From Chlorobiaceae bacterium (GTDB lineage Bacteria; Bacteroidota; Chlorobiia; Chlorobiales; Chlorobiaceae): a DNA stretch of 55,159 nucleotides. Under the pieces are notes generated by a model. The model was given only the letters and a program-made list of their open reading frames with translations. It ran no database searches and had not been told where the DNA came from. Position numbers and translations under genes: made by a program. The stretch covers positions 1 to 55,159 of the forward strand of contig JAAXVR010000020.1 in NCBI GenBank assembly GCA_013335405.1, written 5' to 3'. Of this stretch, positions 1 to 55,159 are shown in pieces (positions within the stretch are counted from its first letter, which is position 1; every line of letters starts with the position of its first letter).

Positions 1-58
1 AAGAAATCATGCGGGTACAGTGCTGTTGTCTTTTCCATACCCGCAATCTGCCGACCTG

Positions 59-346
59 TCATTTCAACTTGTCGGCCATGGAATGAATACCCGAACTCAA
101 TGAACGCAATGCGTTCTCCACGCCGTCCTTGAGATGCTCCCATCTATCCTCGCCGGCTTCACCCACTTCTTTCAGTTTCAACCTGGCCGAATCAATCCCG
201 TGCTCAAGAGTCACGATCTGTTCAGCATATCTGACATGCATTTCCTCGGCCATTGTCTTTCCTTTCGCCTTGAATTCAGCCAATCTTGCCTGGGCAAGCT
301 CCACTTCAGCTTCTGCTTTCTTTTTGTAAGCCTCTTTGATTCCCAT
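59..346 (-). CDS. Small coiled-coil protein, sll1863-type stress response family (probable)
   Basis: The product has about 95 residues and is hydrophilic, rich in Lys, Glu and Ala, and almost wholly helical. The first two thirds look like an antiparallel coiled coil. The C-terminal part has a short amphipathic stretch built around WEHLKDGVENAL. This layout matches the small sll1863-like stress proteins, whose biochemical role is unknown. There is no signal peptide, membrane segment or cysteine, so it is probably cytoplasmic. I chose the ATG at 346 because AAAGGAG lies 7 nt upstream of it; an in-frame ATG at 376 has no such site. It is transcribed away from the signalling pair that follows, with a gene-free gap between them. 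Family assignment is by pattern only. Confidence 0.7.
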   Translation of the reverse strand: MGIKEAYKKKAEAEVELAQARLAEFKAKGKTMAEEMHVRYAEQIVTLEHGIDSARLKLKEVGEAGEDRWEHLKDGVENALRSLSSGIHSMADKLK

Positions 347-376
347 CATGATTCTCCTTTGTTCAGTAGTTATCAT

Positions 377-833
377 TTATGATGACAGAACATTCCGAGC
401 GGAAATGCTCCTTTCTCCTGCTCTTCTTGAAGTGTCCGCCTCCCCCCATGTATTCAAAAAGCGGCTATTGACCTGCATCTCGCACATGAAAGGCTTGAGC
501 ATACGAACTTGCTAATGCGTCAGTCATGCATGACGGCACATGGACAATAACGATGATGATGAATCAGTCCGTTAACAGGATATAAGCGTTCATGCCCTGA
601 AAGCCTGAGGAACGGCAGTACGATGCCGATGCTTTCATCCTCTATCCCGTTAACTTGAGCGACTTGCCCGCAGAGAAACATTTCCCGCTTTTCGTGCTTA
701 TCCCTCTGGATACTTTATAAAACAAAGGATAAGAACAAGAAGTTTCATTCCTGATGGCAATGCACCGGAATAAGATCACTCTGAGCGTTTGAGCAACCCG
801 GAAACAGCCGGGCAGAGAGATATGGTGATGGAA
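377..833. other. Gene-free stretch with a 12-bp palindrome
   Basis: No open frame here has coding character. The one visible element is a perfect palindrome, GTCATGCATGAC, at 523-534. It could be an operator or chance. No Rho-independent terminator was recognised for the PAS/winged-helix gene that ends at 834. Confidence 0.4.
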
Positions 834-1808
834 TTATTCGGCAGCGAAAGAAAGAAGGCGGTCCTTGTAGTTTATCCAGGCATCTTTTCCCCTGGGAGTG
901 ATACGGTAGATGGTCTGTGGTTTGCGCGCCTTGAAATCCTTGTCGCAGCTGATATACTCTGCAGACTCAAGTATCCGCATGTGAACGCTTAAATTACCGT
1001 CTGTGGTGCTGACTTTCTTTCTGATATCGACAAAACTCGCCTCGTGTACGGAAGAGAGGTATGACAGTGCCGCAAAACGGATTCTGGAATGCAGGACTTT
1101 ATCGAGCAGATTATGATTGAAATCCGAGACCGCGCCTGCAGGCACCCTCTGCGGAGCTGTTTTCCTTTCCTGAATCTGAGCTTCGAGTGATGTATCAACG
1201 ATTTCTTCCTGCTTTTGCATATGCAAATCGGATAGTACTGCACGACATTCCCTGCCATTACCGCTTTGCACGGCAACAATGCGTACCCTGTGCCCTTGTT
1301 CGTCAGCAGCTCTGCCTGAAGGGGACCTGTCCGCCGAAAAAGATCGAGTCCCGTCAACCAGGAGAGTCACCTCACAATGTTCGTGATCTCTGCTTTTGAA
1401 CACCCTTTCCAGCATCGCATTGAATCCCGGAAGGTCTTCGGAAATAATGAACATCCCCAGCCGGTCGCCAACCAGACTGGAACGATCCACACCAAGCACT
1501 GTCGTCGCGGTCAGATTTGCCTTGAGTATCTTGCCGTTTCTGTCAAGGGTCAGATACGCGAGCGGTGCAAAGTCGTAAAGATCGGTGTAGGATTCCAGAC
1601 CCTCCTCCAGGTTCAGCCTCGCCTGAAGCAGTTCATCCTGCTGCATTTCAAGTTCAATCTGGTAAACCGCCAGCTCATGAACAATTCGCTGCATTTCCTC
1701 CTTCGATTCGGGAATATCAAGGTTGTTTTTAAGGCCAAGTTTGAGCATCGCTTCAGCTTTGCGGCGTAATGCCTCCAACTCTGAAGCTTGTATCCTCTTC
1801 TTATTCAT
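834..1808 (-). CDS. PAS domain protein with C-terminal winged-helix DNA-binding domain
   Basis: The 324-residue protein begins with a helical linker (residues 1-70, including ELAVYQIELEMQQDEL) of the type that precedes PAS domains in sensor proteins. A PAS domain follows at about 72-185. A winged-helix domain of the HTH_34/ArsR-like kind lies at about 234-322 (NLSVHMRILESAEYI as recognition region, then a basic wing ending TIYRITPRGKDAW). No kinase, receiver or output enzyme domain is visible, so it is probably a one-component transcription factor that senses a ligand or redox state through PAS. Its ATG overlaps the stop of the CheB/CheR fusion in an ATGA tetranucleotide (1805-1808), so the two are translationally coupled and probably act together. 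Its DNA targets are unknown. Confidence 0.8.
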   Translation of the reverse strand: MNKKRIQASELEALRRKAEAMLKLGLKNNLDIPESKEEMQRIVHELAVYQIELEMQQDELLQARLNLEEGLESYTDLYDFAPLAYLTLDRNGKILKANLTATTVLGVDRSSLVGDRLGMFIISEDLPGFNAMLERVFKSRDHEHCEVTLLVDGTRSFSADRSPSGRAADEQGHRVRIVAVQSGNGRECRAVLSDLHMQKQEEIVDTSLEAQIQERKTAPQRVPAGAVSDFNHNLLDKVLHSRIRFAALSYLSSVHEASFVDIRKKVSTTDGNLSVHMRILESAEYISCDKDFKARKPQTIYRITPRGKDAWINYKDRLLSFAAE

Positions 1809-4800
1809 GAGGGTTTTTCCTTCTCTTTTAACGCTGACGTTTGGTTGCCGGAAAATTTGATTTCATGGAACGTCACATAGACCTGATATGGTGCCGCCAT
1901 ACCTTCCCTGAACCGGGGAAGCGCGTTGATGACGATCCAGCGGCAAATGTTGTTTCCCGGATGAAATACACCCATGACAACCTCGCTGACGGGACTGGCT
2001 GTCTTCAATGCAAGAAACGAAGGATGCTCTTCGAACGGAAAATCCGAACCATCCTGTCGAACGGTTTTCCAGCGAAGATCCTGTGCTGTTTTTCCCTGCA
2101 TCTCTTCCTTAGAATAACCCAAAATACGTTCCGCCTCAAGATTCGTCATCAGAATTCTTCCTTCAGAATCAAGAAACAGGGCTCCATCGGGCATGGTATC
2201 GAACACAAGGCGAAATCGATCATCACTTTCTCTTTGTTTCATTTCCGCTTCATTGCGGAGTGTGTTGTCAGATGCGACCGTGATCACTCCGATTATTTCA
2301 CCGCTCGTGTTTTTCATCGGCTTTGCAATGAGCTCATAACAACGGCTGACGTCAGCATGCATAACCGTCAACGTCCTGTGTACGATATCTCCTGAAGCAA
2401 ATACCTGACGGTTGACTTCCCTGAGCTCTTTCAAGTGCGGTTTGTCCGGCAACTCATGATCGCACTTTCCTGTCAGATCAGGCGTGATCAGGTCATGACG
2501 CGGATCGTAAAACCATGTATAGCGAAACTCCCTGTCAACGGCAGCGACAACGATACCCGAACTTTCAATTGCTGCACGAAAACGGTTTTCGCTCTCCCTG
2601 AGACTCTCTTCGAGATGTTTTGCCGTGGTAATATCGCTGAACGTGATCACCAGCCCTACTATCCTGTTTTCCTGGGTACGGTAGGGCATGATCTTCACGC
2701 TGAACCAGCGTCCGTTACTTGCCGGCACCTGCTTTTCAGAAAAAACCAGTGTCTGAAGCACTTCCCTTGCATCGTCAGCAAGAGCGGGATAATGCAGATC
2801 GGTCACGATATCGGTTACAGGACGTCCGACATCGCTTGCAATCAGCTTGATGATGCCTGTTGTCCTTGTCGTGAATCGGCGGATATTGAGGGCTTCATCG
2901 AGGAACAAGGTTGCGATATCGGTGCTGTTCAGCAGGTTTTTCATGTCATTGTTTACCTGCGACAGATCTCTCACTTTCGACTGCAGCTCATGGTTGACCG
3001 TCTGCAACTCCTCGTTCATCGATTGCATCTCCTCCTTTGAAGTTGTCAGCTCTTCGTTGGCGCTCTGCAGCTCTTCGTTGGCCGACTGCATCTCTTCATT
3101 GGTGGATTTGAGCTCCTCCTGGGAAGTCTGCATCTCTTCGCGGACGCTCAGGATCTCATCCCTTGCCCTGCTCAGTTCCTCTTCAAGTACTGTCAGTCTG
3201 CCGGTATCTGAAAAACAGTCTGCCGTCGACAGGTTGCCGGCAGCCTTTTCAGCATCGCTGAAAACAATCAAAAGCAGTCCCCGCAAGGCATCAGGAGTTT
3301 CAAGCGGTTCTATCGTGAGATTAACCGACTGCGTGCTTCCATTCTTTCCGGCACTCAGTCCTTTCCTGGTGACAGCGGTTTTCTGACGCAGGGCACTCCC
3401 GAACATGACATTCAGTTCATAGCGCAGACCTTCCCGGGCCATGGCGAAAATATTCCAGTTGGCCTTTCCGGCTGCAGGTTCAAGATAGTTGCCCGTATGA
3501 CCACTGATATAGATGATATCTCCCCTGTCGTTCGTCAGCACCGCTGCAGGAGCATAATGCTGGATAAGAAAACGATCGACCAGCGTCTGCAGATTCAGCG
3601 ATGTGCTTTTTGAGACGGATTGCTCGTCCGCAACATCCGGAAAAGCCGGGAGGGCGCGTACAAATGCGAAGGGTAAATCAAGGGGTTCCGAACGTCCGCT
3701 CTGCTGAAGCCTGCAGAAAAGACGCGTTTTACTGTCAACCGGTTTGAATAAACCGGAAAACGTGCCGATGCTTTCCGCGCTTCCCAGAAAAAGAAAGCCT
3801 CCGGGATTGAGACTGTAATGAAAAAGCGGTATCAGCTTTTTCTGCAGCTCCTGCTCCATATAGATCAGCAGATTGCGGCACACCAGGATGTCGAGCTTGG
3901 TGAAAGGGGGATCCATGATGACATTCTGGGTCGCAAAGACAATCGTCTCGCGGATCGCCCTCGATATTCTGAAGCCGTTTTCATCATGATCAAAAAAACG
4001 CCGAAGCCGTTCCTGTGAAACGTCTGCCGTGATGTTCAACGGAAAGAACCCGATACGAGCCTTGTCGATTGCATCCTTGTCGAGATCGGTTGCAAATATC
4101 TGAAGTTTGAACGTTCCGACTGGTTTTATGGCTTCTATCGCCTCCCTGAATATGATTGCCAGCGAATAAGCTTCCTCACCGGTAGAGCATCCGGGAATCC
4201 ATGCGCGCAGGATACCCCCTGACGGGCGGGAAATGAGCAGTGACGGTATTGCCCTGGTTTTCAGGACTTCCCACATTGCCGGATCGCGGAAAAAACTTGT
4301 TACGCCGATCAGAAGTTCCTTGAAAAGCAGCTCTGTTTCATGGGGATTCGCCTGCAGGAACCGGACATAGTCGGCAATCCTTTCAATCTGGTGAATACCC
4401 ATGCGCCTCTCGATACGGCGGTAGATCGTGCTTTTCTTATAGAGAGAAAAATCCTGGCCGGTCTGTGCACGCAACAGGATCACCACTTTTTCAAGAGCGC
4501 TCAGCGCTTTGTCTTCAAGCGGAGAATCGTGTTTGAAAACGGAATGAAAATGTTTCAGGTATGCAATGATTTTACCGGGAAGCTCTTCTGCGGAAGCGAT
4601 GACATCGGCAAGGCCGGTATCGATGGCGCTGCGCGGCATGCCGTCAAACTTGGCGGATGAAGGGTCCTGAACAAAAACCCCTCCCCCTTTTTCTTTTATC
4701 GCGGACAGGCCGAGCCGGCCGTCCGAACCCATGCCCGAAAGAATCACTCCAATGCTCTGCTGCTGCAGATCGTCGGCAAGCGAACGGAAAAAAAAATCAA

Positions 4801-5185
4801 CAGGAAGCCGCAACCCCCTCGGCTCGACGGGATCGAGCAGATGCAATATCCTGTGGAGCATCGACATATCCTTGTTGGGAGGAATAACATACACATGATC
4901 GGGCTCAACCTTCATCCGGTCGCTGACCCGAACCACCGGCATGCCGGTAATCCGCTGAAGCAATTCCGGCATAAGATCCTTGCGGGTAGGGTCAAGATGC
5001 TGAACAATCACGAAAGCCATCCCGCAGCGGTCAGGAACATGCTTCAGGAATATTTCCAGAGCTTCAAGACCTCCGGCTGAAGCACCGATACCGATGATGG
5101 AAAAAGAGGGTTCAACGGTGTGCAGTTCCTTGCTGACTTCAGTCTTCCCGGTCTTGCGGCGACTTGATGTTTCTTTCTTTACCAT
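1805..5185 (-). CDS. CheB-CheR-PAS fusion: methylesterase/methyltransferase sensory protein
   Basis: The protein has 1126 residues. A CheB methylesterase domain fills about 28-215, with the catalytic triad visible as Ser36 (GASAGG), His63 (QHLDP) and Asp155 (GMGSDG). There is no N-terminal receiver domain. A CheR glutamate methyltransferase domain spans about 227-487, with the SAM-binding GCSTGEEAYS motif. A long coiled coil of repeated EEMQSANEELQ-like heptads runs at about 668-745, followed by three PAS domains at about 749-860, 870-985 and 987-1110. No histidine kinase domain follows, unlike many CheB/CheR-PAS hybrids. Green sulfur bacteria lack flagellar chemotaxis, and no MCP, CheA or CheW gene lies in the window. 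I infer a role in reversible methylation-based signalling other than chemotaxis, with the coupled PAS/winged-helix protein as the likely output. Confidence 0.9.
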   Translation of the reverse strand: MVKKETSSRRKTGKTEVSKELHTVEPSFSIIGIGASAGGLEALEIFLKHVPDRCGMAFVIVQHLDPTRKDLMPELLQRITGMPVVRVSDRMKVEPDHVYVIPPNKDMSMLHRILHLLDPVEPRGLRLPVDFFFRSLADDLQQQSIGVILSGMGSDGRLGLSAIKEKGGGVFVQDPSSAKFDGMPRSAIDTGLADVIASAEELPGKIIAYLKHFHSVFKHDSPLEDKALSALEKVVILLRAQTGQDFSLYKKSTIYRRIERRMGIHQIERIADYVRFLQANPHETELLFKELLIGVTSFFRDPAMWEVLKTRAIPSLLISRPSGGILRAWIPGCSTGEEAYSLAIIFREAIEAIKPVGTFKLQIFATDLDKDAIDKARIGFFPLNITADVSQERLRRFFDHDENGFRISRAIRETIVFATQNVIMDPPFTKLDILVCRNLLIYMEQELQKKLIPLFHYSLNPGGFLFLGSAESIGTFSGLFKPVDSKTRLFCRLQQSGRSEPLDLPFAFVRALPAFPDVADEQSVSKSTSLNLQTLVDRFLIQHYAPAAVLTNDRGDIIYISGHTGNYLEPAAGKANWNIFAMAREGLRYELNVMFGSALRQKTAVTRKGLSAGKNGSTQSVNLTIEPLETPDALRGLLLIVFSDAEKAAGNLSTADCFSDTGRLTVLEEELSRARDEILSVREEMQTSQEELKSTNEEMQSANEELQSANEELTTSKEEMQSMNEELQTVNHELQSKVRDLSQVNNDMKNLLNSTDIATLFLDEALNIRRFTTRTTGIIKLIASDVGRPVTDIVTDLHYPALADDAREVLQTLVFSEKQVPASNGRWFSVKIMPYRTQENRIVGLVITFSDITTAKHLEESLRESENRFRAAIESSGIVVAAVDREFRYTWFYDPRHDLITPDLTGKCDHELPDKPHLKELREVNRQVFASGDIVHRTLTVMHADVSRCYELIAKPMKNTSGEIIGVITVASDNTLRNEAEMKQRESDDRFRLVFDTMPDGALFLDSEGRILMTNLEAERILGYSKEEMQGKTAQDLRWKTVRQDGSDFPFEEHPSFLALKTASPVSEVVMGVFHPGNNICRWIVINALPRFREGMAAPYQVYVTFHEIKFSGNQTSALKEKEKPS

Positions 5186-5639
5186 GGGTTCGGTTTTGAG
5201 AGTCGAAGGCGTAAGGACGGTTCAAGTATTTCTGATGACATCAGGGCGACTCGCTTTGTCAAGGCCTGTTGTTTGATACGTTAGGGTTATTTGATGTTCA
5301 CCGAATGATTCGACGATTTGCCATCTGTCCCGGGCTTTATGGATCGGCCAAACGTTGGCGGGAAAAAATACATACCGGAAAAATACGCAAAGCTTCTGAT
5401 AAAAAAGACACACCTGATACAACTCTCTTTAAGCTAAGGAAACAGCGGCAAAACCCTGAAAAATAAAAAAGGCATGACCAGGCGGACTTCAAATCAATGG
5501 CGGGAAACGTTCACGCTTGCGATCCGTATGGGTATCCGGATAAGAGGATAACAGTGATATGAAAGGGGGCTCCTGAACTTCGCAGGATGGCCTGCAAGAG
5601 CGATGACCGGAATTCGGGAATATCGAAAGAACAGTTCTT
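5186..5639. other. Gene-free stretch upstream of the CheB/CheR gene
   Basis: About 450 bp without a convincing gene. It must hold the promoter of the minus-strand CheB/CheR gene and the 3' end of the corA transcript. Short frames on both strands have no ribosome binding site and no recognisable sequence. No strong hairpin with a T-tract was seen. Confidence 0.4.
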
Positions 5640-6767
5640 TCAGAACCACTTCCTTGTCCGGAAATAGAGCACCATGCCGATGAAGATCACCGTCATCACC
5701 CCAACCATCCCGTAGAATCCCCATGGAGTTCCGGCGCCGGGAATGATGCTGAAATTCATGCCGTAAACCCCGGCGAGGAAAGAGAGTGGCATGAAGATCG
5801 TCGCGATGGTGGTCAGCACCTTCATGATCTCGTTCATCCGGTTGTTGACGATAGCAAGCCAGGTGTCGTACATGCCGAGAACGATGTCACGGTAGGTCTC
5901 GATGGTTTCATTGATGAGAATGACATTGTCGTAGACATCCCTGAAAAACGGCCCGGCAATCTCCTCGTCTATAACCTTGTAGCGGTCAACGCTGATCCTG
6001 TTGATGATTTCACGCATCGGCCTTTCGGCTTTCCTGAGCTGGATAAGATCTTTTTTCAGCGTATAGATGGACTGGAACGTATCCTTTCCGGATGCCGAGA
6101 ATAGTTCCTGGTCGAGCTGGTCGATCCGGGTTTCGATCGATTCGAGAATGATGAAATAACTGTCGACGATCGCATCGACAAGCATGTAGGCGAGGTAATC
6201 CGCTCCCCGCTTCCTCAGACCGGTACCCTGGTTTTTTATCCGCTCCCTGACGGCATCGAACATATCACCCGGTTTTTCCTGGAAAGTCAGCACATAGTCT
6301 TCACCGACCACCATGCTCAGCTGCTCATCAAGAAGTTCTCCCGTCCCTTCCACATACTCCGGCGTCCTGAGCAGAAGAAAAAGACAGGTTTCGAAGTCCT
6401 CAATTTTAGAGCGTTGCCCCGTCTGCAGGATATCCTCGAGGGTAAGGGAATGAATTCCGAAAATACGGCCGGCTTCCTCGATGACCGAAACATCATGCAG
6501 TCCGTCGATATTGATCCAGAGTACCCTGTACTTCCCTTTCAGCCCGGCGCACTCTGCAAGGGTTCCTGCAGTCATGTGAAACTCACGGCTCTCGTCGTAA
6601 CCGAAAACCGTAATGCGCGGCTCGCCTGTTTTCCTTTCACCGGTATGGAGCAGCGTACCGGGGTCCTTTCCGACGGTTTTCGTCATGCCTCGCATCACCT
6701 TTTTCATCCCTGCCGGTTTGCTCGCGGAAGCCTGCCGCTTTTTTGTCTGGCCACCCGTTTTTTTCAT
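5640..6767 (-). CDS. corA: CorA family magnesium/cobalt transporter
   Basis: A protein of 375 residues with the CorA architecture: a basic, disordered N-terminus (about 1-40), a large cytoplasmic alpha/beta funnel domain with long helices (about 40-310), and two C-terminal transmembrane helices. The signature GMN motif (VYGMNF) ends the first membrane helix, and a short loop leads into the second ([16 protein letters not shown]). A basic tail, RTRKWF, faces the cytoplasm. It is expected to form a pentameric channel for Mg2+ in the inner membrane. The start is the ATG at 6767, which overlaps the stop of xfp as ATGA and has GGAGG at 6775-6779. An upstream in-frame ATG at 6797 lies inside xfp and is less likely. 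The coupling to xfp may reflect that enzyme's need for Mg2+ (inference). Confidence 0.93.
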
Positions 6768-9163
6768 CGTGTTTCCTCCCCGCCTCTCCATTTCCACTCC
6801 CTGATTTCCGGCATATCCTCGCCGTATTCGCGGATATACTCCCGGTGCTCCGCGAGACGGTCCCGCACATACTGCTTGACATATGCCGCCCTGTTCCTGA
6901 GACGCGGCACACGCTCGACCGCATCGGATGCAAGATGGAAACGGTCGAGATCATTCATGACAACCATGTCGAACGGCGTACTGGTGGTACCTTCCTCCTT
7001 GTAACCCCTCACATGCAGGTTTTTATGGTTCGTCCGGCGGTAGGTCAGGCGATGGATAAGCCAGGGATAACCGTGATAGGCAAAAATAACGGGTCTGTCC
7101 GTTGTGAAGATATCATCGAAATCCCTGTCGCTCAGGCCATGGGGATGCTCTTCCCTGGGCTGCAGGGCCATGAGGTTCACCACGTTGACGACACGGATCC
7201 TGATCTCGGGTATCTTTTCACGCAGGATTTCCACCGCAGCCAGCGTTTCAAGCGTCGGAACATCACCGGCACATGCCATGACCACGTCCGGATCGCCTTC
7301 GGGCGCATCGCTCGAAGCCCACTCCCATATACCGACACCGGCGGCACAGTGCCTGGCTGCCGCTTCCATGTCGAGCCACTGCCAGGCAGGCTGCTTGCCG
7401 GCGACAATGACATTGATATAGTTTCGCGAACGAAGACAGTGATCGGTAACCGAAAGCAGCGTATTGGCGTCGGGAGGCAGATAGACACGGATAACGCCGG
7501 CTTTCTTGTTCACGACATGGTCGATGAACCCCGGGTCCTGATGGGAAAATCCGTTGTGGTCCTGCCTCCAGACATGGGAGGTCAGCAGATAGTTCAGCGA
7601 AGCTATGGGCCGGCGCCAGGGAATCCCGTGCGTCACCTTCAGCCACTTCGCATGCTGGTTGAACATGGAATCGACGATATGGATGAAGGCCTCGTAACAG
7701 GAGAACACTCCATGCCTGCCTGTCAGCAGGTAGCCTTCGAGCCATCCCTGGCAGGTATGCTCCGAAAGGATTTCCATCACCCTTCCTTCCGGCTGCAGGT
7801 GATCGTCGAAAGGATATACGCTGTCCATCCACGCGCGTCCGGTAACTTCGAACAGCGAATCGAGACGGTTCGAAGCGGTCTCGTCAGGACCGAACACCCG
7901 GAAATTGGCGTCATGCAGGTTCCCGGCCATGATATCCCTCAGAAACATGCCCATGTGCCTCGTGGCTTCAGCCTCAACCGATCCGGGGAATGGCACGGCA
8001 ACGGCATAGTCCCGGAAATCCGGCATATGCAGCGGTTTGAGAAAAAGCCCCCCGTTCGCATGCGGATTGTCGCCCATTCGCCTCTGACCCCTGGGTGCGA
8101 GCGCCTTCAGCTCGGGCCGAAGCGACCCGTCCCCGGTGAACAGCTCCCCGGGCCGGTAGCTGCGCATCCACTCTTCGAGGAGCTTGAGATGGGCAGGGTT
8201 TTGCCTAACTTCTGAAAACGGTACCTGGTGCGAACGCCAGAAATCCTCGGTTTTCCTGCCGTCCACCTCCTTCGGCCCTGTCCACCCTTTCGGCGATCGA
8301 AGCACGATCATGGGCCAGAGCGGCCTTTCACGAAAGCCATGCGACCTTGCATCAGCCTGGATTCCGGCAATTTCGTCAAAACAGGCATCGAGTGCTTCAG
8401 CCATGGCACGGTGCATTGCAAAAGGTTCGAAACCCTCGACGAAACAGGGCTTGTAACCATAACCTGCAAGGAGGCTTTCAAGCTCATCGTGGGGAAGCCG
8501 GGCAAGGATCGACGGATTGGCGATCTTGTACCCGTTCAGGTGCAGGATCGGGAGCACCGCCCCGTCGCGGGCTGGATTGATGAACTTGTTCGAATGCCAT
8601 GACGTCGCGAGGGGGCCGGTCTCGGCTTCACCGTCTCCAACCACGCAGGCGGCTACGAGGTCCGGATTGTCGAACACCGCGCCGAACGCGTGGGAAAGCG
8701 CATAGCCAAGTTCACCGCCTTCGTGGATCGAACCGGGAGTCTCCGGAGCGACATGGCTCGGGATGCCTCCGGGAAATGAAAACTGTCTGAACAGACGTTT
8801 CATCCCCGCAGCATCTTCGGATATGTCGGGATAATATTCGCTGTATGTCCCCTCCATCCAGACGTTCGCGACAAGTGCGGGACCACCATGGCCGGGACCG
8901 GTCACATACATCACATTCAGATCCCGCTGCCGGATGACGCGGTTCAGGTGCGCATAGATGAAATTGAGGCCGGGGGAGGTACCCCAGTGGCCCAGAAGCC
9001 TGGGCTTTACATGCTCCGGCCTGAGCGGCTCCAGCAGGAGAGGATTGTCGAGCAGATAGATCTGGCCGACTGAAAGGTAGTTTGCCGCCCTCCACCATGC
9101 ATCGAGAAGCTGCAGTTCTTCTGAGGTGAGAGGCCCTTCGGCCGAAAAAGGGTAGTGTTCCAT
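6764..9163 (-). CDS. xfp: Xylulose-5-phosphate/fructose-6-phosphate phosphoketolase
   Basis: A thiamine-diphosphate enzyme of about 799 residues that cleaves xylulose 5-phosphate (and often fructose 6-phosphate) with phosphate to give acetyl phosphate plus glyceraldehyde 3-phosphate (or erythrose 4-phosphate). Family hallmarks are visible: [11 protein letters not shown] near the N-terminus, GPGHGGPA, the ThDP/Mg-binding [20 protein letters not shown], and [10 protein letters not shown] in the pyrimidine domain. The length is normal. I chose the ATG at 9163. An in-frame TTG at 9226 would extend it into ackA by 21 residues that match nothing in the family. The gene lies 37 bp after ackA on the same strand, so acetyl phosphate made here can be turned directly into acetate and ATP. 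corA follows with an ATGA overlap. Confidence 0.94.
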
Positions 9164-9200
9164 GGTTCGGTTCGTTTCGTATAACAAGTATCTGTTCGTT

Positions 9201-10400
9201 TCAGGTGTATCCGCGGGTTTCTTCAAGCAGTTTCAGGGTATGGCGGACAATGACGATTTCCTCGTTCGTTTCGATGACACGCACCGTCACGCCTGAGCCC
9301 TCTTCCGAGATCAGTGGAGCGGAAGCAAGGTTTCGCGCCGGCTCGACCGTGATACCGAGAAATTCGAGTCCCTCGCAGATCCGGGCACGGATTTCCGGGG
9401 AGTTGGCGCCGATGCCACCGGAAAACACAATGGTATCCAGACCGCCCATCGCAGCCGCATAGGACCCGACATACTGCTTCGCCCGGTAACAGAACATGTC
9501 AACAGCCTCCCCGGCTTTAAGGTTCTCCGTTGCCTTTGCAAGCAGTACCTGCATGTCATCGCTGATACCGGAGAAGCCAAGCAGGCCTGAACGGAGGTTG
9601 ACCATCTCCTTGATCTCGGCAGCGTTCATCCTCTTCTGCTGCAGGAGAAAAAGTATGACCCCCGGATCGAGATCTCCGGTGCGGGTGCTCATCACGAGCC
9701 CTCCCGCCGGGGAAAACCCCATGCTCGTATCGATGCTTCTGCCCTCTTTCACTGCCGCCATGCTGGCCCCGTGGCCAAGATGTGCGAGGATGACCTTTCC
9801 CATGGCAGCATCTCTTCCGCCCTGACGTTCCAGTTCGCCCAGCAGGTATTCGTACGATAGCCCGTGAAAACCGTAGCGTTGCACGCCCTGCCCGCGCACC
9901 TCCGCAGGAAGAGGATAGCATCGTGCAACGGGAGGCAGTGAAGCATGGAACGAAGTATCGAAGCAGGCCACCTGTACTGTCCCCGGAAAAACTCTCCAGG
10001 CATGCCTCACGGTTTCAACAGCCGGCGGCAGATGCTCGGGAGCGTAGGGAAACAGTGAGGTCAGGGAGAGAAGCATGTCGGGTGAAAGGATGACCGGGCC
10101 GGAATAATTCTGCCCGCCATGCACGATCCGGTGCCCCACAGCATCGGGCTTTGCGTCAGCACGGGAGAGCACCCAGGACAGAATGCTCTCTGTTGCCGCA
10201 CGGTGGTCTGAAGGTGAAACACTGTCGTTTTCAAGTACGTGCCCCCGGCCGTCCCTCACGGAAAACCGTCCTCCTTCCCGGCCGATGCGATCCAGGAATC
10301 CGCTGTAGAGCAGCTCCTCCCCTTCACCGGTCCGGTAAAGAGAAAACTTGATGCTCGAAGAGCCCGCGTTAAGCGCCAGTATCCTTTTCATCGGTTTCAT
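9201..10400 (-). CDS. ackA: Acetate kinase
   Basis: Acetate kinase of the ASKHA superfamily, about 399 residues. It interconverts acetyl phosphate plus ADP with acetate plus ATP. Visible motifs are the N-terminal phosphate-binding [53 protein letters not shown] and the C-terminal FSGGIGANS, all in the usual order. The upstream start is uncertain: ATG 10400, ATG 10391 and GTG 10442 are all in frame, and none has a clear Shine-Dalgarno sequence. I took ATG 10400. It is the first gene of the ackA-xfp-corA run, consistent with a phosphoketolase shunt yielding ATP by substrate-level phosphorylation. Confidence 0.95.
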
Positions 10401-10749
10401 TGCTGCCGGTCTTGACTTGACCTCATTTTCCCAATAGTACACATCATCACATTACGGAAACGTTAAGTAAATTTATGCAAAAGTGCATCAGTTCCACTGA
10501 TCCCTCCCTGCCGGCAGCACAGGAAGCCCGCTGTTTCCTGCAAAGGCAACCGCCGTGGAAATCAGGCTGTTGCAGCCCGGAAGAGAGAATGCCGCATGGA
10601 TCGAACCGGTTCGTTATCTTGCCGGACGTCGGACGATTGCAATTCATGCGGATTTCCGCGAAATTTTCTTTTCGGCAGATCTGGCTCACGAACACAAGAA
10701 CACCATCCCGAACCCTGACGAGCTCTTCGGGAAACAGAATGCATATGGT
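10401..10749. other. Divergent intergenic region between ackA and the DUF3592 gene
   Basis: About 350 bp that should hold the ackA-xfp-corA promoter (minus strand) and the promoter of the DUF3592 gene (plus strand). An in-frame extension of the DUF3592 frame reaches back to 10555, but that part looks non-coding. No terminator, repeat or RNA element was recognised. Confidence 0.4.
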
Positions 10750-11268
10750 ATGAAACCTCCTGGCATCATGAAAATCGTGTTTTCTCTTGCAGGGGCTGCG
10801 CTGCTGGCATTCGCGGCGACAGCCTGGCAGGAGACCCGTTCATTCATCGCAAACGCCGAAAGGACCCGGGGAACGGTCGTGAACCTCGTCACAGGCAGTT
10901 CGAGCACGTCCGCTGCCCTGATGCCGGTACTCAGCTTCAACGACCGCGAGGGGAACACCGTGGTCTTCATTTCGCAGACAGGCACAAACCCGCCATCCTG
11001 GAAGATCGGTGATACAGCGGAGGTGCTCTACCTGCCGGAAAAACCCGAAGGTGCAAGGATAAACGACTTTTTCGAGCTTTGGGGAGGAATACTGGTCAAG
11101 AGTGTCATCGGCCTTGTGTTCCTGCTCACGACAGGAGGTACGACGCTCTTTGACACCCTGCAACGGCAAAGAGTGAGGTCCCTCAGGAGAAACGGAATAC
11201 CGCTCGATGCCACCCTGCAGTCGGGGGCGCGGAACACCTCCGACAGGGCCGGTCAAGAAACCCCATAA
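10750..11268 (+). CDS. DUF3592 family membrane protein
   Basis: About 172 residues. One N-terminal membrane helix (IMKIVFSLAGAALLAFAATAW) is followed by a small extracytoplasmic beta domain with the DUF3592 pattern (RTRGTVVNLV, then LSFNDREGNTVVF and KIGDTAEVLYLPEKPEGARI). A second membrane helix (GGILVKSVIGLVFLL) and a short basic cytoplasmic tail come last. DUF3592 proteins have no established function. ATG 10750 was preferred; ATG 10768, just before the hydrophobic segment, is an alternative. The gene stands alone, convergent with the SDR gene that ends at 11483, with about 210 bp of unassigned sequence between them. Confidence 0.72.
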   Translation: MKPPGIMKIVFSLAGAALLAFAATAWQETRSFIANAERTRGTVVNLVTGSSSTSAALMPVLSFNDREGNTVVFISQTGTNPPSWKIGDTAEVLYLPEKPEGARINDFFELWGGILVKSVIGLVFLLTTGGTTLFDTLQRQRVRSLRRNGIPLDATLQSGARNTSDRAGQETP

Positions 11269-11482
11269 TGATCGAGTCCCGGTGGAAATTTCCAGAGACA
11301 GGAAACATCGATGTTTTCACAAGCAGGACCAGCTGTCGTGACTGGGAATATCAGGGAGTTCTTGCAGGGGACAACCGGAAAACATACATCGCGAACCTCT
11401 CGTTTCTTCCCGGAAGTGCCGATGATATTTACACGTGCCTGTCTGCAGGACATGCACGCAGTGCATTGGATGCGCCGTCAAA

Positions 11483-12328
11483 TCAGCGGAGAACGAGGGG
11501 TGGACGTCCGTTCAGTTCGGCCGCTACCGCCAGCTTGCCGACGGCATGAACCAGGCCAGGGACAAGACGGTACACCAATGCAATAATGCCTGCCCGCGCA
11601 GGAACAATAATGAGCGCCCGGTTTTTCTCCACGCCGTCGAGGGCTTCTCTGGCGACAAGCCCGGGAGCAGAGGGAGGACCGGTAAGTCTCTGAAGGTACC
11701 TGCGCACGTTCGGACGCCAGGGAACTTTCTGCAGGTCGGATGGCGTCCCGGCTTCGAGCATCGGGGTATCGACGGCAGAAGGGCAGATGGCGCTGACCCT
11801 GACACCGTACCTTGCCGCCTCGAAACGAAGACTTGTCGAGAGACCGATGACGGCATGCTTCGTCATGGCATAGGAGGAAAGAAGCGGTGCCGGAGCCAGC
11901 CCCGCAAGCGAGGCGGTGTTGACGATATGACCGCGCCGCTGCCTGACCATGACCGGGTAAGCGGCAATGGTGCCGTTGACCACCCCCCGTATGTTCACGT
12001 CGATGATGCGGTCGAAATGCTCCGCATCGAGATCGTGCACTTCTCCGGGCATGATGATTCCGGCGTTGTTGAACATGAAATCGAGGCTGCCGGTCTCTTT
12101 TGCTATCCCTTCGACCAGATCGCGAACCGCGGACGAATCGCGCACATCGAGCTCATGCCGGCGGGCATTCGGCCCGAGTTCGGCAGCTGTACGCTCCAGG
12201 GCGGCAGTATCGATATCGGTAAGCCATACGGACGCACCCCTGTCGATCAGCTCCTTCGACAGGGCGAGACCGATGCCGGAAGCGGCTCCAGTCACAAGTG
12301 CGGTCTTTTCTGCCCAATAACCTGCCAT
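11483..12328 (-). CDS. Short-chain dehydrogenase/reductase (classical SDR)
   Basis: A 281-residue classical SDR with an NAD(P)-binding Rossmann fold: cofactor motif TGAASGIG at about 14-21, NNAG around residue 87, the catalytic Ser in VNTASLAG, and the catalytic YAMTK. An Asp-rich second strand (TDIDTA) suggests a preference for NAD over NADP. The C-terminal 60 residues are more hydrophobic (ALIIVPARAGIIALVYRLVPG), as in SDRs acting on lipid-like substrates at the membrane. The substrate cannot be read from the sequence. It is a single gene, convergent with the DUF3592 gene and divergent from the EFR1-type gene at 12876. Confidence 0.85.
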   Translation of the reverse strand: MAGYWAEKTALVTGAASGIGLALSKELIDRGASVWLTDIDTAALERTAAELGPNARRHELDVRDSSAVRDLVEGIAKETGSLDFMFNNAGIIMPGEVHDLDAEHFDRIIDVNIRGVVNGTIAAYPVMVRQRRGHIVNTASLAGLAPAPLLSSYAMTKHAVIGLSTSLRFEAARYGVRVSAICPSAVDTPMLEAGTPSDLQKVPWRPNVRRYLQRLTGPPSAPGLVAREALDGVEKNRALIIVPARAGIIALVYRLVPGLVHAVGKLAVAAELNGRPPLVLR

Positions 12329-12875
12329 AGTCCATCCTGTTGCGGTTGATCAGAGGGAATTGGCCTGAAAAAACAATGGCCTTCAGGATAATATATCGCT
12401 GCCACGGCTTTTTTACATGCGGTATGGAAAACTAATGCCCGTGTTCTCTATATTGCAGGGATTACATCCTTTCCGTTCGATCCGTCACCATCGTTTCCGG
12501 CACACGGCCCGAGCCGAAAGACGCGCCAACCTTTTCAATTCCCGGAACCCTGTTGATCCTGCGGGCCAGCGGAAAACATTCAGGATGGCGGGCACCCAAA
12601 AGGACATTGAAAGAACATCTGCCGGATGACGGCCAACCGTCCTGCAGACAGTCCATCGCCCTGCTTTTGCGGAACACGCTTTCCGCTGTATTGTTCATAT
12701 TGATCGACGCGCTTCCCGCCAACGTGAACTGCATACGCGGACTCACCCGGCGACGGCTACGGTGCCGGACCGGAGAAACAGGAACATGCAATGCAGGGAG
12801 AAGCCCGATTCCGGAAAATCGGAACAGATACCCGAAGGTACCCTCATGAACGGATGACACCAAGATTACTGGAAC
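12329..12875. other. Unassigned intergenic region, about 550 bp
   Basis: No supported gene. Frames on both strands (for example minus 12462-13109 and plus 12553-12849) lack recognisable sequence. The minus one overlaps the well-supported EFR1 gene. The region must carry two divergent promoters, but none is clear. It may include decayed coding sequence, though nothing can be named. Confidence 0.35.
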
Positions 12876-13736
12876 ATGCTGAAAACACTCATTGTCTATT
12901 TTTCTTTCGGCGGAACAACTGCGAGAGTAGCCGAATCGATCGCTGCAGGCCTTCGCTCTGCCGGCCAGAAAGTCGAGCTTCACAATATCAGGGAAGGAGC
13001 GCCGCGGAATATCGAGGGATATGATGCCATCGGTATCGGCACTCCGGCTTATTATTTCAGACCGGCCTTCAACATAACGGAGTATATCAGGAGTCTCTCC
13101 GATCTGCATGGAATGCAGGCTTTCGTTTTTACCCTCTACGGCACCTACCCGGGTGCTGCCGGCAACGATGTCCGCAAGGCGCTTTCTTCCGCAGGGGCGG
13201 AGGAGATCGGCTATTTCAAATGCAGGGGTGCCGATTTTTTCAACGGCTACCTCAGGGAAGGATACCTTTTTTCAGCGGACAACCCCACGGCAAACGAGCT
13301 CGCACTTGCCGAAAGGTTCGGGAAAACACTTGCCGGCGTCATGTCCGGACGAGCATACGTTGCTCCGCCGGACGATCCGGAACCTCCCCTCATGTACCGT
13401 ATCGAAAGGCTGCTCTCAGGCAGGTGGCTCGTGAAACGGATCTACAGCAGGCTCTTCAGCGTGAAACGTCAGAAGTGCACGGCTTGCAACATCTGCGTGC
13501 AGCTCTGCCCGACCCAGAACATCTCGGTCGATGCGGCGGGCCGTCCGGTGTGGAAAAACAACTGCCTGCTCTGTGTCTGCTGTGAAATGAAATGCCCGGA
13601 AGAAGCCATCACCTCCCCCTTGAGCTGGCCTCTCTTCTATCCCGCGATCCTGTACAACGTGAACAGGGCATCCAGGGATCCGTCCATCCCGCACGCAAAG
13701 GTCAGGCAGTCCAGAGGGGAAACCACCCGGTTGTAA
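12876..13736 (+). CDS. EFR1-type flavodoxin/ferredoxin fusion protein
   Basis: A 286-residue protein with two parts. An N-terminal flavodoxin-like domain (about 1-165) starts with the FMN phosphate-binding pattern VYFSFGGTTARVAESI. A C-terminal 2[4Fe-4S] ferredoxin domain (about 195-245) has two CxxCxxCxxxCP motifs, CTACNICVQLCP and CLLCVCCEMKCP. This is the arrangement of EFR1-family ferredoxins. It is expected to be a soluble electron carrier or oxidoreductase linking low-potential ferredoxin chemistry to a flavin. In a green sulfur bacterium the electrons could come from reaction-centre ferredoxins (inference). The partner is unknown. The start is the first ATG, directly before the flavodoxin strand. 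Confidence 0.85.
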   Translation: MLKTLIVYFSFGGTTARVAESIAAGLRSAGQKVELHNIREGAPRNIEGYDAIGIGTPAYYFRPAFNITEYIRSLSDLHGMQAFVFTLYGTYPGAAGNDVRKALSSAGAEEIGYFKCRGADFFNGYLREGYLFSADNPTANELALAERFGKTLAGVMSGRAYVAPPDDPEPPLMYRIERLLSGRWLVKRIYSRLFSVKRQKCTACNICVQLCPTQNISVDAAGRPVWKNNCLLCVCCEMKCPEEAITSPLSWPLFYPAILYNVNRASRDPSIPHAKVRQSRGETTRL

Positions 13737-13762
13737 CAGAAGGTCATGCCCTTGCAGCCGAT

Positions 13763-14371
13763 TCACCCGAATGGCTGCCGTACGATGGTTTTCCATTTAG
13801 ACGAATCGGTCCTGCGCATGTCGCTGAGGTATATTTCGTGGTGTTTGCCGCGTTTCTGGCCGATTTCATCGATAAAGCCCTGCACTTTTTCAATTGCCGG
13901 GCCCTCTTCGGAAAAAGGACCTGTATGCATGATCTGTGCGCACCTGCCTTCTGAAAATTCTTCGAAACGCACAAGCGGCAAGGCAGCAGGGTCTTTTTTC
14001 TTTTTCACCTCTTCGATTGCCTCTTCGACTCTCCTCCCTGTCACGAAACCGGGCTGCATGATCATGAGCGTCCATTTCCAGAGGGACTTCCGCCCGTCTG
14101 AAAACACCGACAAATCATCAGCCCACCAGAGAGCTTCGAGGGGCATGACACCGTAATCGATTCCGTCGGATCCGTTGCGGAGCGTGAATTTCACCGCATA
14201 TGCAACGGCGAAAAGAGCCTCGACCGCTTCTGCGAAGGAACGCGAGGTATTCGGGTCTCCCTCCCCGTCCGCCATGAGAAAGTTCATCGGAGGCACGTCG
14301 ACAAGTATGACGTTTTTTGCCGGAGCATGGTAAAGGTACTTCAGCTCTTTCTTCAGGTCGATTTTGTTCAT
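13763..14371 (-). CDS. GyrI-like small-molecule-binding domain protein
   Basis: About 202 residues, belonging to the stand-alone GyrI-like (SOUL/GyrI superfamily) proteins. Recognisable features are PMNFLMADGEGDPNTS near residue 30, the duplicated alpha/beta units, and FSEGRCAQIMHTGPFSEEGP in the second half. Related domains serve as ligand-binding parts of AraC- and MerR-type multidrug regulators. Free-standing members have been linked to hydrolysis or binding of small cationic or electrophilic compounds, but this one has no DNA-binding domain. I used the ATG at 14371 rather than the GTG two codons upstream. It is convergent with the EFR1 gene and divergent from the permease at 14576. Its ligand is unknown. 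Confidence 0.82.
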   Translation of the reverse strand: MNKIDLKKELKYLYHAPAKNVILVDVPPMNFLMADGEGDPNTSRSFAEAVEALFAVAYAVKFTLRNGSDGIDYGVMPLEALWWADDLSVFSDGRKSLWKWTLMIMQPGFVTGRRVEEAIEEVKKKKDPAALPLVRFEEFSEGRCAQIMHTGPFSEEGPAIEKVQGFIDEIGQKRGKHHEIYLSDMRRTDSSKWKTIVRQPFG

Positions 14372-14575
14372 TGGCACTCACGGTTCGCTACCGGGAAAGC
14401 AGAAACAATTTCTCCCGAAGCAGGATTTTTATGATATTTGAAACTACTATAAAATTACCGATTCGGCACGAAGAGAAACGGGAACGTCCGGTACAAACCG
14501 TTTTTCACACGCTGCTGTTTTCGTTCTTTTCTGTGTATCTTTTTGAAGCTTGTGAAAACCTTCTCCCGAAAGATC

Positions 14576-15883
14576 ATGCAATCCTACTTCAACTTCAAGG
14601 AACACAAGACCGGCTACAGGCAGGAGATCCTGGCGGGAATCACGACCTTTTTCACCCTCTCCTACATCATCGTGGTGAACCCGGCAATCCTCGAGGCCGC
14701 AGGTATCCCGAAGGGCGCCTCGATGACAGCGACAATTCTCACCTCGATTTTCGGGACGCTCCTGATGGGAATATATGCAAAACGTCCCTTTGCGGTTGCA
14801 CCGTACATGGGTGAAAACGCGTTCATCGCCTATACGGTGGTAAAGACGCTGGGTTATTCCTGGCAGACCGCCATGGCGGCGATCTTCATCAGCGGCGTGT
14901 TGTTTACCCTCATCACTCTCGGAGGTCTTCGGCAGTGGCTGGCAAAAGCGATCCCCGGGTCGCTCAAGCACAGCTTTTCGGTCGGTATCGGCCTGTTCCT
15001 CGCGTTCCTCGGTCTTAACGACATGGGAGTGATCAGCCTCGGTGTCCCCGGTGCACCAGTGCAACTGGCGGACATCTCAAAACTGCCCGTGATCCTGAGC
15101 CTCGGCGGACTTCTCCTCACCGCCATCCTCCTCATACAGCGCGTAACCGGCGCCATTCTTGCCGGCATGGCCGCAACGACAGCGGCATTCCTTCTGACAG
15201 GACTCGTTCCCGTGCCTGTCGGCGTATTCAGCATGCCTCCTTCGCTTGAACCTGTATTTATGAAAATAGATGTCCAGGGTGCGCTGACCTGGGGTTTTGC
15301 GGGCGTCATCACGAGCGTGCTGGTCATGGATTTCGTCGATACCATGGGAACCCTCTTCGGGCTCTCTTCGAGGGCTGATCTGCTCGACGATGAAGACAAC
15401 CTTCCGGAAATAGAAAAGCCCATGCTGGTAGACGCGCTCTCGACCATCGCCGCCTCACTCTTCGGCACGACGACGGCCGGGGTCTATATCGAATCTGCCG
15501 CCGGCATCGAACAGGGAGGGAAAACAGGATTCACCGCTCTTGTCGTAGCGGCGCTCTTCGCACTTTCCCTCTTCTTTTCGCCAATCCTGACAATCGTTCC
15601 TCCTTACGCTTACGGTCCGGCGCTCGTGGTTGTCGGCATGTTCATGATGCAGTCCGCCACGAAATTCAATTTCACCGATTACAGCGAATTGCTTCCGGCA
15701 TTCCTGACGATCGTGCTCATGATTTTCACCTTCAACATAGGTGTAGGCATCACCGCCGGGTTTATCGCATATGTCCTCCTGAAGCTCTTCACGGGAAAAG
15801 TCGCAGAAGTGCGCCTCGGCATGTGGATACTCGCCCTCCTCTCCTTCACCTTCTACCTTTTCTACCCTTACCACCAACCCTGA
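14576..15883 (+). CDS. NCS2/AzgA-type guanine-hypoxanthine permease
   Basis: A 435-residue integral membrane protein with about 12-14 predicted helices and the AzgA-subfamily hallmarks: TGYRQEILAGITTFFTLSYI at the N-terminus, NPAIL, APYMGENAF, the conserved VMDFVDTMGTLFG, and the C-terminal TTAGVYIESAAGIEQGGKTG. This branch of the nucleobase-cation symporter-2 superfamily moves purine bases such as guanine, hypoxanthine or adenine with protons. The start is set at ATG 14576, because the frame upstream opens only with TTG (14543). It lies 6 bp before the nitrilase gene, so the two are likely co-transcribed. The exact nucleobase cannot be told by eye. Confidence 0.9.
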   Translation: MQSYFNFKEHKTGYRQEILAGITTFFTLSYIIVVNPAILEAAGIPKGASMTATILTSIFGTLLMGIYAKRPFAVAPYMGENAFIAYTVVKTLGYSWQTAMAAIFISGVLFTLITLGGLRQWLAKAIPGSLKHSFSVGIGLFLAFLGLNDMGVISLGVPGAPVQLADISKLPVILSLGGLLLTAILLIQRVTGAILAGMAATTAAFLLTGLVPVPVGVFSMPPSLEPVFMKIDVQGALTWGFAGVITSVLVMDFVDTMGTLFGLSSRADLLDDEDNLPEIEKPMLVDALSTIAASLFGTTTAGVYIESAAGIEQGGKTGFTALVVAALFALSLFFSPILTIVPPYAYGPALVVVGMFMMQSATKFNFTDYSELLPAFLTIVLMIFTFNIGVGITAGFIAYVLLKLFTGKVAEVRLGMWILALLSFTFYLFYPYHQP

Positions 15884-15889
15884 GCATCA

Positions 15890-16750
15890 ATGCTGAAAGC
15901 GAAACTGCGAATAGCACAGATCGACTGCACTCTTGCAAATTTCGGAGAGAATCTGGAACGGCACTGCGCCCTCGCCGAAGCTGCCGCAGGCGACGGCGCC
16001 GATGCCATCGTCTTTCCGGAACTTTCGCTGACGGGCTACAACGTCCAGGACGCAGCCCAGGATATCGCGATGCACATCGGGGACAGGCGCTTCGACCCGT
16101 TGCGCGAGCTCAGCAGAAAGGTCACCATCATCTGCGGAGGCATCGAACTGAGCGACGACTACGGCGTCTACAACTCCGCGTTCATGTTCGAAGACGGGCG
16201 CTCAGAGAGCATACACCGCAAAATCTATCTCCCGACCTACGGCATGTTCGAGGAACTGCGCTACTTTTCCGCCGGTCAGCAGATCAGGGCGGTGACATCG
16301 AAACGCCTCGGAAGGATCGGTGTCGCCATCTGCGAGGACTTCTGGCATGTATCGGTACCCTACCTCCTCGCTCACCAGGGCGCCCAGCTGCTCATAGCGC
16401 TCATGTCGAGCCCCCTGCGGCTCTCCCCCGGATGCGGCACACCGGCTATCGTGGATCGGTGGCAGACCATTGCAGCAACCTACGCGTTCCTTTTCAGCAG
16501 TTATGTCGTCTGCGTGAACCGGGTGGGCAACGAAGACAGCTTCACCTACTGGGGGAACTCTTCCATGACAGGACCTGAAGGAGGAATCGTCTGCAAAGCC
16601 CCTCTTTTCGAACCGCATATCATGGACACGCTCGCGGATTTCTCCGAAATCAAGCGCACGCGCCTGCAATCATCACATTTTCTTGATGAGGACATCCGGC
16701 TTATCAGCGCAGAACTGAACGATATCATCATGCACCGCAGGAATCCCTGA
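15890..16750 (+). CDS. Nitrilase-superfamily carbon-nitrogen hydrolase (NAD synthase glutaminase-like)
   Basis: A 286-residue single-domain CN-hydrolase with the catalytic triad visible as Glu44 (FPELSLTGYN), Lys111 (HRKIYLPTYGMFEE) and Cys148 (AICEDFW). The CEDFW context and overall pattern are closest to the glutaminase domain of glutamine-dependent NAD synthetases. The ATP-pyrophosphatase synthetase domain is absent, so it is a stand-alone amidase. The substrate is unknown; a nitrogenous amide is expected. It follows the purine permease after 6 bp and precedes the C11 peptidase by about 110 bp on the same strand, which hints at a nitrogen-scavenging unit (inference). Confidence 0.88.
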   Translation: MLKAKLRIAQIDCTLANFGENLERHCALAEAAAGDGADAIVFPELSLTGYNVQDAAQDIAMHIGDRRFDPLRELSRKVTIICGGIELSDDYGVYNSAFMFEDGRSESIHRKIYLPTYGMFEELRYFSAGQQIRAVTSKRLGRIGVAICEDFWHVSVPYLLAHQGAQLLIALMSSPLRLSPGCGTPAIVDRWQTIAATYAFLFSSYVVCVNRVGNEDSFTYWGNSSMTGPEGGIVCKAPLFEPHIMDTLADFSEIKRTRLQSSHFLDEDIRLISAELNDIIMHRRNP

Positions 16751-16859
16751 AGCTGCCGCCCGTCCTCCGGCACGTCACCTGCTGACACCCTCCCTGTGCA
16801 TCGGGCAACGGCTGCTGAATTTGAAATATCGCCAACCATACCAATCGAGGAGACAGAAG

Positions 16860-18083
16860 ATGAAAAAAAAAGCTGCGGAGAAATCCTGGACAGTCATGGT
16901 CTATATGGCCGGGGACAATAATCTGGACCCGGAGGGATCGAAAGATCTCCGGGAGATGAAAAAGGTTGGTTCGAACGAGGACGTCAACATCATCGCACAG
17001 TTCGACCGGGCCGCAGGGCACGTCGCAAGGCGCTACTACCTCCGCAAGGGAGGCCTCGTCACCGGAGATGCCGTCGATTCGCTCGGCAATGTCAACACGG
17101 GTGACCCTGCAAGTCTGGAGGATTTCATCGGTTGGGGCATAAAAAATTACCCGGCAGAACATTATCTCCTTGTGCTCTGGAATCACGGACAGGGATGGGA
17201 CGATACCGATGTGTACGCCGACGAGCGCTACCGCGGCCTGAGGCGTCTGGCGACAGGCCCGGCGCGCCATTCGCTCTTCCGCAGCGGAACGCGCAGGGTG
17301 ATGGAGAAAGCGATCGGCAGCATGGAGTACCGCGCAATCCTGCTCGACGACAACGCGAAGGATTTCCTCGACAACCAGGAGATGAAGAAAGTGCTCGCCG
17401 GCACCGCGAAAAGACTCGGCAGGAAACTCGATATCCTCGGCATGGACGCATGCCTGATGAGCATGGCGGAAGTGGGTTACCAGATCTCCGACAGCACGGC
17501 CTGCACCGTCGGCTCAGAACAGACCGAGCCCGGAAACGGCTGGCCCTACGACAAGATCCTTTCGGCGCTTGCAAAGAACCCTGCAATGGCTCCGGACGAC
17601 CTCTGCACGCTCATCGTTGACAAATACCTCGCGTCCTATTCCGAAAAGGAGCCTGTCACCCAGTCGGCATGTGATCTGTCCAAAGCGGAGGCACTCGCTT
17701 CGTCTGTCGCCCTGCTCGCTTCGGAACTGAAGTCCGGTATCGGCGACCCGGCCGTGCTGCAGGCAATCCAGGGTGTTCGCAACAAGGTCCAGAGCTATGA
17801 TGTGCGGGACAACATCGATCTTGTCGATTTCTGCTCTCTCCTTGCAAAAACCGGCGTGAATGCTTCCGTGAAGACCGCCTGCCAGAATGTCGCAACACAA
17901 GTGCAGAACAGCTATGTCATGAAACAGGGCTACAAAAACAAATCGATGCAGCACTCCGGCGGCGTGGCGATCTATTTCCCGCTCGTATCCGTTTCACCGC
18001 TCTACCCGAAACTTGAATTCAGCAGGAAAACCGGCTGGGATTCATTCCTCGTTGCGTATCTCGAAGCGCTCAAGAGCCGTTAA
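16860..18083 (+). CDS. Clostripain-related cysteine peptidase (family C11)
   Basis: A 407-residue peptidase C11 protein. The conserved WTVMVYMAGDNNL opens the fold. The catalytic His109 lies in LLVLWNHGQGW and the catalytic Cys198 in ILGMDACLMSM. SGGVAIYFP near residue 365 is typical of the C-terminal part. These caspase-like enzymes cleave after Arg or Lys. No signal peptide or membrane anchor is visible, which is unusual because many relatives are secreted; an unconventional export route or a cytoplasmic role is possible. The start at 16860 is supported by GAGGAG about 7 nt upstream. It follows the nitrilase gene and precedes the DUF302 gene, all on the same strand. Confidence 0.9.
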   Translation: MKKKAAEKSWTVMVYMAGDNNLDPEGSKDLREMKKVGSNEDVNIIAQFDRAAGHVARRYYLRKGGLVTGDAVDSLGNVNTGDPASLEDFIGWGIKNYPAEHYLLVLWNHGQGWDDTDVYADERYRGLRRLATGPARHSLFRSGTRRVMEKAIGSMEYRAILLDDNAKDFLDNQEMKKVLAGTAKRLGRKLDILGMDACLMSMAEVGYQISDSTACTVGSEQTEPGNGWPYDKILSALAKNPAMAPDDLCTLIVDKYLASYSEKEPVTQSACDLSKAEALASSVALLASELKSGIGDPAVLQAIQGVRNKVQSYDVRDNIDLVDFCSLLAKTGVNASVKTACQNVATQVQNSYVMKQGYKNKSMQHSGGVAIYFPLVSVSPLYPKLEFSRKTGWDSFLVAYLEALKSR

Positions 18084-18124
18084 ATCCTTTTCATTCAAAC
18101 AACATTCACCCTGAGGAGATCTCC

Positions 18125-18520
18125 ATGGCAATAAAATACGGATTCGGCAAACCGGTGGCACTGCCTTTCACGGCTGCATATGAACGCGTCATCAAAGCGC
18201 TTCAGGACGAGGGGTTCGGGATCGTCATGGAAATCGACGTTTCGGAAACGCTGAAAAACAAGATCAACCATGAAATGCCCCCCTACCGCATCATCGGGGC
18301 ATGCAAACCGCCTTTTGCAAAAAAGGCGACAGAAGCCGATCCGTCAATCGGTCTGCTTCTCCCCTGCAACGTTGTGCTCCGTGAAGATGCCTCGGGTCAG
18401 GTACATGCGGAGTTCATGGACACGAAAACCATCCTCCGTCTTGCTGAAAACGGGGAGATTGACGCAATCGCGGAAGAGGTCTTCATGAAACTGGAAAAAG
18501 TGATGGCTGCCCTGCCATGA
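18125..18520 (+). CDS. DUF302 family protein
   Basis: A 131-residue soluble protein with the DUF302 alpha/beta fold: YGFGKPVALPFTAAYERVIKALQDEGFGI, then YRIIGACKPPFAKKA around 55-68, then GLLLPCNVVLRED. DUF302 proteins are common in sulfur-metabolising bacteria and archaea, and their role is not settled. Two cysteines (in GACKPP and LLPCNV) are conserved in many members and could bind a small ligand, metal or heme (inference). GAGGAG precedes the ATG by 6 nt. It lies 40 bp after the C11 peptidase and 20 bp before the broken NTF2-like gene. Confidence 0.85.
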   Translation: MAIKYGFGKPVALPFTAAYERVIKALQDEGFGIVMEIDVSETLKNKINHEMPPYRIIGACKPPFAKKATEADPSIGLLLPCNVVLREDASGQVHAEFMDTKTILRLAENGEIDAIAEEVFMKLEKVMAALP

Positions 18521-18539
18521 ACAACGGTCAGGAATCGCA

Positions 18540-18979
18540 ATGCATGCCGTCATGAACTTCCTCCGGAGCTATTCGGAAAAGGATGTCGAAAAGTGCATGT
18601 CCGCCATTGCAACATCGAAGCCCGTCATGATGATGGGAACGAACGACAACGAGGTCTTTGCTTCTCCCCCGGAAATACGCGAGGCCTTCCGAAGGGATTT
18701 CGCAAACATGGACGATATCCGCTGGGGAGAACCGCGCCATGCCCATACCGAAGCATCGGATAATCTGCCTTCGTCATCGTTGAACTGCCGGTTACTTTCC
18801 GCAGCGAAGGAAAGAAGGTGAAAACCCTCTTCCGATACGCCCCTGGACTTGTCCCGGAAAACGGTGGATGGAAGATCTTTTCCGGTATCGCCAGCGTTCC
18901 GTTCAAATCCGGCACCTGTACATTTCAGGATTTTCCGGCACTCATTTTCCGGAACCCGTTCAGGGCTCCGCCATTGTAA
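18540..18979 (+). pseudogene. NTF2/SnoaL-like protein gene broken by a frameshift
   Basis: Two frames together make one NTF2-like protein. Frame 1, from ATG 18540, reads MNFLRSYSEKDVEKCMSAI then a nuclear-transport-factor-2-like core (REAFRRDFANMDDIRW) up to about 18764. The continuation is one frame over from 18767, AFVIVELPVTFRSEGKKVKT, then FRYAPGLVPENGGWKIFSGI, ending at TAA 18977-18979. One missing base between 18761 and 18767 explains the break, because a stop codon in the second frame at 18761-18763 bounds the site. Such small cone-shaped proteins bind or convert small molecules. AGGA precedes the ATG. The 3' end overlaps ispE by 20 bp on the opposite strand. It may be a true pseudogene or a base-call error. 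Confidence 0.75.
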
Positions 18980-19835
18980 ATCCCGGCGGAGTGAGGCTGG
19001 CCCGGCAGTGGCCGGGCAGTGCCTTCATCGCGGCAACAGCCTCGTCCTCTCGCTCGAAAAACCCGTATACGGCAGAACCGCTGCCGGAAAGCGAAGCGAA
19101 AACACTGCCAGCCCGGAGCAGCGCGTCCTTGACCGTGCGGACTGCCGGGAAATGTTCGAAAACAGCTGACTCGAAATCGTTTTCAAAAACCGGAAATACC
19201 TCCCTGTTTCCACCGACACAGAGGCTCCGGACCGACTTCCTCAGATCGGGAAGCTCCCTGTCGAAACGTGCATGGAAATTCCTGTATGCCCAGACTGTAG
19301 AAATGTGTTCCCCCGGAAAAACCGTCACGATATGGTAGGGCAGGGTCAAGCCGAGGTCCTCGAGCCGGTCGCCGATCCCGTTCGCGAACGCGAGACCCTG
19401 CATTTCCAGAAAATAAGCCACATCGGCCCCGAGTGAAACGGCAAGCGAATGAAGATCGGAAACCGGCGCATCGATCCGCCAGAGGGTATTGAGAACCCTG
19501 AGCACCGTCGCGGCATCGCTGCTTCCGCCCCCGAGCCCGGCGCCGAAAGGAACCTCCTTGTGAAGCGTCAGGGCCACCCCTTTTCTGCACCCGGAAAAAT
19601 TCCGGAGGGATTTTGCCGCCCTGATGCAGAGATTACTGTCGTCAACAGGCAGCGCAGCGTTCGAACAGGTCATGGAAATATCGTCCGATTCCGAAAAACC
19701 GATGACGTCATGCCAGCTGATGGGAGCGAAAATAGTTTCGAGCGTGTGGTAACCGTCGCCGCGCTTTCCGGTGATGAGAAGCCCCAGATTGATTTTGGCA
19801 TAAGCTTTTACAGATAATGGAGGCATGGAATGCAA
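18960..19835 (-). CDS. ispE: 4-(cytidine 5'-diphospho)-2-C-methyl-D-erythritol kinase
   Basis: A GHMP-family kinase of 291 residues that phosphorylates CDP-methylerythritol in the MEP pathway of isoprenoid synthesis. In this organism the pathway feeds bacteriochlorophyll phytyl/farnesyl tails, carotenoids and menaquinone. Visible motifs are the substrate-binding AYAKINLGLLITGKR near the N-terminus, GYHTLETIF, the ATP loop PFGAGLGGGSSDAA near residue 100, and the C-terminal SLSGSGSAVYGFF. The length is normal. Either ATG 19835 or ATG 19826 could be the start; neither has a clear ribosome binding site. It is transcribed divergently from the SPOR-domain gene. Confidence 0.95.
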   Translation of the reverse strand: MHSMPPLSVKAYAKINLGLLITGKRGDGYHTLETIFAPISWHDVIGFSESDDISMTCSNAALPVDDSNLCIRAAKSLRNFSGCRKGVALTLHKEVPFGAGLGGGSSDAATVLRVLNTLWRIDAPVSDLHSLAVSLGADVAYFLEMQGLAFANGIGDRLEDLGLTLPYHIVTVFPGEHISTVWAYRNFHARFDRELPDLRKSVRSLCVGGNREVFPVFENDFESAVFEHFPAVRTVKDALLRAGSVFASLSGSGSAVYGFFEREDEAVAAMKALPGHCRASLTPPGFTMAEP

Positions 19836-19920
19836 TTGATTTTATATGAAAATATTTGTCATATTTCAGGATTGGCGTCAACAGGGAAAGTCCCGGCAAG
19901 ATTCATCAACCGAACAGCGC

Positions 19921-20637
19921 ATGTTTGCAGATCACAGAATCGAAATCAGGCGAAGAGGAACAGCCCTCCTCTGCCTGGTGTTTTCCCTCCTGGGGCCGGT
20001 TGCTTCCGGTCTGCTTGCGGCTGAAGAAACATACAATGCGCGCCTGATCCGGCAGTACATCGAAGAAGATAAAGTTTATTTACTGGAAAATATCCGGCAA
20101 AAATTCTCCCGCCCAGCCGAAAAACTTGTCATAGAAGCCCTGCTCTGCGAAGACGGTCCGAAGTCCCGGACTCTCTACACCAGGCAGCTCAGGGATTATC
20201 CGGATCCGGAGCTCGACCGGATCAGCACGTCACGCATTGAAGCGTACAACCTCGCCCTGAACGGCACCTCTTCGCCACACCGGCTTTCACAGACGGTGAA
20301 TGCCGGTAGCAAGGTGACCGCTGGGACAAAAAGAAGTGCAGAAACATCAGGGAGTGCAGCGATAACGGGATCCGCAGGAAATGATGCCCGGTGGAAGACG
20401 AAAGAGGGTCCGGAAATAACAACAGAAGGCTATACCCTGCAGTTCGGAAGTTTCGGCAGCCTCCAGAATGCCGAAACACTGGCCCGGAAGATATCGTATT
20501 ATTCCGGTGCCGAAATCATCCGGCAGGAAAACATCTACAGGGTTCGCCTGAAAAAGACCTGGCCGACCAGGGAAGAGGCGGCCGATGCCGGAAGACAACT
20601 CCCCTACGACGCATTCGTCGTTCCATCGAGGCAGTGA
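19921..20637 (+). CDS. SPOR domain protein, exported
   Basis: About 238 residues from ATG 19921. A basic n-region is followed by a hydrophobic segment (TALLCLVFSLLGPVASGLLA), forming a signal peptide or anchor ending near AAEE. A helical middle and a low-complexity Ser/Thr/Gly-rich linker follow (about 120-165), then a C-terminal SPOR domain (YTLQFGSFGSLQNAETLARK onwards). SPOR domains bind denuded septal peptidoglycan glycans, so the protein probably acts in the periplasm at division sites. An earlier in-frame ATG at 19846 would put 25 extra residues before the signal and leave no promoter room next to ispE. The sigma-54 activator follows 34 bp downstream. Confidence 0.82.
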   Translation: MFADHRIEIRRRGTALLCLVFSLLGPVASGLLAAEETYNARLIRQYIEEDKVYLLENIRQKFSRPAEKLVIEALLCEDGPKSRTLYTRQLRDYPDPELDRISTSRIEAYNLALNGTSSPHRLSQTVNAGSKVTAGTKRSAETSGSAAITGSAGNDARWKTKEGPEITTEGYTLQFGSFGSLQNAETLARKISYYSGAEIIRQENIYRVRLKKTWPTREEAADAGRQLPYDAFVVPSRQ

Positions 20638-20671
20638 ACATGCTCCAGGGAAACGAGGAAAGGATGGCGCA

Positions 20672-21871
20672 ATGAAACGTCAGACGAACATCATAGGGCA
20701 ATCGCCGCTCATCATACAGCTCAAGCAGCTCGCCCTCCAGGTTGCCGATACCGACATCCCGGTCCTGATCGTGGGCGAAACCGGATCGGGAAAGGAAGTG
20801 CTGGCGCGTTTCATTCACGCCAACAGCCGCCGGGCTGATAAAAGCTTCATTCCGGTCAACTGCGGAGCGATTCCCTCCGGCATTCTCGAATCGGAACTCT
20901 TCGGCCACGAAAAAGGTGCGTTCACGGGTGCGGTGCAAAGCAGAAAAGGGTATTTCGAAAGCGCTGACAAAGGCACGATCTTCCTTGACGAAATCGGTGA
21001 AATGCCGCTCGAGACACAGGTAAAATTCCTGAGGGTCCTCGAATCCGGCGAATTCCAGCGTGTCGGGTCGTCAGAATCAGTCTATTCCGACGCCCGCATC
21101 ATCGCCGCCACAAACAGGAACATGTATCAGGCAGTAGCGGAAAAAAACTTCCGCGAAGACCTTTTTTACCGGCTCCGCAGTGTCGAGCTCCAGATACCGC
21201 CGCTCAGGGAAAGGAATCGCGACATTCTCCTCCTTGCTGACAATTTCGTGCGCGAATTCCAGCAGAAGCATAAAATCGTCTTCGAAGGGTTCAGCCCCGA
21301 TGCGGCGGAAATCATGATGCGCTATCCCTGGCCCGGAAACGTAAGGGAATTGAGGAATCTCATCGAATCGCTTCTCGTGCTTGAAAAAGGGAAATACATA
21401 ACTCCCGAAATCCTCGAGAAGCATCTCGTGCAGCGCAACAGGTACAAGAGCCTCGTACACGATCCGACAAAATCCGAAAAACACGAACTCCAGGTCATCT
21501 ACAGCAGCATCCTGCAGCTCCGCCAGGAAGTCGGCGAAATACGCCAGATGCTGCAGCATCTCCTGCACCCCCTCTACCAGTCCCAGCCCAGGCCACAGCT
21601 CCTGCTGCCCGGCTCCAGCGAAGTCTACTCCCCGGAGAACTCCGGCCCGGGATCGAATACCCCCGAGACCCAGCCCGAAAAAGAGATGGAAATTCTTCAT
21701 TCGCTGGACGATCTGGAAAGGAAAGCGATCGAACAGGCCCTCGAAAGCTGCGGAGGCAGCAGAAGAAAAGCCGCCCGGTCGCTCGGCATCACGGAAAGGA
21801 CTCTCTACAGGAAAATCAAATCCTACGGCATCCAGAGCAAGGATCCTTCAGCACCGCCGCTGGATGCGTGA
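20672..21871 (+). CDS. Sigma-54-dependent transcriptional activator without sensory domain
   Basis: A 399-residue bacterial enhancer-binding protein. The AAA+ domain starts almost at the N-terminus. It has the Walker A GETGSGKE (35-42), the sigma-54 contact loop GAFTGA (82-87), Walker B GTIFLDEIGE (101-110), and the sensor/arginine region FREDLFYRL. A variable linker rich in Gln/Pro follows (about 285-335), and a Fis-type helix-turn-helix ends the protein (SRRKAARSLGITERTLYRKI). There is no receiver, GAF or PAS domain, so its activity may be set by a partner protein, by its level, or by the linker. GAGGAAAGGA precedes the ATG at 20672. It is probably co-transcribed with the SPOR gene; its targets are unknown. 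Confidence 0.92.
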   Translation: MKRQTNIIGQSPLIIQLKQLALQVADTDIPVLIVGETGSGKEVLARFIHANSRRADKSFIPVNCGAIPSGILESELFGHEKGAFTGAVQSRKGYFESADKGTIFLDEIGEMPLETQVKFLRVLESGEFQRVGSSESVYSDARIIAATNRNMYQAVAEKNFREDLFYRLRSVELQIPPLRERNRDILLLADNFVREFQQKHKIVFEGFSPDAAEIMMRYPWPGNVRELRNLIESLLVLEKGKYITPEILEKHLVQRNRYKSLVHDPTKSEKHELQVIYSSILQLRQEVGEIRQMLQHLLHPLYQSQPRPQLLLPGSSEVYSPENSGPGSNTPETQPEKEMEILHSLDDLERKAIEQALESCGGSRRKAARSLGITERTLYRKIKSYGIQSKDPSAPPLDA

Positions 21872-21888
21872 ACCCGTTCCGGGCTGTT

Positions 21889-23505
21889 TCAGGATGAAGG
21901 CCTGGGGGACTTGCGAATGCTCAGCACAACCGCAGTAAAAGAGAGAAGCACCGAGACGGCAAGTGCGGCTTTCGGCAGCAGATCGGGGTACATGGTATAC
22001 AATGTCAGCGAGGTTTCAAGGGGAATTTCCGCTGTCAGCGACCCTTCCCGCCACCATGGAATTTCCGATATGGTACGGCCGTATTTATCGATGAAAGCCG
22101 TCACGCCCGTGTTTGCGCACCGGGCCAGCGCCCGTCTGTTCTCTATGCAGCGAAGCCGCCCGATTGCGAGATGCTGATAGGGACCGTACGATGTGGAATA
22201 CCATCCGTCGTTGGTCACGAGGGTCAGGAAGCTCGCCCCTTTGCGCACGAACTCGGATACAAGACCCGGAAATATCGATTCGTAGCAGATAATGTCGCAA
22301 GTCAGGACTTTCCGGTAGCGTCGCGAATCGAGGCGCATGATCGTGGTTTCGCTGCCCTTCCCCCAGCTTTTCAGCCCTGCAAGCGAAAAATTCAGCTTCT
22401 CGAGCCAGGGAAAGAGCTCGACATAGGGGACCCTTTCACCGAAAGGTACGAGCCGCATCTTGTGGTAAACCTGCGGTTCCGGCATACCGGGCAGAAGAAG
22501 CATGGACGCGTTGTATGACTCGGATACGGCATTTTCGTCGCCATACGGCCTGGAGTGGCTTCCTGAAGGAAAATAGACGATGTCGGAGAAACCCGACAGA
22601 AGCGCCGTATTCCACTTTCGCAGCGATCCCCTGAGCTGTTGAAAGTCCCCGGCATAGGTGTTGTCGAGGATATGGAACGGAATTGCCGTTTCCGGCCAGA
22701 TCACGAGCTCGGGCCTGTTCTCCCTCACGGCATGGTCCGTCATCCGGTAATAACGCTCCATGATACCGGAACTGTTGTACCGTTCCCATTTCTGTGAAGG
22801 ATCGATATTCGGCTGCACCAGAGTGACACGTAACCTGGCCTCTGCGCCCGGAGCAACCGCATTTCCCCGAAAAACGGACGAGGCATACACCAGAGGCAGA
22901 ACGATCATGACTCCCATCACCGCCAGGGCCCGGAGCGCCTCCTTGCGGGTACCGGTCAATGCAAGAACAGCGAGGACATTGAACCACAGAACCCAGAAAC
23001 TGATTCCCCAGACGCCGGTACTATCGGCATACTGAACCATGTAATTGAGCGTTGCCTGGGAGTTGCCAAGCGTGAGCCAGCCGAGTGAAAAATCCTGCTG
23101 CATGTAAGCCCACTCCCACGACACCCAAACGAAAGGAAGCGAAAAAAGGGCGAAACGGAATCCGGCCGCTTTTTTCAGCAGATAAAAAATGAACATCGGC
23201 ACCGTGAGGAAGAATGCCTGGACAAAAACGGTGAGTATGCCTCCCGGCAGGGTGGCTATCGATACCCACCAGAGCGAAATGGCGCAGAACAGAAACATGC
23301 AGAGATAGACGCTGCGGAGCAGCCCGGCTGCTTTTTCGACTCTCGCAAGTGAAACCAGCAAGGGCACCAGGGCGATCCATGCAACGATTTCAAAATGAAA
23401 AACCGGATAGGTGGGAAAGGAAATACCGAGAAATAATCCGCTCAAAAGAGCTGACTGGTACCATGGCAAGGTGCCGGATTTCAATGTCCGCTCAAGATAG
23501 GTCAT
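21889..23505 (-). CDS. lnt: Apolipoprotein N-acyltransferase
   Basis: Inner-membrane enzyme of about 538 residues that adds the third acyl chain to bacterial lipoproteins, using phospholipid as donor. Six to eight membrane helices (about 15-210) precede a periplasmic nitrilase-like domain. Its catalytic triad is visible as Glu272 (IWPETAIPF), Lys349 (YHKMRLVPFGERVPY) and Cys407 (TCDIICYES). A last membrane helix lies near the C-terminus (AALAVSVLLSFTAVVLSI). I chose ATG 23505. An in-frame ATG at 23562 would add 19 residues rich in Ile and Phe and cannot be excluded. It is convergent with the sigma-54 activator gene and divergent from fmoA. Confidence 0.93.
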   Translation of the reverse strand: MTYLERTLKSGTLPWYQSALLSGLFLGISFPTYPVFHFEIVAWIALVPLLVSLARVEKAAGLLRSVYLCMFLFCAISLWWVSIATLPGGILTVFVQAFFLTVPMFIFYLLKKAAGFRFALFSLPFVWVSWEWAYMQQDFSLGWLTLGNSQATLNYMVQYADSTGVWGISFWVLWFNVLAVLALTGTRKEALRALAVMGVMIVLPLVYASSVFRGNAVAPGAEARLRVTLVQPNIDPSQKWERYNSSGIMERYYRMTDHAVRENRPELVIWPETAIPFHILDNTYAGDFQQLRGSLRKWNTALLSGFSDIVYFPSGSHSRPYGDENAVSESYNASMLLLPGMPEPQVYHKMRLVPFGERVPYVELFPWLEKLNFSLAGLKSWGKGSETTIMRLDSRRYRKVLTCDIICYESIFPGLVSEFVRKGASFLTLVTNDGWYSTSYGPYQHLAIGRLRCIENRRALARCANTGVTAFIDKYGRTISEIPWWREGSLTAEIPLETSLTLYTMYPDLLPKAALAVSVLLSFTAVVLSIRKSPRPSS

Positions 23506-23562
23506 CTGATGAATACAAAGGGTTATCGGCTTGAATATAAAAGAAATAACCATCACATCCAT

Positions 23563-23737
23563 CCCGGGTTTCAGGCAGGGCCGCCAGCAACCCGTGTCTG
23601 CCGCCGGATGATATTTTACTTTAAATATTGATATTTATTCTTTAAATTTGTTTCAAGCTGTTATTTAACAGGAATTAACTGCAAGCATTTCCTGAAAATA
23701 TCCAATCTCAACGCCACCAGAAAAAGGAGAACTCATT
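23563..23737 (+). promoter_or_regulatory. fmoA upstream region: AT-rich tract, palindrome and strong ribosome binding site
   Basis: The fmoA leader starts with a very AT-rich tract (about 23615-23670) containing two copies of CTTTAAAT, and a perfect inverted repeat CTGTTA-TT-TAACAG at 23658-23671. The inverted repeat could be an operator or a leader hairpin. A textbook Shine-Dalgarno sequence, AAGGAG at 23724-23729, stands 8 nt before the ATG, stronger than for most genes in the window and as expected for an abundant antenna protein. No -35/-10 pair can be chosen with confidence. Confidence 0.45.
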
Positions 23738-24838
23738 ATGGCTCTTTTCGGCACAAAAGACACCACCACCGCACACTCGGATTATGAAATTATCCTTGAG
23801 GGCGGCGCGAGCTCATGGGGAAAAGTAAAAGGCCGGGCGAAAGTGAATGTGCCCCCTGCCCTGCCCCTTCTGCCCGCAGACTGCAATGTCAAAATCAACG
23901 TTAAACCTCTCGATCCCGCAAAAGGATTCGTCAGGTTTTCGGCAGTTATCGAGTCAATTGTCGACAGCACGAAAAACAAGCTTGTCGTGGAAGCCGACAT
24001 CGCCAATGAAACCAAGGAGAGAAGGATCTGCGTAGGCGAAGGCAGCGTCTCGGTCGGTGATTTCTCCCACTCTTTCTCCTTCGAAGGCTCCGTTGTCAAT
24101 CTCTTCTACTACCGTTCCGATGCAGTGCGCAGAAATGTCCCGAACCCGATTTACATGCAGGGGCGCCAGTTCCACGATATCATCATGAAAGTGCCTCTCG
24201 ACAACAACGACGTCATCGACACATGGGAAGGCACCCTGAAAGCCCTGCAGTCAACCGGCACGTTCAACGACTGGATCCGCGAGTTCTGGTTCATCGGACC
24301 TGCCTTCACCGCACTGAACGAAGGCGGCCAGAGGATTTCCAAGATCGAGGTCAACAGCATCGGCACCCAGAGCGGTGAAAAAGGCCCTGTCGGTGTAACG
24401 AGGTGGCGTTTCTCACACGGCGGTTCCGGTATCGTCGACTCGATCGCACGCTGGTCGGAGCTCTTCCCGTCAGACAAGCTCAACAGGCCGGCATCGGTCG
24501 AAGCAGGATTCCGTTCCGATTCACAGGGCATCGAAGTCAAGGTTGACGGCGAATTCCCCGGCGTATCGGTTGATGCAGGCGGCGGCCTCCGCAGGATACT
24601 CAACCACCCGCTCATTCCGCTGGTTCACCACGGCATGGTCGGAAAGTTCAACGACTTCACCGTCGACACCCAGCTCAAGATCGTTCTTCCCAAAGGATAC
24701 AAGGTCCGTTACGCGGCTCCCCAGTTCCGTTCGCAGAACCTCGAGGAATACCGCTGGAGCGGCGGAGCTTATGCCCGCTGGGTCGAGCACGTCTGCAAAG
24801 GCGGCACCGGACAGTTCGAAGTTCTCTATGCTCAGTAA
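23738..24838 (+). CDS. fmoA: Fenna-Matthews-Olson bacteriochlorophyll a antenna protein
   Basis: A 366-residue water-soluble antenna protein. It forms trimers between the chlorosome baseplate and the type I reaction centre and passes excitation energy through bound bacteriochlorophyll a. The whole sequence is typical of the family, starting MALFGTKDTTTAHSDYEIIL and ending with a conserved VCKGGTGQFEVLYAQ tail. The Mg-ligand histidines can be seen at 111, 146, 290, 297 and 298 counting the first Met (FSHSF, QFHDII, LNHPLIPLVHHGMVG). Its occurrence is limited to green sulfur bacteria and a few related phototrophs, so it identifies the organism. It is a single-gene unit: lnt lies divergent upstream and a strong terminator follows directly. 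Confidence 0.99.
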   Translation: MALFGTKDTTTAHSDYEIILEGGASSWGKVKGRAKVNVPPALPLLPADCNVKINVKPLDPAKGFVRFSAVIESIVDSTKNKLVVEADIANETKERRICVGEGSVSVGDFSHSFSFEGSVVNLFYYRSDAVRRNVPNPIYMQGRQFHDIIMKVPLDNNDVIDTWEGTLKALQSTGTFNDWIREFWFIGPAFTALNEGGQRISKIEVNSIGTQSGEKGPVGVTRWRFSHGGSGIVDSIARWSELFPSDKLNRPASVEAGFRSDSQGIEVKVDGEFPGVSVDAGGGLRRILNHPLIPLVHHGMVGKFNDFTVDTQLKIVLPKGYKVRYAAPQFRSQNLEEYRWSGGAYARWVEHVCKGGTGQFEVLYAQ

Positions 24839-24860
24839 GGACTGTTTTGCACAGTAATCG

Positions 24861-24891
24861 AAAGACCGGCGAATGCCGGTCTTTCTTTTTT
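24861..24891 (+). terminator. Rho-independent terminator of fmoA
   Basis: A perfect 10-bp stem, AAAGACCGGC, pairs with GCCGGTCTTT around a GAAT tetraloop, followed by a T-rich tail (CTTTTTT). It starts 22 bp after the fmoA stop. The A/T-rich stem base could also end minus-strand transcripts. Confidence 0.93.
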
Positions 24892-24900
24892 CCCCTTCTC

Positions 24901-25302
24901 CTACCCGAGAAGCTGGAGGATATCCTCTATCTCTTCCCTGATCTCCTGCAGGAGCAGCATCCTGCGTTCGTCAACGACTGAGTGCTTTTTCTTTTCGACC
25001 CCTATCTGTTTCTGGAGCTTGAGGATTTCGGTGATTTTATGATCCTCTTCGCTGTCGCGGATGACCCCCTTGACAATATCGCTTGCCTTGCCGAGCCTGT
25101 AACCCTTTTCGTGGACAAGTTCCTTGATATTCAGCACCAGGGCGATATCGCGGTTCGTGTATCGCCTGTTGCCCCTGGTATCCCTTGCAGGTGCCAGTTC
25201 GGTAAAAAAGGTTTCCCAGTAGCGGAGAAGATAGGCCGGCACACCGGCGATCTTGCTGACCTCACTGATGGAGTAGTAGTTCTTGCTCGACTCGAATGCC
25301 AT
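24901..25302 (-). CDS. MerR family transcriptional regulator
   Basis: About 133 residues from ATG 25302. The N-terminal winged helix-turn-helix has the MerR pattern YYSISEVSKIAGVPAYLLRYWE, followed by the wing (DTRGNRRYTNRDIALVLNI) and a C-terminal helix rich in charged residues that should form the dimer coiled coil. There is no cysteine-based metal site and no ligand-binding domain. It resembles the short HTH_17/MerR-like regulators found near ribosomal or cell-shape genes. An in-frame upstream ATG at 25371 would add 23 unlike residues. It lies convergent with fmoA, separated only by the terminator, and its regulon is unknown. Confidence 0.85.
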   Translation of the reverse strand: MAFESSKNYYSISEVSKIAGVPAYLLRYWETFFTELAPARDTRGNRRYTNRDIALVLNIKELVHEKGYRLGKASDIVKGVIRDSEEDHKITEILKLQKQIGVEKKKHSVVDERRMLLLQEIREEIEDILQLLG

Positions 25303-25372
25303 GCTATGAGATAAGGGATGATATTTTGTTTTCCATATTCTTTTTATTACAACAAGATCGTTTCCTTTCACA

Positions 25373-26006
25373 TTAACTCATAATACCTTCTGCCATAAGT
25401 TCAGCCTGACGGATCACCAATTGCGTTGCGCTCTCTTGTGCAACCGGAGGGTATCCGTACTTTGTCAGCAAACGGCGGATCGTCCTTCGCATATCAGCCC
25501 GAACCGTTTCCCGCTGTGTCCAATCCGGAGAGACTTTTGTTTTGATTCGTTCCGCCAGCTCCCTGGCAATCAGCTTGAGCGTGTCGTCCTGCATATGATT
25601 CATTGTCAGCCGGCGCATCGCAGAACGCCATCTCCTCTTCGGTGAGTCCTGAAGCAGCGCCCTGCTCGACCGCCTCCCGAATGGTCCTGGCGAGACCTGT
25701 CAGCTCTTCAATAACCCGGACTGTCGTAATGGCTCGATTGGTGTAACGTATCAAGGAGGTTTCGAGGGATTCCCGAAAACCTCTTGATTGCACGATATTA
25801 ACGCGTTCTCGGCTTCGAATCTGATCGTTGAGCTCTGATTCCTGCTTTGCTCTACGGGAAACGAAACCCTTCCTGTCGATCCCGTCGACATACAAAAGGA
25901 ACTTGTCGATATTTTCTTCTGATTTCGACACATTATCAAAACGTGTCGATGGCATCAACAGGTCATGGGAACATGTCGATACGACGACTGACAAGAGAGT
26001 GCTCAT
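25373..26006 (-). pseudogene. hsdR: Remnant of type I restriction subunit HsdR (C-terminal tail), frameshifted
   Basis: Only the C-terminal helical domain of HsdR can be recognised. The first part, from ATG 26006, contains RYTNRAITTVRVIEELTGLA, then TIREAVEQGAASGLTEEEMAF, up to ADNES near 25603. The rest continues in another frame (MQDDTLKLIARELAERIKTK, SPDWTQRETVRADMRRTIRR, LLTKYGYPP) to the stop at 25373. One extra base near 25595-25605 explains the shift. The motor and nuclease domains, normally about 700 residues, are gone. The first ~70 residues (MSTLLSVVVSTCSHDLLMPS onwards) do not look like HsdR and may be the start of a lost gene such as hsdS. Its ATG still overlaps the fic stop as ATGA. 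Confidence 0.8.
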
Positions 26007-27094
26007 GGATGCCCCTCCTTGAGCAGCTCGAGCAGGGCGAGATTCACATAGATACGCTCACGTCCGACCATCTCGCTGGCAAGGATACCGGCATTTTCGA
26101 GAGCACGGAGGTATTCGGCGGCGGTTTGCCGTTTGGCAATTCCTGCATCGACCAGAAATGAGATTTTGGTGTAGGGCTGGTGGAAAATCAGTTCAACAAG
26201 CTCTTTGGTATATATCCTCGGCAGATCGCGACGAACAAGCTCGATCGTCTGGTCAAGAAGCTGGCGGATGGACAGAATGCGACCGGTGGTCCAGCGGGCC
26301 GTCTCCTCCACACCACGGAGCATGAAGACGATCCATGATTCCCAGTCTCGCCCGCTGGAAACTTCGAGAAGCAGACGATAGTACTCCATCTTGTTCCGAA
26401 TGAGATAACCACTGAGGTAGAGCACCGGGATATCGAGCAAACCCGCATGAATAAGATAGAGGATATTGAGAATACGACCGGTGCGCCCATTGCCGTCGGA
26501 AAAGGGGTGAATGGCTTCGAATTGGTAATGGACGACGGCCATGCGAATCAGTTCATCCGGACCATCGTTGTGAAATAAAAAAGACACGAGATTCTCAAGC
26601 TTCCCGGCAATGAGCGCTCCTCCCCGGGGCGGTGTGTAAAGGACTTCACGGGTTTGGGAGTTTCCTATAAACACATCCTCACCGGTCTGGCGGAAATCGA
26701 CCTTTTCGTCCCGCAGAATCGAGCAGACGTCACACAACAACTCCACGGAAAGACCACCTTTCCTGACTACCTCATAGCTCCTGTGCAGGGCGGTGCGGTA
26801 TCGAAGAACCTCTTTGGTTTTCGGGTCGGCAGACCTTGCTTCGTCCAGTGCAGCCCGAAAAAGCGCGTCACGGGTAGTAAGGATATTCTCGATCTCGGAA
26901 CTGGCCTGGGCTTCCTGAAGCGGAATGGCATTGATAAGAATTGCCTGATCAGGGATCAGACCGCCCGCTCCTTTCAACTCGGCCAGCGCCCGGGTTGCCC
27001 TCAGACATTGCTTCAATACCGGAGCGGTCTCGATCTCCTCTCGGGGAGGCAATGAAGGCAACGCATCAAAAGGGCGAGCTGGATCAAAGGTCAT
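26003..27094 (-). CDS. Fic family protein (class II, with N-terminal inhibitory motif)
   Basis: A 363-residue Fic/DOC protein. The inhibitory helix motif S/TxxxE(G/N) is visible as SSEIEN at 65-70, ahead of the Fic core, which marks a class II enzyme whose glutamate blocks ATP. The active-site loop HPFSDGNGRTGR (about 196-207) is complete, with catalytic His196. A C-terminal winged-helix domain (YTKISFLVDAGIAKRQTAAEYLRALENAGIL, split over about 308-340) follows. Most such proteins AMPylate target proteins, and some remove AMP. The ATG at 27094 lies inside the end of the hsdM remnant, so translation is coupled. Unlike both neighbours it appears intact. Fic genes are often found between hsdM and hsdR/hsdS in type I loci. 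Confidence 0.92.
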   Translation of the reverse strand: MTFDPARPFDALPSLPPREEIETAPVLKQCLRATRALAELKGAGGLIPDQAILINAIPLQEAQASSEIENILTTRDALFRAALDEARSADPKTKEVLRYRTALHRSYEVVRKGGLSVELLCDVCSILRDEKVDFRQTGEDVFIGNSQTREVLYTPPRGGALIAGKLENLVSFLFHNDGPDELIRMAVVHYQFEAIHPFSDGNGRTGRILNILYLIHAGLLDIPVLYLSGYLIRNKMEYYRLLLEVSSGRDWESWIVFMLRGVEETARWTTGRILSIRQLLDQTIELVRRDLPRIYTKELVELIFHQPYTKISFLVDAGIAKRQTAAEYLRALENAGILASEMVGRERIYVNLALLELLKEGHP

Positions 27095-27845
27095 ATCCCA
27101 ATCCCTCCAGATTCGCCTTGATCCGGACTTCGAGTCGATCGCTCTCGACAAAACACTCCCTGAGTTCGGTGGTCAGCCGCCGCATCTTCTCTTCAAACGG
27201 CTCGCCGTCATCCTCTCTTTCAGCTGCCCCCACATAACGGCCGGGCGTCAGAACGAAGGCATGCTTCCGGATATCGTCAAGCTTGCCTTCTGCAGAGACA
27301 AACTTCCCGAGAAAGTACTCGTATACACGTCCGAGAATATCCTTCGCTCTGGCTTCGTCGGTGCCAATTGCAATGGAAGCGATCTGGTCGATCAATGCGC
27401 CCAGCCGTTCAGAAGGAATCCCTCTTCGTGCATAGTCACGGGGCAGCTTGCCTTTTAGTTTCGCATTGTCGCGTTCGATGGCATACATCGCATCATCGAT
27501 CAGCTTCGAAATATCCGGGTGTTTGCCCTGGTTCAGGATGTTCGACCACCGAGCCTCCGGCGGAACCCGGAAAACGTTCTCAGCCGTGTACTCATCCCGA
27601 CTTTCAAGCAGGCTTTCAGCATCTTTGCCGTCGATGCCGTCTGCTTCAAGTTCTTCTGTCAGCTTTGCACGACGAGCGTCAAAAGCATCCGAGATATACT
27701 TGAGAAAGATCAGACCAAGGACGACATGCGTGTATTCCGCTGCATCGATAGATCCTCGCAGCTTGTCAGCTGTCTGCCAAAGCTCCTCGGGGTCGATCCC
27801 CAGCTCACCTGCAGTTATGATTTGCTCGTCAGTGCCGGTTAACAT
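27084..27845 (-). pseudogene. hsdM: Type I methyltransferase subunit HsdM with the catalytic core deleted in frame
   Basis: An open frame of 253 residues in which residues 1 to about 188 match the HsdM N-terminal helical domain (LWQTADKLRGSIDAAEYTHV, LGRVYEYFLGKFVSAEGK). It then jumps straight to the HsdM C-terminal region (DIRKHAFVLTPGRYVGAAE). Normal HsdM proteins have about 500 residues. The missing middle is the SAM-binding and catalytic part: the expected GGEFYTP, DPCCGSGG and NPPF motifs are all absent. The joint lies near 27275-27285. The product cannot methylate DNA. It still has its own ATG and overlaps fic, so it may be translated as a small helical protein, either inert or retained to drive fic translation. 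Confidence 0.85.
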
Positions 27846-28258
27846 TTTTATTATCTATTTGGTCAGATTCAGAGAATCAGACTCAGACTTTTTTTCTATG
27901 AGAAAAGTTTTCGTTCTGAGGTGGAATTTGATTCTTCTTGTGAAAATATACATCAATTATTGAGTGAATTTTCAAGCACCACGTTACCTGTTTTTACTGT
28001 CATCAAGACTATAAACATAGATAAAATCTTTATTTGTAAGGGTTTTGCTGTTTGAAGGGTTATTCACCAAAGCACATAAGGAACAAATAAGCGCGATAAA
28101 TCTTTTGTTCTGATCTGATGAGCTGTTGCACGTCAAAATTCTTGATCCCGCGACGACAGATATGCTTAAATCATTTATTTATATTCATTTAATGAGTTTA
28201 AAAAGTTTTTAATGATAATTTTATACATTACAACCGTCACTTCAAAAACTATTGACAG
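27846..28258. other. AT-rich gene-free stretch beside the decayed restriction locus
   Basis: About 410 bp that are clearly richer in A and T than the neighbouring genes, with no open frame of coding character. It lies upstream of hsdM on one side and of the ABC transporter gene on the other, so it contains both promoters. Its base composition, like the remnant next to it, suggests a past insertion. No direct repeats or attachment site could be recognised by eye. Confidence 0.4.
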
Positions 28259-30010
28259 ATGAAAAACCTGCTGAGCCTGAAACCATACCTTCTCAGGTAC
28301 AGAAAAAGCCTGGCGGCCGGATTTGTCTGCATCATCCTCACGAACATCTTTTCCGTCATCGGCCCGAAATACATCGGAATCGCCATCGATTCCATGACCG
28401 GCCCATTTACCATCGGCAGCGTTTCGGGGCCCCTCGCCCTCTATGTTCTTTTCGCCCTGCTGAGCGGCTTTTTCCTGTTCCTGGTCCGCCAGAAAATCAT
28501 CGTCACGTCGAGACATATCGAGTTCGACCTGAAAAACGACTACTACCGTCACCTTCAGCGGCTTCCCAGGAAGTTCTACAACTCGACCACGACCGGAGAA
28601 CTCATCTCGCGGGGAAGCAACGACATGAATGCCGTGAGAGATTTCCTCGGACCCGGAATCATGTATTCCTGCAACACCTTCTTCAAGCTGCTCTTCGCAC
28701 TCGTGGCGATGATCGCCCTGTCGCCGAAACTCACCTTCTTCGCGCTGCTGCCTGCCCCGATCCTGAGCTATTCGGTCTACAGGATCGGAAGTTCCATGCA
28801 CAAGCGATCGAAAAAGATCCAGGAAAGCTATGCAGCAATCACCAATCTTGTGCAGGAAAACCTGTCGGGCATCAGAATCGTCAAAAGCTATGTCCGGGAG
28901 CCTTTCGAAATCAGCCGTTTCGACTCGCTCAACCGCGATTACTATGACAAAAACCTCTCACTCGCGAAACTTGAAGCGCTTTTCTACGCATTCCTGACCG
29001 CCCTGACGGCATTTTCACTTCTTCCTGTCGTCTGGCTTGGGGGCCTCAGCGTCATCGACGGCACCATGACTATCGGCGGGATCGCCCAGTTCATCGTCTA
29101 CGTTTCGATGCTGAGCTGGCCCATCATTTCGATAGGCTGGGTCACAAGCATCATCCAGCGGGCATCGTCGGGCATGATGCGCCTGAACGAGATCTTCGGC
29201 GCCGAACAGGAAACCTCCCCGGACGGAAACGATTCCGATACCGGAAAAAAAGCGACCGGCTTTCTTTCTTTCCGCAGCGTGAGTTTTCACTACCCGGGCC
29301 AGGAAAACCGCCCTGTCCTGAAAAACATTACGCTCGATATCGCTCCCGGTTCGAAAATCGCCATCGTCGGAGCGACAGGTTCGGGCAAATCCACGCTGGT
29401 GAGCCTGATCCCGCGCCTCTACGACCCGGCGGAAGGGTCCATCGAACTTGACGGCACCGATATCAGGGTATTGCCTCTCGATACCCTCAGGGAGCAGATC
29501 GGATTCGTTCCTCAGGTCAATTTCCTCTTTTCTGACACGATCGAAAACAACATCAACTGGGGAAGCAGGGAAAACTGCCCGGATGAAGTGATCGAGGCGA
29601 GCAGGACCGCCATGCTTTACGACGATGTCATGGATTTTCCCGACGGCTTCAGGACCATGCTCGGCGAAAAAGGCATCAACCTTTCCGGAGGCCAGAAACA
29701 GCGTGCGTGCATCTCGAGGGCAATCGCATGGAAACCGCGAATCCTCGTGCTCGACGACGCTCTTTCTGCTGTCGATACCGGTACAGAAGCCCGCATTTTT
29801 GAGGCGCTCCTCGAAAAGCTGCCGGAAACAACCATCATCCTGATCAGCCACAGGATTTCGACGGTCAAGAACTGCAGTCGCATCATCGTCCTCAAAGACG
29901 GCATGATCGCAGAAAGCGGGACCCACGATGAGCTGCTGCAGCAGGAGTACCTTTACGCCGAACTTTACAACCAGCAGCTTCTGGAAGAGGAGATCCTCTC
30001 GATTTCGTAA
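28259..30010 (+). CDS. ABC exporter, fused permease and ATPase (MsbA/MDR-like half transporter)
   Basis: A 583-residue half-transporter. An N-terminal type IV exporter membrane domain has six helices (about 12-310). The nucleotide-binding domain (about 335-575) shows Walker A GATGSGKST near 372, Q-loop FVPQVNFLF, signature LSGGQKQR near 475, Walker B ILVLDDALSAVD near 496 and the H-loop ISHR near 530. The residue after Walker B is Asp instead of the usual Glu, as in a subset of exporters that work as heterodimers. No second half-transporter gene is adjacent, so a partner elsewhere or a homodimer must be assumed. The substrate (lipid, drug or peptide) is unknown. It is convergent with purT. 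Confidence 0.92.
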   Translation: MKNLLSLKPYLLRYRKSLAAGFVCIILTNIFSVIGPKYIGIAIDSMTGPFTIGSVSGPLALYVLFALLSGFFLFLVRQKIIVTSRHIEFDLKNDYYRHLQRLPRKFYNSTTTGELISRGSNDMNAVRDFLGPGIMYSCNTFFKLLFALVAMIALSPKLTFFALLPAPILSYSVYRIGSSMHKRSKKIQESYAAITNLVQENLSGIRIVKSYVREPFEISRFDSLNRDYYDKNLSLAKLEALFYAFLTALTAFSLLPVVWLGGLSVIDGTMTIGGIAQFIVYVSMLSWPIISIGWVTSIIQRASSGMMRLNEIFGAEQETSPDGNDSDTGKKATGFLSFRSVSFHYPGQENRPVLKNITLDIAPGSKIAIVGATGSGKSTLVSLIPRLYDPAEGSIELDGTDIRVLPLDTLREQIGFVPQVNFLFSDTIENNINWGSRENCPDEVIEASRTAMLYDDVMDFPDGFRTMLGEKGINLSGGQKQRACISRAIAWKPRILVLDDALSAVDTGTEARIFEALLEKLPETTIILISHRISTVKNCSRIIVLKDGMIAESGTHDELLQQEYLYAELYNQQLLEEEILSIS

Positions 30011-30016
30011 TGCCCC

Positions 30017-31186
30017 CTATTCGCTTTCGACGTTCACTTTCCGGGCATTCCCGACCGCTTTCCGCCTCAATGCATCCATATCGCACTGCAATTCGCCGCT
30101 TGCGAGCGTTACCGCCATGCGCCGGTAAGGTCTCGTAACCGGTTTTCCGAAAATGCGGATGTCGGTACCCGGTTCGCTGAGAGCTTCTTCCACCCCTGTA
30201 TAACGGGGATTCCGGCCATCAGTTCCTGCCAGCACGACGGCGCTCGCACCTGCCCTGAGAAGTTCTATGCCGGGAATGGGAAGGCCGAGCACCGCACGGA
30301 CATGGAGCTCGAACTCGGAGAGGTTCTGCGTGCCGGCGAGGGTCACCATTCCGGTATCGTGCGGTCGGGGCGAAAGCTCGGAAAAGAAGATCCCGTCCTC
30401 TGCGAGGAAAAATTCCACGCCCCATAGACCTGCTCCGGTGAGTGCGGCGGTCACTTTTCCGGCAATTTCCCGGGCTTCAGAGAGATGTTCTTCACTGATC
30501 CGGCAGGGCTGCCAGCTCTCCTGGTAATCACCACGCTCCTGGCGGTGACCGATGGGAGGGCAGAAAAGCGTTTCTCCGTTGTTCCGGGTGACGGTCAGCA
30601 GGGTGATTTCGGTATGGAAATTCACGAAGGATTCCACGATAACTTCCGCGATATCACCCCGTTTCGCGCTCTGGGAATAGTTCCATGCCTTCAGGATATC
30701 CTCTTCGGACCTGATCGTCGACTGTCCTTTCCCCGATGAACTCATAAGAGGCTTCACAATACACGGGATGCCTACTTCGCCGACCGCAGTCCGAAGCTCG
30801 TCGGCCGACGAGGCGTAACGGTAATCTGCCGTCCTGAGGCCCAGCTCCTTCGATGCGAGGTCGCGGATAGCCCTGCGGTTCATGGTGAAATTCGCGGCGC
30901 GGGCTGAAGGGACAACCTGTATACCCTCTTTTTCATAATCATAAAACCTCCCGGTGCGGATAGCTTCTATCTCGGGAACAATCATGTCAGGCCGGTGTCT
31001 TGCCACGAGAGCGTCGAGTGCCATTCCGTCAAGCATGTCGATCACTTCGCGCTCGTCTGCCACCTGCTGGGCAGGTGCACCGTCGTAACTGTCCACAGCA
31101 ATGACATATTGCCCGAGCCTTTTGGCGGCAATGACGAATTCCTTTCCGAGTTCCCCGCTGCCGAGCAGCATGATTTTTTTGATCAT
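30017..31186 (-). CDS. purT: Formate-dependent phosphoribosylglycinamide formyltransferase
   Basis: An ATP-grasp enzyme of 389 residues that converts GAR plus formate and ATP to formyl-GAR in purine synthesis, without needing formyl-tetrahydrofolate. Visible features are [20 protein letters not shown] at the N-terminus, VPEIEAI, the ATP-grasp core [14 protein letters not shown], and the metal/formate region [20 protein letters not shown] with [10 protein letters not shown]. The start is ATG 31186; the open frame continues upstream through arfB but only by chance. It is the last of a minus-strand set (HAD phosphatase, arfB, purT) and is convergent with the ABC transporter gene. Confidence 0.95.
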
Positions 31187-31259
31187 GGCGATTGCTTGTG
31201 ATGGTTGAATAACCGGTTCTGCGCCATCCGCCAGAGCGGAAAGCACATGCCGACACTGC

Positions 31260-31673
31260 CTATAATTCGACTTTTTTCCTCGCTTCTTTGACCCCGGAGC
31301 GTCTTGTTTTGCCCTCGAGCCTTTTCTGCGTGGAGGCCCTGGTAGGTTTCGTCGCTTTCCTCGTCGCCGGAAAATGCATGGCTTTCGCGAGGAGATCATC
31401 CATCCGGTGCAGGGCATCCTCGCGGTTCTTTTCCTGTGTACGATATCGCTGTGCCTTGATGATCAGCACTCCTGCAGCGGTGATACGGCGATCCTTGAGG
31501 GCAAGCAGCCTTTCCTTGAGAACTTCGGGAAGCGAAGAGGAGGGAATGTCGAAACGCAGATGCACCGCGCTTTCCACCTTGTTCACGTTCTGCCCTCCGG
31601 CACCCTGCGAACGCATGGTGTGAAGCTCTATTTCATGTTCCGGAACCCGGGTTGTACGGTCTTTCTGCGACAT
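31260..31673 (-). CDS. arfB: Ribosome-rescue peptidyl-tRNA hydrolase ArfB (YaeJ type)
   Basis: A 137-residue protein with the release-factor catalytic domain. The GGQ motif lies in [20 protein letters not shown]. There is no codon-recognition domain. The C-terminal tail is long and strongly basic ([27 protein letters not shown]), which in ArfB threads into the empty mRNA channel of stalled ribosomes so that peptidyl-tRNA can be hydrolysed. The start is ATG 31673 ([20 protein letters not shown]). It begins 4 bp after the HAD phosphatase gene and lies 73 bp upstream of purT, so the three are probably one transcript. Confidence 0.93.
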
Positions 31674-31677
31674 GTTT

Positions 31678-32295
31678 TCAAGGTTGTAGATGGCTCGAGC
31701 TTTCCCACTCCCTGACGGCGTCGAGCGCCCGGGGCCATGCGGTGAAACGATGGGCTGCGATGCCGCAGGACTCTGCGCTCCTGCAGTTGTCCTCACGGTC
31801 GTCAAGCAGGATGAAATCACTGGCCGGTCTGTCCGCTTCGGCTGCGAGCACTTCACGGAAGGCTTCCGACTCCCGCTTCAGCCAGCCATGCTCGTATGAA
31901 AGCCAGAAACGTGTCGCAAGTTTGAGTACCGGGATATTGTCCAGAAGATATACGAAGTGCAACGGGTCGGTGTCGCTCATGATCCAGAGGGTGTGCCTTT
32001 GCTGAAGCCGGGCTGCAGCTTCAGCGACACCGGGTTTCAGAGTGAAAATATCCTGCCATAATCGCCTGAGTTCACCCGCAGGCATGTTCATGACTTCCGG
32101 GTCGGAGGCCATCGCGGAGAGGTATTCGCGCGGTGAGGTGAATCCCCTGTCGAAGAGGTTTTTTTCCTCGCTCGCACAGTAGCGCCGGTACAGCTTTTCC
32201 GCACCGCTCTCACCGTCCGTCGAAACAGACATGCAGAAGCGGTGAAAATCCACATCGACAATCACGTTGCCAATATCAAGCAGAACAATACCCAA
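31678..32295 (-). CDS. HAD superfamily hydrolase, YihX-like
   Basis: A 205-residue HAD subfamily IA protein. Motif I is VLLDIGNVIVDVDF with nucleophile Asp7. The DIGNV form instead of DxDGT is characteristic of the YihX group. Motif II is IMSDTD, motif III is the Lys of GWLKRESEAF, and motif IV is LLDDREDN. A helical cap lies between motifs I and II. YihX-type enzymes dephosphorylate small phosphosugars such as alpha-glucose 1-phosphate, but the substrate here is unknown. It is the first gene of the HAD-arfB-purT set on the minus strand, divergent from the methyltransferase gene. Confidence 0.85.
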   Translation of the reverse strand: MGIVLLDIGNVIVDVDFHRFCMSVSTDGESGAEKLYRRYCASEEKNLFDRGFTSPREYLSAMASDPEVMNMPAGELRRLWQDIFTLKPGVAEAAARLQQRHTLWIMSDTDPLHFVYLLDNIPVLKLATRFWLSYEHGWLKRESEAFREVLAAEADRPASDFILLDDREDNCRSAESCGIAAHRFTAWPRALDAVREWESSSHLQP

Positions 32296-32432
32296 GGGCT
32301 AAAACCGGTAGATGTTGCTAAAAAAAGGAAAATAATGCGTAAACGGATATTTTACGGTATGGAAGAACTATTATTTCCAGGCTGTAAAATACCGTTTTTC
32401 CGCCTGGGGAATGCAAACAGGGCCAACCCGGC

Positions 32433-33242
32433 ATGGGGACAATGAGCAATTTCACGGAAATCTCTCACTATTACCGGCACAACGCGGAACTTCAGAAATC
32501 TGCGGGTGAGCGGCTGTTCAGCATGGCTGCCATAGGGAAACGGGATGATGTCCTCGATCTTGGCTGCGGACCGGGACACCTGACCTCAGCCATCAGGCAA
32601 CTGACCGAAGGCAGGGTCATGGGCATCGACCCGTCGCAGGGAATGATCGATATGGCCCAAAACGCTTATCCGGATGAAAGTATCGCGTTCCGGACAGATG
32701 ATGCTGAACACCTCGGTATGACAGAACAATTCGACCTGATTTTCTGCAACTCGACGTTCCAGTGGTTCCGGGAACCGGACAAAGCTGTTTCAAATTGTTT
32801 CCGTGCGCTCCGTTCAGGAGGCAGGATGGCCGTTCAGGCCCCCGCGAAAATCAATTACTGCCCCAATTTCATTCATGCCGCCGAATCGCTGCTTCATGAC
32901 AAATCGACCAGGGACACCTTTCTGCATTTCCGCTCTCCATGGGTTTTCTTCGATACGGCAGAGGAATATGCGGCCGTTTTCGAACGCGCCGGTTTTTCGG
33001 TGACGTCATCCGAAATCAGTGAGCTCCTGATGCGTTGTCCCCCCGGAAAAGTGCTCGATATGTTCGATACGGGTGCAGCCGCAGCCTATCTGAACCAGGA
33101 ATGCTATGATACCCTGTTTGCCGGGGACTACGTCGAAAACGCCAGAAGGGTGATCGCCCGCGATTTTGACTCGCAGGCAGGAGAGGACAACCTCGTCACC
33201 CTCTCGTTTTCCAGGATCTATCTCCTCGCGCAAAAGCCGTAA
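32433..33242 (+). CDS. SAM-dependent methyltransferase, class I (BioC/trans-aconitate type)
   Basis: A 269-residue Rossmann-fold methyltransferase. Motif I is VLDLGCGPGHLT at about 40-51. Acidic strand 2 (VMGIDPSQGMIDMA), motif II/IV FDLIFCNSTFQWF and motif post-II LRSGGRMAVQAPA follow in order. The FCNSTFQWF form is shared with BioC (malonyl-ACP methyltransferase) and trans-aconitate methyltransferase. The C-terminal part differs from both, so I do not name it. No biotin genes lie nearby. It starts at ATG 32433, with another ATG three codons on. It is convergent with the radical SAM gene, 14 bp apart. Confidence 0.85.
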   Translation: MGTMSNFTEISHYYRHNAELQKSAGERLFSMAAIGKRDDVLDLGCGPGHLTSAIRQLTEGRVMGIDPSQGMIDMAQNAYPDESIAFRTDDAEHLGMTEQFDLIFCNSTFQWFREPDKAVSNCFRALRSGGRMAVQAPAKINYCPNFIHAAESLLHDKSTRDTFLHFRSPWVFFDTAEEYAAVFERAGFSVTSSEISELLMRCPPGKVLDMFDTGAAAAYLNQECYDTLFAGDYVENARRVIARDFDSQAGEDNLVTLSFSRIYLLAQKP

Positions 33243-33256
33243 TCGACGAACAAAAC

Positions 33257-34675
33257 TCATGCAAGCCCGTCAAGCTGGCGGCCAAGATCCTTGCGGGCAA
33301 TGCCGTACATATGCACGTAGAGGAGGTTGAACATGAGCACTGCGGAACCCAGCCGAGGAGCTTTCATGGCCCTCTTCAGGGCATTGGAAACCGTAAAGAC
33401 GCGCTTTGTCATGGCGGTGTAGCTCGGTATGAACCGCTCGAGCGGAATGATTTTCGGGCTGTACAGCATCTCCTGGGCCCATGAAAACCTGAAGGCGTCA
33501 TGGTCGTCCGGGTTCCGGAGCAGGCGACCTTCCGCCGCGAGCCGGTCGAACACCACCGTACCGGGAATCGGCCTGAGCAGGTTGATTCCCGGCACGTCGA
33601 TGCCGGTCTCTTCAATGAACTCTTCGAGCATTGCAGGCATATCGAGCGTATCCCCGTCAAGACCGTAAATGAAACTGCCGTAGACGCAGATGCCCGCTTC
33701 CCGGATGTTTCCGATGCATGCCGCCTGGCGCGAAGCGGGATTATGGAACTTCTGGTGGGCATGGTTGCTCTGGTCGGCGAGACTTTCGATGCCGATCAGG
33801 AGCGCCCCGCAGCCCGAGCGGGAGAAGGCTTCGAGCAGCTTCGGTTTTTCTCCGAGGGAGGTGGTGGCCTGGCCGACCCAGCTGATGTTGAAGGGTATGA
33901 GCTCCGTAAAGAGCTTTTCGGCGTAGAGTTCGTCGGCATTGACCGTGTCGTCGAGAAAGAAGAATATCCGTTTGTCCTCCTTCAGGAACGATTCAACCTC
34001 TTTCAGGACGCTGCCGATACTGCGGTGGCGGAGCCTGTGGCCATTCATGACATGCACGTTGCAGAAGTCGCAGTTGTAGGGGCATCCGCGCGTGGTCTGC
34101 ACGACGTTCGTGGTGAAATAGCTGGAGATATCGAGCGCGCTTTTCGATACGGGACGGTCAATGCCGAGATCAGGAAAAGTTTCGACACGGTACTCCGGTT
34201 TCAGTTGCCCGGCAAGCAGATCACGCTGCACTGTCTCCCAGATGTCGTCGGCTTCGCCGATGACCAGAGCGTCGCCGTGCTCGCGGCATCGCTCGGGGAA
34301 AACCGTCACGTAAGGCCCCCCAAGCAGCACCTTTATGCCCTTCGTGCGCAAAAAGCGGGCGAGATCGAAAGCTGGCTTCACGGCACCGGTCTGGACGCTG
34401 ATGCCCGCAAGGTCCCAGTGCCTGTGGAGCGGAAGCTTGTCGAACCGGAGATCGCAGATCGACTGGCTTACCCCCTGCACGTTCCGGGATGAGAGGATCA
34501 TGAGGGACAGGGGAGGAATGGCGAACTGCGCGCGGCGGATGATATTGCTCATGGCGGCGTCCTTCATCGCCCCGAACATCCCTCGCTTCACCGATCCGCC
34601 ATCGAGCAGCGATGCTCCGTCTACTCCGCTGTCGGCCTGAATGAAAATCAGCAATACCTGTTTGTCCTCTTCCAT
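33257..34675 (-). CDS. B12-binding-type radical SAM protein
   Basis: A 472-residue protein with a degenerate cobalamin-binding domain (about 55-165: GISVQTG, FLRTKGIKVLLGGPYVTVFP, VIGEAD; no DxHxxG motif). The radical SAM core carries Cys198, Cys202 and Cys205 (RGCPYNCDFC) for the [4Fe-4S] cluster, plus GIESL, and a C-terminal domain of about 110 residues follows. This is the class that includes the bacteriochlorophyll C-8(2) and C-12(1) methyltransferases BchQ and BchR, the cyclase BchE and hopanoid HpnP. Which reaction this one performs cannot be told here. It starts 8 bp after mutS and is probably co-transcribed with it; the TTG at 34687 is an unlikely start. Confidence 0.85.
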   Translation of the reverse strand: MEEDKQVLLIFIQADSGVDGASLLDGGSVKRGMFGAMKDAAMSNIIRRAQFAIPPLSLMILSSRNVQGVSQSICDLRFDKLPLHRHWDLAGISVQTGAVKPAFDLARFLRTKGIKVLLGGPYVTVFPERCREHGDALVIGEADDIWETVQRDLLAGQLKPEYRVETFPDLGIDRPVSKSALDISSYFTTNVVQTTRGCPYNCDFCNVHVMNGHRLRHRSIGSVLKEVESFLKEDKRIFFFLDDTVNADELYAEKLFTELIPFNISWVGQATTSLGEKPKLLEAFSRSGCGALLIGIESLADQSNHAHQKFHNPASRQAACIGNIREAGICVYGSFIYGLDGDTLDMPAMLEEFIEETGIDVPGINLLRPIPGTVVFDRLAAEGRLLRNPDDHDAFRFSWAQEMLYSPKIIPLERFIPSYTAMTKRVFTVSNALKRAMKAPRLGSAVLMFNLLYVHMYGIARKDLGRQLDGLA

Positions 34676-34683
34676 ATGCCTTG

Positions 34684-37305
34684 TCAACGGTATGTTACCC
34701 CTTTTCGTGCGATATCCTGCAGTTTTTTCAGCTCCAGGAGGGCGTCGATCGGCGCCAGCCTGTCAATGTCGATCGATTCGACTTCGCGTCGAAGCAGGTT
34801 GTCGGCCTCCTCGAAAAGGCTGATCTGCATGCTTTTCAGGCCCGAGGGTCTGTCGGGAGGAATTTCGAACTCGCGCTTTTCCATACCGGCAAGGATCTCC
34901 CGCGCACGCGTGATGACCTCCCCCGGCATACCGGCCATTTTCGCCACTTCGATGCCGTAGCTGTTGTCGGAAGCACCGCGGACGATCTTGCGCAGGAAAA
35001 TAACCCTGTCGGCAGTCTCGACCACCGTCGCATTGTAGTTGACTACCCCCGGCAGCCGGGTTTCAAGTTCGGCAAGCTCATGGTAGTGGGTGGCGAAGAG
35101 TGTCCTTGCCCTTATGGAGTGGCAGATGTACTCGCTCATCGACCAGGCAATGGACATGCCGTCGAAAGTACTGGTGCCGCGGCCGATCTCGTCGAGAAGA
35201 AGCAGGCTTTTCGATGTCGAATTGTTGAGGATGCTTGCCGCTTCGTTCATTTCGACAAGGAAGGTGCTTTCGCCGGAAGTGAGGTTGTCCGATGCCCCGA
35301 CCCTGGTGAAAATCCGGTCTACAAGACCGATCTCGGCTTTTTCCGCAGGCACGTAACTTCCTGCCTGGGCAAGCAGCACGATGAGGCCGGTCTGACGCAG
35401 GAACGAACTTTTACCGGCCATGTTCGGCCCGGTGATGATAAGCATCCTCTGCTTGTCATCGAACATGCAGTCATTTGCCACATAGGGCTCTTCCGGGCTC
35501 ATGATCCTTTCGAGCACCGGATGGCGGCCACCGACAATCGTCAGATGTTCGTGCTCCATTATTTCGGGCTTCGAGTAGCCATAGAGCTCTGCACAGCAGG
35601 CGAACGACGAAAGCGCGTCGAATTCGGCCAGCACCGCGGCATTCTGCTGGATTTCGGACGCATGGAGGGCAATGTCCGCACAGAGTTCATGGAACAGCCG
35701 TGCCTCCAGCTCGAGACTCCTCTCCTCGGCGTTGAGGATCTTGGCTTCATACTCTTTCAGCGCAGGAATAGTGAAGCGTTCGGCATTTACGAGCGTCTGT
35801 TTCTTCTCGTAATAGGAAGGGACTTTTTCGAGGTTTGCCCTGCTGATCTCGATATAGTAACCGAAAACCTTGTTGAATTGCACTTTGAGCGAGGAGATCG
35901 ACGTATTTTCACGTTCCTGCTGCTGTATCTGCATGAGGCGATCCCTGGCGTTCGAAGCGATATCGCGCAGTTCGTCAAGCTCCTGGTTGTAACCGCTCCT
36001 GATATAGCCGCCGTCACGCATAGAGGCTCCCGATCCGGGATCGATCGCTTTTTCGATGTTCAGGGCAAGCTCCGGAAGCGGCTTGAGCGAGTCGCTCAGG
36101 TGCAGGAGACGCATTGAAACGGCTCCTCCGACGATCTCCCGGAGATCAGGAATTGCCTGCAGGGAGATCCCGAGCTGGCGCACTTCCCGCGCGATGGTTC
36201 TGAAAGTGGCAATACGGGCAAGTGAACGCTCAAGATCGTTGATTCCTGAAAGTTTCTCCCTCAAAGCTTCCCTTGCCGGTTTCGAGTCCCTGAGTTCGCC
36301 TACCGCATCGAGACGCATCCGGATATCAGCGGCTATGCGCATCGGTCGCTGGAGCCACCGCCTGATAAGCCTCGCCCCCATGGGATTGCAGGTCCTGTCC
36401 ATTACCTGGAGCAGGCTTCCGTTGATGCTTCCGTCCTGCATCGACGAGATGATCTCGAGGTTCCTTTTCGTCTGCAGGTCAAGCGTCATGAACTCTCCTC
36501 CCTGCACTTCCTGGATGCGCGTAATATAGTGAAGCCTGTTCTGGCGGGTTTCCTCGAGGTACTGGAGAATGACCCCGGCAGCGATTCGCCCGGGAAGGTT
36601 TCCCTCGATACCGAAGCCTTTCAGCGAATGGGTCCTGAACTGCCGTGCAAGCACCACGGCTGCCTGGTCTTCGCCGAACATCCAGGAATCGAGCTCGGTC
36701 AAGAGCATCTCCGGAGGAAAGTATTTCTTCAGGGATTCGAAGCGCTCCCTTTCGGCAGCCGATACGAGAACCTCTGCAGGGTGCAGCGAAAGGATGAAAT
36801 CCTTGAGCCCTTCCGGCTTCAGCGTTGTCAGGCAGAATTCGGCTGTGGTCACGTCGAGAAATGCGACACCGGCAAGAACGGTCCGTCCCTCCCGGTAAAA
36901 GGCGACGGCACAGAGGTAGTTGTTCTGTCTGTCGTCGAGTATCTTCTCGCTGTAGGTGATGCCCGGGGTGATGATATCGGTAATCTCCCTGCGTACGATC
37001 CCTTTAGCGGCTGCAGGATCCTCCATCTGGTCGCAGACAGCCACCTTGTACCCGTTTTTCACAAGCTTCGCAATGTATCCCTCGCTTGCATGATGGGGAA
37101 AACCTGCCATGGGAATATCGGAGGTCCTCTTTGTCAGAACGATATTCAGGACGGAGGAAACCTCCTTCGCATCGTCGAAAAAAGTCTCGTAGAAATCACC
37201 TACCCTGAAAAGCAGGAGGTAGTCGGGATACCGTTCCTTTACCTCCAGATATTGTCGCATCATGGGGGAATGGTCTTTCTGCGGAGCACCCTCTTCTTTC
37301 TTCAT
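34684..37305 (-). CDS. mutS: DNA mismatch repair protein MutS
   Basis: An 873-residue MutS of normal length. The N-terminal mismatch-recognition domain contains the Phe-x-Glu wedge as FYETF (about 38-42, after LLFRVGD). Connector, core and clamp domains follow ([33 protein letters not shown]). The ABC-type ATPase has Walker A GPNMAGKS near residue 622, [11 protein letters not shown], Walker [21 protein letters not shown] and the FATHYHEL switch. It ends with a helix-turn-helix and a C-terminal tail ([10 protein letters not shown]-like region). It initiates post-replicative mismatch repair in the cytoplasm. A radical SAM gene follows after 8 bp. MutL is not in this window. Confidence 0.97.
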
Positions 37306-37511
37306 GCCGGACGTTGACGGTTATTGCGTTGGAACGGTACAACAGATGCACACTGTAAGGAGGAAGCTACTCCAGAGTACCTAAATTAACAAACGTGCAC
37401 AATCGGCAGAGAGCCGGGCATGGACTCGCAAGCAAAAGCAGGCTTGACAACCGTTCTTCCGGAGGCTATCTTGCACTCTGTATCATTTTTTTCACCACAA
37501 CCGCCGCAGCC

Positions 37512-37952
37512 ATGGAACTGCATACCGTCCTGCGCTTTTTTCACGTTGTCTCTTTTGCGGCATGGTTCGGGTCCGTTCTTGCGTCGCTCTTTCTCCTGAA
37601 AACCCTCGAGCCCAAACTGACAGGCACCGACAGACAACAGGCTGATGAATATGCCGCGCTCCTGAGGAACTATATCGGACTCGAAACAAAAGTTGCCGAC
37701 GCAGGTGTCATAGGTGTGCTTGTTTCAGGAATCCTTCTTGCCGCTCTCCATCATGGATGGACGCTGTGGGTATATGTGAAATCGGGCCTCATCGTCCTGC
37801 AGATCGCCCTCACGCTCGGCTATATCATCAGAGCGATCCGGCCTTTGCAATACCCCTGCACAAGCACTGAATTCAGAAGATGGTTCCGGCTTTTCGGCAT
37901 ATCCCTTTCCATGTTTACGCTGGTGCTGCTTTGCAGCTTCTTTCTTCTGTGA
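37512..37952 (+). CDS. Four-helix membrane protein, CopD/DUF2269-like
   Basis: A 146-residue integral membrane protein with four predicted helices: LRFFHVVSFAAWFGSVLASL, VADAGVIGVLVSGILLA, VKSGLIVLQIALTLGYIIRA and the C-terminal ISLSMFTLVLLCSFFLL. The first helix has the His and Trp pattern (RFFHVVSFAAWFG) seen in CopD and DUF2269-type proteins, where the His may bind heme or copper. A function cannot be assigned. ATG 37512 is chosen because the upstream part of the open frame has no membrane or family character. It ends 77 bp before rplU and may sit upstream of its promoter. Confidence 0.75.
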   Translation: MELHTVLRFFHVVSFAAWFGSVLASLFLLKTLEPKLTGTDRQQADEYAALLRNYIGLETKVADAGVIGVLVSGILLAALHHGWTLWVYVKSGLIVLQIALTLGYIIRAIRPLQYPCTSTEFRRWFRLFGISLSMFTLVLLCSFFLL

Positions 37953-37968
37953 AAAGAAGTCATTACCT

Positions 37969-37997
37969 TTTTGAAGTTGGAAGAAAAATGCTATATT
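37969..37997 (+). promoter_or_regulatory. Candidate sigma-70-type promoter of rplU-rpmA
   Basis: TTTTGA (37969-37974) and TATATT (37992-37997) are separated by 17 bp and lie about 30 bp before the rplU ATG. The position and spacing fit a housekeeping promoter with a short leader. It rests on matching two hexamers only. Confidence 0.4.
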
Positions 37998-38029
37998 TGA
38001 GACCTTTATCATTAAAATATACGTGAAGA

Positions 38030-38323
38030 ATGCAGGCGCTGATCAAGATATCCGATAAACAATATCTGGTGAAAGAGGGGGACAAGCTCTTCATCCCCAG
38101 GCAAAAAGCCGCAGTTGGCGAAACCTTCGCAATTGACTCGATCGCGAAAATCGACGGTGAAAACACCGTTCTGACCCCTTCCGGAAGCAGCATCCAGGCA
38201 AGAGTACTCGACCATGTCAAGGACGATAAAGTCGTGGTTTTCAAGAAAAAACGCAGGAAACGCTACCAGTCGAGAAACGGACACCGCCAGCAGATGACCC
38301 AGATCGAGGTTGTTTCGTTGTAA
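38030..38323 (+). CDS. rplU: 50S ribosomal protein L21
   Basis: A 97-residue L21, within the usual size of about 100. It starts MQALIKISDKQYLVKEGDKL, has the conserved VFKKKRRKRYQSRNGHRQQ basic loop that contacts 23S rRNA domain I, and ends with QIEVVSL. It is the first gene of the conserved rplU-rpmA pair, with rpmA starting 41 bp downstream. Expression should be high and growth-rate linked. Autoregulatory leaders are described for rplU in some phyla, but none is evident in the short leader here. Confidence 0.97.
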   Translation: MQALIKISDKQYLVKEGDKLFIPRQKAAVGETFAIDSIAKIDGENTVLTPSGSSIQARVLDHVKDDKVVVFKKKRRKRYQSRNGHRQQMTQIEVVSL

Positions 38324-38363
38324 ATGGAAATTCAGGGATTTTAACCGTTAATTTTTTTTCGTT

Positions 38364-38618
38364 ATGGCACATAAAAAAGGCGGCGGATCGACAAAAAACG
38401 GCCGCGACAGCAATCCGAAGTACCTCGGCGTAAAAGCGGCCGGAGGCTCAAGCATCGCTGCAGGAACAATCATTGTCCGCCAGAGGGGGACCGTTATCAA
38501 GCCGGGCAGAAATGCCGGCATCGGCCGTGATCACACCATCTTCTCGCTTGTCGACGGAGTGGTTACCTTCCGCAACGGACGCAACAATAAAAAAATGGTT
38601 GACGTCCTTCCCGGCTGA
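38364..38618 (+). CDS. rpmA: 50S ribosomal protein L27
   Basis: An 84-residue L27 with the family's N-terminus [20 protein letters not shown], which reaches the peptidyl-transferase centre, and the conserved [20 protein letters not shown] core. The N-terminus lacks the cleavable extension found in Firmicutes L27, so no processing is expected. It follows rplU and is followed by a strong terminator. Confidence 0.97.
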
Positions 38619-38651
38619 ACACGATTTCGATGTGACAAATCAAATTTCAGG

Positions 38652-38683
38652 AAGCCGCCTTTTTGTTAAGGCGGCTTTTTTTA
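38652..38683 (+). terminator. Rho-independent terminator after rpmA
   Basis: Stem AAGCCGCCTT (38652-38661) pairs perfectly with AAGGCGGCTT (38668-38677) around a TTTGTT loop, and a run of seven T residues follows. It ends the rplU-rpmA transcript about 35 bp after rpmA. Confidence 0.93.
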
Positions 38684-38753
38684 TTTTATGCAAAGAACGT
38701 TTCAGCGGCACCTGCATCTGCATCTGCCATGTTTTCCCTACACCAATAAATAG

Positions 38754-39695
<942 letters not shown>

Positions 39696-39730
39696 ATTCC
39701 CGAAGGGAAACGCCCTCTGAAAAGACAATG

Positions 39731-39758
39731 AAAAAAGCGGCTGCAGGGCCGCTTTTTT
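39731..39758 (+). terminator. Rho-independent terminator after mdh (possibly bidirectional)
   Basis: Stem AAAAAAGCGGC (39731-39741) pairs with GCCGCTTTTTT (39748-39758) around TGCAGG, 36 bp after the mdh stop. The stem base has A and T runs on both sides, so it can work in either direction. Its sequence closely resembles the terminator hairpins of the two RNA elements downstream, and the flank to its right may be a decayed third copy. Confidence 0.9.
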
Positions 39759-39900
39759 CATAAACATATCACCCCCGTTCCCCCCCCCTTATCGACCTGG
39801 AGTGAAGAGGATTCTCCTGTTGCACATACATAGCGTGCAGATGCATCGAATATTGTTCACGTGAACCACCCGCTCTCCATGTCGGCAGGAGAAAAAGGCA

Positions 39901-39987
39901 AAAAAAAAGCGGCCGTGCAGCCGCTTTTTTTTCGTGAACAGATGTCCCCCATTACACCTGCTCATCCCCACTGGCGTGAGGATTTTC
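39901..39987 (-). ncRNA. Structured small RNA, Chlorobi-1 motif (copy A)
   Basis: Read on the minus strand there are two hairpins and then a terminator: CCTCAC-GCCA-GTGGGG (39980 to 39965); TGAGCAG ... CTGTTCA with a G-rich loop (about 39964 to 39934); and AGCGGCTGCACGGCCGCT in an A-run/T-run frame (39932 to 39901). The first two stems need G-U pairs on the minus strand and have mismatches on the plus strand, which fixes the sense. An AT-rich TATATA box with the shared GGAATTTG lies just upstream (39988-40012). From memory, the Chlorobi-1 motif is two stem-loops followed by a terminator, found only in Chlorobi and thought to be an independent RNA. The assignment rests on structure, not on a covariance search. 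Confidence 0.7.
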
Positions 39988-40166
39988 TTATATATAGTTG
40001 CAAATTCCGTTCCAGAAAATTTACAGACTGCGCTTAATTAGTCTTTAATATCACTTTATGAAATACGTTACTGATTCCGATAAATATTTTCAGGGATTTC
40101 TCTTTTCGATTTCGAGGCAATAATGACCGGATTGGTGTATCATACTGAACCAGAGTAGATAAAAAA

Positions 40167-40203
40167 TGACACAGTTGCGCCTGATTTATGACACACCTGA
40201 CAC
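40167..40203. repeat. Cluster of three TGACAC boxes
   Basis: TGACACA-type hexamers occur at 40167, 40189 and 40198, all in the same orientation, between the two small RNA copies. Such a cluster could be a regulator binding site or the worn end of an insertion element. Nothing else in the sequence decides between these, and chance is possible. Confidence 0.3.
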
Positions 40204-40235
40204 AACTCATTGAGGGTTCGAAACGAACAACCAAT

Positions 40236-40315
40236 AAAAAAAGCGGCTTTTCAGCCGCTTTTTTGTGAACAGATGTCCCCCAACACCTGTTCATCCCCAC
40301 GGGCGTGAGGATTTC
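40236..40315 (-). ncRNA. Structured small RNA, Chlorobi-1 motif (copy B)
   Basis: A second copy of the element at 39901-39987, in the same orientation about 330 bp away. On the minus strand it has hairpin CCTCAC-GCCC-GTGGGG (40310 to 40295), a perfect TGAACAG/CTGTTCA stem around GTGTTGGGGGACAT, and terminator AAAAAAGCGGC-TGAAAA-GCCGCTTTTTT, ending at about 40236. The two copies share most bases over about 105 bp, including GGAATTTG and an AT box (TATATA) upstream, with TTGTGG 17 bp before it as a possible -35. Differences lie mainly in loops, and in stem 2 the change A to G keeps pairing. This pattern supports a conserved RNA structure. Confidence 0.7.
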
Positions 40316-40555
40316 ATATATAATCATACAAATTCCATGCCACAACACGCATTTCAACAAAAAAATTAACTGCAGCCGGGTTATTTTATCCCGGCAGCCA
40401 ACAGCAGCTGATGCGGCTACCGTAACAGGCTGCATCCCCGCACGTGATCGTCATGAATGCAGGTGATTGCCTGACCAGTCACAGGTTGGTCCGTATTCCG
40501 GATAACGGGAATTGATTACATGAGGCGTTTTTGCGGCAGGAGGGGAAATAACCGC

Positions 40556-41596
40556 TCATTCCGGTTCTTCATGGGTTATGCAGTGAATGGCCCCGAGCCC
40601 CCAGATAAGGTCCGAGCAATCGATACCGACCACGTTCCTCTCCGGAAAGCACTCCCTGATGATTGCAAGGGCAGCCCGGTCCTGCGGACAGCGATAGACG
40701 GGAACGAGAACCAGCGTGTTGGCGATGTAGAAATTCGCATAGCTTGCAGGCAGGCGTTCACCGTCGAAATAGACAGGATCCGGCATTGGAAGTTTCTTCA
40801 CCTGCAGCGGACGTCCTTCGAGGTCGGAAAAGGTTTTCAGCAGATTATAATTTTCCTGGAGAGGGAGATAGTTGTCGTCCTCCGGGTTATCCTCGACGGT
40901 TATCAGTACGGTCGATTCATCGACGAAACGCGCCATATCGTCTACATGACCGTCGGTATCGTCGCCGGCTATGCCGTCGCCAAGCCAGAGCACTTTATCG
41001 ATACCGAGGTATCTGCCGAGCTCGCGTTCAATGTCGGCGCGGGACATCGATGGATTGCGGTTCGGATTGAGCAGGCAGGACTCGGTCGTCAGGAGCAGCC
41101 CTTTGCCGTTCACGTCGATTGCGCCGCCTTCGAGCACCATTCCTGTGGAAACCACGGGAAGACCCTGGAGGGAAGCAACCCTTCGGGGCACGGCGTTGTC
41201 GTCGTCATATGGATCATACTTGCCGCCCCAGGCGTTGTACTCCCAGTCGAGAACGATCTTTTCGCGCTTCCCGTCTCGCTGCCTGAACACGTAATTCGGA
41301 CCGTGGTCCCTGCACCAGGCATCGTTGGTTGGAACCGGGTGGAAAAATATCCGGTCCATTCGAAGCTGGTCATGAGCGAGGGAGGAAATCAGCTCCCGAA
41401 CATTCCGTTCCATCGTTTCATCGAGCACATTGATATGCACTTCTTCCGAAGAGCTGAGCCAGGACGCAATTTCGGCGAAAACCACCGGAACCGGTTCGAA
41501 CTTGCCCGGCCATGAGGCGAGCTTATGGGGCCATGAAAGCCAGGTTGCCTTGTGTTGAGCCCACTCCGGGGGCATGAAATATCCAGATTCGGCCAT
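40556..41596 (-). CDS. aguA: Agmatine deiminase
   Basis: A 346-residue guanidino-group-modifying enzyme of the peptidyl-arginine/agmatine deiminase family. Hallmarks are MPPEWAQHKATWLSWPH at the N-terminus, NDAWCRDHGPNYV, WEYNAWGGKYDPYDDDN, EGGAIDVNGKG, GDDTDGHVDD and the C-terminal nucleophile Cys339 in GLGAIHCITHEEP. It hydrolyses agmatine to N-carbamoylputrescine and ammonia. The N-carbamoylputrescine amidase gene aguB lies on the same strand with only the M48 protease gene between them, which supports this substrate over peptidyl-arginine. It is the last gene of a six-gene minus-strand run, 12 bp after the protease gene. Confidence 0.93.
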   Translation of the reverse strand: MAESGYFMPPEWAQHKATWLSWPHKLASWPGKFEPVPVVFAEIASWLSSSEEVHINVLDETMERNVRELISSLAHDQLRMDRIFFHPVPTNDAWCRDHGPNYVFRQRDGKREKIVLDWEYNAWGGKYDPYDDDNAVPRRVASLQGLPVVSTGMVLEGGAIDVNGKGLLLTTESCLLNPNRNPSMSRADIERELGRYLGIDKVLWLGDGIAGDDTDGHVDDMARFVDESTVLITVEDNPEDDNYLPLQENYNLLKTFSDLEGRPLQVKKLPMPDPVYFDGERLPASYANFYIANTLVLVPVYRCPQDRAALAIIRECFPERNVVGIDCSDLIWGLGAIHCITHEEPE

Positions 41597-41608
41597 AGGA
41601 TTATCAGA

Positions 41609-42859
41609 TCACTGAGATTGTTTGGCAAGGTGCTCCCGGATACGCGCAATCCGGCGGATGACGGGAGGATGCGAATAGTTGAGGAAAACGTAGAGCGGGT
41701 GCGGCGTCAGGTTGGTAAGGTTGCTCCTCGACAGTTTCTTCAGGGCATCGGAAAGCGACGCACCGCCTGAATACGTGGTCACTGCGAAATAATCGGCTTC
41801 GAACTCGTGCCGACGCGAGAGGGCCTGCAGAAAAAGCGAAAGCACGAATTCGGCAGGGGAATAGAGCAGCATGAAAAAGATCAGGCTGCCGTACACCGAA
41901 ACATCCGCCATGAAAAAAGCCTGGAAAAGTCCGCGATTGAGCATAAAAAGCGAAAGAAGGTAAAAAAGCACCCCGAGATTCACGAAACTCAGCACCATGT
42001 TGATGACAATGTGCTTTTTCTTGAAATGTCCGATTTCATGGGCAAGGACCGCAACAAGTTCCTGGAGTGGATGATTGCTGACAAGCGTATCGAAAAGCGC
42101 TATGCGCTTGCGTTTTCCGAAACCCGTGAAAAAGGCGTTCGCCTTCGAGGAGCGCTTCGAGCCGTCGATGACGTAAATGCCGGAAAGCGGAAAATCCACT
42201 CCGTCCGCATACCGCATGATTGAGCTTTTGAGTTCGCCGTCCTCCAGCGGTACGAATTTGTTGAAAAGCGGCATGATCCAGCTCGGCGCTACATACTGCA
42301 ACAGCAGGCTGAAAAAGGCAATTCCGGTCCAGGCGAGAAACCATCCCGCCGTCCCCGATTCCTCGAAAAACCAGAGGATTGCCGCAATTACCGGCCCGCC
42401 GAGAAGGAGTGCGAGGAAAAGGGATTTCAGCAGATCCGAAACAAATACCGCCGGGGTCGTTTTGTTGAATCCGAATTTTTCCTCGATGACGAAGGTCCTG
42501 TAGATACTGAAAGGCAATTCGACAATCGATTGGGCCATAAGAAGCGAACCGATATAGAGAAGTCCTGTCACAAGCGAATTGAAACCAAAGCTTCGAAGAA
42601 ACTGGTCGAGGGCGTTGAATCCACCCGAAAACCAGAACAGCAGGAGCAGGGCAAGATCCACCCCCGCGCCGACCAGTGAAAAGCGGGAGGTCGCCCCGAG
42701 ATATTCCTGCGTTCTGCGATAGGCTTCTTCATCGTAAATCCCTTCGAACTCACGGGGAAGTGCCGCTGAAGCGGCCTTAACGTTGAGCAGTTCCGAAAGA
42801 ACCTTGATACAGAACGTTATGAGCAGTGTCAGTAGGACAACGATACCGTAAATATTCAT
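41609..42859 (-). CDS. M48 family zinc metallopeptidase (STE24/CAAX protease type)
   Basis: A 416-residue membrane protease. An N-terminal helix begins the protein, several more helices follow (about 60-195), then the zinc site HEIGH at 274-278 (VLAHEIGHFKKKH), further helices, and a downstream Glu in RHEFEADYFAV as third ligand. DGSKRSSKANAFFTGFGK is typical of STE24-type M48A enzymes. It should sit in the inner membrane with a cytoplasm-facing or intramembrane active chamber and take part in membrane protein quality control; CAAX processing is not expected in bacteria. It lies between aguB (57 bp) and aguA (12 bp), apparently without functional link to polyamines. Confidence 0.93.
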   Translation of the reverse strand: MNIYGIVVLLTLLITFCIKVLSELLNVKAASAALPREFEGIYDEEAYRRTQEYLGATSRFSLVGAGVDLALLLLFWFSGGFNALDQFLRSFGFNSLVTGLLYIGSLLMAQSIVELPFSIYRTFVIEEKFGFNKTTPAVFVSDLLKSLFLALLLGGPVIAAILWFFEESGTAGWFLAWTGIAFFSLLLQYVAPSWIMPLFNKFVPLEDGELKSSIMRYADGVDFPLSGIYVIDGSKRSSKANAFFTGFGKRKRIALFDTLVSNHPLQELVAVLAHEIGHFKKKHIVINMVLSFVNLGVLFYLLSLFMLNRGLFQAFFMADVSVYGSLIFFMLLYSPAEFVLSLFLQALSRRHEFEADYFAVTTYSGGASLSDALKKLSRSNLTNLTPHPLYVFLNYSHPPVIRRIARIREHLAKQSQ

Positions 42860-42916
42860 AAGCGAGTAGAAATGTGTCCGATGGAGATCATCCCGGAAAC
42901 AGGCATATCGGGATCA

Positions 42917-43798
42917 TCAGACGGCTTCGTCAAGGTAACGCTTCTGCAGTTCCGCGTAGGTTTCGATACGACGGTCGCGCAGAAAAGGCCAATGGGAACG
43001 GTAAAAACCGATACGGCTCAAGTCGCACTCAGCCAGAAGCACCGCTTCGTTCCGGTGATCGGCTTCCGCGATGATTTGCCCGAAAGGGTCCGAAACAAAA
43101 CTGTTGCCCCAGAACTCGAGATTCCCTTCCGTGCCGCTGCGGTTCGCCGCTGCGACATACACGCCATTTGCTATGGCATGCGAAAGCTGCATGGTTTTCC
43201 ACGCGGCCCGCTGTGAATTGCGCACTTCGTCGGAATGCTCGCTTGCAGCCCATCCTATCGCTGTCGGATAAAACAGGATTTCCGCACCTTTGAGGGCGGT
43301 CAGTCTCGCCGCTTCAGGGTACCACTGGTCCCAGCAGATGAGCACTCCGATGGTGGCGTAGCGTGTTCTGAAAACTTGATAACCGAGATCACCCGGCGTA
43401 AAATAGAATTTCTCGTAAAAACCGGGGTCGTCGGGAATATGCATCTTGCGGTATTTACCGAGATAACTCCCGTCAGCATCGATCACCGCCGCAGTATTGT
43501 GGAAGAGGCCGCGTGCCCGGGCCTCGAAAAGCGATGCAACGATCACCACGCCGAGTTCGCCGGCGAGAACCTGAAGAGCCTCAGTCGCAGGGCCGGGAAC
43601 AGGCTCGGCATATTCGAAAGGAGTGTACTCTTCGGTCTGGCAGAAATAATCCGTCGTAAAGAGCTCCTGAAGGCATACAATCTGTGCGCCCGATGCTGCC
43701 GCCTGGCGTATTCTCAGACAGGCTTCGGCCAGGTTTTCAGCCGGAGTGCTTCGTGAGATGCTCTGGACAAGAGCTATGGAAACAACGTGGGAGTTCAT
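42917..43798 (-). CDS. aguB: N-carbamoylputrescine amidase
   Basis: A 293-residue nitrilase-superfamily enzyme with the triad Glu45 (CLQELFTTDYFC), Lys118 (YRKMHIPDDPGFYEKFYF) and Cys155 (LICWDQWYPEAARL). The KMHIPDDPGFYEKFYF and CWDQWYPEAAR strings are diagnostic for AguB. It converts N-carbamoylputrescine to putrescine, CO2 and ammonia, completing the agmatine route started by aguA two genes downstream. The start is ATG 43798 (MNSHVVSIALVQ); the open frame upstream runs into menA by chance. It begins 13 bp after menA. Confidence 0.95.
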   Translation of the reverse strand: MNSHVVSIALVQSISRSTPAENLAEACLRIRQAAASGAQIVCLQELFTTDYFCQTEEYTPFEYAEPVPGPATEALQVLAGELGVVIVASLFEARARGLFHNTAAVIDADGSYLGKYRKMHIPDDPGFYEKFYFTPGDLGYQVFRTRYATIGVLICWDQWYPEAARLTALKGAEILFYPTAIGWAASEHSDEVRNSQRAAWKTMQLSHAIANGVYVAAANRSGTEGNLEFWGNSFVSDPFGQIIAEADHRNEAVLLAECDLSRIGFYRSHWPFLRDRRIETYAELQKRYLDEAV

Positions 43799-43811
43799 GG
43801 ACGGAATCGTC

Positions 43812-44678
43812 TTAATGGAAAAGAAATCCTGCGGAAAAGAGCAGGCCATGAAGCGTAAGCAATTTTCCGGCTCCGGCGAGAACATTGTTGAGCTGCACCC
43901 CTTCGCTCGAATAGAGTTCCCTGACGGTAGTGACGGCAATCGGCGCGGAAAGGAGCGAAAGCAGCACCCATACCGGATACCCTTTCAGCCAGAGAACAAC
44001 GGGAATGATATAGGCGGCAGCCGTGAGAATCACAAAAAGCCTGCGGGATCTCTCTGCGCCGATACGGGCGGGAAGGGTCATTTTGCCGACCTTGCGGTCG
44101 GTCTGGATATCGCGGATATTGTTGACCAGAAGGATGTTGACCGATAAAAATCCCGGTGCCGCCGCTGCGTAGAGCACTGACAGGTTGAGGTCGTGAGCCT
44201 GGACATAGTAGGTCCCGCCGACAGCCGTGAGCCCGAAAAAAATGAAGACAAAAATATCTCCGAGGCCGGAATAGGCTATCGGATAGGGACCCCCGGTATA
44301 TGCCCAAGCGAAGAGAAGGGAAAGCAGGCCGACAAGAAGAATCGGCCAGCCGGCAGTGTAAACGAGATAGAGACCAAGCAGGAAAACGACCGCAACAAGA
44401 GTGACGGAAACACGGATCATGACCGCTTCGCTGATGATGCCGGCCGCGACGGTCCGCGTCGGCCCGAGCCGTTCATGAGTATCGGCACCTTTTCGGAAAT
44501 CGTAGATTTCGTTGATGAAATTCGTAGCCACCTGGATACCGAGTGCACAGACAAGAGCCACAAATGCCGGAAGCAGACTGAACTGTGCGTCATGGGCGGC
44601 GAGGGCCGAACCGAGAACGACCGGCACAGCTCCCGCGGGAAGGGTTTTAGGTCGGACGGCAAGCATCCATGCTTTCAT
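43812..44678 (-). CDS. menA: 1,4-dihydroxy-2-naphthoate polyprenyltransferase
   Basis: A UbiA-superfamily membrane enzyme of 288 residues with eight to nine helices. The first prenyl-diphosphate/Mg site is NFINEIYDFRKGAD near residue 60 and the second is NNIRDIQTDRKVGK near 190. VRPKTLPAGAVPVVLG at the N-terminus is typical of MenA. It joins dihydroxynaphthoate to a polyprenyl chain in menaquinone synthesis, the quinone used by the green sulfur bacterial electron-transport chain (and precursor of chlorobiumquinone). ATG 44678 was taken over the GTG at 44720, which would overlap the FNR gene. It follows FNR by 22 bp. Confidence 0.94.
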   Translation of the reverse strand: MKAWMLAVRPKTLPAGAVPVVLGSALAAHDAQFSLLPAFVALVCALGIQVATNFINEIYDFRKGADTHERLGPTRTVAAGIISEAVMIRVSVTLVAVVFLLGLYLVYTAGWPILLVGLLSLLFAWAYTGGPYPIAYSGLGDIFVFIFFGLTAVGGTYYVQAHDLNLSVLYAAAAPGFLSVNILLVNNIRDIQTDRKVGKMTLPARIGAERSRRLFVILTAAAYIIPVVLWLKGYPVWVLLSLLSAPIAVTTVRELYSSEGVQLNNVLAGAGKLLTLHGLLFSAGFLFH

Positions 44679-44700
44679 TGCGCCGGGCTTCTGTCGTTGG

Positions 44701-45774
<1,074 letters not shown>

Positions 45775-46125
45775 TTACTGGAGATTATCCTGCCGGTGCG
45801 CTTCGTCGGAAGATGACCTCTTCAGGTAGATGATCCCTTCGGGATCAACCATCCCGTAGAGGATCGTTATGAGGTGGCCCATTTCATCAAGCTCATGGAT
45901 TTCGACATGGATGGCATCCCTTTTCACTACCTGATTGCCCTCGTTGTCCCTGAAATGGAAAAGGGCCCTGACCCCGCCGTGAGGGGTCGTTCCCTCGAAC
46001 TCGTAATTGCCGTCCTCAAGCTCGCTGAGGGCACAGCCCGGACTTGACGAATCAATCGGACAGGAAGCGCACTGGGAATAGAAACCGTCTTCTGAATCGG
46101 CGTATTCACAAACAGGAAACTTCAT
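45775..46125 (-). CDS. Small cysteine-containing protein of unknown function, next to FNR
   Basis: 116 residues, not recognised as a named family. The N-terminal 31 residues hold four cysteines (6, 19, 22 and 31; CASC in the middle), a pattern able to bind zinc or an iron-sulfur cluster. The rest looks like a compact beta-rich domain (NYEFEGTTPHGGVRALFHFR, ITILYGMVDPEGIIYLKR) with an acidic/histidine-rich linker (HVEIHELDEMGH). No signal peptide or membrane helix. It is the first gene of the run with FNR 12 bp downstream, so a role tied to ferredoxin or FNR is possible (inference only). No good ribosome binding site precedes the ATG. Confidence 0.75.
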   Translation of the reverse strand: MKFPVCEYADSEDGFYSQCASCPIDSSSPGCALSELEDGNYEFEGTTPHGGVRALFHFRDNEGNQVVKRDAIHVEIHELDEMGHLITILYGMVDPEGIIYLKRSSSDEAHRQDNLQ

Positions 46126-46257
46126 GGTATCGTTCTTTTTATTTTCTCCGGAACCGGAAGCCTGAAAATATAATACATTAAAATAATGTTGTAGAGTTCA
46201 ATCTTTATTGATTTCTTTGGGGCATCGCCTCTCCAACTGATTTCAGCATGACAGACT
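46126..46257. promoter_or_regulatory. Divergent promoter region between the FNR run and hisF, with a palindrome
   Basis: This 132-bp AT-rich gap must drive both the six-gene minus-strand run and hisF. It contains a perfect inverted repeat ACATTA-AAA-TAATGT at 46175-46189, which could be an operator or part of a promoter box. No experimentally known site in this phylum can be matched to it by eye. Confidence 0.35.
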
Positions 46258-47013
46258 ATGTTAGCCAAAAGGATCATCCCCTGCCTCGACGTCCGTGACG
46301 GACGGGTTGTAAAGGGAATAAATTTCGAAGGCCTGAGAGATGCGGGCTCGATTCTTGAACAGGCAAGGTTCTACAACGACGAGCTTGCCGACGAACTGGT
46401 GTTTCTCGATATTTCGGCCTCGCTTGAATCCCGGAGAACAACACTCGAAGAGGTGCTTAAAGTTTCCGGAGAAATTTTCATCCCTCTCACGGTCGGGGGT
46501 GGCATCAGCTCGGTGGAACGCGCCAGGGAGGTTTTCCTGCACGGAGCCGACAAGGTATCCGTCAATACCGCAGCCGTGAACGACCCCCTGCTCATCAGCC
46601 GCATCGCGGAAAAATATGGATCGCAAGCTGTCGTCGTCGCCATCGATGTCAAGAAAATAGGCAGCGAATATATCGTCCATACCCATTCCGGGAAAAATCC
46701 GACATCGCTCGGGGCGATCGAATGGGCGCGGAAAGTCCAGGAGCTCGGAGCCGGGGAAATACTGCTGACAAGCATGGACCGGGACGGAACGAAGGAAGGG
46801 TACGATAACGAGATTCTCTCGAGGGTCTCGACTGCCCTCCATATCCCGGTAATCGCTTCAGGCGGTGCAGGCAACCTTGAACACCTCTATGAAGGGTTCA
46901 CGAAAGGTCATGCCGACGCTGCACTTGCGGCATCGATATTCCATTTCCGGCAGCACTCCATCCGGGAAGCCAAGGAGTACCTTCGCGAACGGGGAATACC
47001 GGTACGGCTCTGA
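46258..47013 (+). CDS. hisF: Imidazole glycerol phosphate synthase, cyclase subunit
   Basis: A 251-residue (beta/alpha)8 barrel with the two catalytic aspartates Asp11 ([12 protein letters not shown]) and Asp130 (VVVAIDVKK), the phosphate-binding GGGISS at about 80-85, and [13 protein letters not shown] in the second half. With HisH it makes IGP and AICAR from PRFAR and glutamine-derived ammonia in histidine synthesis. The length and motifs are normal. HisH is not in the window. A Sel1-repeat gene begins 22 bp downstream and is probably read from the same transcript. Confidence 0.97.
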
Positions 47014-47035
47014 CACTCTTGACCATACCGGCCCT

Positions 47036-47422
47036 ATGAACAGTAAGCCGCTCATCTTCATCGCGTTCTCGATGCTCCTTTCTGTCCCGGTTTCAGCCGA
47101 AATCCCCGGCAGGTTTCAGACTGCCATGGCAGAAGCCGAAAAAGGAAACCCGATGGCCCAGAACAAGGTAGGAACTTTCTATAAAATAGGTATCGGAACG
47201 GAACAGAATGACACCGATGCGGTCAGATGGTACCGCGCATCTGCGGAACAGGGGTATGCGGAAGCACAGTTCAACCTGGGAGAAATGTATGAGGAAGGAA
47301 GAGGGGTGGTGCGTGATATCGCCGAAGCGGTGGACTGGTATAAAAAAGCCTGCGACAACGGATGGAAGTGCGGTTGCACCAAATACCGCCAGCTGACCGA
47401 CGGCGTCGGGCGCTGCAATTGA
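47036..47422 (+). CDS. Secreted Sel1-repeat (TPR-like) protein
   Basis: 128 residues. A signal peptide (MNSKPLIFIAFSMLLSVPVSA) is followed by two to three Sel1-like repeats: NPMAQNKVGTFYKIGIG, then AVRWYRASAEQGYAEAQFNL, then GEMYEEGRGVVRDIAEAVDW. A C-terminal stretch has three cysteines (CDNGWKCGCTKYRQL) plus a last Cys in GRCN, which may form disulfides in the periplasm. Such proteins are protein-protein adaptors; the partner is unknown. A G+C-rich hairpin without a T-tract (GCCCCGG ... CCGGGGC, 47423-47445) follows the stop. Confidence 0.82.
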   Translation: MNSKPLIFIAFSMLLSVPVSAEIPGRFQTAMAEAEKGNPMAQNKVGTFYKIGIGTEQNDTDAVRWYRASAEQGYAEAQFNLGEMYEEGRGVVRDIAEAVDWYKKACDNGWKCGCTKYRQLTDGVGRCN

Positions 47423-47485
47423 GCCCCGGTTATCCCTTCCGGGGCGCTTCGCGGAAAAGCGTTATGGCAGAGGCGGCAGGCCCCT

Positions 47486-48382
47486 TCATTGCTCGGTTTC
47501 GCGTTCCGGCGCCTCCTCCATGAGCATGCGGCGGATTTCGGCAAGTTCCTGGCGTCGCACTTCGTCCGTCTCGGGATAGGCAAGCGAAAGGGCTGTAAGG
47601 GTCTGCACGATGATATGCGATACGATAAGCCTTGCGTTTGCCTTGTCGTCGGCAGGAACCGCAAACCAGGGGGACCGCCTGGTGCTGGTCGCACCAAGGC
47701 AGGCTTCGTAGGCACGCATGTACTCATTCCAGCACGTTCTCTCCTCGACATCGGCCGCGCTGAACTTCCAGTTTTTCGAAGGCTCGTCAATCCTGCGCAG
47801 AAAGCGCTTCCGCTGTTCCTCCTTGGAGAGATGCAGAAAAAACTTGACTATTCTCGTACCGTTGCGGTAGAGATGGTTCTCCATATCGACAATGGAACGG
47901 AACCTGTTATCCCAGACTTTTCCCCCGTTCAGCAGTTCGTTGGGAATCCGCTGGCCCGCCAGAATTTCCGGATGAACCCGCACAATGAGCACCTCCTCGT
48001 AGTAGGAACGGTTGAAGATACCGATCATGCCTCGTTCCGGAAGAGAGCGATAGCTCCGCCAGAGAAAATCATGTTCGAGCTCCTCTGCCGACGGGTGTTT
48101 GAAACTGTATACCTGACACCCCTGGGGATTCACTCCTGACAACACATGCCTGATGATACTGTCCTTACCGGCTGCATCCATAGCCTGGAAAATGAGGAGC
48201 AGCGAATAACGGTTATCGGCAAAATGGATATTCTGGATCCTGCTCAGCTCTTCGACATGCTCGCCGAGCATTTTTTTATAGTGTTTTTTCGATTTGTAGA
48301 GTGGGGATATGAGCGTGGGACGGCTTGCAAGATTGACTTTTTCTCCCTCACCGATCCGGAAATCATTGTGGTCGATAAACAT
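47486..48382 (-). CDS. Polyphosphate kinase 2 family protein (PPK2)
   Basis: A 298-residue P-loop kinase of the PPK2 family (class I or AMP-phosphotransferase-like single-domain form). Walker A is AMDAAGKD at 67-74. The lid and Walker B region is [19 protein letters not shown]. The basic polyphosphate-binding helices include [42 protein letters not shown]2 uses polyphosphate to phosphorylate nucleoside mono- or diphosphates. ATG 48382 was chosen because GGAG lies 7 nt upstream; ATG 48388 is too close to it. The gene is convergent with the Sel1 gene and divergent from the propeller-like secreted protein. Confidence 0.92.
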
Positions 48383-48605
48383 CGGCATTCTCCGGGCATT
48401 GTTGTTATCGTGAAACCGCCGGGGGTTTTTTGCCCCGCAGGCAAAGCAGAAACCATCTTTCAATGTAACGATCCCTGATGTGAAGCAGAAACAATGACTC
48501 TGTAAATTACTGTATATTCATTTTCTCATGAATCCCGACGGCTCCCCGGCAGCATCGAATTCCGGAACCGGCGTATTCACTGATACCATTTCACCTTGTG
48601 CCGCC

Positions 48606-49373
48606 ATGAAGTCATTTTACCGGACCGCTGCAACTCTCGCGATTATTTTCCTCAGCACTTTTACCCTGAAAGCCGAACGGATGCCTGACCCTGCCGGCTC
48701 CTCGGAACACTATGTTTCGAACAACGGCATCTATGAAGTCACGATAAACTACGGAGAACATTTCCATTCCTGGTCGATGAAAGAGGATGGCCGGGAACTC
48801 TGGAACAAGGCGCTCATGACCGAACCTGGAGCAGCGGCCGTTTCGGATAACGGCGAAACAATCACCCTCCCCCTCTGGGGTTGGAGGGACGAAGGCGGAT
48901 CAAGCGGTATCGCCGTTTTCAATAAAAAAGGAGAGTTCACGCGGGAAATCCCGTTTGCCGGTGGAATTTCAGGGGAAAAGGGATTACGATGGGTGCACTG
49001 CAGGGTGATTTCTCCCGACGGCAGGTACATTGCCATTGGAGAAAACGGTAAAAAACATGCGGAAGTAACCTTGTTCGATGCCTTGAACGGCGATATTGCC
49101 TGGGGGAAAAACACCGGGCTGGGGGATATGGTAGAGATCAGGATATCCGACAAAGGAACCTGGACTCTCGCCGCAACCCGGAACGCAGGCGACATGGCAT
49201 TCACCCTTTTCGATCGTGCAGGAAAGGAAGTCTGGCAGAAAAAAATTGCAAAGAATTATTCCCGGGATGTGAAGAGCTACCTGCAATTCAAAAGCGATCT
49301 TTCCGGATTTGCCGTCTATCACCTGCAACAGGGCCGGTACATTTCTGCAGAAATCCCGGAAACCGGTTCCTGA
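48606..49373 (+). CDS. Secreted beta-propeller-like protein of unknown function
   Basis: 255 residues from ATG 48606. A signal peptide (FYRTAATLAIIFLSTFTLKA) precedes a domain of repeated beta blades: SWSMKEDGRELWNKALM, GIAVFNKKGEFTREIPF, HAEVTLFDALNGDIAWGK, FTLFDRAGKEVWQKKIAKN. The repeated W-x-K/G endings resemble PQQ-type or WD40-type propeller blades, about four or five here, too few for a closed propeller alone. It is likely periplasmic or outer-membrane associated. The larger ten-repeat propeller gene at 50287 shares only the fold class. Function unknown. Confidence 0.7.
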   Translation: MKSFYRTAATLAIIFLSTFTLKAERMPDPAGSSEHYVSNNGIYEVTINYGEHFHSWSMKEDGRELWNKALMTEPGAAAVSDNGETITLPLWGWRDEGGSSGIAVFNKKGEFTREIPFAGGISGEKGLRWVHCRVISPDGRYIAIGENGKKHAEVTLFDALNGDIAWGKNTGLGDMVEIRISDKGTWTLAATRNAGDMAFTLFDRAGKEVWQKKIAKNYSRDVKSYLQFKSDLSGFAVYHLQQGRYISAEIPETGS

Positions 49374-49432
49374 ACTTCCGCCGTAACACGAATCCTCCGA
49401 AAAGACAAAAGCGGCCGGGACCGATGTGCCTG

Positions 49433-50275
49433 TTACGTCGTCAGTGCCCGATTGATAAGGGCCGGTCCATGCTGTACCGTTCGATAATAGTGAACGGCCG
49501 GTTTTCCGAACGACATCACATAACCGATCACATGGTCGTCGGGTATACCGAGGCGCCGGCGTGACTCCGGAAGAAGATCGGCGATCGCCCACTTCGCAAG
49601 ACCGTTCCAGAGAGTACCGACCCCGTTTGCACGGGCGAAAAGTTCGAAATAGGAAAGCGCGATAAGGCAATCCGGGAGCGGCGTCGCCACGGTTGCCGGT
49701 GCCGAGGCAACGAGCAGGTGGGGTGCACTGCGAAACAGGATATCGATCTGCTTTTCCTTCCAGAGCTTGAGAAACCCCGCGTAGAACTCCCTTCCTTCCG
49801 GCAGTGCGTTTTTTCCGACGACATCGGCAAGACCGGCCATCACACCGTCGCGAAATTCGGCAACCTTAGCCCTGCTGTCGAGCACCGTGAAAAGCACCTG
49901 TCGCGAATTCACTCCTGTCGGAGCATGCCAGGCAACCTCGAGAAGCTTTCCGAGAAGCTCGGAATCGAGTTCCGCCTCCTGAAAACGCCTGACTGAGCGC
50001 CTCCCTTTCATGAGAAGCTCCAGCTTTGCCGGTTCGGGCAGGCCGTTCTCCAGCGAAAGGCTTTCCGACGGCTTTTTTCCATGAATGGAAAGCGATGCTT
50101 CGGGACAGACAGCAAGACAGTGCTGGCAGCGATAACAGTTCGCCTCCTTTTCAACCGGTATGAACGGAAAACCGTTTTCATGCATGCCGATAATGCGGGC
50201 CGGACAATCGGCTGCGCAATAGCCGCAACGGGTGCACGTCTGCGTATTTATTTCGAAATCGAGTATCGTGGACAT
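49433..50275 (-). CDS. Ferredoxin-nitroreductase fusion protein
   Basis: 280 residues. The N-terminal 2[4Fe-4S] ferredoxin domain has two CxxCxxCxxxCP motifs (CTRCGYCAADCP starting at residue 14, and CYRCQHCLAVCP). A nitroreductase-family FMN domain follows (about 90-280), with RRSVRRFQ at the flavin phosphate site, WHAPTGVNSRQ, and GVGTLWNGLAKWA near the C-terminus. Such fusions let the flavin be reduced directly by low-potential ferredoxin electrons. The substrate (nitro compound, quinone or other) is unknown. It follows the ten-blade propeller gene by 11 bp on the same strand and is probably co-transcribed with it. Confidence 0.92.
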   Translation of the reverse strand: MSTILDFEINTQTCTRCGYCAADCPARIIGMHENGFPFIPVEKEANCYRCQHCLAVCPEASLSIHGKKPSESLSLENGLPEPAKLELLMKGRRSVRRFQEAELDSELLGKLLEVAWHAPTGVNSRQVLFTVLDSRAKVAEFRDGVMAGLADVVGKNALPEGREFYAGFLKLWKEKQIDILFRSAPHLLVASAPATVATPLPDCLIALSYFELFARANGVGTLWNGLAKWAIADLLPESRRRLGIPDDHVIGYVMSFGKPAVHYYRTVQHGPALINRALTT

Positions 50276-50286
50276 GAAACTGCTCG

Positions 50287-51567
50287 TTATTTTCCTGTTT
50301 TTCCTTCGACAAGGTAGATCGCCTTGCCGTTCATGGCAAGGTAGTGCAGCCTGGACGATGAATCAAAAACTATCCGCCCTCCCCTGCCGACAACCAATGC
50401 GTCAAATGCAGGGCCTTCTTTCCCGCCCGAAACGACAAAATACCTGTTGCCCCGCTTCGCCGCATAGGCGATGCTCTTGCCGTCGGCACTGAAAACCGGG
50501 CCTCCGGCTGCATCGTAGAGCGGCCCCTCGACACCGTCGATGACAACACACTGCTGATTGCCTTTTGTCGCCGCAAAACCTGTATGTCTGCTGTCGGGAC
50601 TGAAAACGAGGCCTTTGATGCCGTCATAGCCCGCACTTTCCTTGCCGTCAGTCACGGCAAACCATTTGTCGCCTTTCGTTATCGAATACGCAATTCTTTT
50701 ACTGTCCGGGCTGAATATCGGGGTATCCGCAACCATGCCGTCATCAACCGGCACTTCCGTTCCATCCGCCACCACCATAGACCGAGGCCATTTCTTCGCC
50801 ACATAGGCGGTGCGTTTTCCGTCGGAGCTGAAAACAAGACCGCCGATACTATCATAGGCAGGACCTTCCCTGCCGCTGATGACAGCAACAACCGCATCGG
50901 CTCCCTTTCCGGCAACATATGCAATTTCACCGCTTTCAGGAGTGAACATCAGGTTGCCTATTCCCTCGTATGTACTCCCTTCAACTCCATCCCGGACGAC
51001 AACCCATCGGCCTCCCTTCCGGGCGAGATAAGCGAAGTGCCTGCTGTCGGTACTGAAAACAAGTTCCCTGACGTTTTCATAACCAGGGCCAGCCTTTCCA
51101 TCCAGCACGGCGAACCATGTATCGCCTTTCCTTCCGGCATAGGCTGTTTTGCGACTGTCGGGGCTGAAAACCGGAGCGTTTTCGCCGATCTCTTCGTAAG
51201 GCATCCCTTCTTTTCCGTCGGTCACAACCACGACGGATTTATCGGAAGTAACCGCGGCATATGCACACCTTCTGCTGTCGGGACTGAAAACAAGGCTGCC
51301 GGGAATGATTGATGCGTAGGTTTTACCGTTTACACCATCAACGGCCACACAGAGCTTCTCCCCCTGTTTGACTGCATAGGCGACTCTCCTGTTGTCAGGG
51401 CTGACCATGAAAAATTCCGGGCTGAACACTTCGAGTTCGGCAATCATCTTTTCGGATACCCAAATCCTTGTGAAATCGGTGAACCAGCGGGTTTTCAGTC
51501 CTGCCACGACAGCTGTGGCCGCGACGAGAGAAAGCAATGCAAGGATGATGATCTTCCGTTTTTGCAT
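50287..51567 (-). CDS. Membrane-anchored ten-repeat beta-propeller protein (WD40-like)
   Basis: 426 residues. A single N-terminal hydrophobic segment (IIILALLSLVAATAVVAGL) serves as signal or anchor. About ten tandem repeats of about 37 residues follow. Each has the shape xVFSPDSRRxAYxAxKG, then a VVVxDG strand, then EGPxYDxIGG. Examples are LVFSPDSRRCAYAAVTSD, PVFSPDSRKTAYAGRKGD and PIFSPDSKRIAYSITKGD. The pattern is that of WD40-like (PD40/TolB-type) propellers. The repeats are very regular, which suggests recent internal duplication. It probably acts as a periplasmic scaffold or ligand binder. The nitroreductase gene follows 11 bp downstream; function unknown. Confidence 0.82.
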   Translation of the reverse strand: MQKRKIIILALLSLVAATAVVAGLKTRWFTDFTRIWVSEKMIAELEVFSPEFFMVSPDNRRVAYAVKQGEKLCVAVDGVNGKTYASIIPGSLVFSPDSRRCAYAAVTSDKSVVVVTDGKEGMPYEEIGENAPVFSPDSRKTAYAGRKGDTWFAVLDGKAGPGYENVRELVFSTDSRHFAYLARKGGRWVVVRDGVEGSTYEGIGNLMFTPESGEIAYVAGKGADAVVAVISGREGPAYDSIGGLVFSSDGKRTAYVAKKWPRSMVVADGTEVPVDDGMVADTPIFSPDSKRIAYSITKGDKWFAVTDGKESAGYDGIKGLVFSPDSRHTGFAATKGNQQCVVIDGVEGPLYDAAGGPVFSADGKSIAYAAKRGNRYFVVSGGKEGPAFDALVVGRGGRIVFDSSSRLHYLAMNGKAIYLVEGKTGK

Positions 51568-52021
51568 GGTATGAACGATTGAATCAGTTGACTGTTATCG
51601 CAAGGAGGATGAACAGACACAGGTATTGCAAGGAGAGGGGGAAAGCAGGTAATCCTTGCTGAAACCCGGGCCCGGATACGTGAATATATTCCTTTTACCG
51701 GTTATCTCAACACGCGGCAAATGATTAGCGGCTTGATGCGCAAAATCGCCGCCACCTCCCGGTGCTGTCGGCAATGCGGCCATCTTCCGACTGTCGACAG
51801 CCGTTTTTCTCTGCTGAAAATCCATTGCGGACGTCTGGTTCACACTGAATGATGCGGAATGCGGGCAATCGGTCAGAAAATTTGCTTTGCATGTTTTTTC
51901 AGGCAATGACGTCAATGATGTTGTACATGATTTTTCGTGCTTTGAACAGGGGAGGAACATTCTGTCCTCTTACAAGCACGGATCCATGGCAGTTGTATTC
52001 TCAATGAAAATGACAGGACCT
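51568..52021. other. Divergent intergenic region with two inverted repeats
   Basis: About 450 bp between the propeller gene and the Spy-like gene, with no convincing gene. Two inverted repeats are visible: GCAAGGA (51628-51634) with TCCTTGC (51653-51659), and a perfect 10-bp palindrome CTGTCGACAG at 51791-51800. They may be binding sites for regulators of either gene. The open frame reaching back from the Spy-like gene to 51887 has no coding character. Confidence 0.4.
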
Positions 52022-52498
52022 ATGAAAAAAACAGCTATGACCGCATTACTGATTGGTATGCTCGGCTTCGGAACGACAGCGATGGCAGAAACGACAGCGA
52101 CCCAGCCTTCCATGAACAACATCCGCCCCGGTGCCCCCTGCGAACCCGGAATGTGGCGACATCGCGGGAACGCGGGTTTTCGCATGAACCAGATGCTCAA
52201 GTTAAGCGCAGAGCAGCGGACCAGATTCATCGAGCTCAGACGCAATCACTTCGATCAGTCGATAACCGGGCGCAGGGAGCTGACTGACCTCAAGAGGGAA
52301 CTTGCACACGAATCGCTCAAAAAAACACCCGATCAGAAAAAAATCGACGCGCTTGCCGACAATATCGGCAGGGAGCATACGAAGCTTGCGAGGACGCAAA
52401 GCAGATTCTTCGCCGAGCTTTCGGCAATACTCACTCCCGAACAGATGCAAACGTTCCTGAAAATGAAAGAACGCCGTTTTCCGGGACGTAACAGTTAA
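52022..52498 (+). CDS. Periplasmic Spy/CpxP-like protein (LTxxQ motif)
   Basis: 158 residues with a signal peptide (KKTAMTALLIGMLGFGTTAMA) and a mature part that is helical and basic. Two LTxxQ-like motifs are visible, LSAEQRTRF and LTPEQMQTF, as in the Spy/CpxP/CnrX/ZraP family of periplasmic helical chaperones and metal-stress sensors. A long central helix region (RELTDLKRELAHESLKKTP) fits the cradle-like dimer. It is expected to help periplasmic protein folding under envelope or metal stress. ATG 52022 gives the best signal peptide; ATG 52004 also fits. Two hairpins follow the stop, one of them G/C-rich. Confidence 0.85.
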   Translation: MKKTAMTALLIGMLGFGTTAMAETTATQPSMNNIRPGAPCEPGMWRHRGNAGFRMNQMLKLSAEQRTRFIELRRNHFDQSITGRRELTDLKRELAHESLKKTPDQKKIDALADNIGREHTKLARTQSRFFAELSAILTPEQMQTFLKMKERRFPGRNS

Positions 52499-52534
52499 CA
52501 ACCGTTTCCGAAACGGCAATCACTCCGAAAGAAA

Positions 52535-52555
52535 GGGGGGATATTCAACCCCCCC
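52535..52555 (+). terminator. Possible weak terminator after the Spy-like gene
   Basis: GGGGGG (52535-52540) can pair with a C-run (52549-52555) around ATATTCAA. The following bases (TCTCGTTT) are only partly T-rich, so this is a weak or factor-assisted terminator at best. A second small hairpin, CCGTTT-CC-GAAACGG, lies just upstream at about 52502-52516. Confidence 0.4.
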
Positions 52556-52640
52556 TCTCGTTTGATGGAAAAGATACTGCATCAGTTTCCCGGGAAGGGT
52601 TCCGGCTTCGTCACCGATTTTTTTACTAAACACCACAGTT

Positions 52641-53053
52641 GTGAACGAGCACGATAACGAGCATGAATCCAGGGCTCACCTCGAAGAGAACATCTGCATG
52701 CACATTTTTTCGGTGTCTGCAGCTATGGTCGGGGTATGTCTTACGGTGATCGGCATTATCCAGGTAGTAATCAGAGGCGAGAAAGCAAGTACGCTTGCCG
52801 ACGATTTCCTCTTGCTTGACGCATTGTGCTGTTCCTTGCTTCCTGCATTCTTTCCTACTGGGCCATGCGCCGGCGGGGCATAGAACGCATGCATCAGATC
52901 GAGCAGGTAGCAGATACTCTCTTTCTCATTGCGATGGTACTCATGGTTGTCATCTGCGTACTCATCACCTATGATATTTCCTTCCACAAATCGCCGCCGT
53001 GGCCGCAAAACCGGTTCAACCTGACAGGGATGCAGATACGCCTGCAGGCTTAA
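52641..53053 (+). pseudogene. Small two- to three-helix membrane protein gene broken by a frameshift
   Basis: Two frames join into one protein of about 137 residues. The first, from GTG 52641, reads HLEENICMHIFSVSAAMVGV, CLTVIGIIQVVIRGEKAS, up to LADDFLLLDAL at about 52826. The second, one frame over, reads LFLASCILSYWAMRRRGIER, MHQIEQVADTLFLIAMVLMV, VICVLITYDI to the stop at 53053. One missing base near 52824-52829 explains the break. The joined protein would have three membrane helices with an Arg-rich loop between the second and third. I do not know a named function for this family. It could be a pseudogene or a base-call error. Confidence 0.7.
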
Positions 53054-53373
53054 GAATTTCCGGGGCTATTGCTGGCGAGCTTCGTTGAGGGAAGCGTGAA
53101 ACAATCCTTCCGAACACCTGCTGCTCTTTTCGCACGCGTGATCGGCAGGTGACGATACCTGTCCCCCCTGGAGAGCGATGAATGGAAAAGTACCCTCAGG
53201 AAAACGGTTCTACTCCTGAAAAAATCATCGGAAAACAATTTTTTTAAAAAAAAAGCCGCAAGAAATGAAAAAAAGAGTCGTCGAATTTTTTGAGTGCCAA
53301 TACTATTGTTCTCCACTCATAACGAGGCATCTCGAAAAGTTGTAACGTGAAACGGATGATCAACCCTAACAAT

Positions 53374-53478
53374 GGATCGAAATCGAGGATCGATCCCGGA
53401 AAAAAAGGTAGATGGTCAGTTCTGATTCAATGATAACTTTAAAAAAGAGCCGGGTTTCATCCCGGCTCTTTTCATTGC
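53374..53478 (+). ncRNA. Possible small RNA ending in a strong orphan terminator
   Basis: A perfect 12-bp terminator stem AAAAGAGCCGGG (53443-53454) pairs with CCCGGCTCTTTT (53461-53472) around TTTCAT. The nearest plus-strand gene ends almost 400 bp upstream and is itself broken. A second hairpin, GGATCG ... CGATCC (53374-53396), precedes it. A short independent transcript would explain an orphan terminator, but no clear promoter is visible and its 5' end is a guess. The terminator itself is well supported and could also be bidirectional. Confidence 0.35.
53443..53472 (+). terminator. Rho-independent terminator far from any upstream gene
   Basis: Twelve paired bases, C/G-rich at the loop end and A/T-rich at the base, TTTCAT loop, and a T-run inside the 3' arm. 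It is about 390 bp after the broken membrane protein gene and 320 bp before the next gene. Confidence 0.85.
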
Positions 53479-53580
53479 CGGAAGCGACTTCTCCGGAACC
53501 GACTCCCTTACGGGAAGCGCGTTACCCTATCGTTCATGCCTCTGCGGAGAGCTGCCGTGAACCATGAACAAAAAACCTTC

Positions 53581-53729
53581 GGACCCGTATTCTTCATTTC
53601 GTTATCTTGGTGCAAGGACACCTCCGTGTATTGTCTCATGAGAAGCACGAGTGCAGGGCAAACGGTGTCCCGACGAGTCGGGGTCCAATCATGGCTGTCG
53701 GGCTTCGGAACACATACACGGAGGTATCC
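53581..53729 (+). promoter_or_regulatory. Highly structured region upstream of the SDR gene
   Basis: A 16-bp inverted repeat, GGACACCTCCGTGTAT (53616-53631) against ATACACGGAGGTATCC (53714-53729), matches at 15 positions and encloses 82 bp that hold further complementary segments. These are GCAC-GA-GTGC (53645-53654), and CCCGAC (53669-53674) able to pair with either of two GTCGGG copies (53676-53681 or 53697-53702). GGTGTCC (53664-53670) can pair with GGACACC instead. Outside, GGACCC (53581) complements GGGTCC (53681). Such competing helices are seen in leader RNAs and riboswitch-like elements, but no known class fits. It ends 60 bp before the SDR start. A small mobile element is an alternative, though no target duplication was seen. 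Confidence 0.45.
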
Positions 53730-53789
53730 GCCACAAAGTCAATCTCTCTCTGCCACTCTTACTCTTAAACGATTGGAGGCTGCAAGAAT

Positions 53790-54533
53790 ATGAAAGGAAA
53801 AGTCGCATTGGTCACAGGCTCGAGCCGCGGCATCGGACGTGCTACGGCCATCCTTCTCGCCGCCGAAGGGGCAGCGGTCGCGGTGAACTATTTCCAGAGC
53901 GAAAGCGCGGCGGTTGCTGTCGTCGCGGAAATCATGAAAGCAGGCGGCAGGGCGCTCGCCATCAAGGCCGATGTCCGCGATGAGGAACAGGTGTTTTCGA
54001 TGGTCGGGGAAGTGGAAAAAAGCCTGGGTCCGGTGGATTTGCTGGTGAGCAACGCTTCGATCGGCTTTCCTGTCAAACCTTTCACCGAGTTCTCCTGGCC
54101 GGAGTTCGAAGCCAAGCTCTCCGGCGAGCTGAAGTCGACCTTTTTCTGCTGCCAGGCGGTACTGCCGAAAATGATCGAACGGAAATCGGGAAGCATCATC
54201 GCCATATCGAGCACCCTTTCGCGGCACTCATCGCCGGGCTTCATCGCCCACAGCACCGCCAAATCAGGCCTCGACGCCTTCGTCCGCTCCCTTGCGGAAG
54301 AGGTCGGCCCCTTCGGCATACGCGTTAACGTGGTCGCACCGGGCCTTACGCTTACCGATGCCACGGCTTGGCTCCCAGAGGAGCAGAAAACGATGATCGC
54401 GAACATGACCCCGCTGCAGCGGGTCGCCCTTCCGGAAGATGTCGCCGGGGCGGTGCTTGCACTGGCCTCCGACCACAGCCGTTTCGTTACGGGTTGCTAT
54501 ATCCCGGTGTCGGGAGGAATGCTGATGCTGTGA
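53790..54533 (+). CDS. SDR family protein, FabG-like, with catalytic Tyr replaced by His
   Basis: 247 residues with a classical SDR fold. The cofactor motif is TGSSRGIG (10-17), and the catalytic Ser region is IAISSTLS (140-141). The YxxxK motif reads His154-S-T-A-Lys158, so the catalytic tyrosine is replaced by histidine. The NNAG motif is also altered, to SNAS (88-91). C-terminal GCYIPVSGGMLML matches the FabG-type tail. It could be a reductase with changed chemistry, or a non-catalytic binding protein. GGAGG at 53775-53779 precedes the ATG. It sits downstream of the structured region and stands alone on the plus strand. Confidence 0.9.
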   Translation: MKGKVALVTGSSRGIGRATAILLAAEGAAVAVNYFQSESAAVAVVAEIMKAGGRALAIKADVRDEEQVFSMVGEVEKSLGPVDLLVSNASIGFPVKPFTEFSWPEFEAKLSGELKSTFFCCQAVLPKMIERKSGSIIAISSTLSRHSSPGFIAHSTAKSGLDAFVRSLAEEVGPFGIRVNVVAPGLTLTDATAWLPEEQKTMIANMTPLQRVALPEDVAGAVLALASDHSRFVTGCYIPVSGGMLML

Positions 54534-54579
54534 AGCCGCTATCGGTTTCCCATCCGAAATTTGTTATAAGGAGGCGGCA

Positions 54580-54831
54580 GTGTTTCGCCTTGTTTTATTC
54601 GTTTCGCCTGCCCGGTGGTTCCATTCAAGCAATTCGGGTATTTTTTACCAATGCAAGCACTTCCCTGCAAACAGTTCAGGCGGTGTTAGACAGCAATTCC
54701 CGCTGCAATCCACCATCATTGCTGAAACCGGCATCGCAGTTATGGAAAAACGAAAAGAGCAATCGGGAAGCGCATCGAAATACCGTCCGGAATCGCAGCC
54801 CGATGATGCTCTTTGCTTGAAAACGCAATGA
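54580..54831 (+). CDS. Possible small protein, 83 residues, with a strong ribosome binding site
   Basis: An open frame from GTG 54580 preceded by AAGGAGG at a spacing of 5 nt. The product would begin with a short hydrophobic stretch (MFRLVLFVSPARWF) and end in a charged, low-complexity tail (MEKRKEQSGSASKYRPESQP). No family is recognised and the composition is not clearly protein-like. The ribosome binding site is the only positive evidence. If not a gene, this 300-bp region between the SDR and thioesterase genes holds nothing else I can name. Confidence 0.3.
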   Translation: MFRLVLFVSPARWFHSSNSGIFYQCKHFPANSSGGVRQQFPLQSTIIAETGIAVMEKRKEQSGSASKYRPESQPDDALCLKTQ

Positions 54832-54851
54832 ATAACCCCCTGCTCCGGCAC

Positions 54852-55159
54852 TTATTCGCTTATCTTTCTGTACCCCAAACCGGAAAAAGATGCGATCAAT
54901 GTCCCGTCTTCATCAGTTATTTCCACTTTATACCCGCACAGCTTCCTGTTTTTGCTTTCCTCACTCGCCACCGCCCTGATAGATGTTCCGAGGGGGGTCC
55001 TGAAATAAGAAATCGATGCATTTATTCCTACGGTGGTACTCCCGTCAGCATTGCACGCTACAGCAAACGCATAATCGGCAAGTGTAAATATCGCCCCGCC
55101 CTGGACAAGCCCAATACCGTTCCTGTGCTTCTCCTCTATTTTCATTTCGACCACTGCAT
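54852..55159 (-). CDS. PaaI-type hotdog-fold thioesterase, 5' end outside the window
   Basis: A hotdog-fold acyl-CoA thioesterase of the PaaI group. Visible are EEKHRNGIGLVQGGAIFTLA (the HxxGxxxGG-like active-site helix region: the family reads HLNxxGxVHGG), DYAFAVACNADG, NASISYFRTP and GYKVEITDEDGTLIASFSGL. The 102 complete codons present cover most of the domain, but the usual 25-35 N-terminal residues lie beyond 55159, so the start is not in view (the frame stays open to the edge; GTG 55154 is not a real start). It hydrolyses aryl- or acyl-CoA thioesters, often phenylacetyl-CoA derivatives. It is convergent with the SDR gene. Confidence 0.85.
   Translation of the reverse strand, partial: AVVEMKIEEKHRNGIGLVQGGAIFTLADYAFAVACNADGSTTVGINASISYFRTPLGTSIRAVASEESKNRKLCGYKVEITDEDGTLIASFSGLGYRKISE

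What the first reader, a model, noticed from the sequence alone, without database searches (positions are those of the whole stretch)
39901..40315. Two tandem copies of a Chlorobi-1-like small RNA downstream of mdh
Two elements of about 85-105 bp on the minus strand, 330 bp apart, share two stem-loops, a Rho-independent terminator and an AT-rich upstream box. Differences between copies preserve pairing on the minus strand (G-U in stem 2), while the plus strand loses pairs. This layout matches what I recall of the Chlorobi-1 motif, predicted by comparative genomics and without known function. Having two adjacent copies gives a natural covariation test and suggests dosage or paralogous sRNAs.
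Basis: partly seen in the sequence, partly recalled or inferred. Interest (0 to 1): 0.65.

Follow-up and report, generated by a model that had tools for sequence, protein, structure and literature searches.

The report
Sigma-54-driven tandem Chlorobi-1 small RNAs
Two neighbouring copies of a known but unexplained small RNA of green sulfur bacteria each sit exactly behind a sigma-54 promoter, with likely activator-binding sites between them, which gives this 'orphan' RNA a specific, testable regulatory circuit.

Summary
Both elements pass the Rfam Chlorobi-1 model (RF01696; 84.7 and 71.8 bits, gathering 50). They fold best on the minus strand, covary across 63 homologues and end in terminators. 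A decayed third copy lies beside mdh.

New here: most copies of the family carry a sigma-54 (-24/-12) promoter, usually spaced so that transcription starts on, or one base before, Rfam position 1. Both window copies have one. TGANACA/TGTNTCA half-sites cluster upstream (82 against 6 expected). Four of the window's 22 lie in the 69 bp between the copies. The same half-sites lie beside an orphan NtrC-type activator and upstream of some exopolysaccharide and pilus genes in relatives; ten nifH promoters have none.

The array lies beside mdh and/or aguA in all 34 genomes that have it, in two genera; array-less genomes of the window's genus mostly show a short closed gap. The window's genome has no detectable Hfq or CsrA.

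Best reading: activator-controlled, multicopy, trans-acting sRNAs, working like Vibrio Qrr or Azotobacter CrcZ/CrcY but not members of those families, with the invariant UGGGGG loop as the active part. The promoter is well supported; activator identity, targets and physiology are inferred. No transcript data were available.

The parts
39899..39987 (-). Chlorobi-1 copy 1: two hairpins plus terminator; predicted transcript about 39987/39988 down to about 39899
   Evidence: Rfam 84.7 bits; fold z -6.9; terminator; start inferred from promoter spacing
40237..40316 (-). Chlorobi-1 copy 2 (loop lacks AA): two hairpins plus terminator; predicted start 40315/40316
   Evidence: Rfam 71.8 bits; fold z -6.7; terminator
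39999..40014 (-). sigma-54 promoter of copy 1, TGGAACGGAATTTGCA (11 of 12)
   Evidence: same spacing to the motif in relatives
40327..40342 (-). sigma-54 promoter of copy 2, TGGCATGGAATTTGTA (10 of 12; T instead of C at -12)
40136..40204 (.). cluster of four activator half-sites (40136 TGTATCA; 40167, 40189, 40198 TGACACA on the plus strand), upstream of copy 1 and downstream of copy 2
   Evidence: 4 of the 22 half-sites in 55 kb; positions kept in three relatives
39719..39816 (-). decayed third Chlorobi-1 copy; its terminator hairpin now follows mdh
   Evidence: 33.9 bits; aligned with intact copies in G076 and G043
38763..39695 (+). mdh (malate dehydrogenase), convergent flank, conserved neighbour
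   Evidence: ORF; synteny
40556..41596 (-). aguA-like gene (agmatine deiminase family, named from my reading of the sequence), upstream flank on the same strand, conserved neighbour
   Evidence: ORF; synteny

Best explanation
The two elements are Chlorobi-1 small RNAs, each with its own sigma-54 promoter. Polymerase carrying RpoN waits at the -24/-12 site until an enhancer-binding protein at the TGANACA/TGTNTCA half-sites between the copies remodels it; an RNA of about 80-90 nt is made and ends at the hairpin terminator. Well supported by sequence: family, strand, structure, promoter position, half-site cluster. Inferred (about 0.45): the activator is the orphan receiver/AAA+/Fis-type regulator at G000:C49:10793-12265. 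Inferred (about 0.5): the RNA acts in trans through the invariant UGGGGG loop of hairpin 2, by pairing with C-rich mRNA or by binding an unknown protein, without Hfq or CsrA. Inferred (about 0.4): it belongs to a surface/exopolysaccharide response. Several copies would raise dose and response range. The confidence below is for the sigma-54-driven independent sRNA, not for these inferred steps.
For: Family and structure. Sigma-54 element with at least 10 of 12 matches upstream of 56 of 88 copies, 0.36% in shuffles, at a nearly constant distance. The pattern also finds nifH promoters in relatives as positive control and has only 7 exact matches in this genome, 0 for the reversed pattern. No sigma-70-like promoter. 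rpoN in 81 of 86 genomes. Half-sites 82 against 6.0 in shuffles upstream of Chlorobi-1, 14 against 0.8 at the promoter divergent from the C49-type regulator, 0 at nifH. In the second genus four array-leading copies have an outer helix that begins at the predicted start. No Hfq, no CsrA found.
Against: No transcript data. Copy 2 has no half-sites upstream of its promoter and a non-consensus -12 base. About a third of all copies, mainly dispersed or internal ones, lack a recognisable sigma-54 site. Orthologs of the C49 regulator were not seen in 17 of 26 array-bearing genomes, though that search scored only five candidates per genome and cut its list. The loop does not pair better than chance with co-regulated mRNAs.
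Confidence: 0.8

Rival explanations
1. The RNA works by sequestering an RNA-binding protein through its G-rich hairpin loop, as CsrB/RsmZ (CsrA) or CrcZ (Hfq) do, rather than by pairing with mRNA.
For: Strictly conserved loop, several copies per genome, strong structure around it.
Against: Neither CsrA nor Hfq is found in this genome although control genomes ring; each RNA has only one such loop. An unknown protein is not excluded.
Confidence: 0.3
2. The activator of these promoters is not the C49 regulator but another of the seven enhancer-binding proteins of the genome (for example C30 or C37), and the half-sites beside the C49 gene serve a shared or different regulator.
For: Seven clear enhancer-binding proteins; C49 orthologs seen in only 9 of 26 array-bearing genomes.
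Against: Half-sites are dense at the promoter divergent from the C49-type gene in several genomes; the exact-half-site scan of the other six loci showed no cluster; the four regulators at C37, C40, C38 and C45 have orthologs in genomes with and without the array.
Confidence: 0.45
3. The array is a set of transcription terminators or a neutral repeat between convergent and codirectional genes, without a trans function.
For: It separates aguA from mdh, carries terminators, and is absent from many relatives without visible harm.
Against: A terminator does not need a sigma-54 promoter at fixed spacing, activator half-sites, two further covarying hairpins and an invariant loop.
Confidence: 0.05

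Closest known systems
Chlorobi-1 RNA, Rfam RF01696 (Weinberg et al. 2010, PMC2864571)
   Same: Both elements match the full model above its gathering score.
   Different: Nothing; they are members. The 2010 paper lists the motif in a table without a function; the sigma-54 promoter, half-sites and locus conservation are additions made here.
Qrr sRNAs of Vibrio, driven by LuxO (PMC3262071, PMC2680268)
   Same: Several similar sRNA genes under one NtrC-type response regulator (LuxO-P activates qrr1-5; sigma-54 dependence of qrr is from general knowledge).
   Different: No sequence relation shown; Qrr work with Hfq, which is not found here; pairing with targets not shown here.
CrcZ/CrcY of Azotobacter vinelandii (PMC6292655)
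   Same: Two sRNAs from RpoN-dependent promoters activated by a two-component enhancer-binding protein, CbrB.
   Different: CrcZ/CrcY act on Hfq-Crc; no Hfq found here.
PEP-CTERM PrsR regulon (Haft et al. 2006, PMC1569441)
   Same: A sigma-54 response regulator with an upstream motif controls exopolysaccharide-associated genes.
   Different: All seven regulators score below the PEP_resp_reg cut-off (best 411 against 502.6 bits); the paper's table shows no such system in Chlorobium tepidum; no sRNA is involved.

Membership tests
Chlorobi-1 RNA (RF01696) | Match to the covariance model above the gathering score of 50 bits | tested here: met
   84.7 and 71.8 bits
Chlorobi-1 RNA (RF01696) | Two hairpins supported by covariation on this strand, followed by a terminator | tested here: met
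Chlorobi-1 RNA (RF01696) | Transcribed as a separate small RNA | not testable with these tools
   Promoter and terminator predicted only; no RNA data
sigma-54-dependent promoter | -24 GG / -12 GC element at the right distance from the start site | tested here: met
   11 and 10 of 12 matches, conserved spacing; copy 2 has GT at -12
sigma-54-dependent promoter | RpoN and upstream activator sites present | tested here: met
   rpoN in G000; half-site cluster; for copy 2 only downstream of its promoter
Qrr sRNAs | LuxO-type activator and Hfq-dependent pairing with luxR/luxO-type targets | tested here: not met
   Hfq not found; targets unknown. Only the regulatory layout is similar
CsrB/RsmZ-type sponge RNAs | CsrA present and many GGA loops per RNA | tested here: not met
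   No CsrA match; one G-rich loop per RNA

The most novel reading that the evidence does not exclude
Chlorobi-1 is the RNA arm of an Hfq- and CsrA-free lifestyle switch in green sulfur bacteria: an orphan sigma-54 response regulator turns on several copies of an sRNA together with surface polysaccharide, pilus and adhesin genes, and the UGGGGG loops switch other mRNAs by direct pairing with C-rich sites.
Probability: 0.2. Interest if true: 0.75.

Novelty: new variant of a known kind. Interest (0 to 1): 0.55.

Why it matters
In the library I could search, Chlorobi-1 has had no known control or role since its description in 2010. A sigma-54 promoter with activator sites gives it a regulator to delete, a start site to map and co-regulated genes that suggest a condition. 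It would extend the Qrr/CrcZ type of design (several sRNA genes under one enhancer-binding protein) to a lineage where the genome tested has neither Hfq nor CsrA. Presence or clean absence at one locus among close relatives is a natural experiment.

Tried and rejected
CsrA titration: CsrA not found. Hfq-dependent pairing: Hfq not found. Sigma-70 promoter: none at the scan's threshold. Perfect palindrome TGTCTCANNNTGAGACA: absent from all 86 genomes; the sites are half-sites at roughly helical spacings. Pairing of the loop with co-regulated sigma-54 mRNAs: not better than shuffled. NifA as activator: no half-sites in ten nifH promoters. The window's own activator gene (20573-21871): orthologs occur with and without the array, no exact half-sites near it. 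PEP-CTERM PrsR: all candidates below cut-off. Hidden diverged copies in array-less genomes: no TGGGGGA and no sigma-54 site in the mdh-aguA stretches fetched.

Full report
OBSERVATION. Rfam's Chlorobi-1 model hits the window twice on the minus strand, at 39919-39987 (84.7 bits) and 40253-40316 (71.8 bits), gathering score 50. The minus strands fold far better than shuffles (z -6.9 and -6.7) and better than the plus strands. Terminator stems end at 39899 and 40237. On an alignment of 63 distinct copies, 23 of 30 pairs show changes on both sides, 94.5% of cells pair, and no shuffle or slid structure comes near. The most invariant stretch is UGGGGG in the loop of hairpin 2 with its flanks.

A THIRD COPY. 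A model built from these copies finds 39719-39816(-) at 33.9 bits. Aligned with two close relatives that have three copies, this stretch corresponds to their mdh-proximal copy, with hairpins and promoter degraded and the terminator kept. So the window's genome has two intact copies and one decayed one.

PROMOTER. Upstream of most copies lies TTGGCAYG-N4-TTGYA, the sigma-54 -24/-12 element. Of 88 copies with enough upstream sequence, 56 have at least 10 of 12 matches, against 0.36% of shuffled upstream sequences. The distance to the motif is nearly constant: 31 of the 56 at one value, 5 one base shorter, the rest 6-11 bases longer. Counting 12 bases from the -12 position, transcription would start on the first base of the Rfam motif or one base before it in the two commonest classes. 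In the second genus, where the distance is about ten bases longer, four array-leading copies have an additional outer helix that begins at about that predicted start, which supports the reading. The same pattern finds nifH promoters in relatives, a positive control, and has seven exact matches in the window's genome with none for the reversed control. In the window the sites are 39999-40014 and 40327-40342, both minus. No sigma-70-like promoter is found nearby. rpoN was found in 81 of 86 genomes of the family.

ACTIVATOR SITES. Unsupervised motif search on 55 non-redundant upstream regions gave, among palindromic models of 17 bases, TGTcTCAtaaTGAgACA (238 against 40 bits in shuffled sequence); the non-palindromic models mostly recovered conserved aguA sequence. 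The exact palindrome occurs in no genome; the arrangement is half-sites spaced about 10, 20-22 and 31 bases apart, mostly 90-190 bases upstream of the promoter. Counts of TGANACA/TGTNTCA: Chlorobi-1 upstreams 82 (shuffled mean 6.0, maximum 15); nifH 0; sigma-54-like sites that are coding or unclear 5 (2.6); other intergenic sigma-54 promoters 20 (2.2). The intergenic class was chosen by hand. In the window four of 22 half-sites lie in 40136-40204, between the copies; a rough Poisson estimate for such a cluster anywhere in 55 kb is 2e-5. Copy 2 has no half-sites upstream; whether it shares the cluster, which lies downstream of its promoter, is open.

WHICH ACTIVATOR. The genome has seven clear enhancer-binding proteins. 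Beside the orphan response regulator at G000:C49 (receiver, AAA+, Fis-type HTH) and eight orthologs I looked at, eight of the nine loci have a divergent sigma-54-like site in front of a protein of about 70 residues with no Pfam match; seven of them, taken as non-redundant, hold 14 half-sites where 0.8 are expected. A scan for exact half-sites showed no cluster beside the other six regulators. Orthologs of the C49 regulator turned up in 9 of 26 array-bearing and 0 of 25 array-less genomes; by my own hand calculation one-sided p is about 0.001, ignoring relatedness. That search used a chimeric query, scored only five candidates per genome and cut its list, so it cannot establish absence. I hold this assignment at about 0.45.

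WHAT ELSE SHARES THE SITES. In relatives, half-sites also precede sigma-54 promoters of an SLBB-domain polysaccharide-export gene (L138, L166), a pilus-type operon with a PapD-like chaperone (L182), an outer-membrane-like gene followed by a family 2 glycosyltransferase (L132, L141) and a large adhesin-like gene (L181) ('adhesin-like' and 'outer-membrane-like' are my reading of the sequence). In the window's genome the one other such gene encodes a secreted protein with an HExxH motif (L091). This suggests, but does not show, a surface or attachment response.

LOCUS AND DISTRIBUTION. With the Rfam model 36 of 86 genomes have a copy above the cut-off. In 34 of them, in both genera, copies lie beside mdh and/or aguA, between the two wherever both were on the stretch fetched, and always run toward the 3' end of mdh; two have only dispersed copies. 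In array-less members of the window's genus mdh and aguA are still neighbours, about 25-225 bp apart in 25 of the 26 where both were found, without any TGGGGGA or sigma-54 site. In array-less members of the second genus the gap is variable and often longer. Shared location in two genera favours an ancestral array with repeated loss; I made no tree to test this.

MECHANISM. No Hfq and no CsrA were found in this 99.99%-complete genome while control genomes rang. That argues against the two usual sRNA modes and leaves pairing without Hfq or an unknown binding protein. The loop has no better-than-chance pairing with the co-regulated mRNAs tested, so those are probably not the targets.

LITERATURE. 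In the held library, RF01696 and 'Chlorobi-1' occur in one paper only, where the motif is listed in a table without function. I found no report linking it to sigma-54. Most subscription journals and that paper's additional file were not readable here, so this is not proof of novelty.

VERDICT. Membership in Chlorobi-1 is established. The sigma-54 promoter is strongly supported. The activator, the mode of action and the physiological role are hypotheses with stated odds.

Noticed in passing
window 39719-39816 (-): Decayed third Chlorobi-1 copy; its terminator hairpin lies right behind mdh.
   Followed up: yes
window 20573-21871 (+): Sigma-54 enhancer-binding protein without a receiver or known sensor domain; orthologs in genomes with and without the array.
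   Followed up: partly
window 23635-23694 (-): Lnt RNA (RF01711), 78.2 bits, another Chlorobi motif of the 2010 survey.
   Followed up: no
L085, L128, L135, L164, L167: Sigma-54-like promoter upstream of an hsp20-like gene (next to dnaK in L085 and L160) in several Chlorobium genomes.
   Followed up: no
L227:10787-11063 (+) and counterparts in L228, L229, L231-L235: Small protein of about 70 residues without a Pfam match, divergent from the C49-type regulator behind a sigma-54-like promoter.
   Followed up: partly
L065:5067-5175 (+), L069:4965-5073 (+), L075:5537-5646 (-), L077:5553-5662 (-): In the second genus array-leading copies have an extra outer helix (GGUCUGCA / UGCAGGCC) enclosing the whole RNA.
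   Followed up: partly
L068:4975 (+), L035:5041 (+), L037:3017 (+): Dispersed Chlorobi-1 copies without a sigma-54 promoter, about 22-24 bases behind the stop codon of one gene, as if 3'-UTR-derived.
   Followed up: no
L066, L076, L078 (dispersed copies near the locus centre): Diverged Chlorobi-1 subfamily in the second genus, behind a conserved 219-residue protein, loop UGGGGG kept, no sigma-54 site.
   Followed up: no
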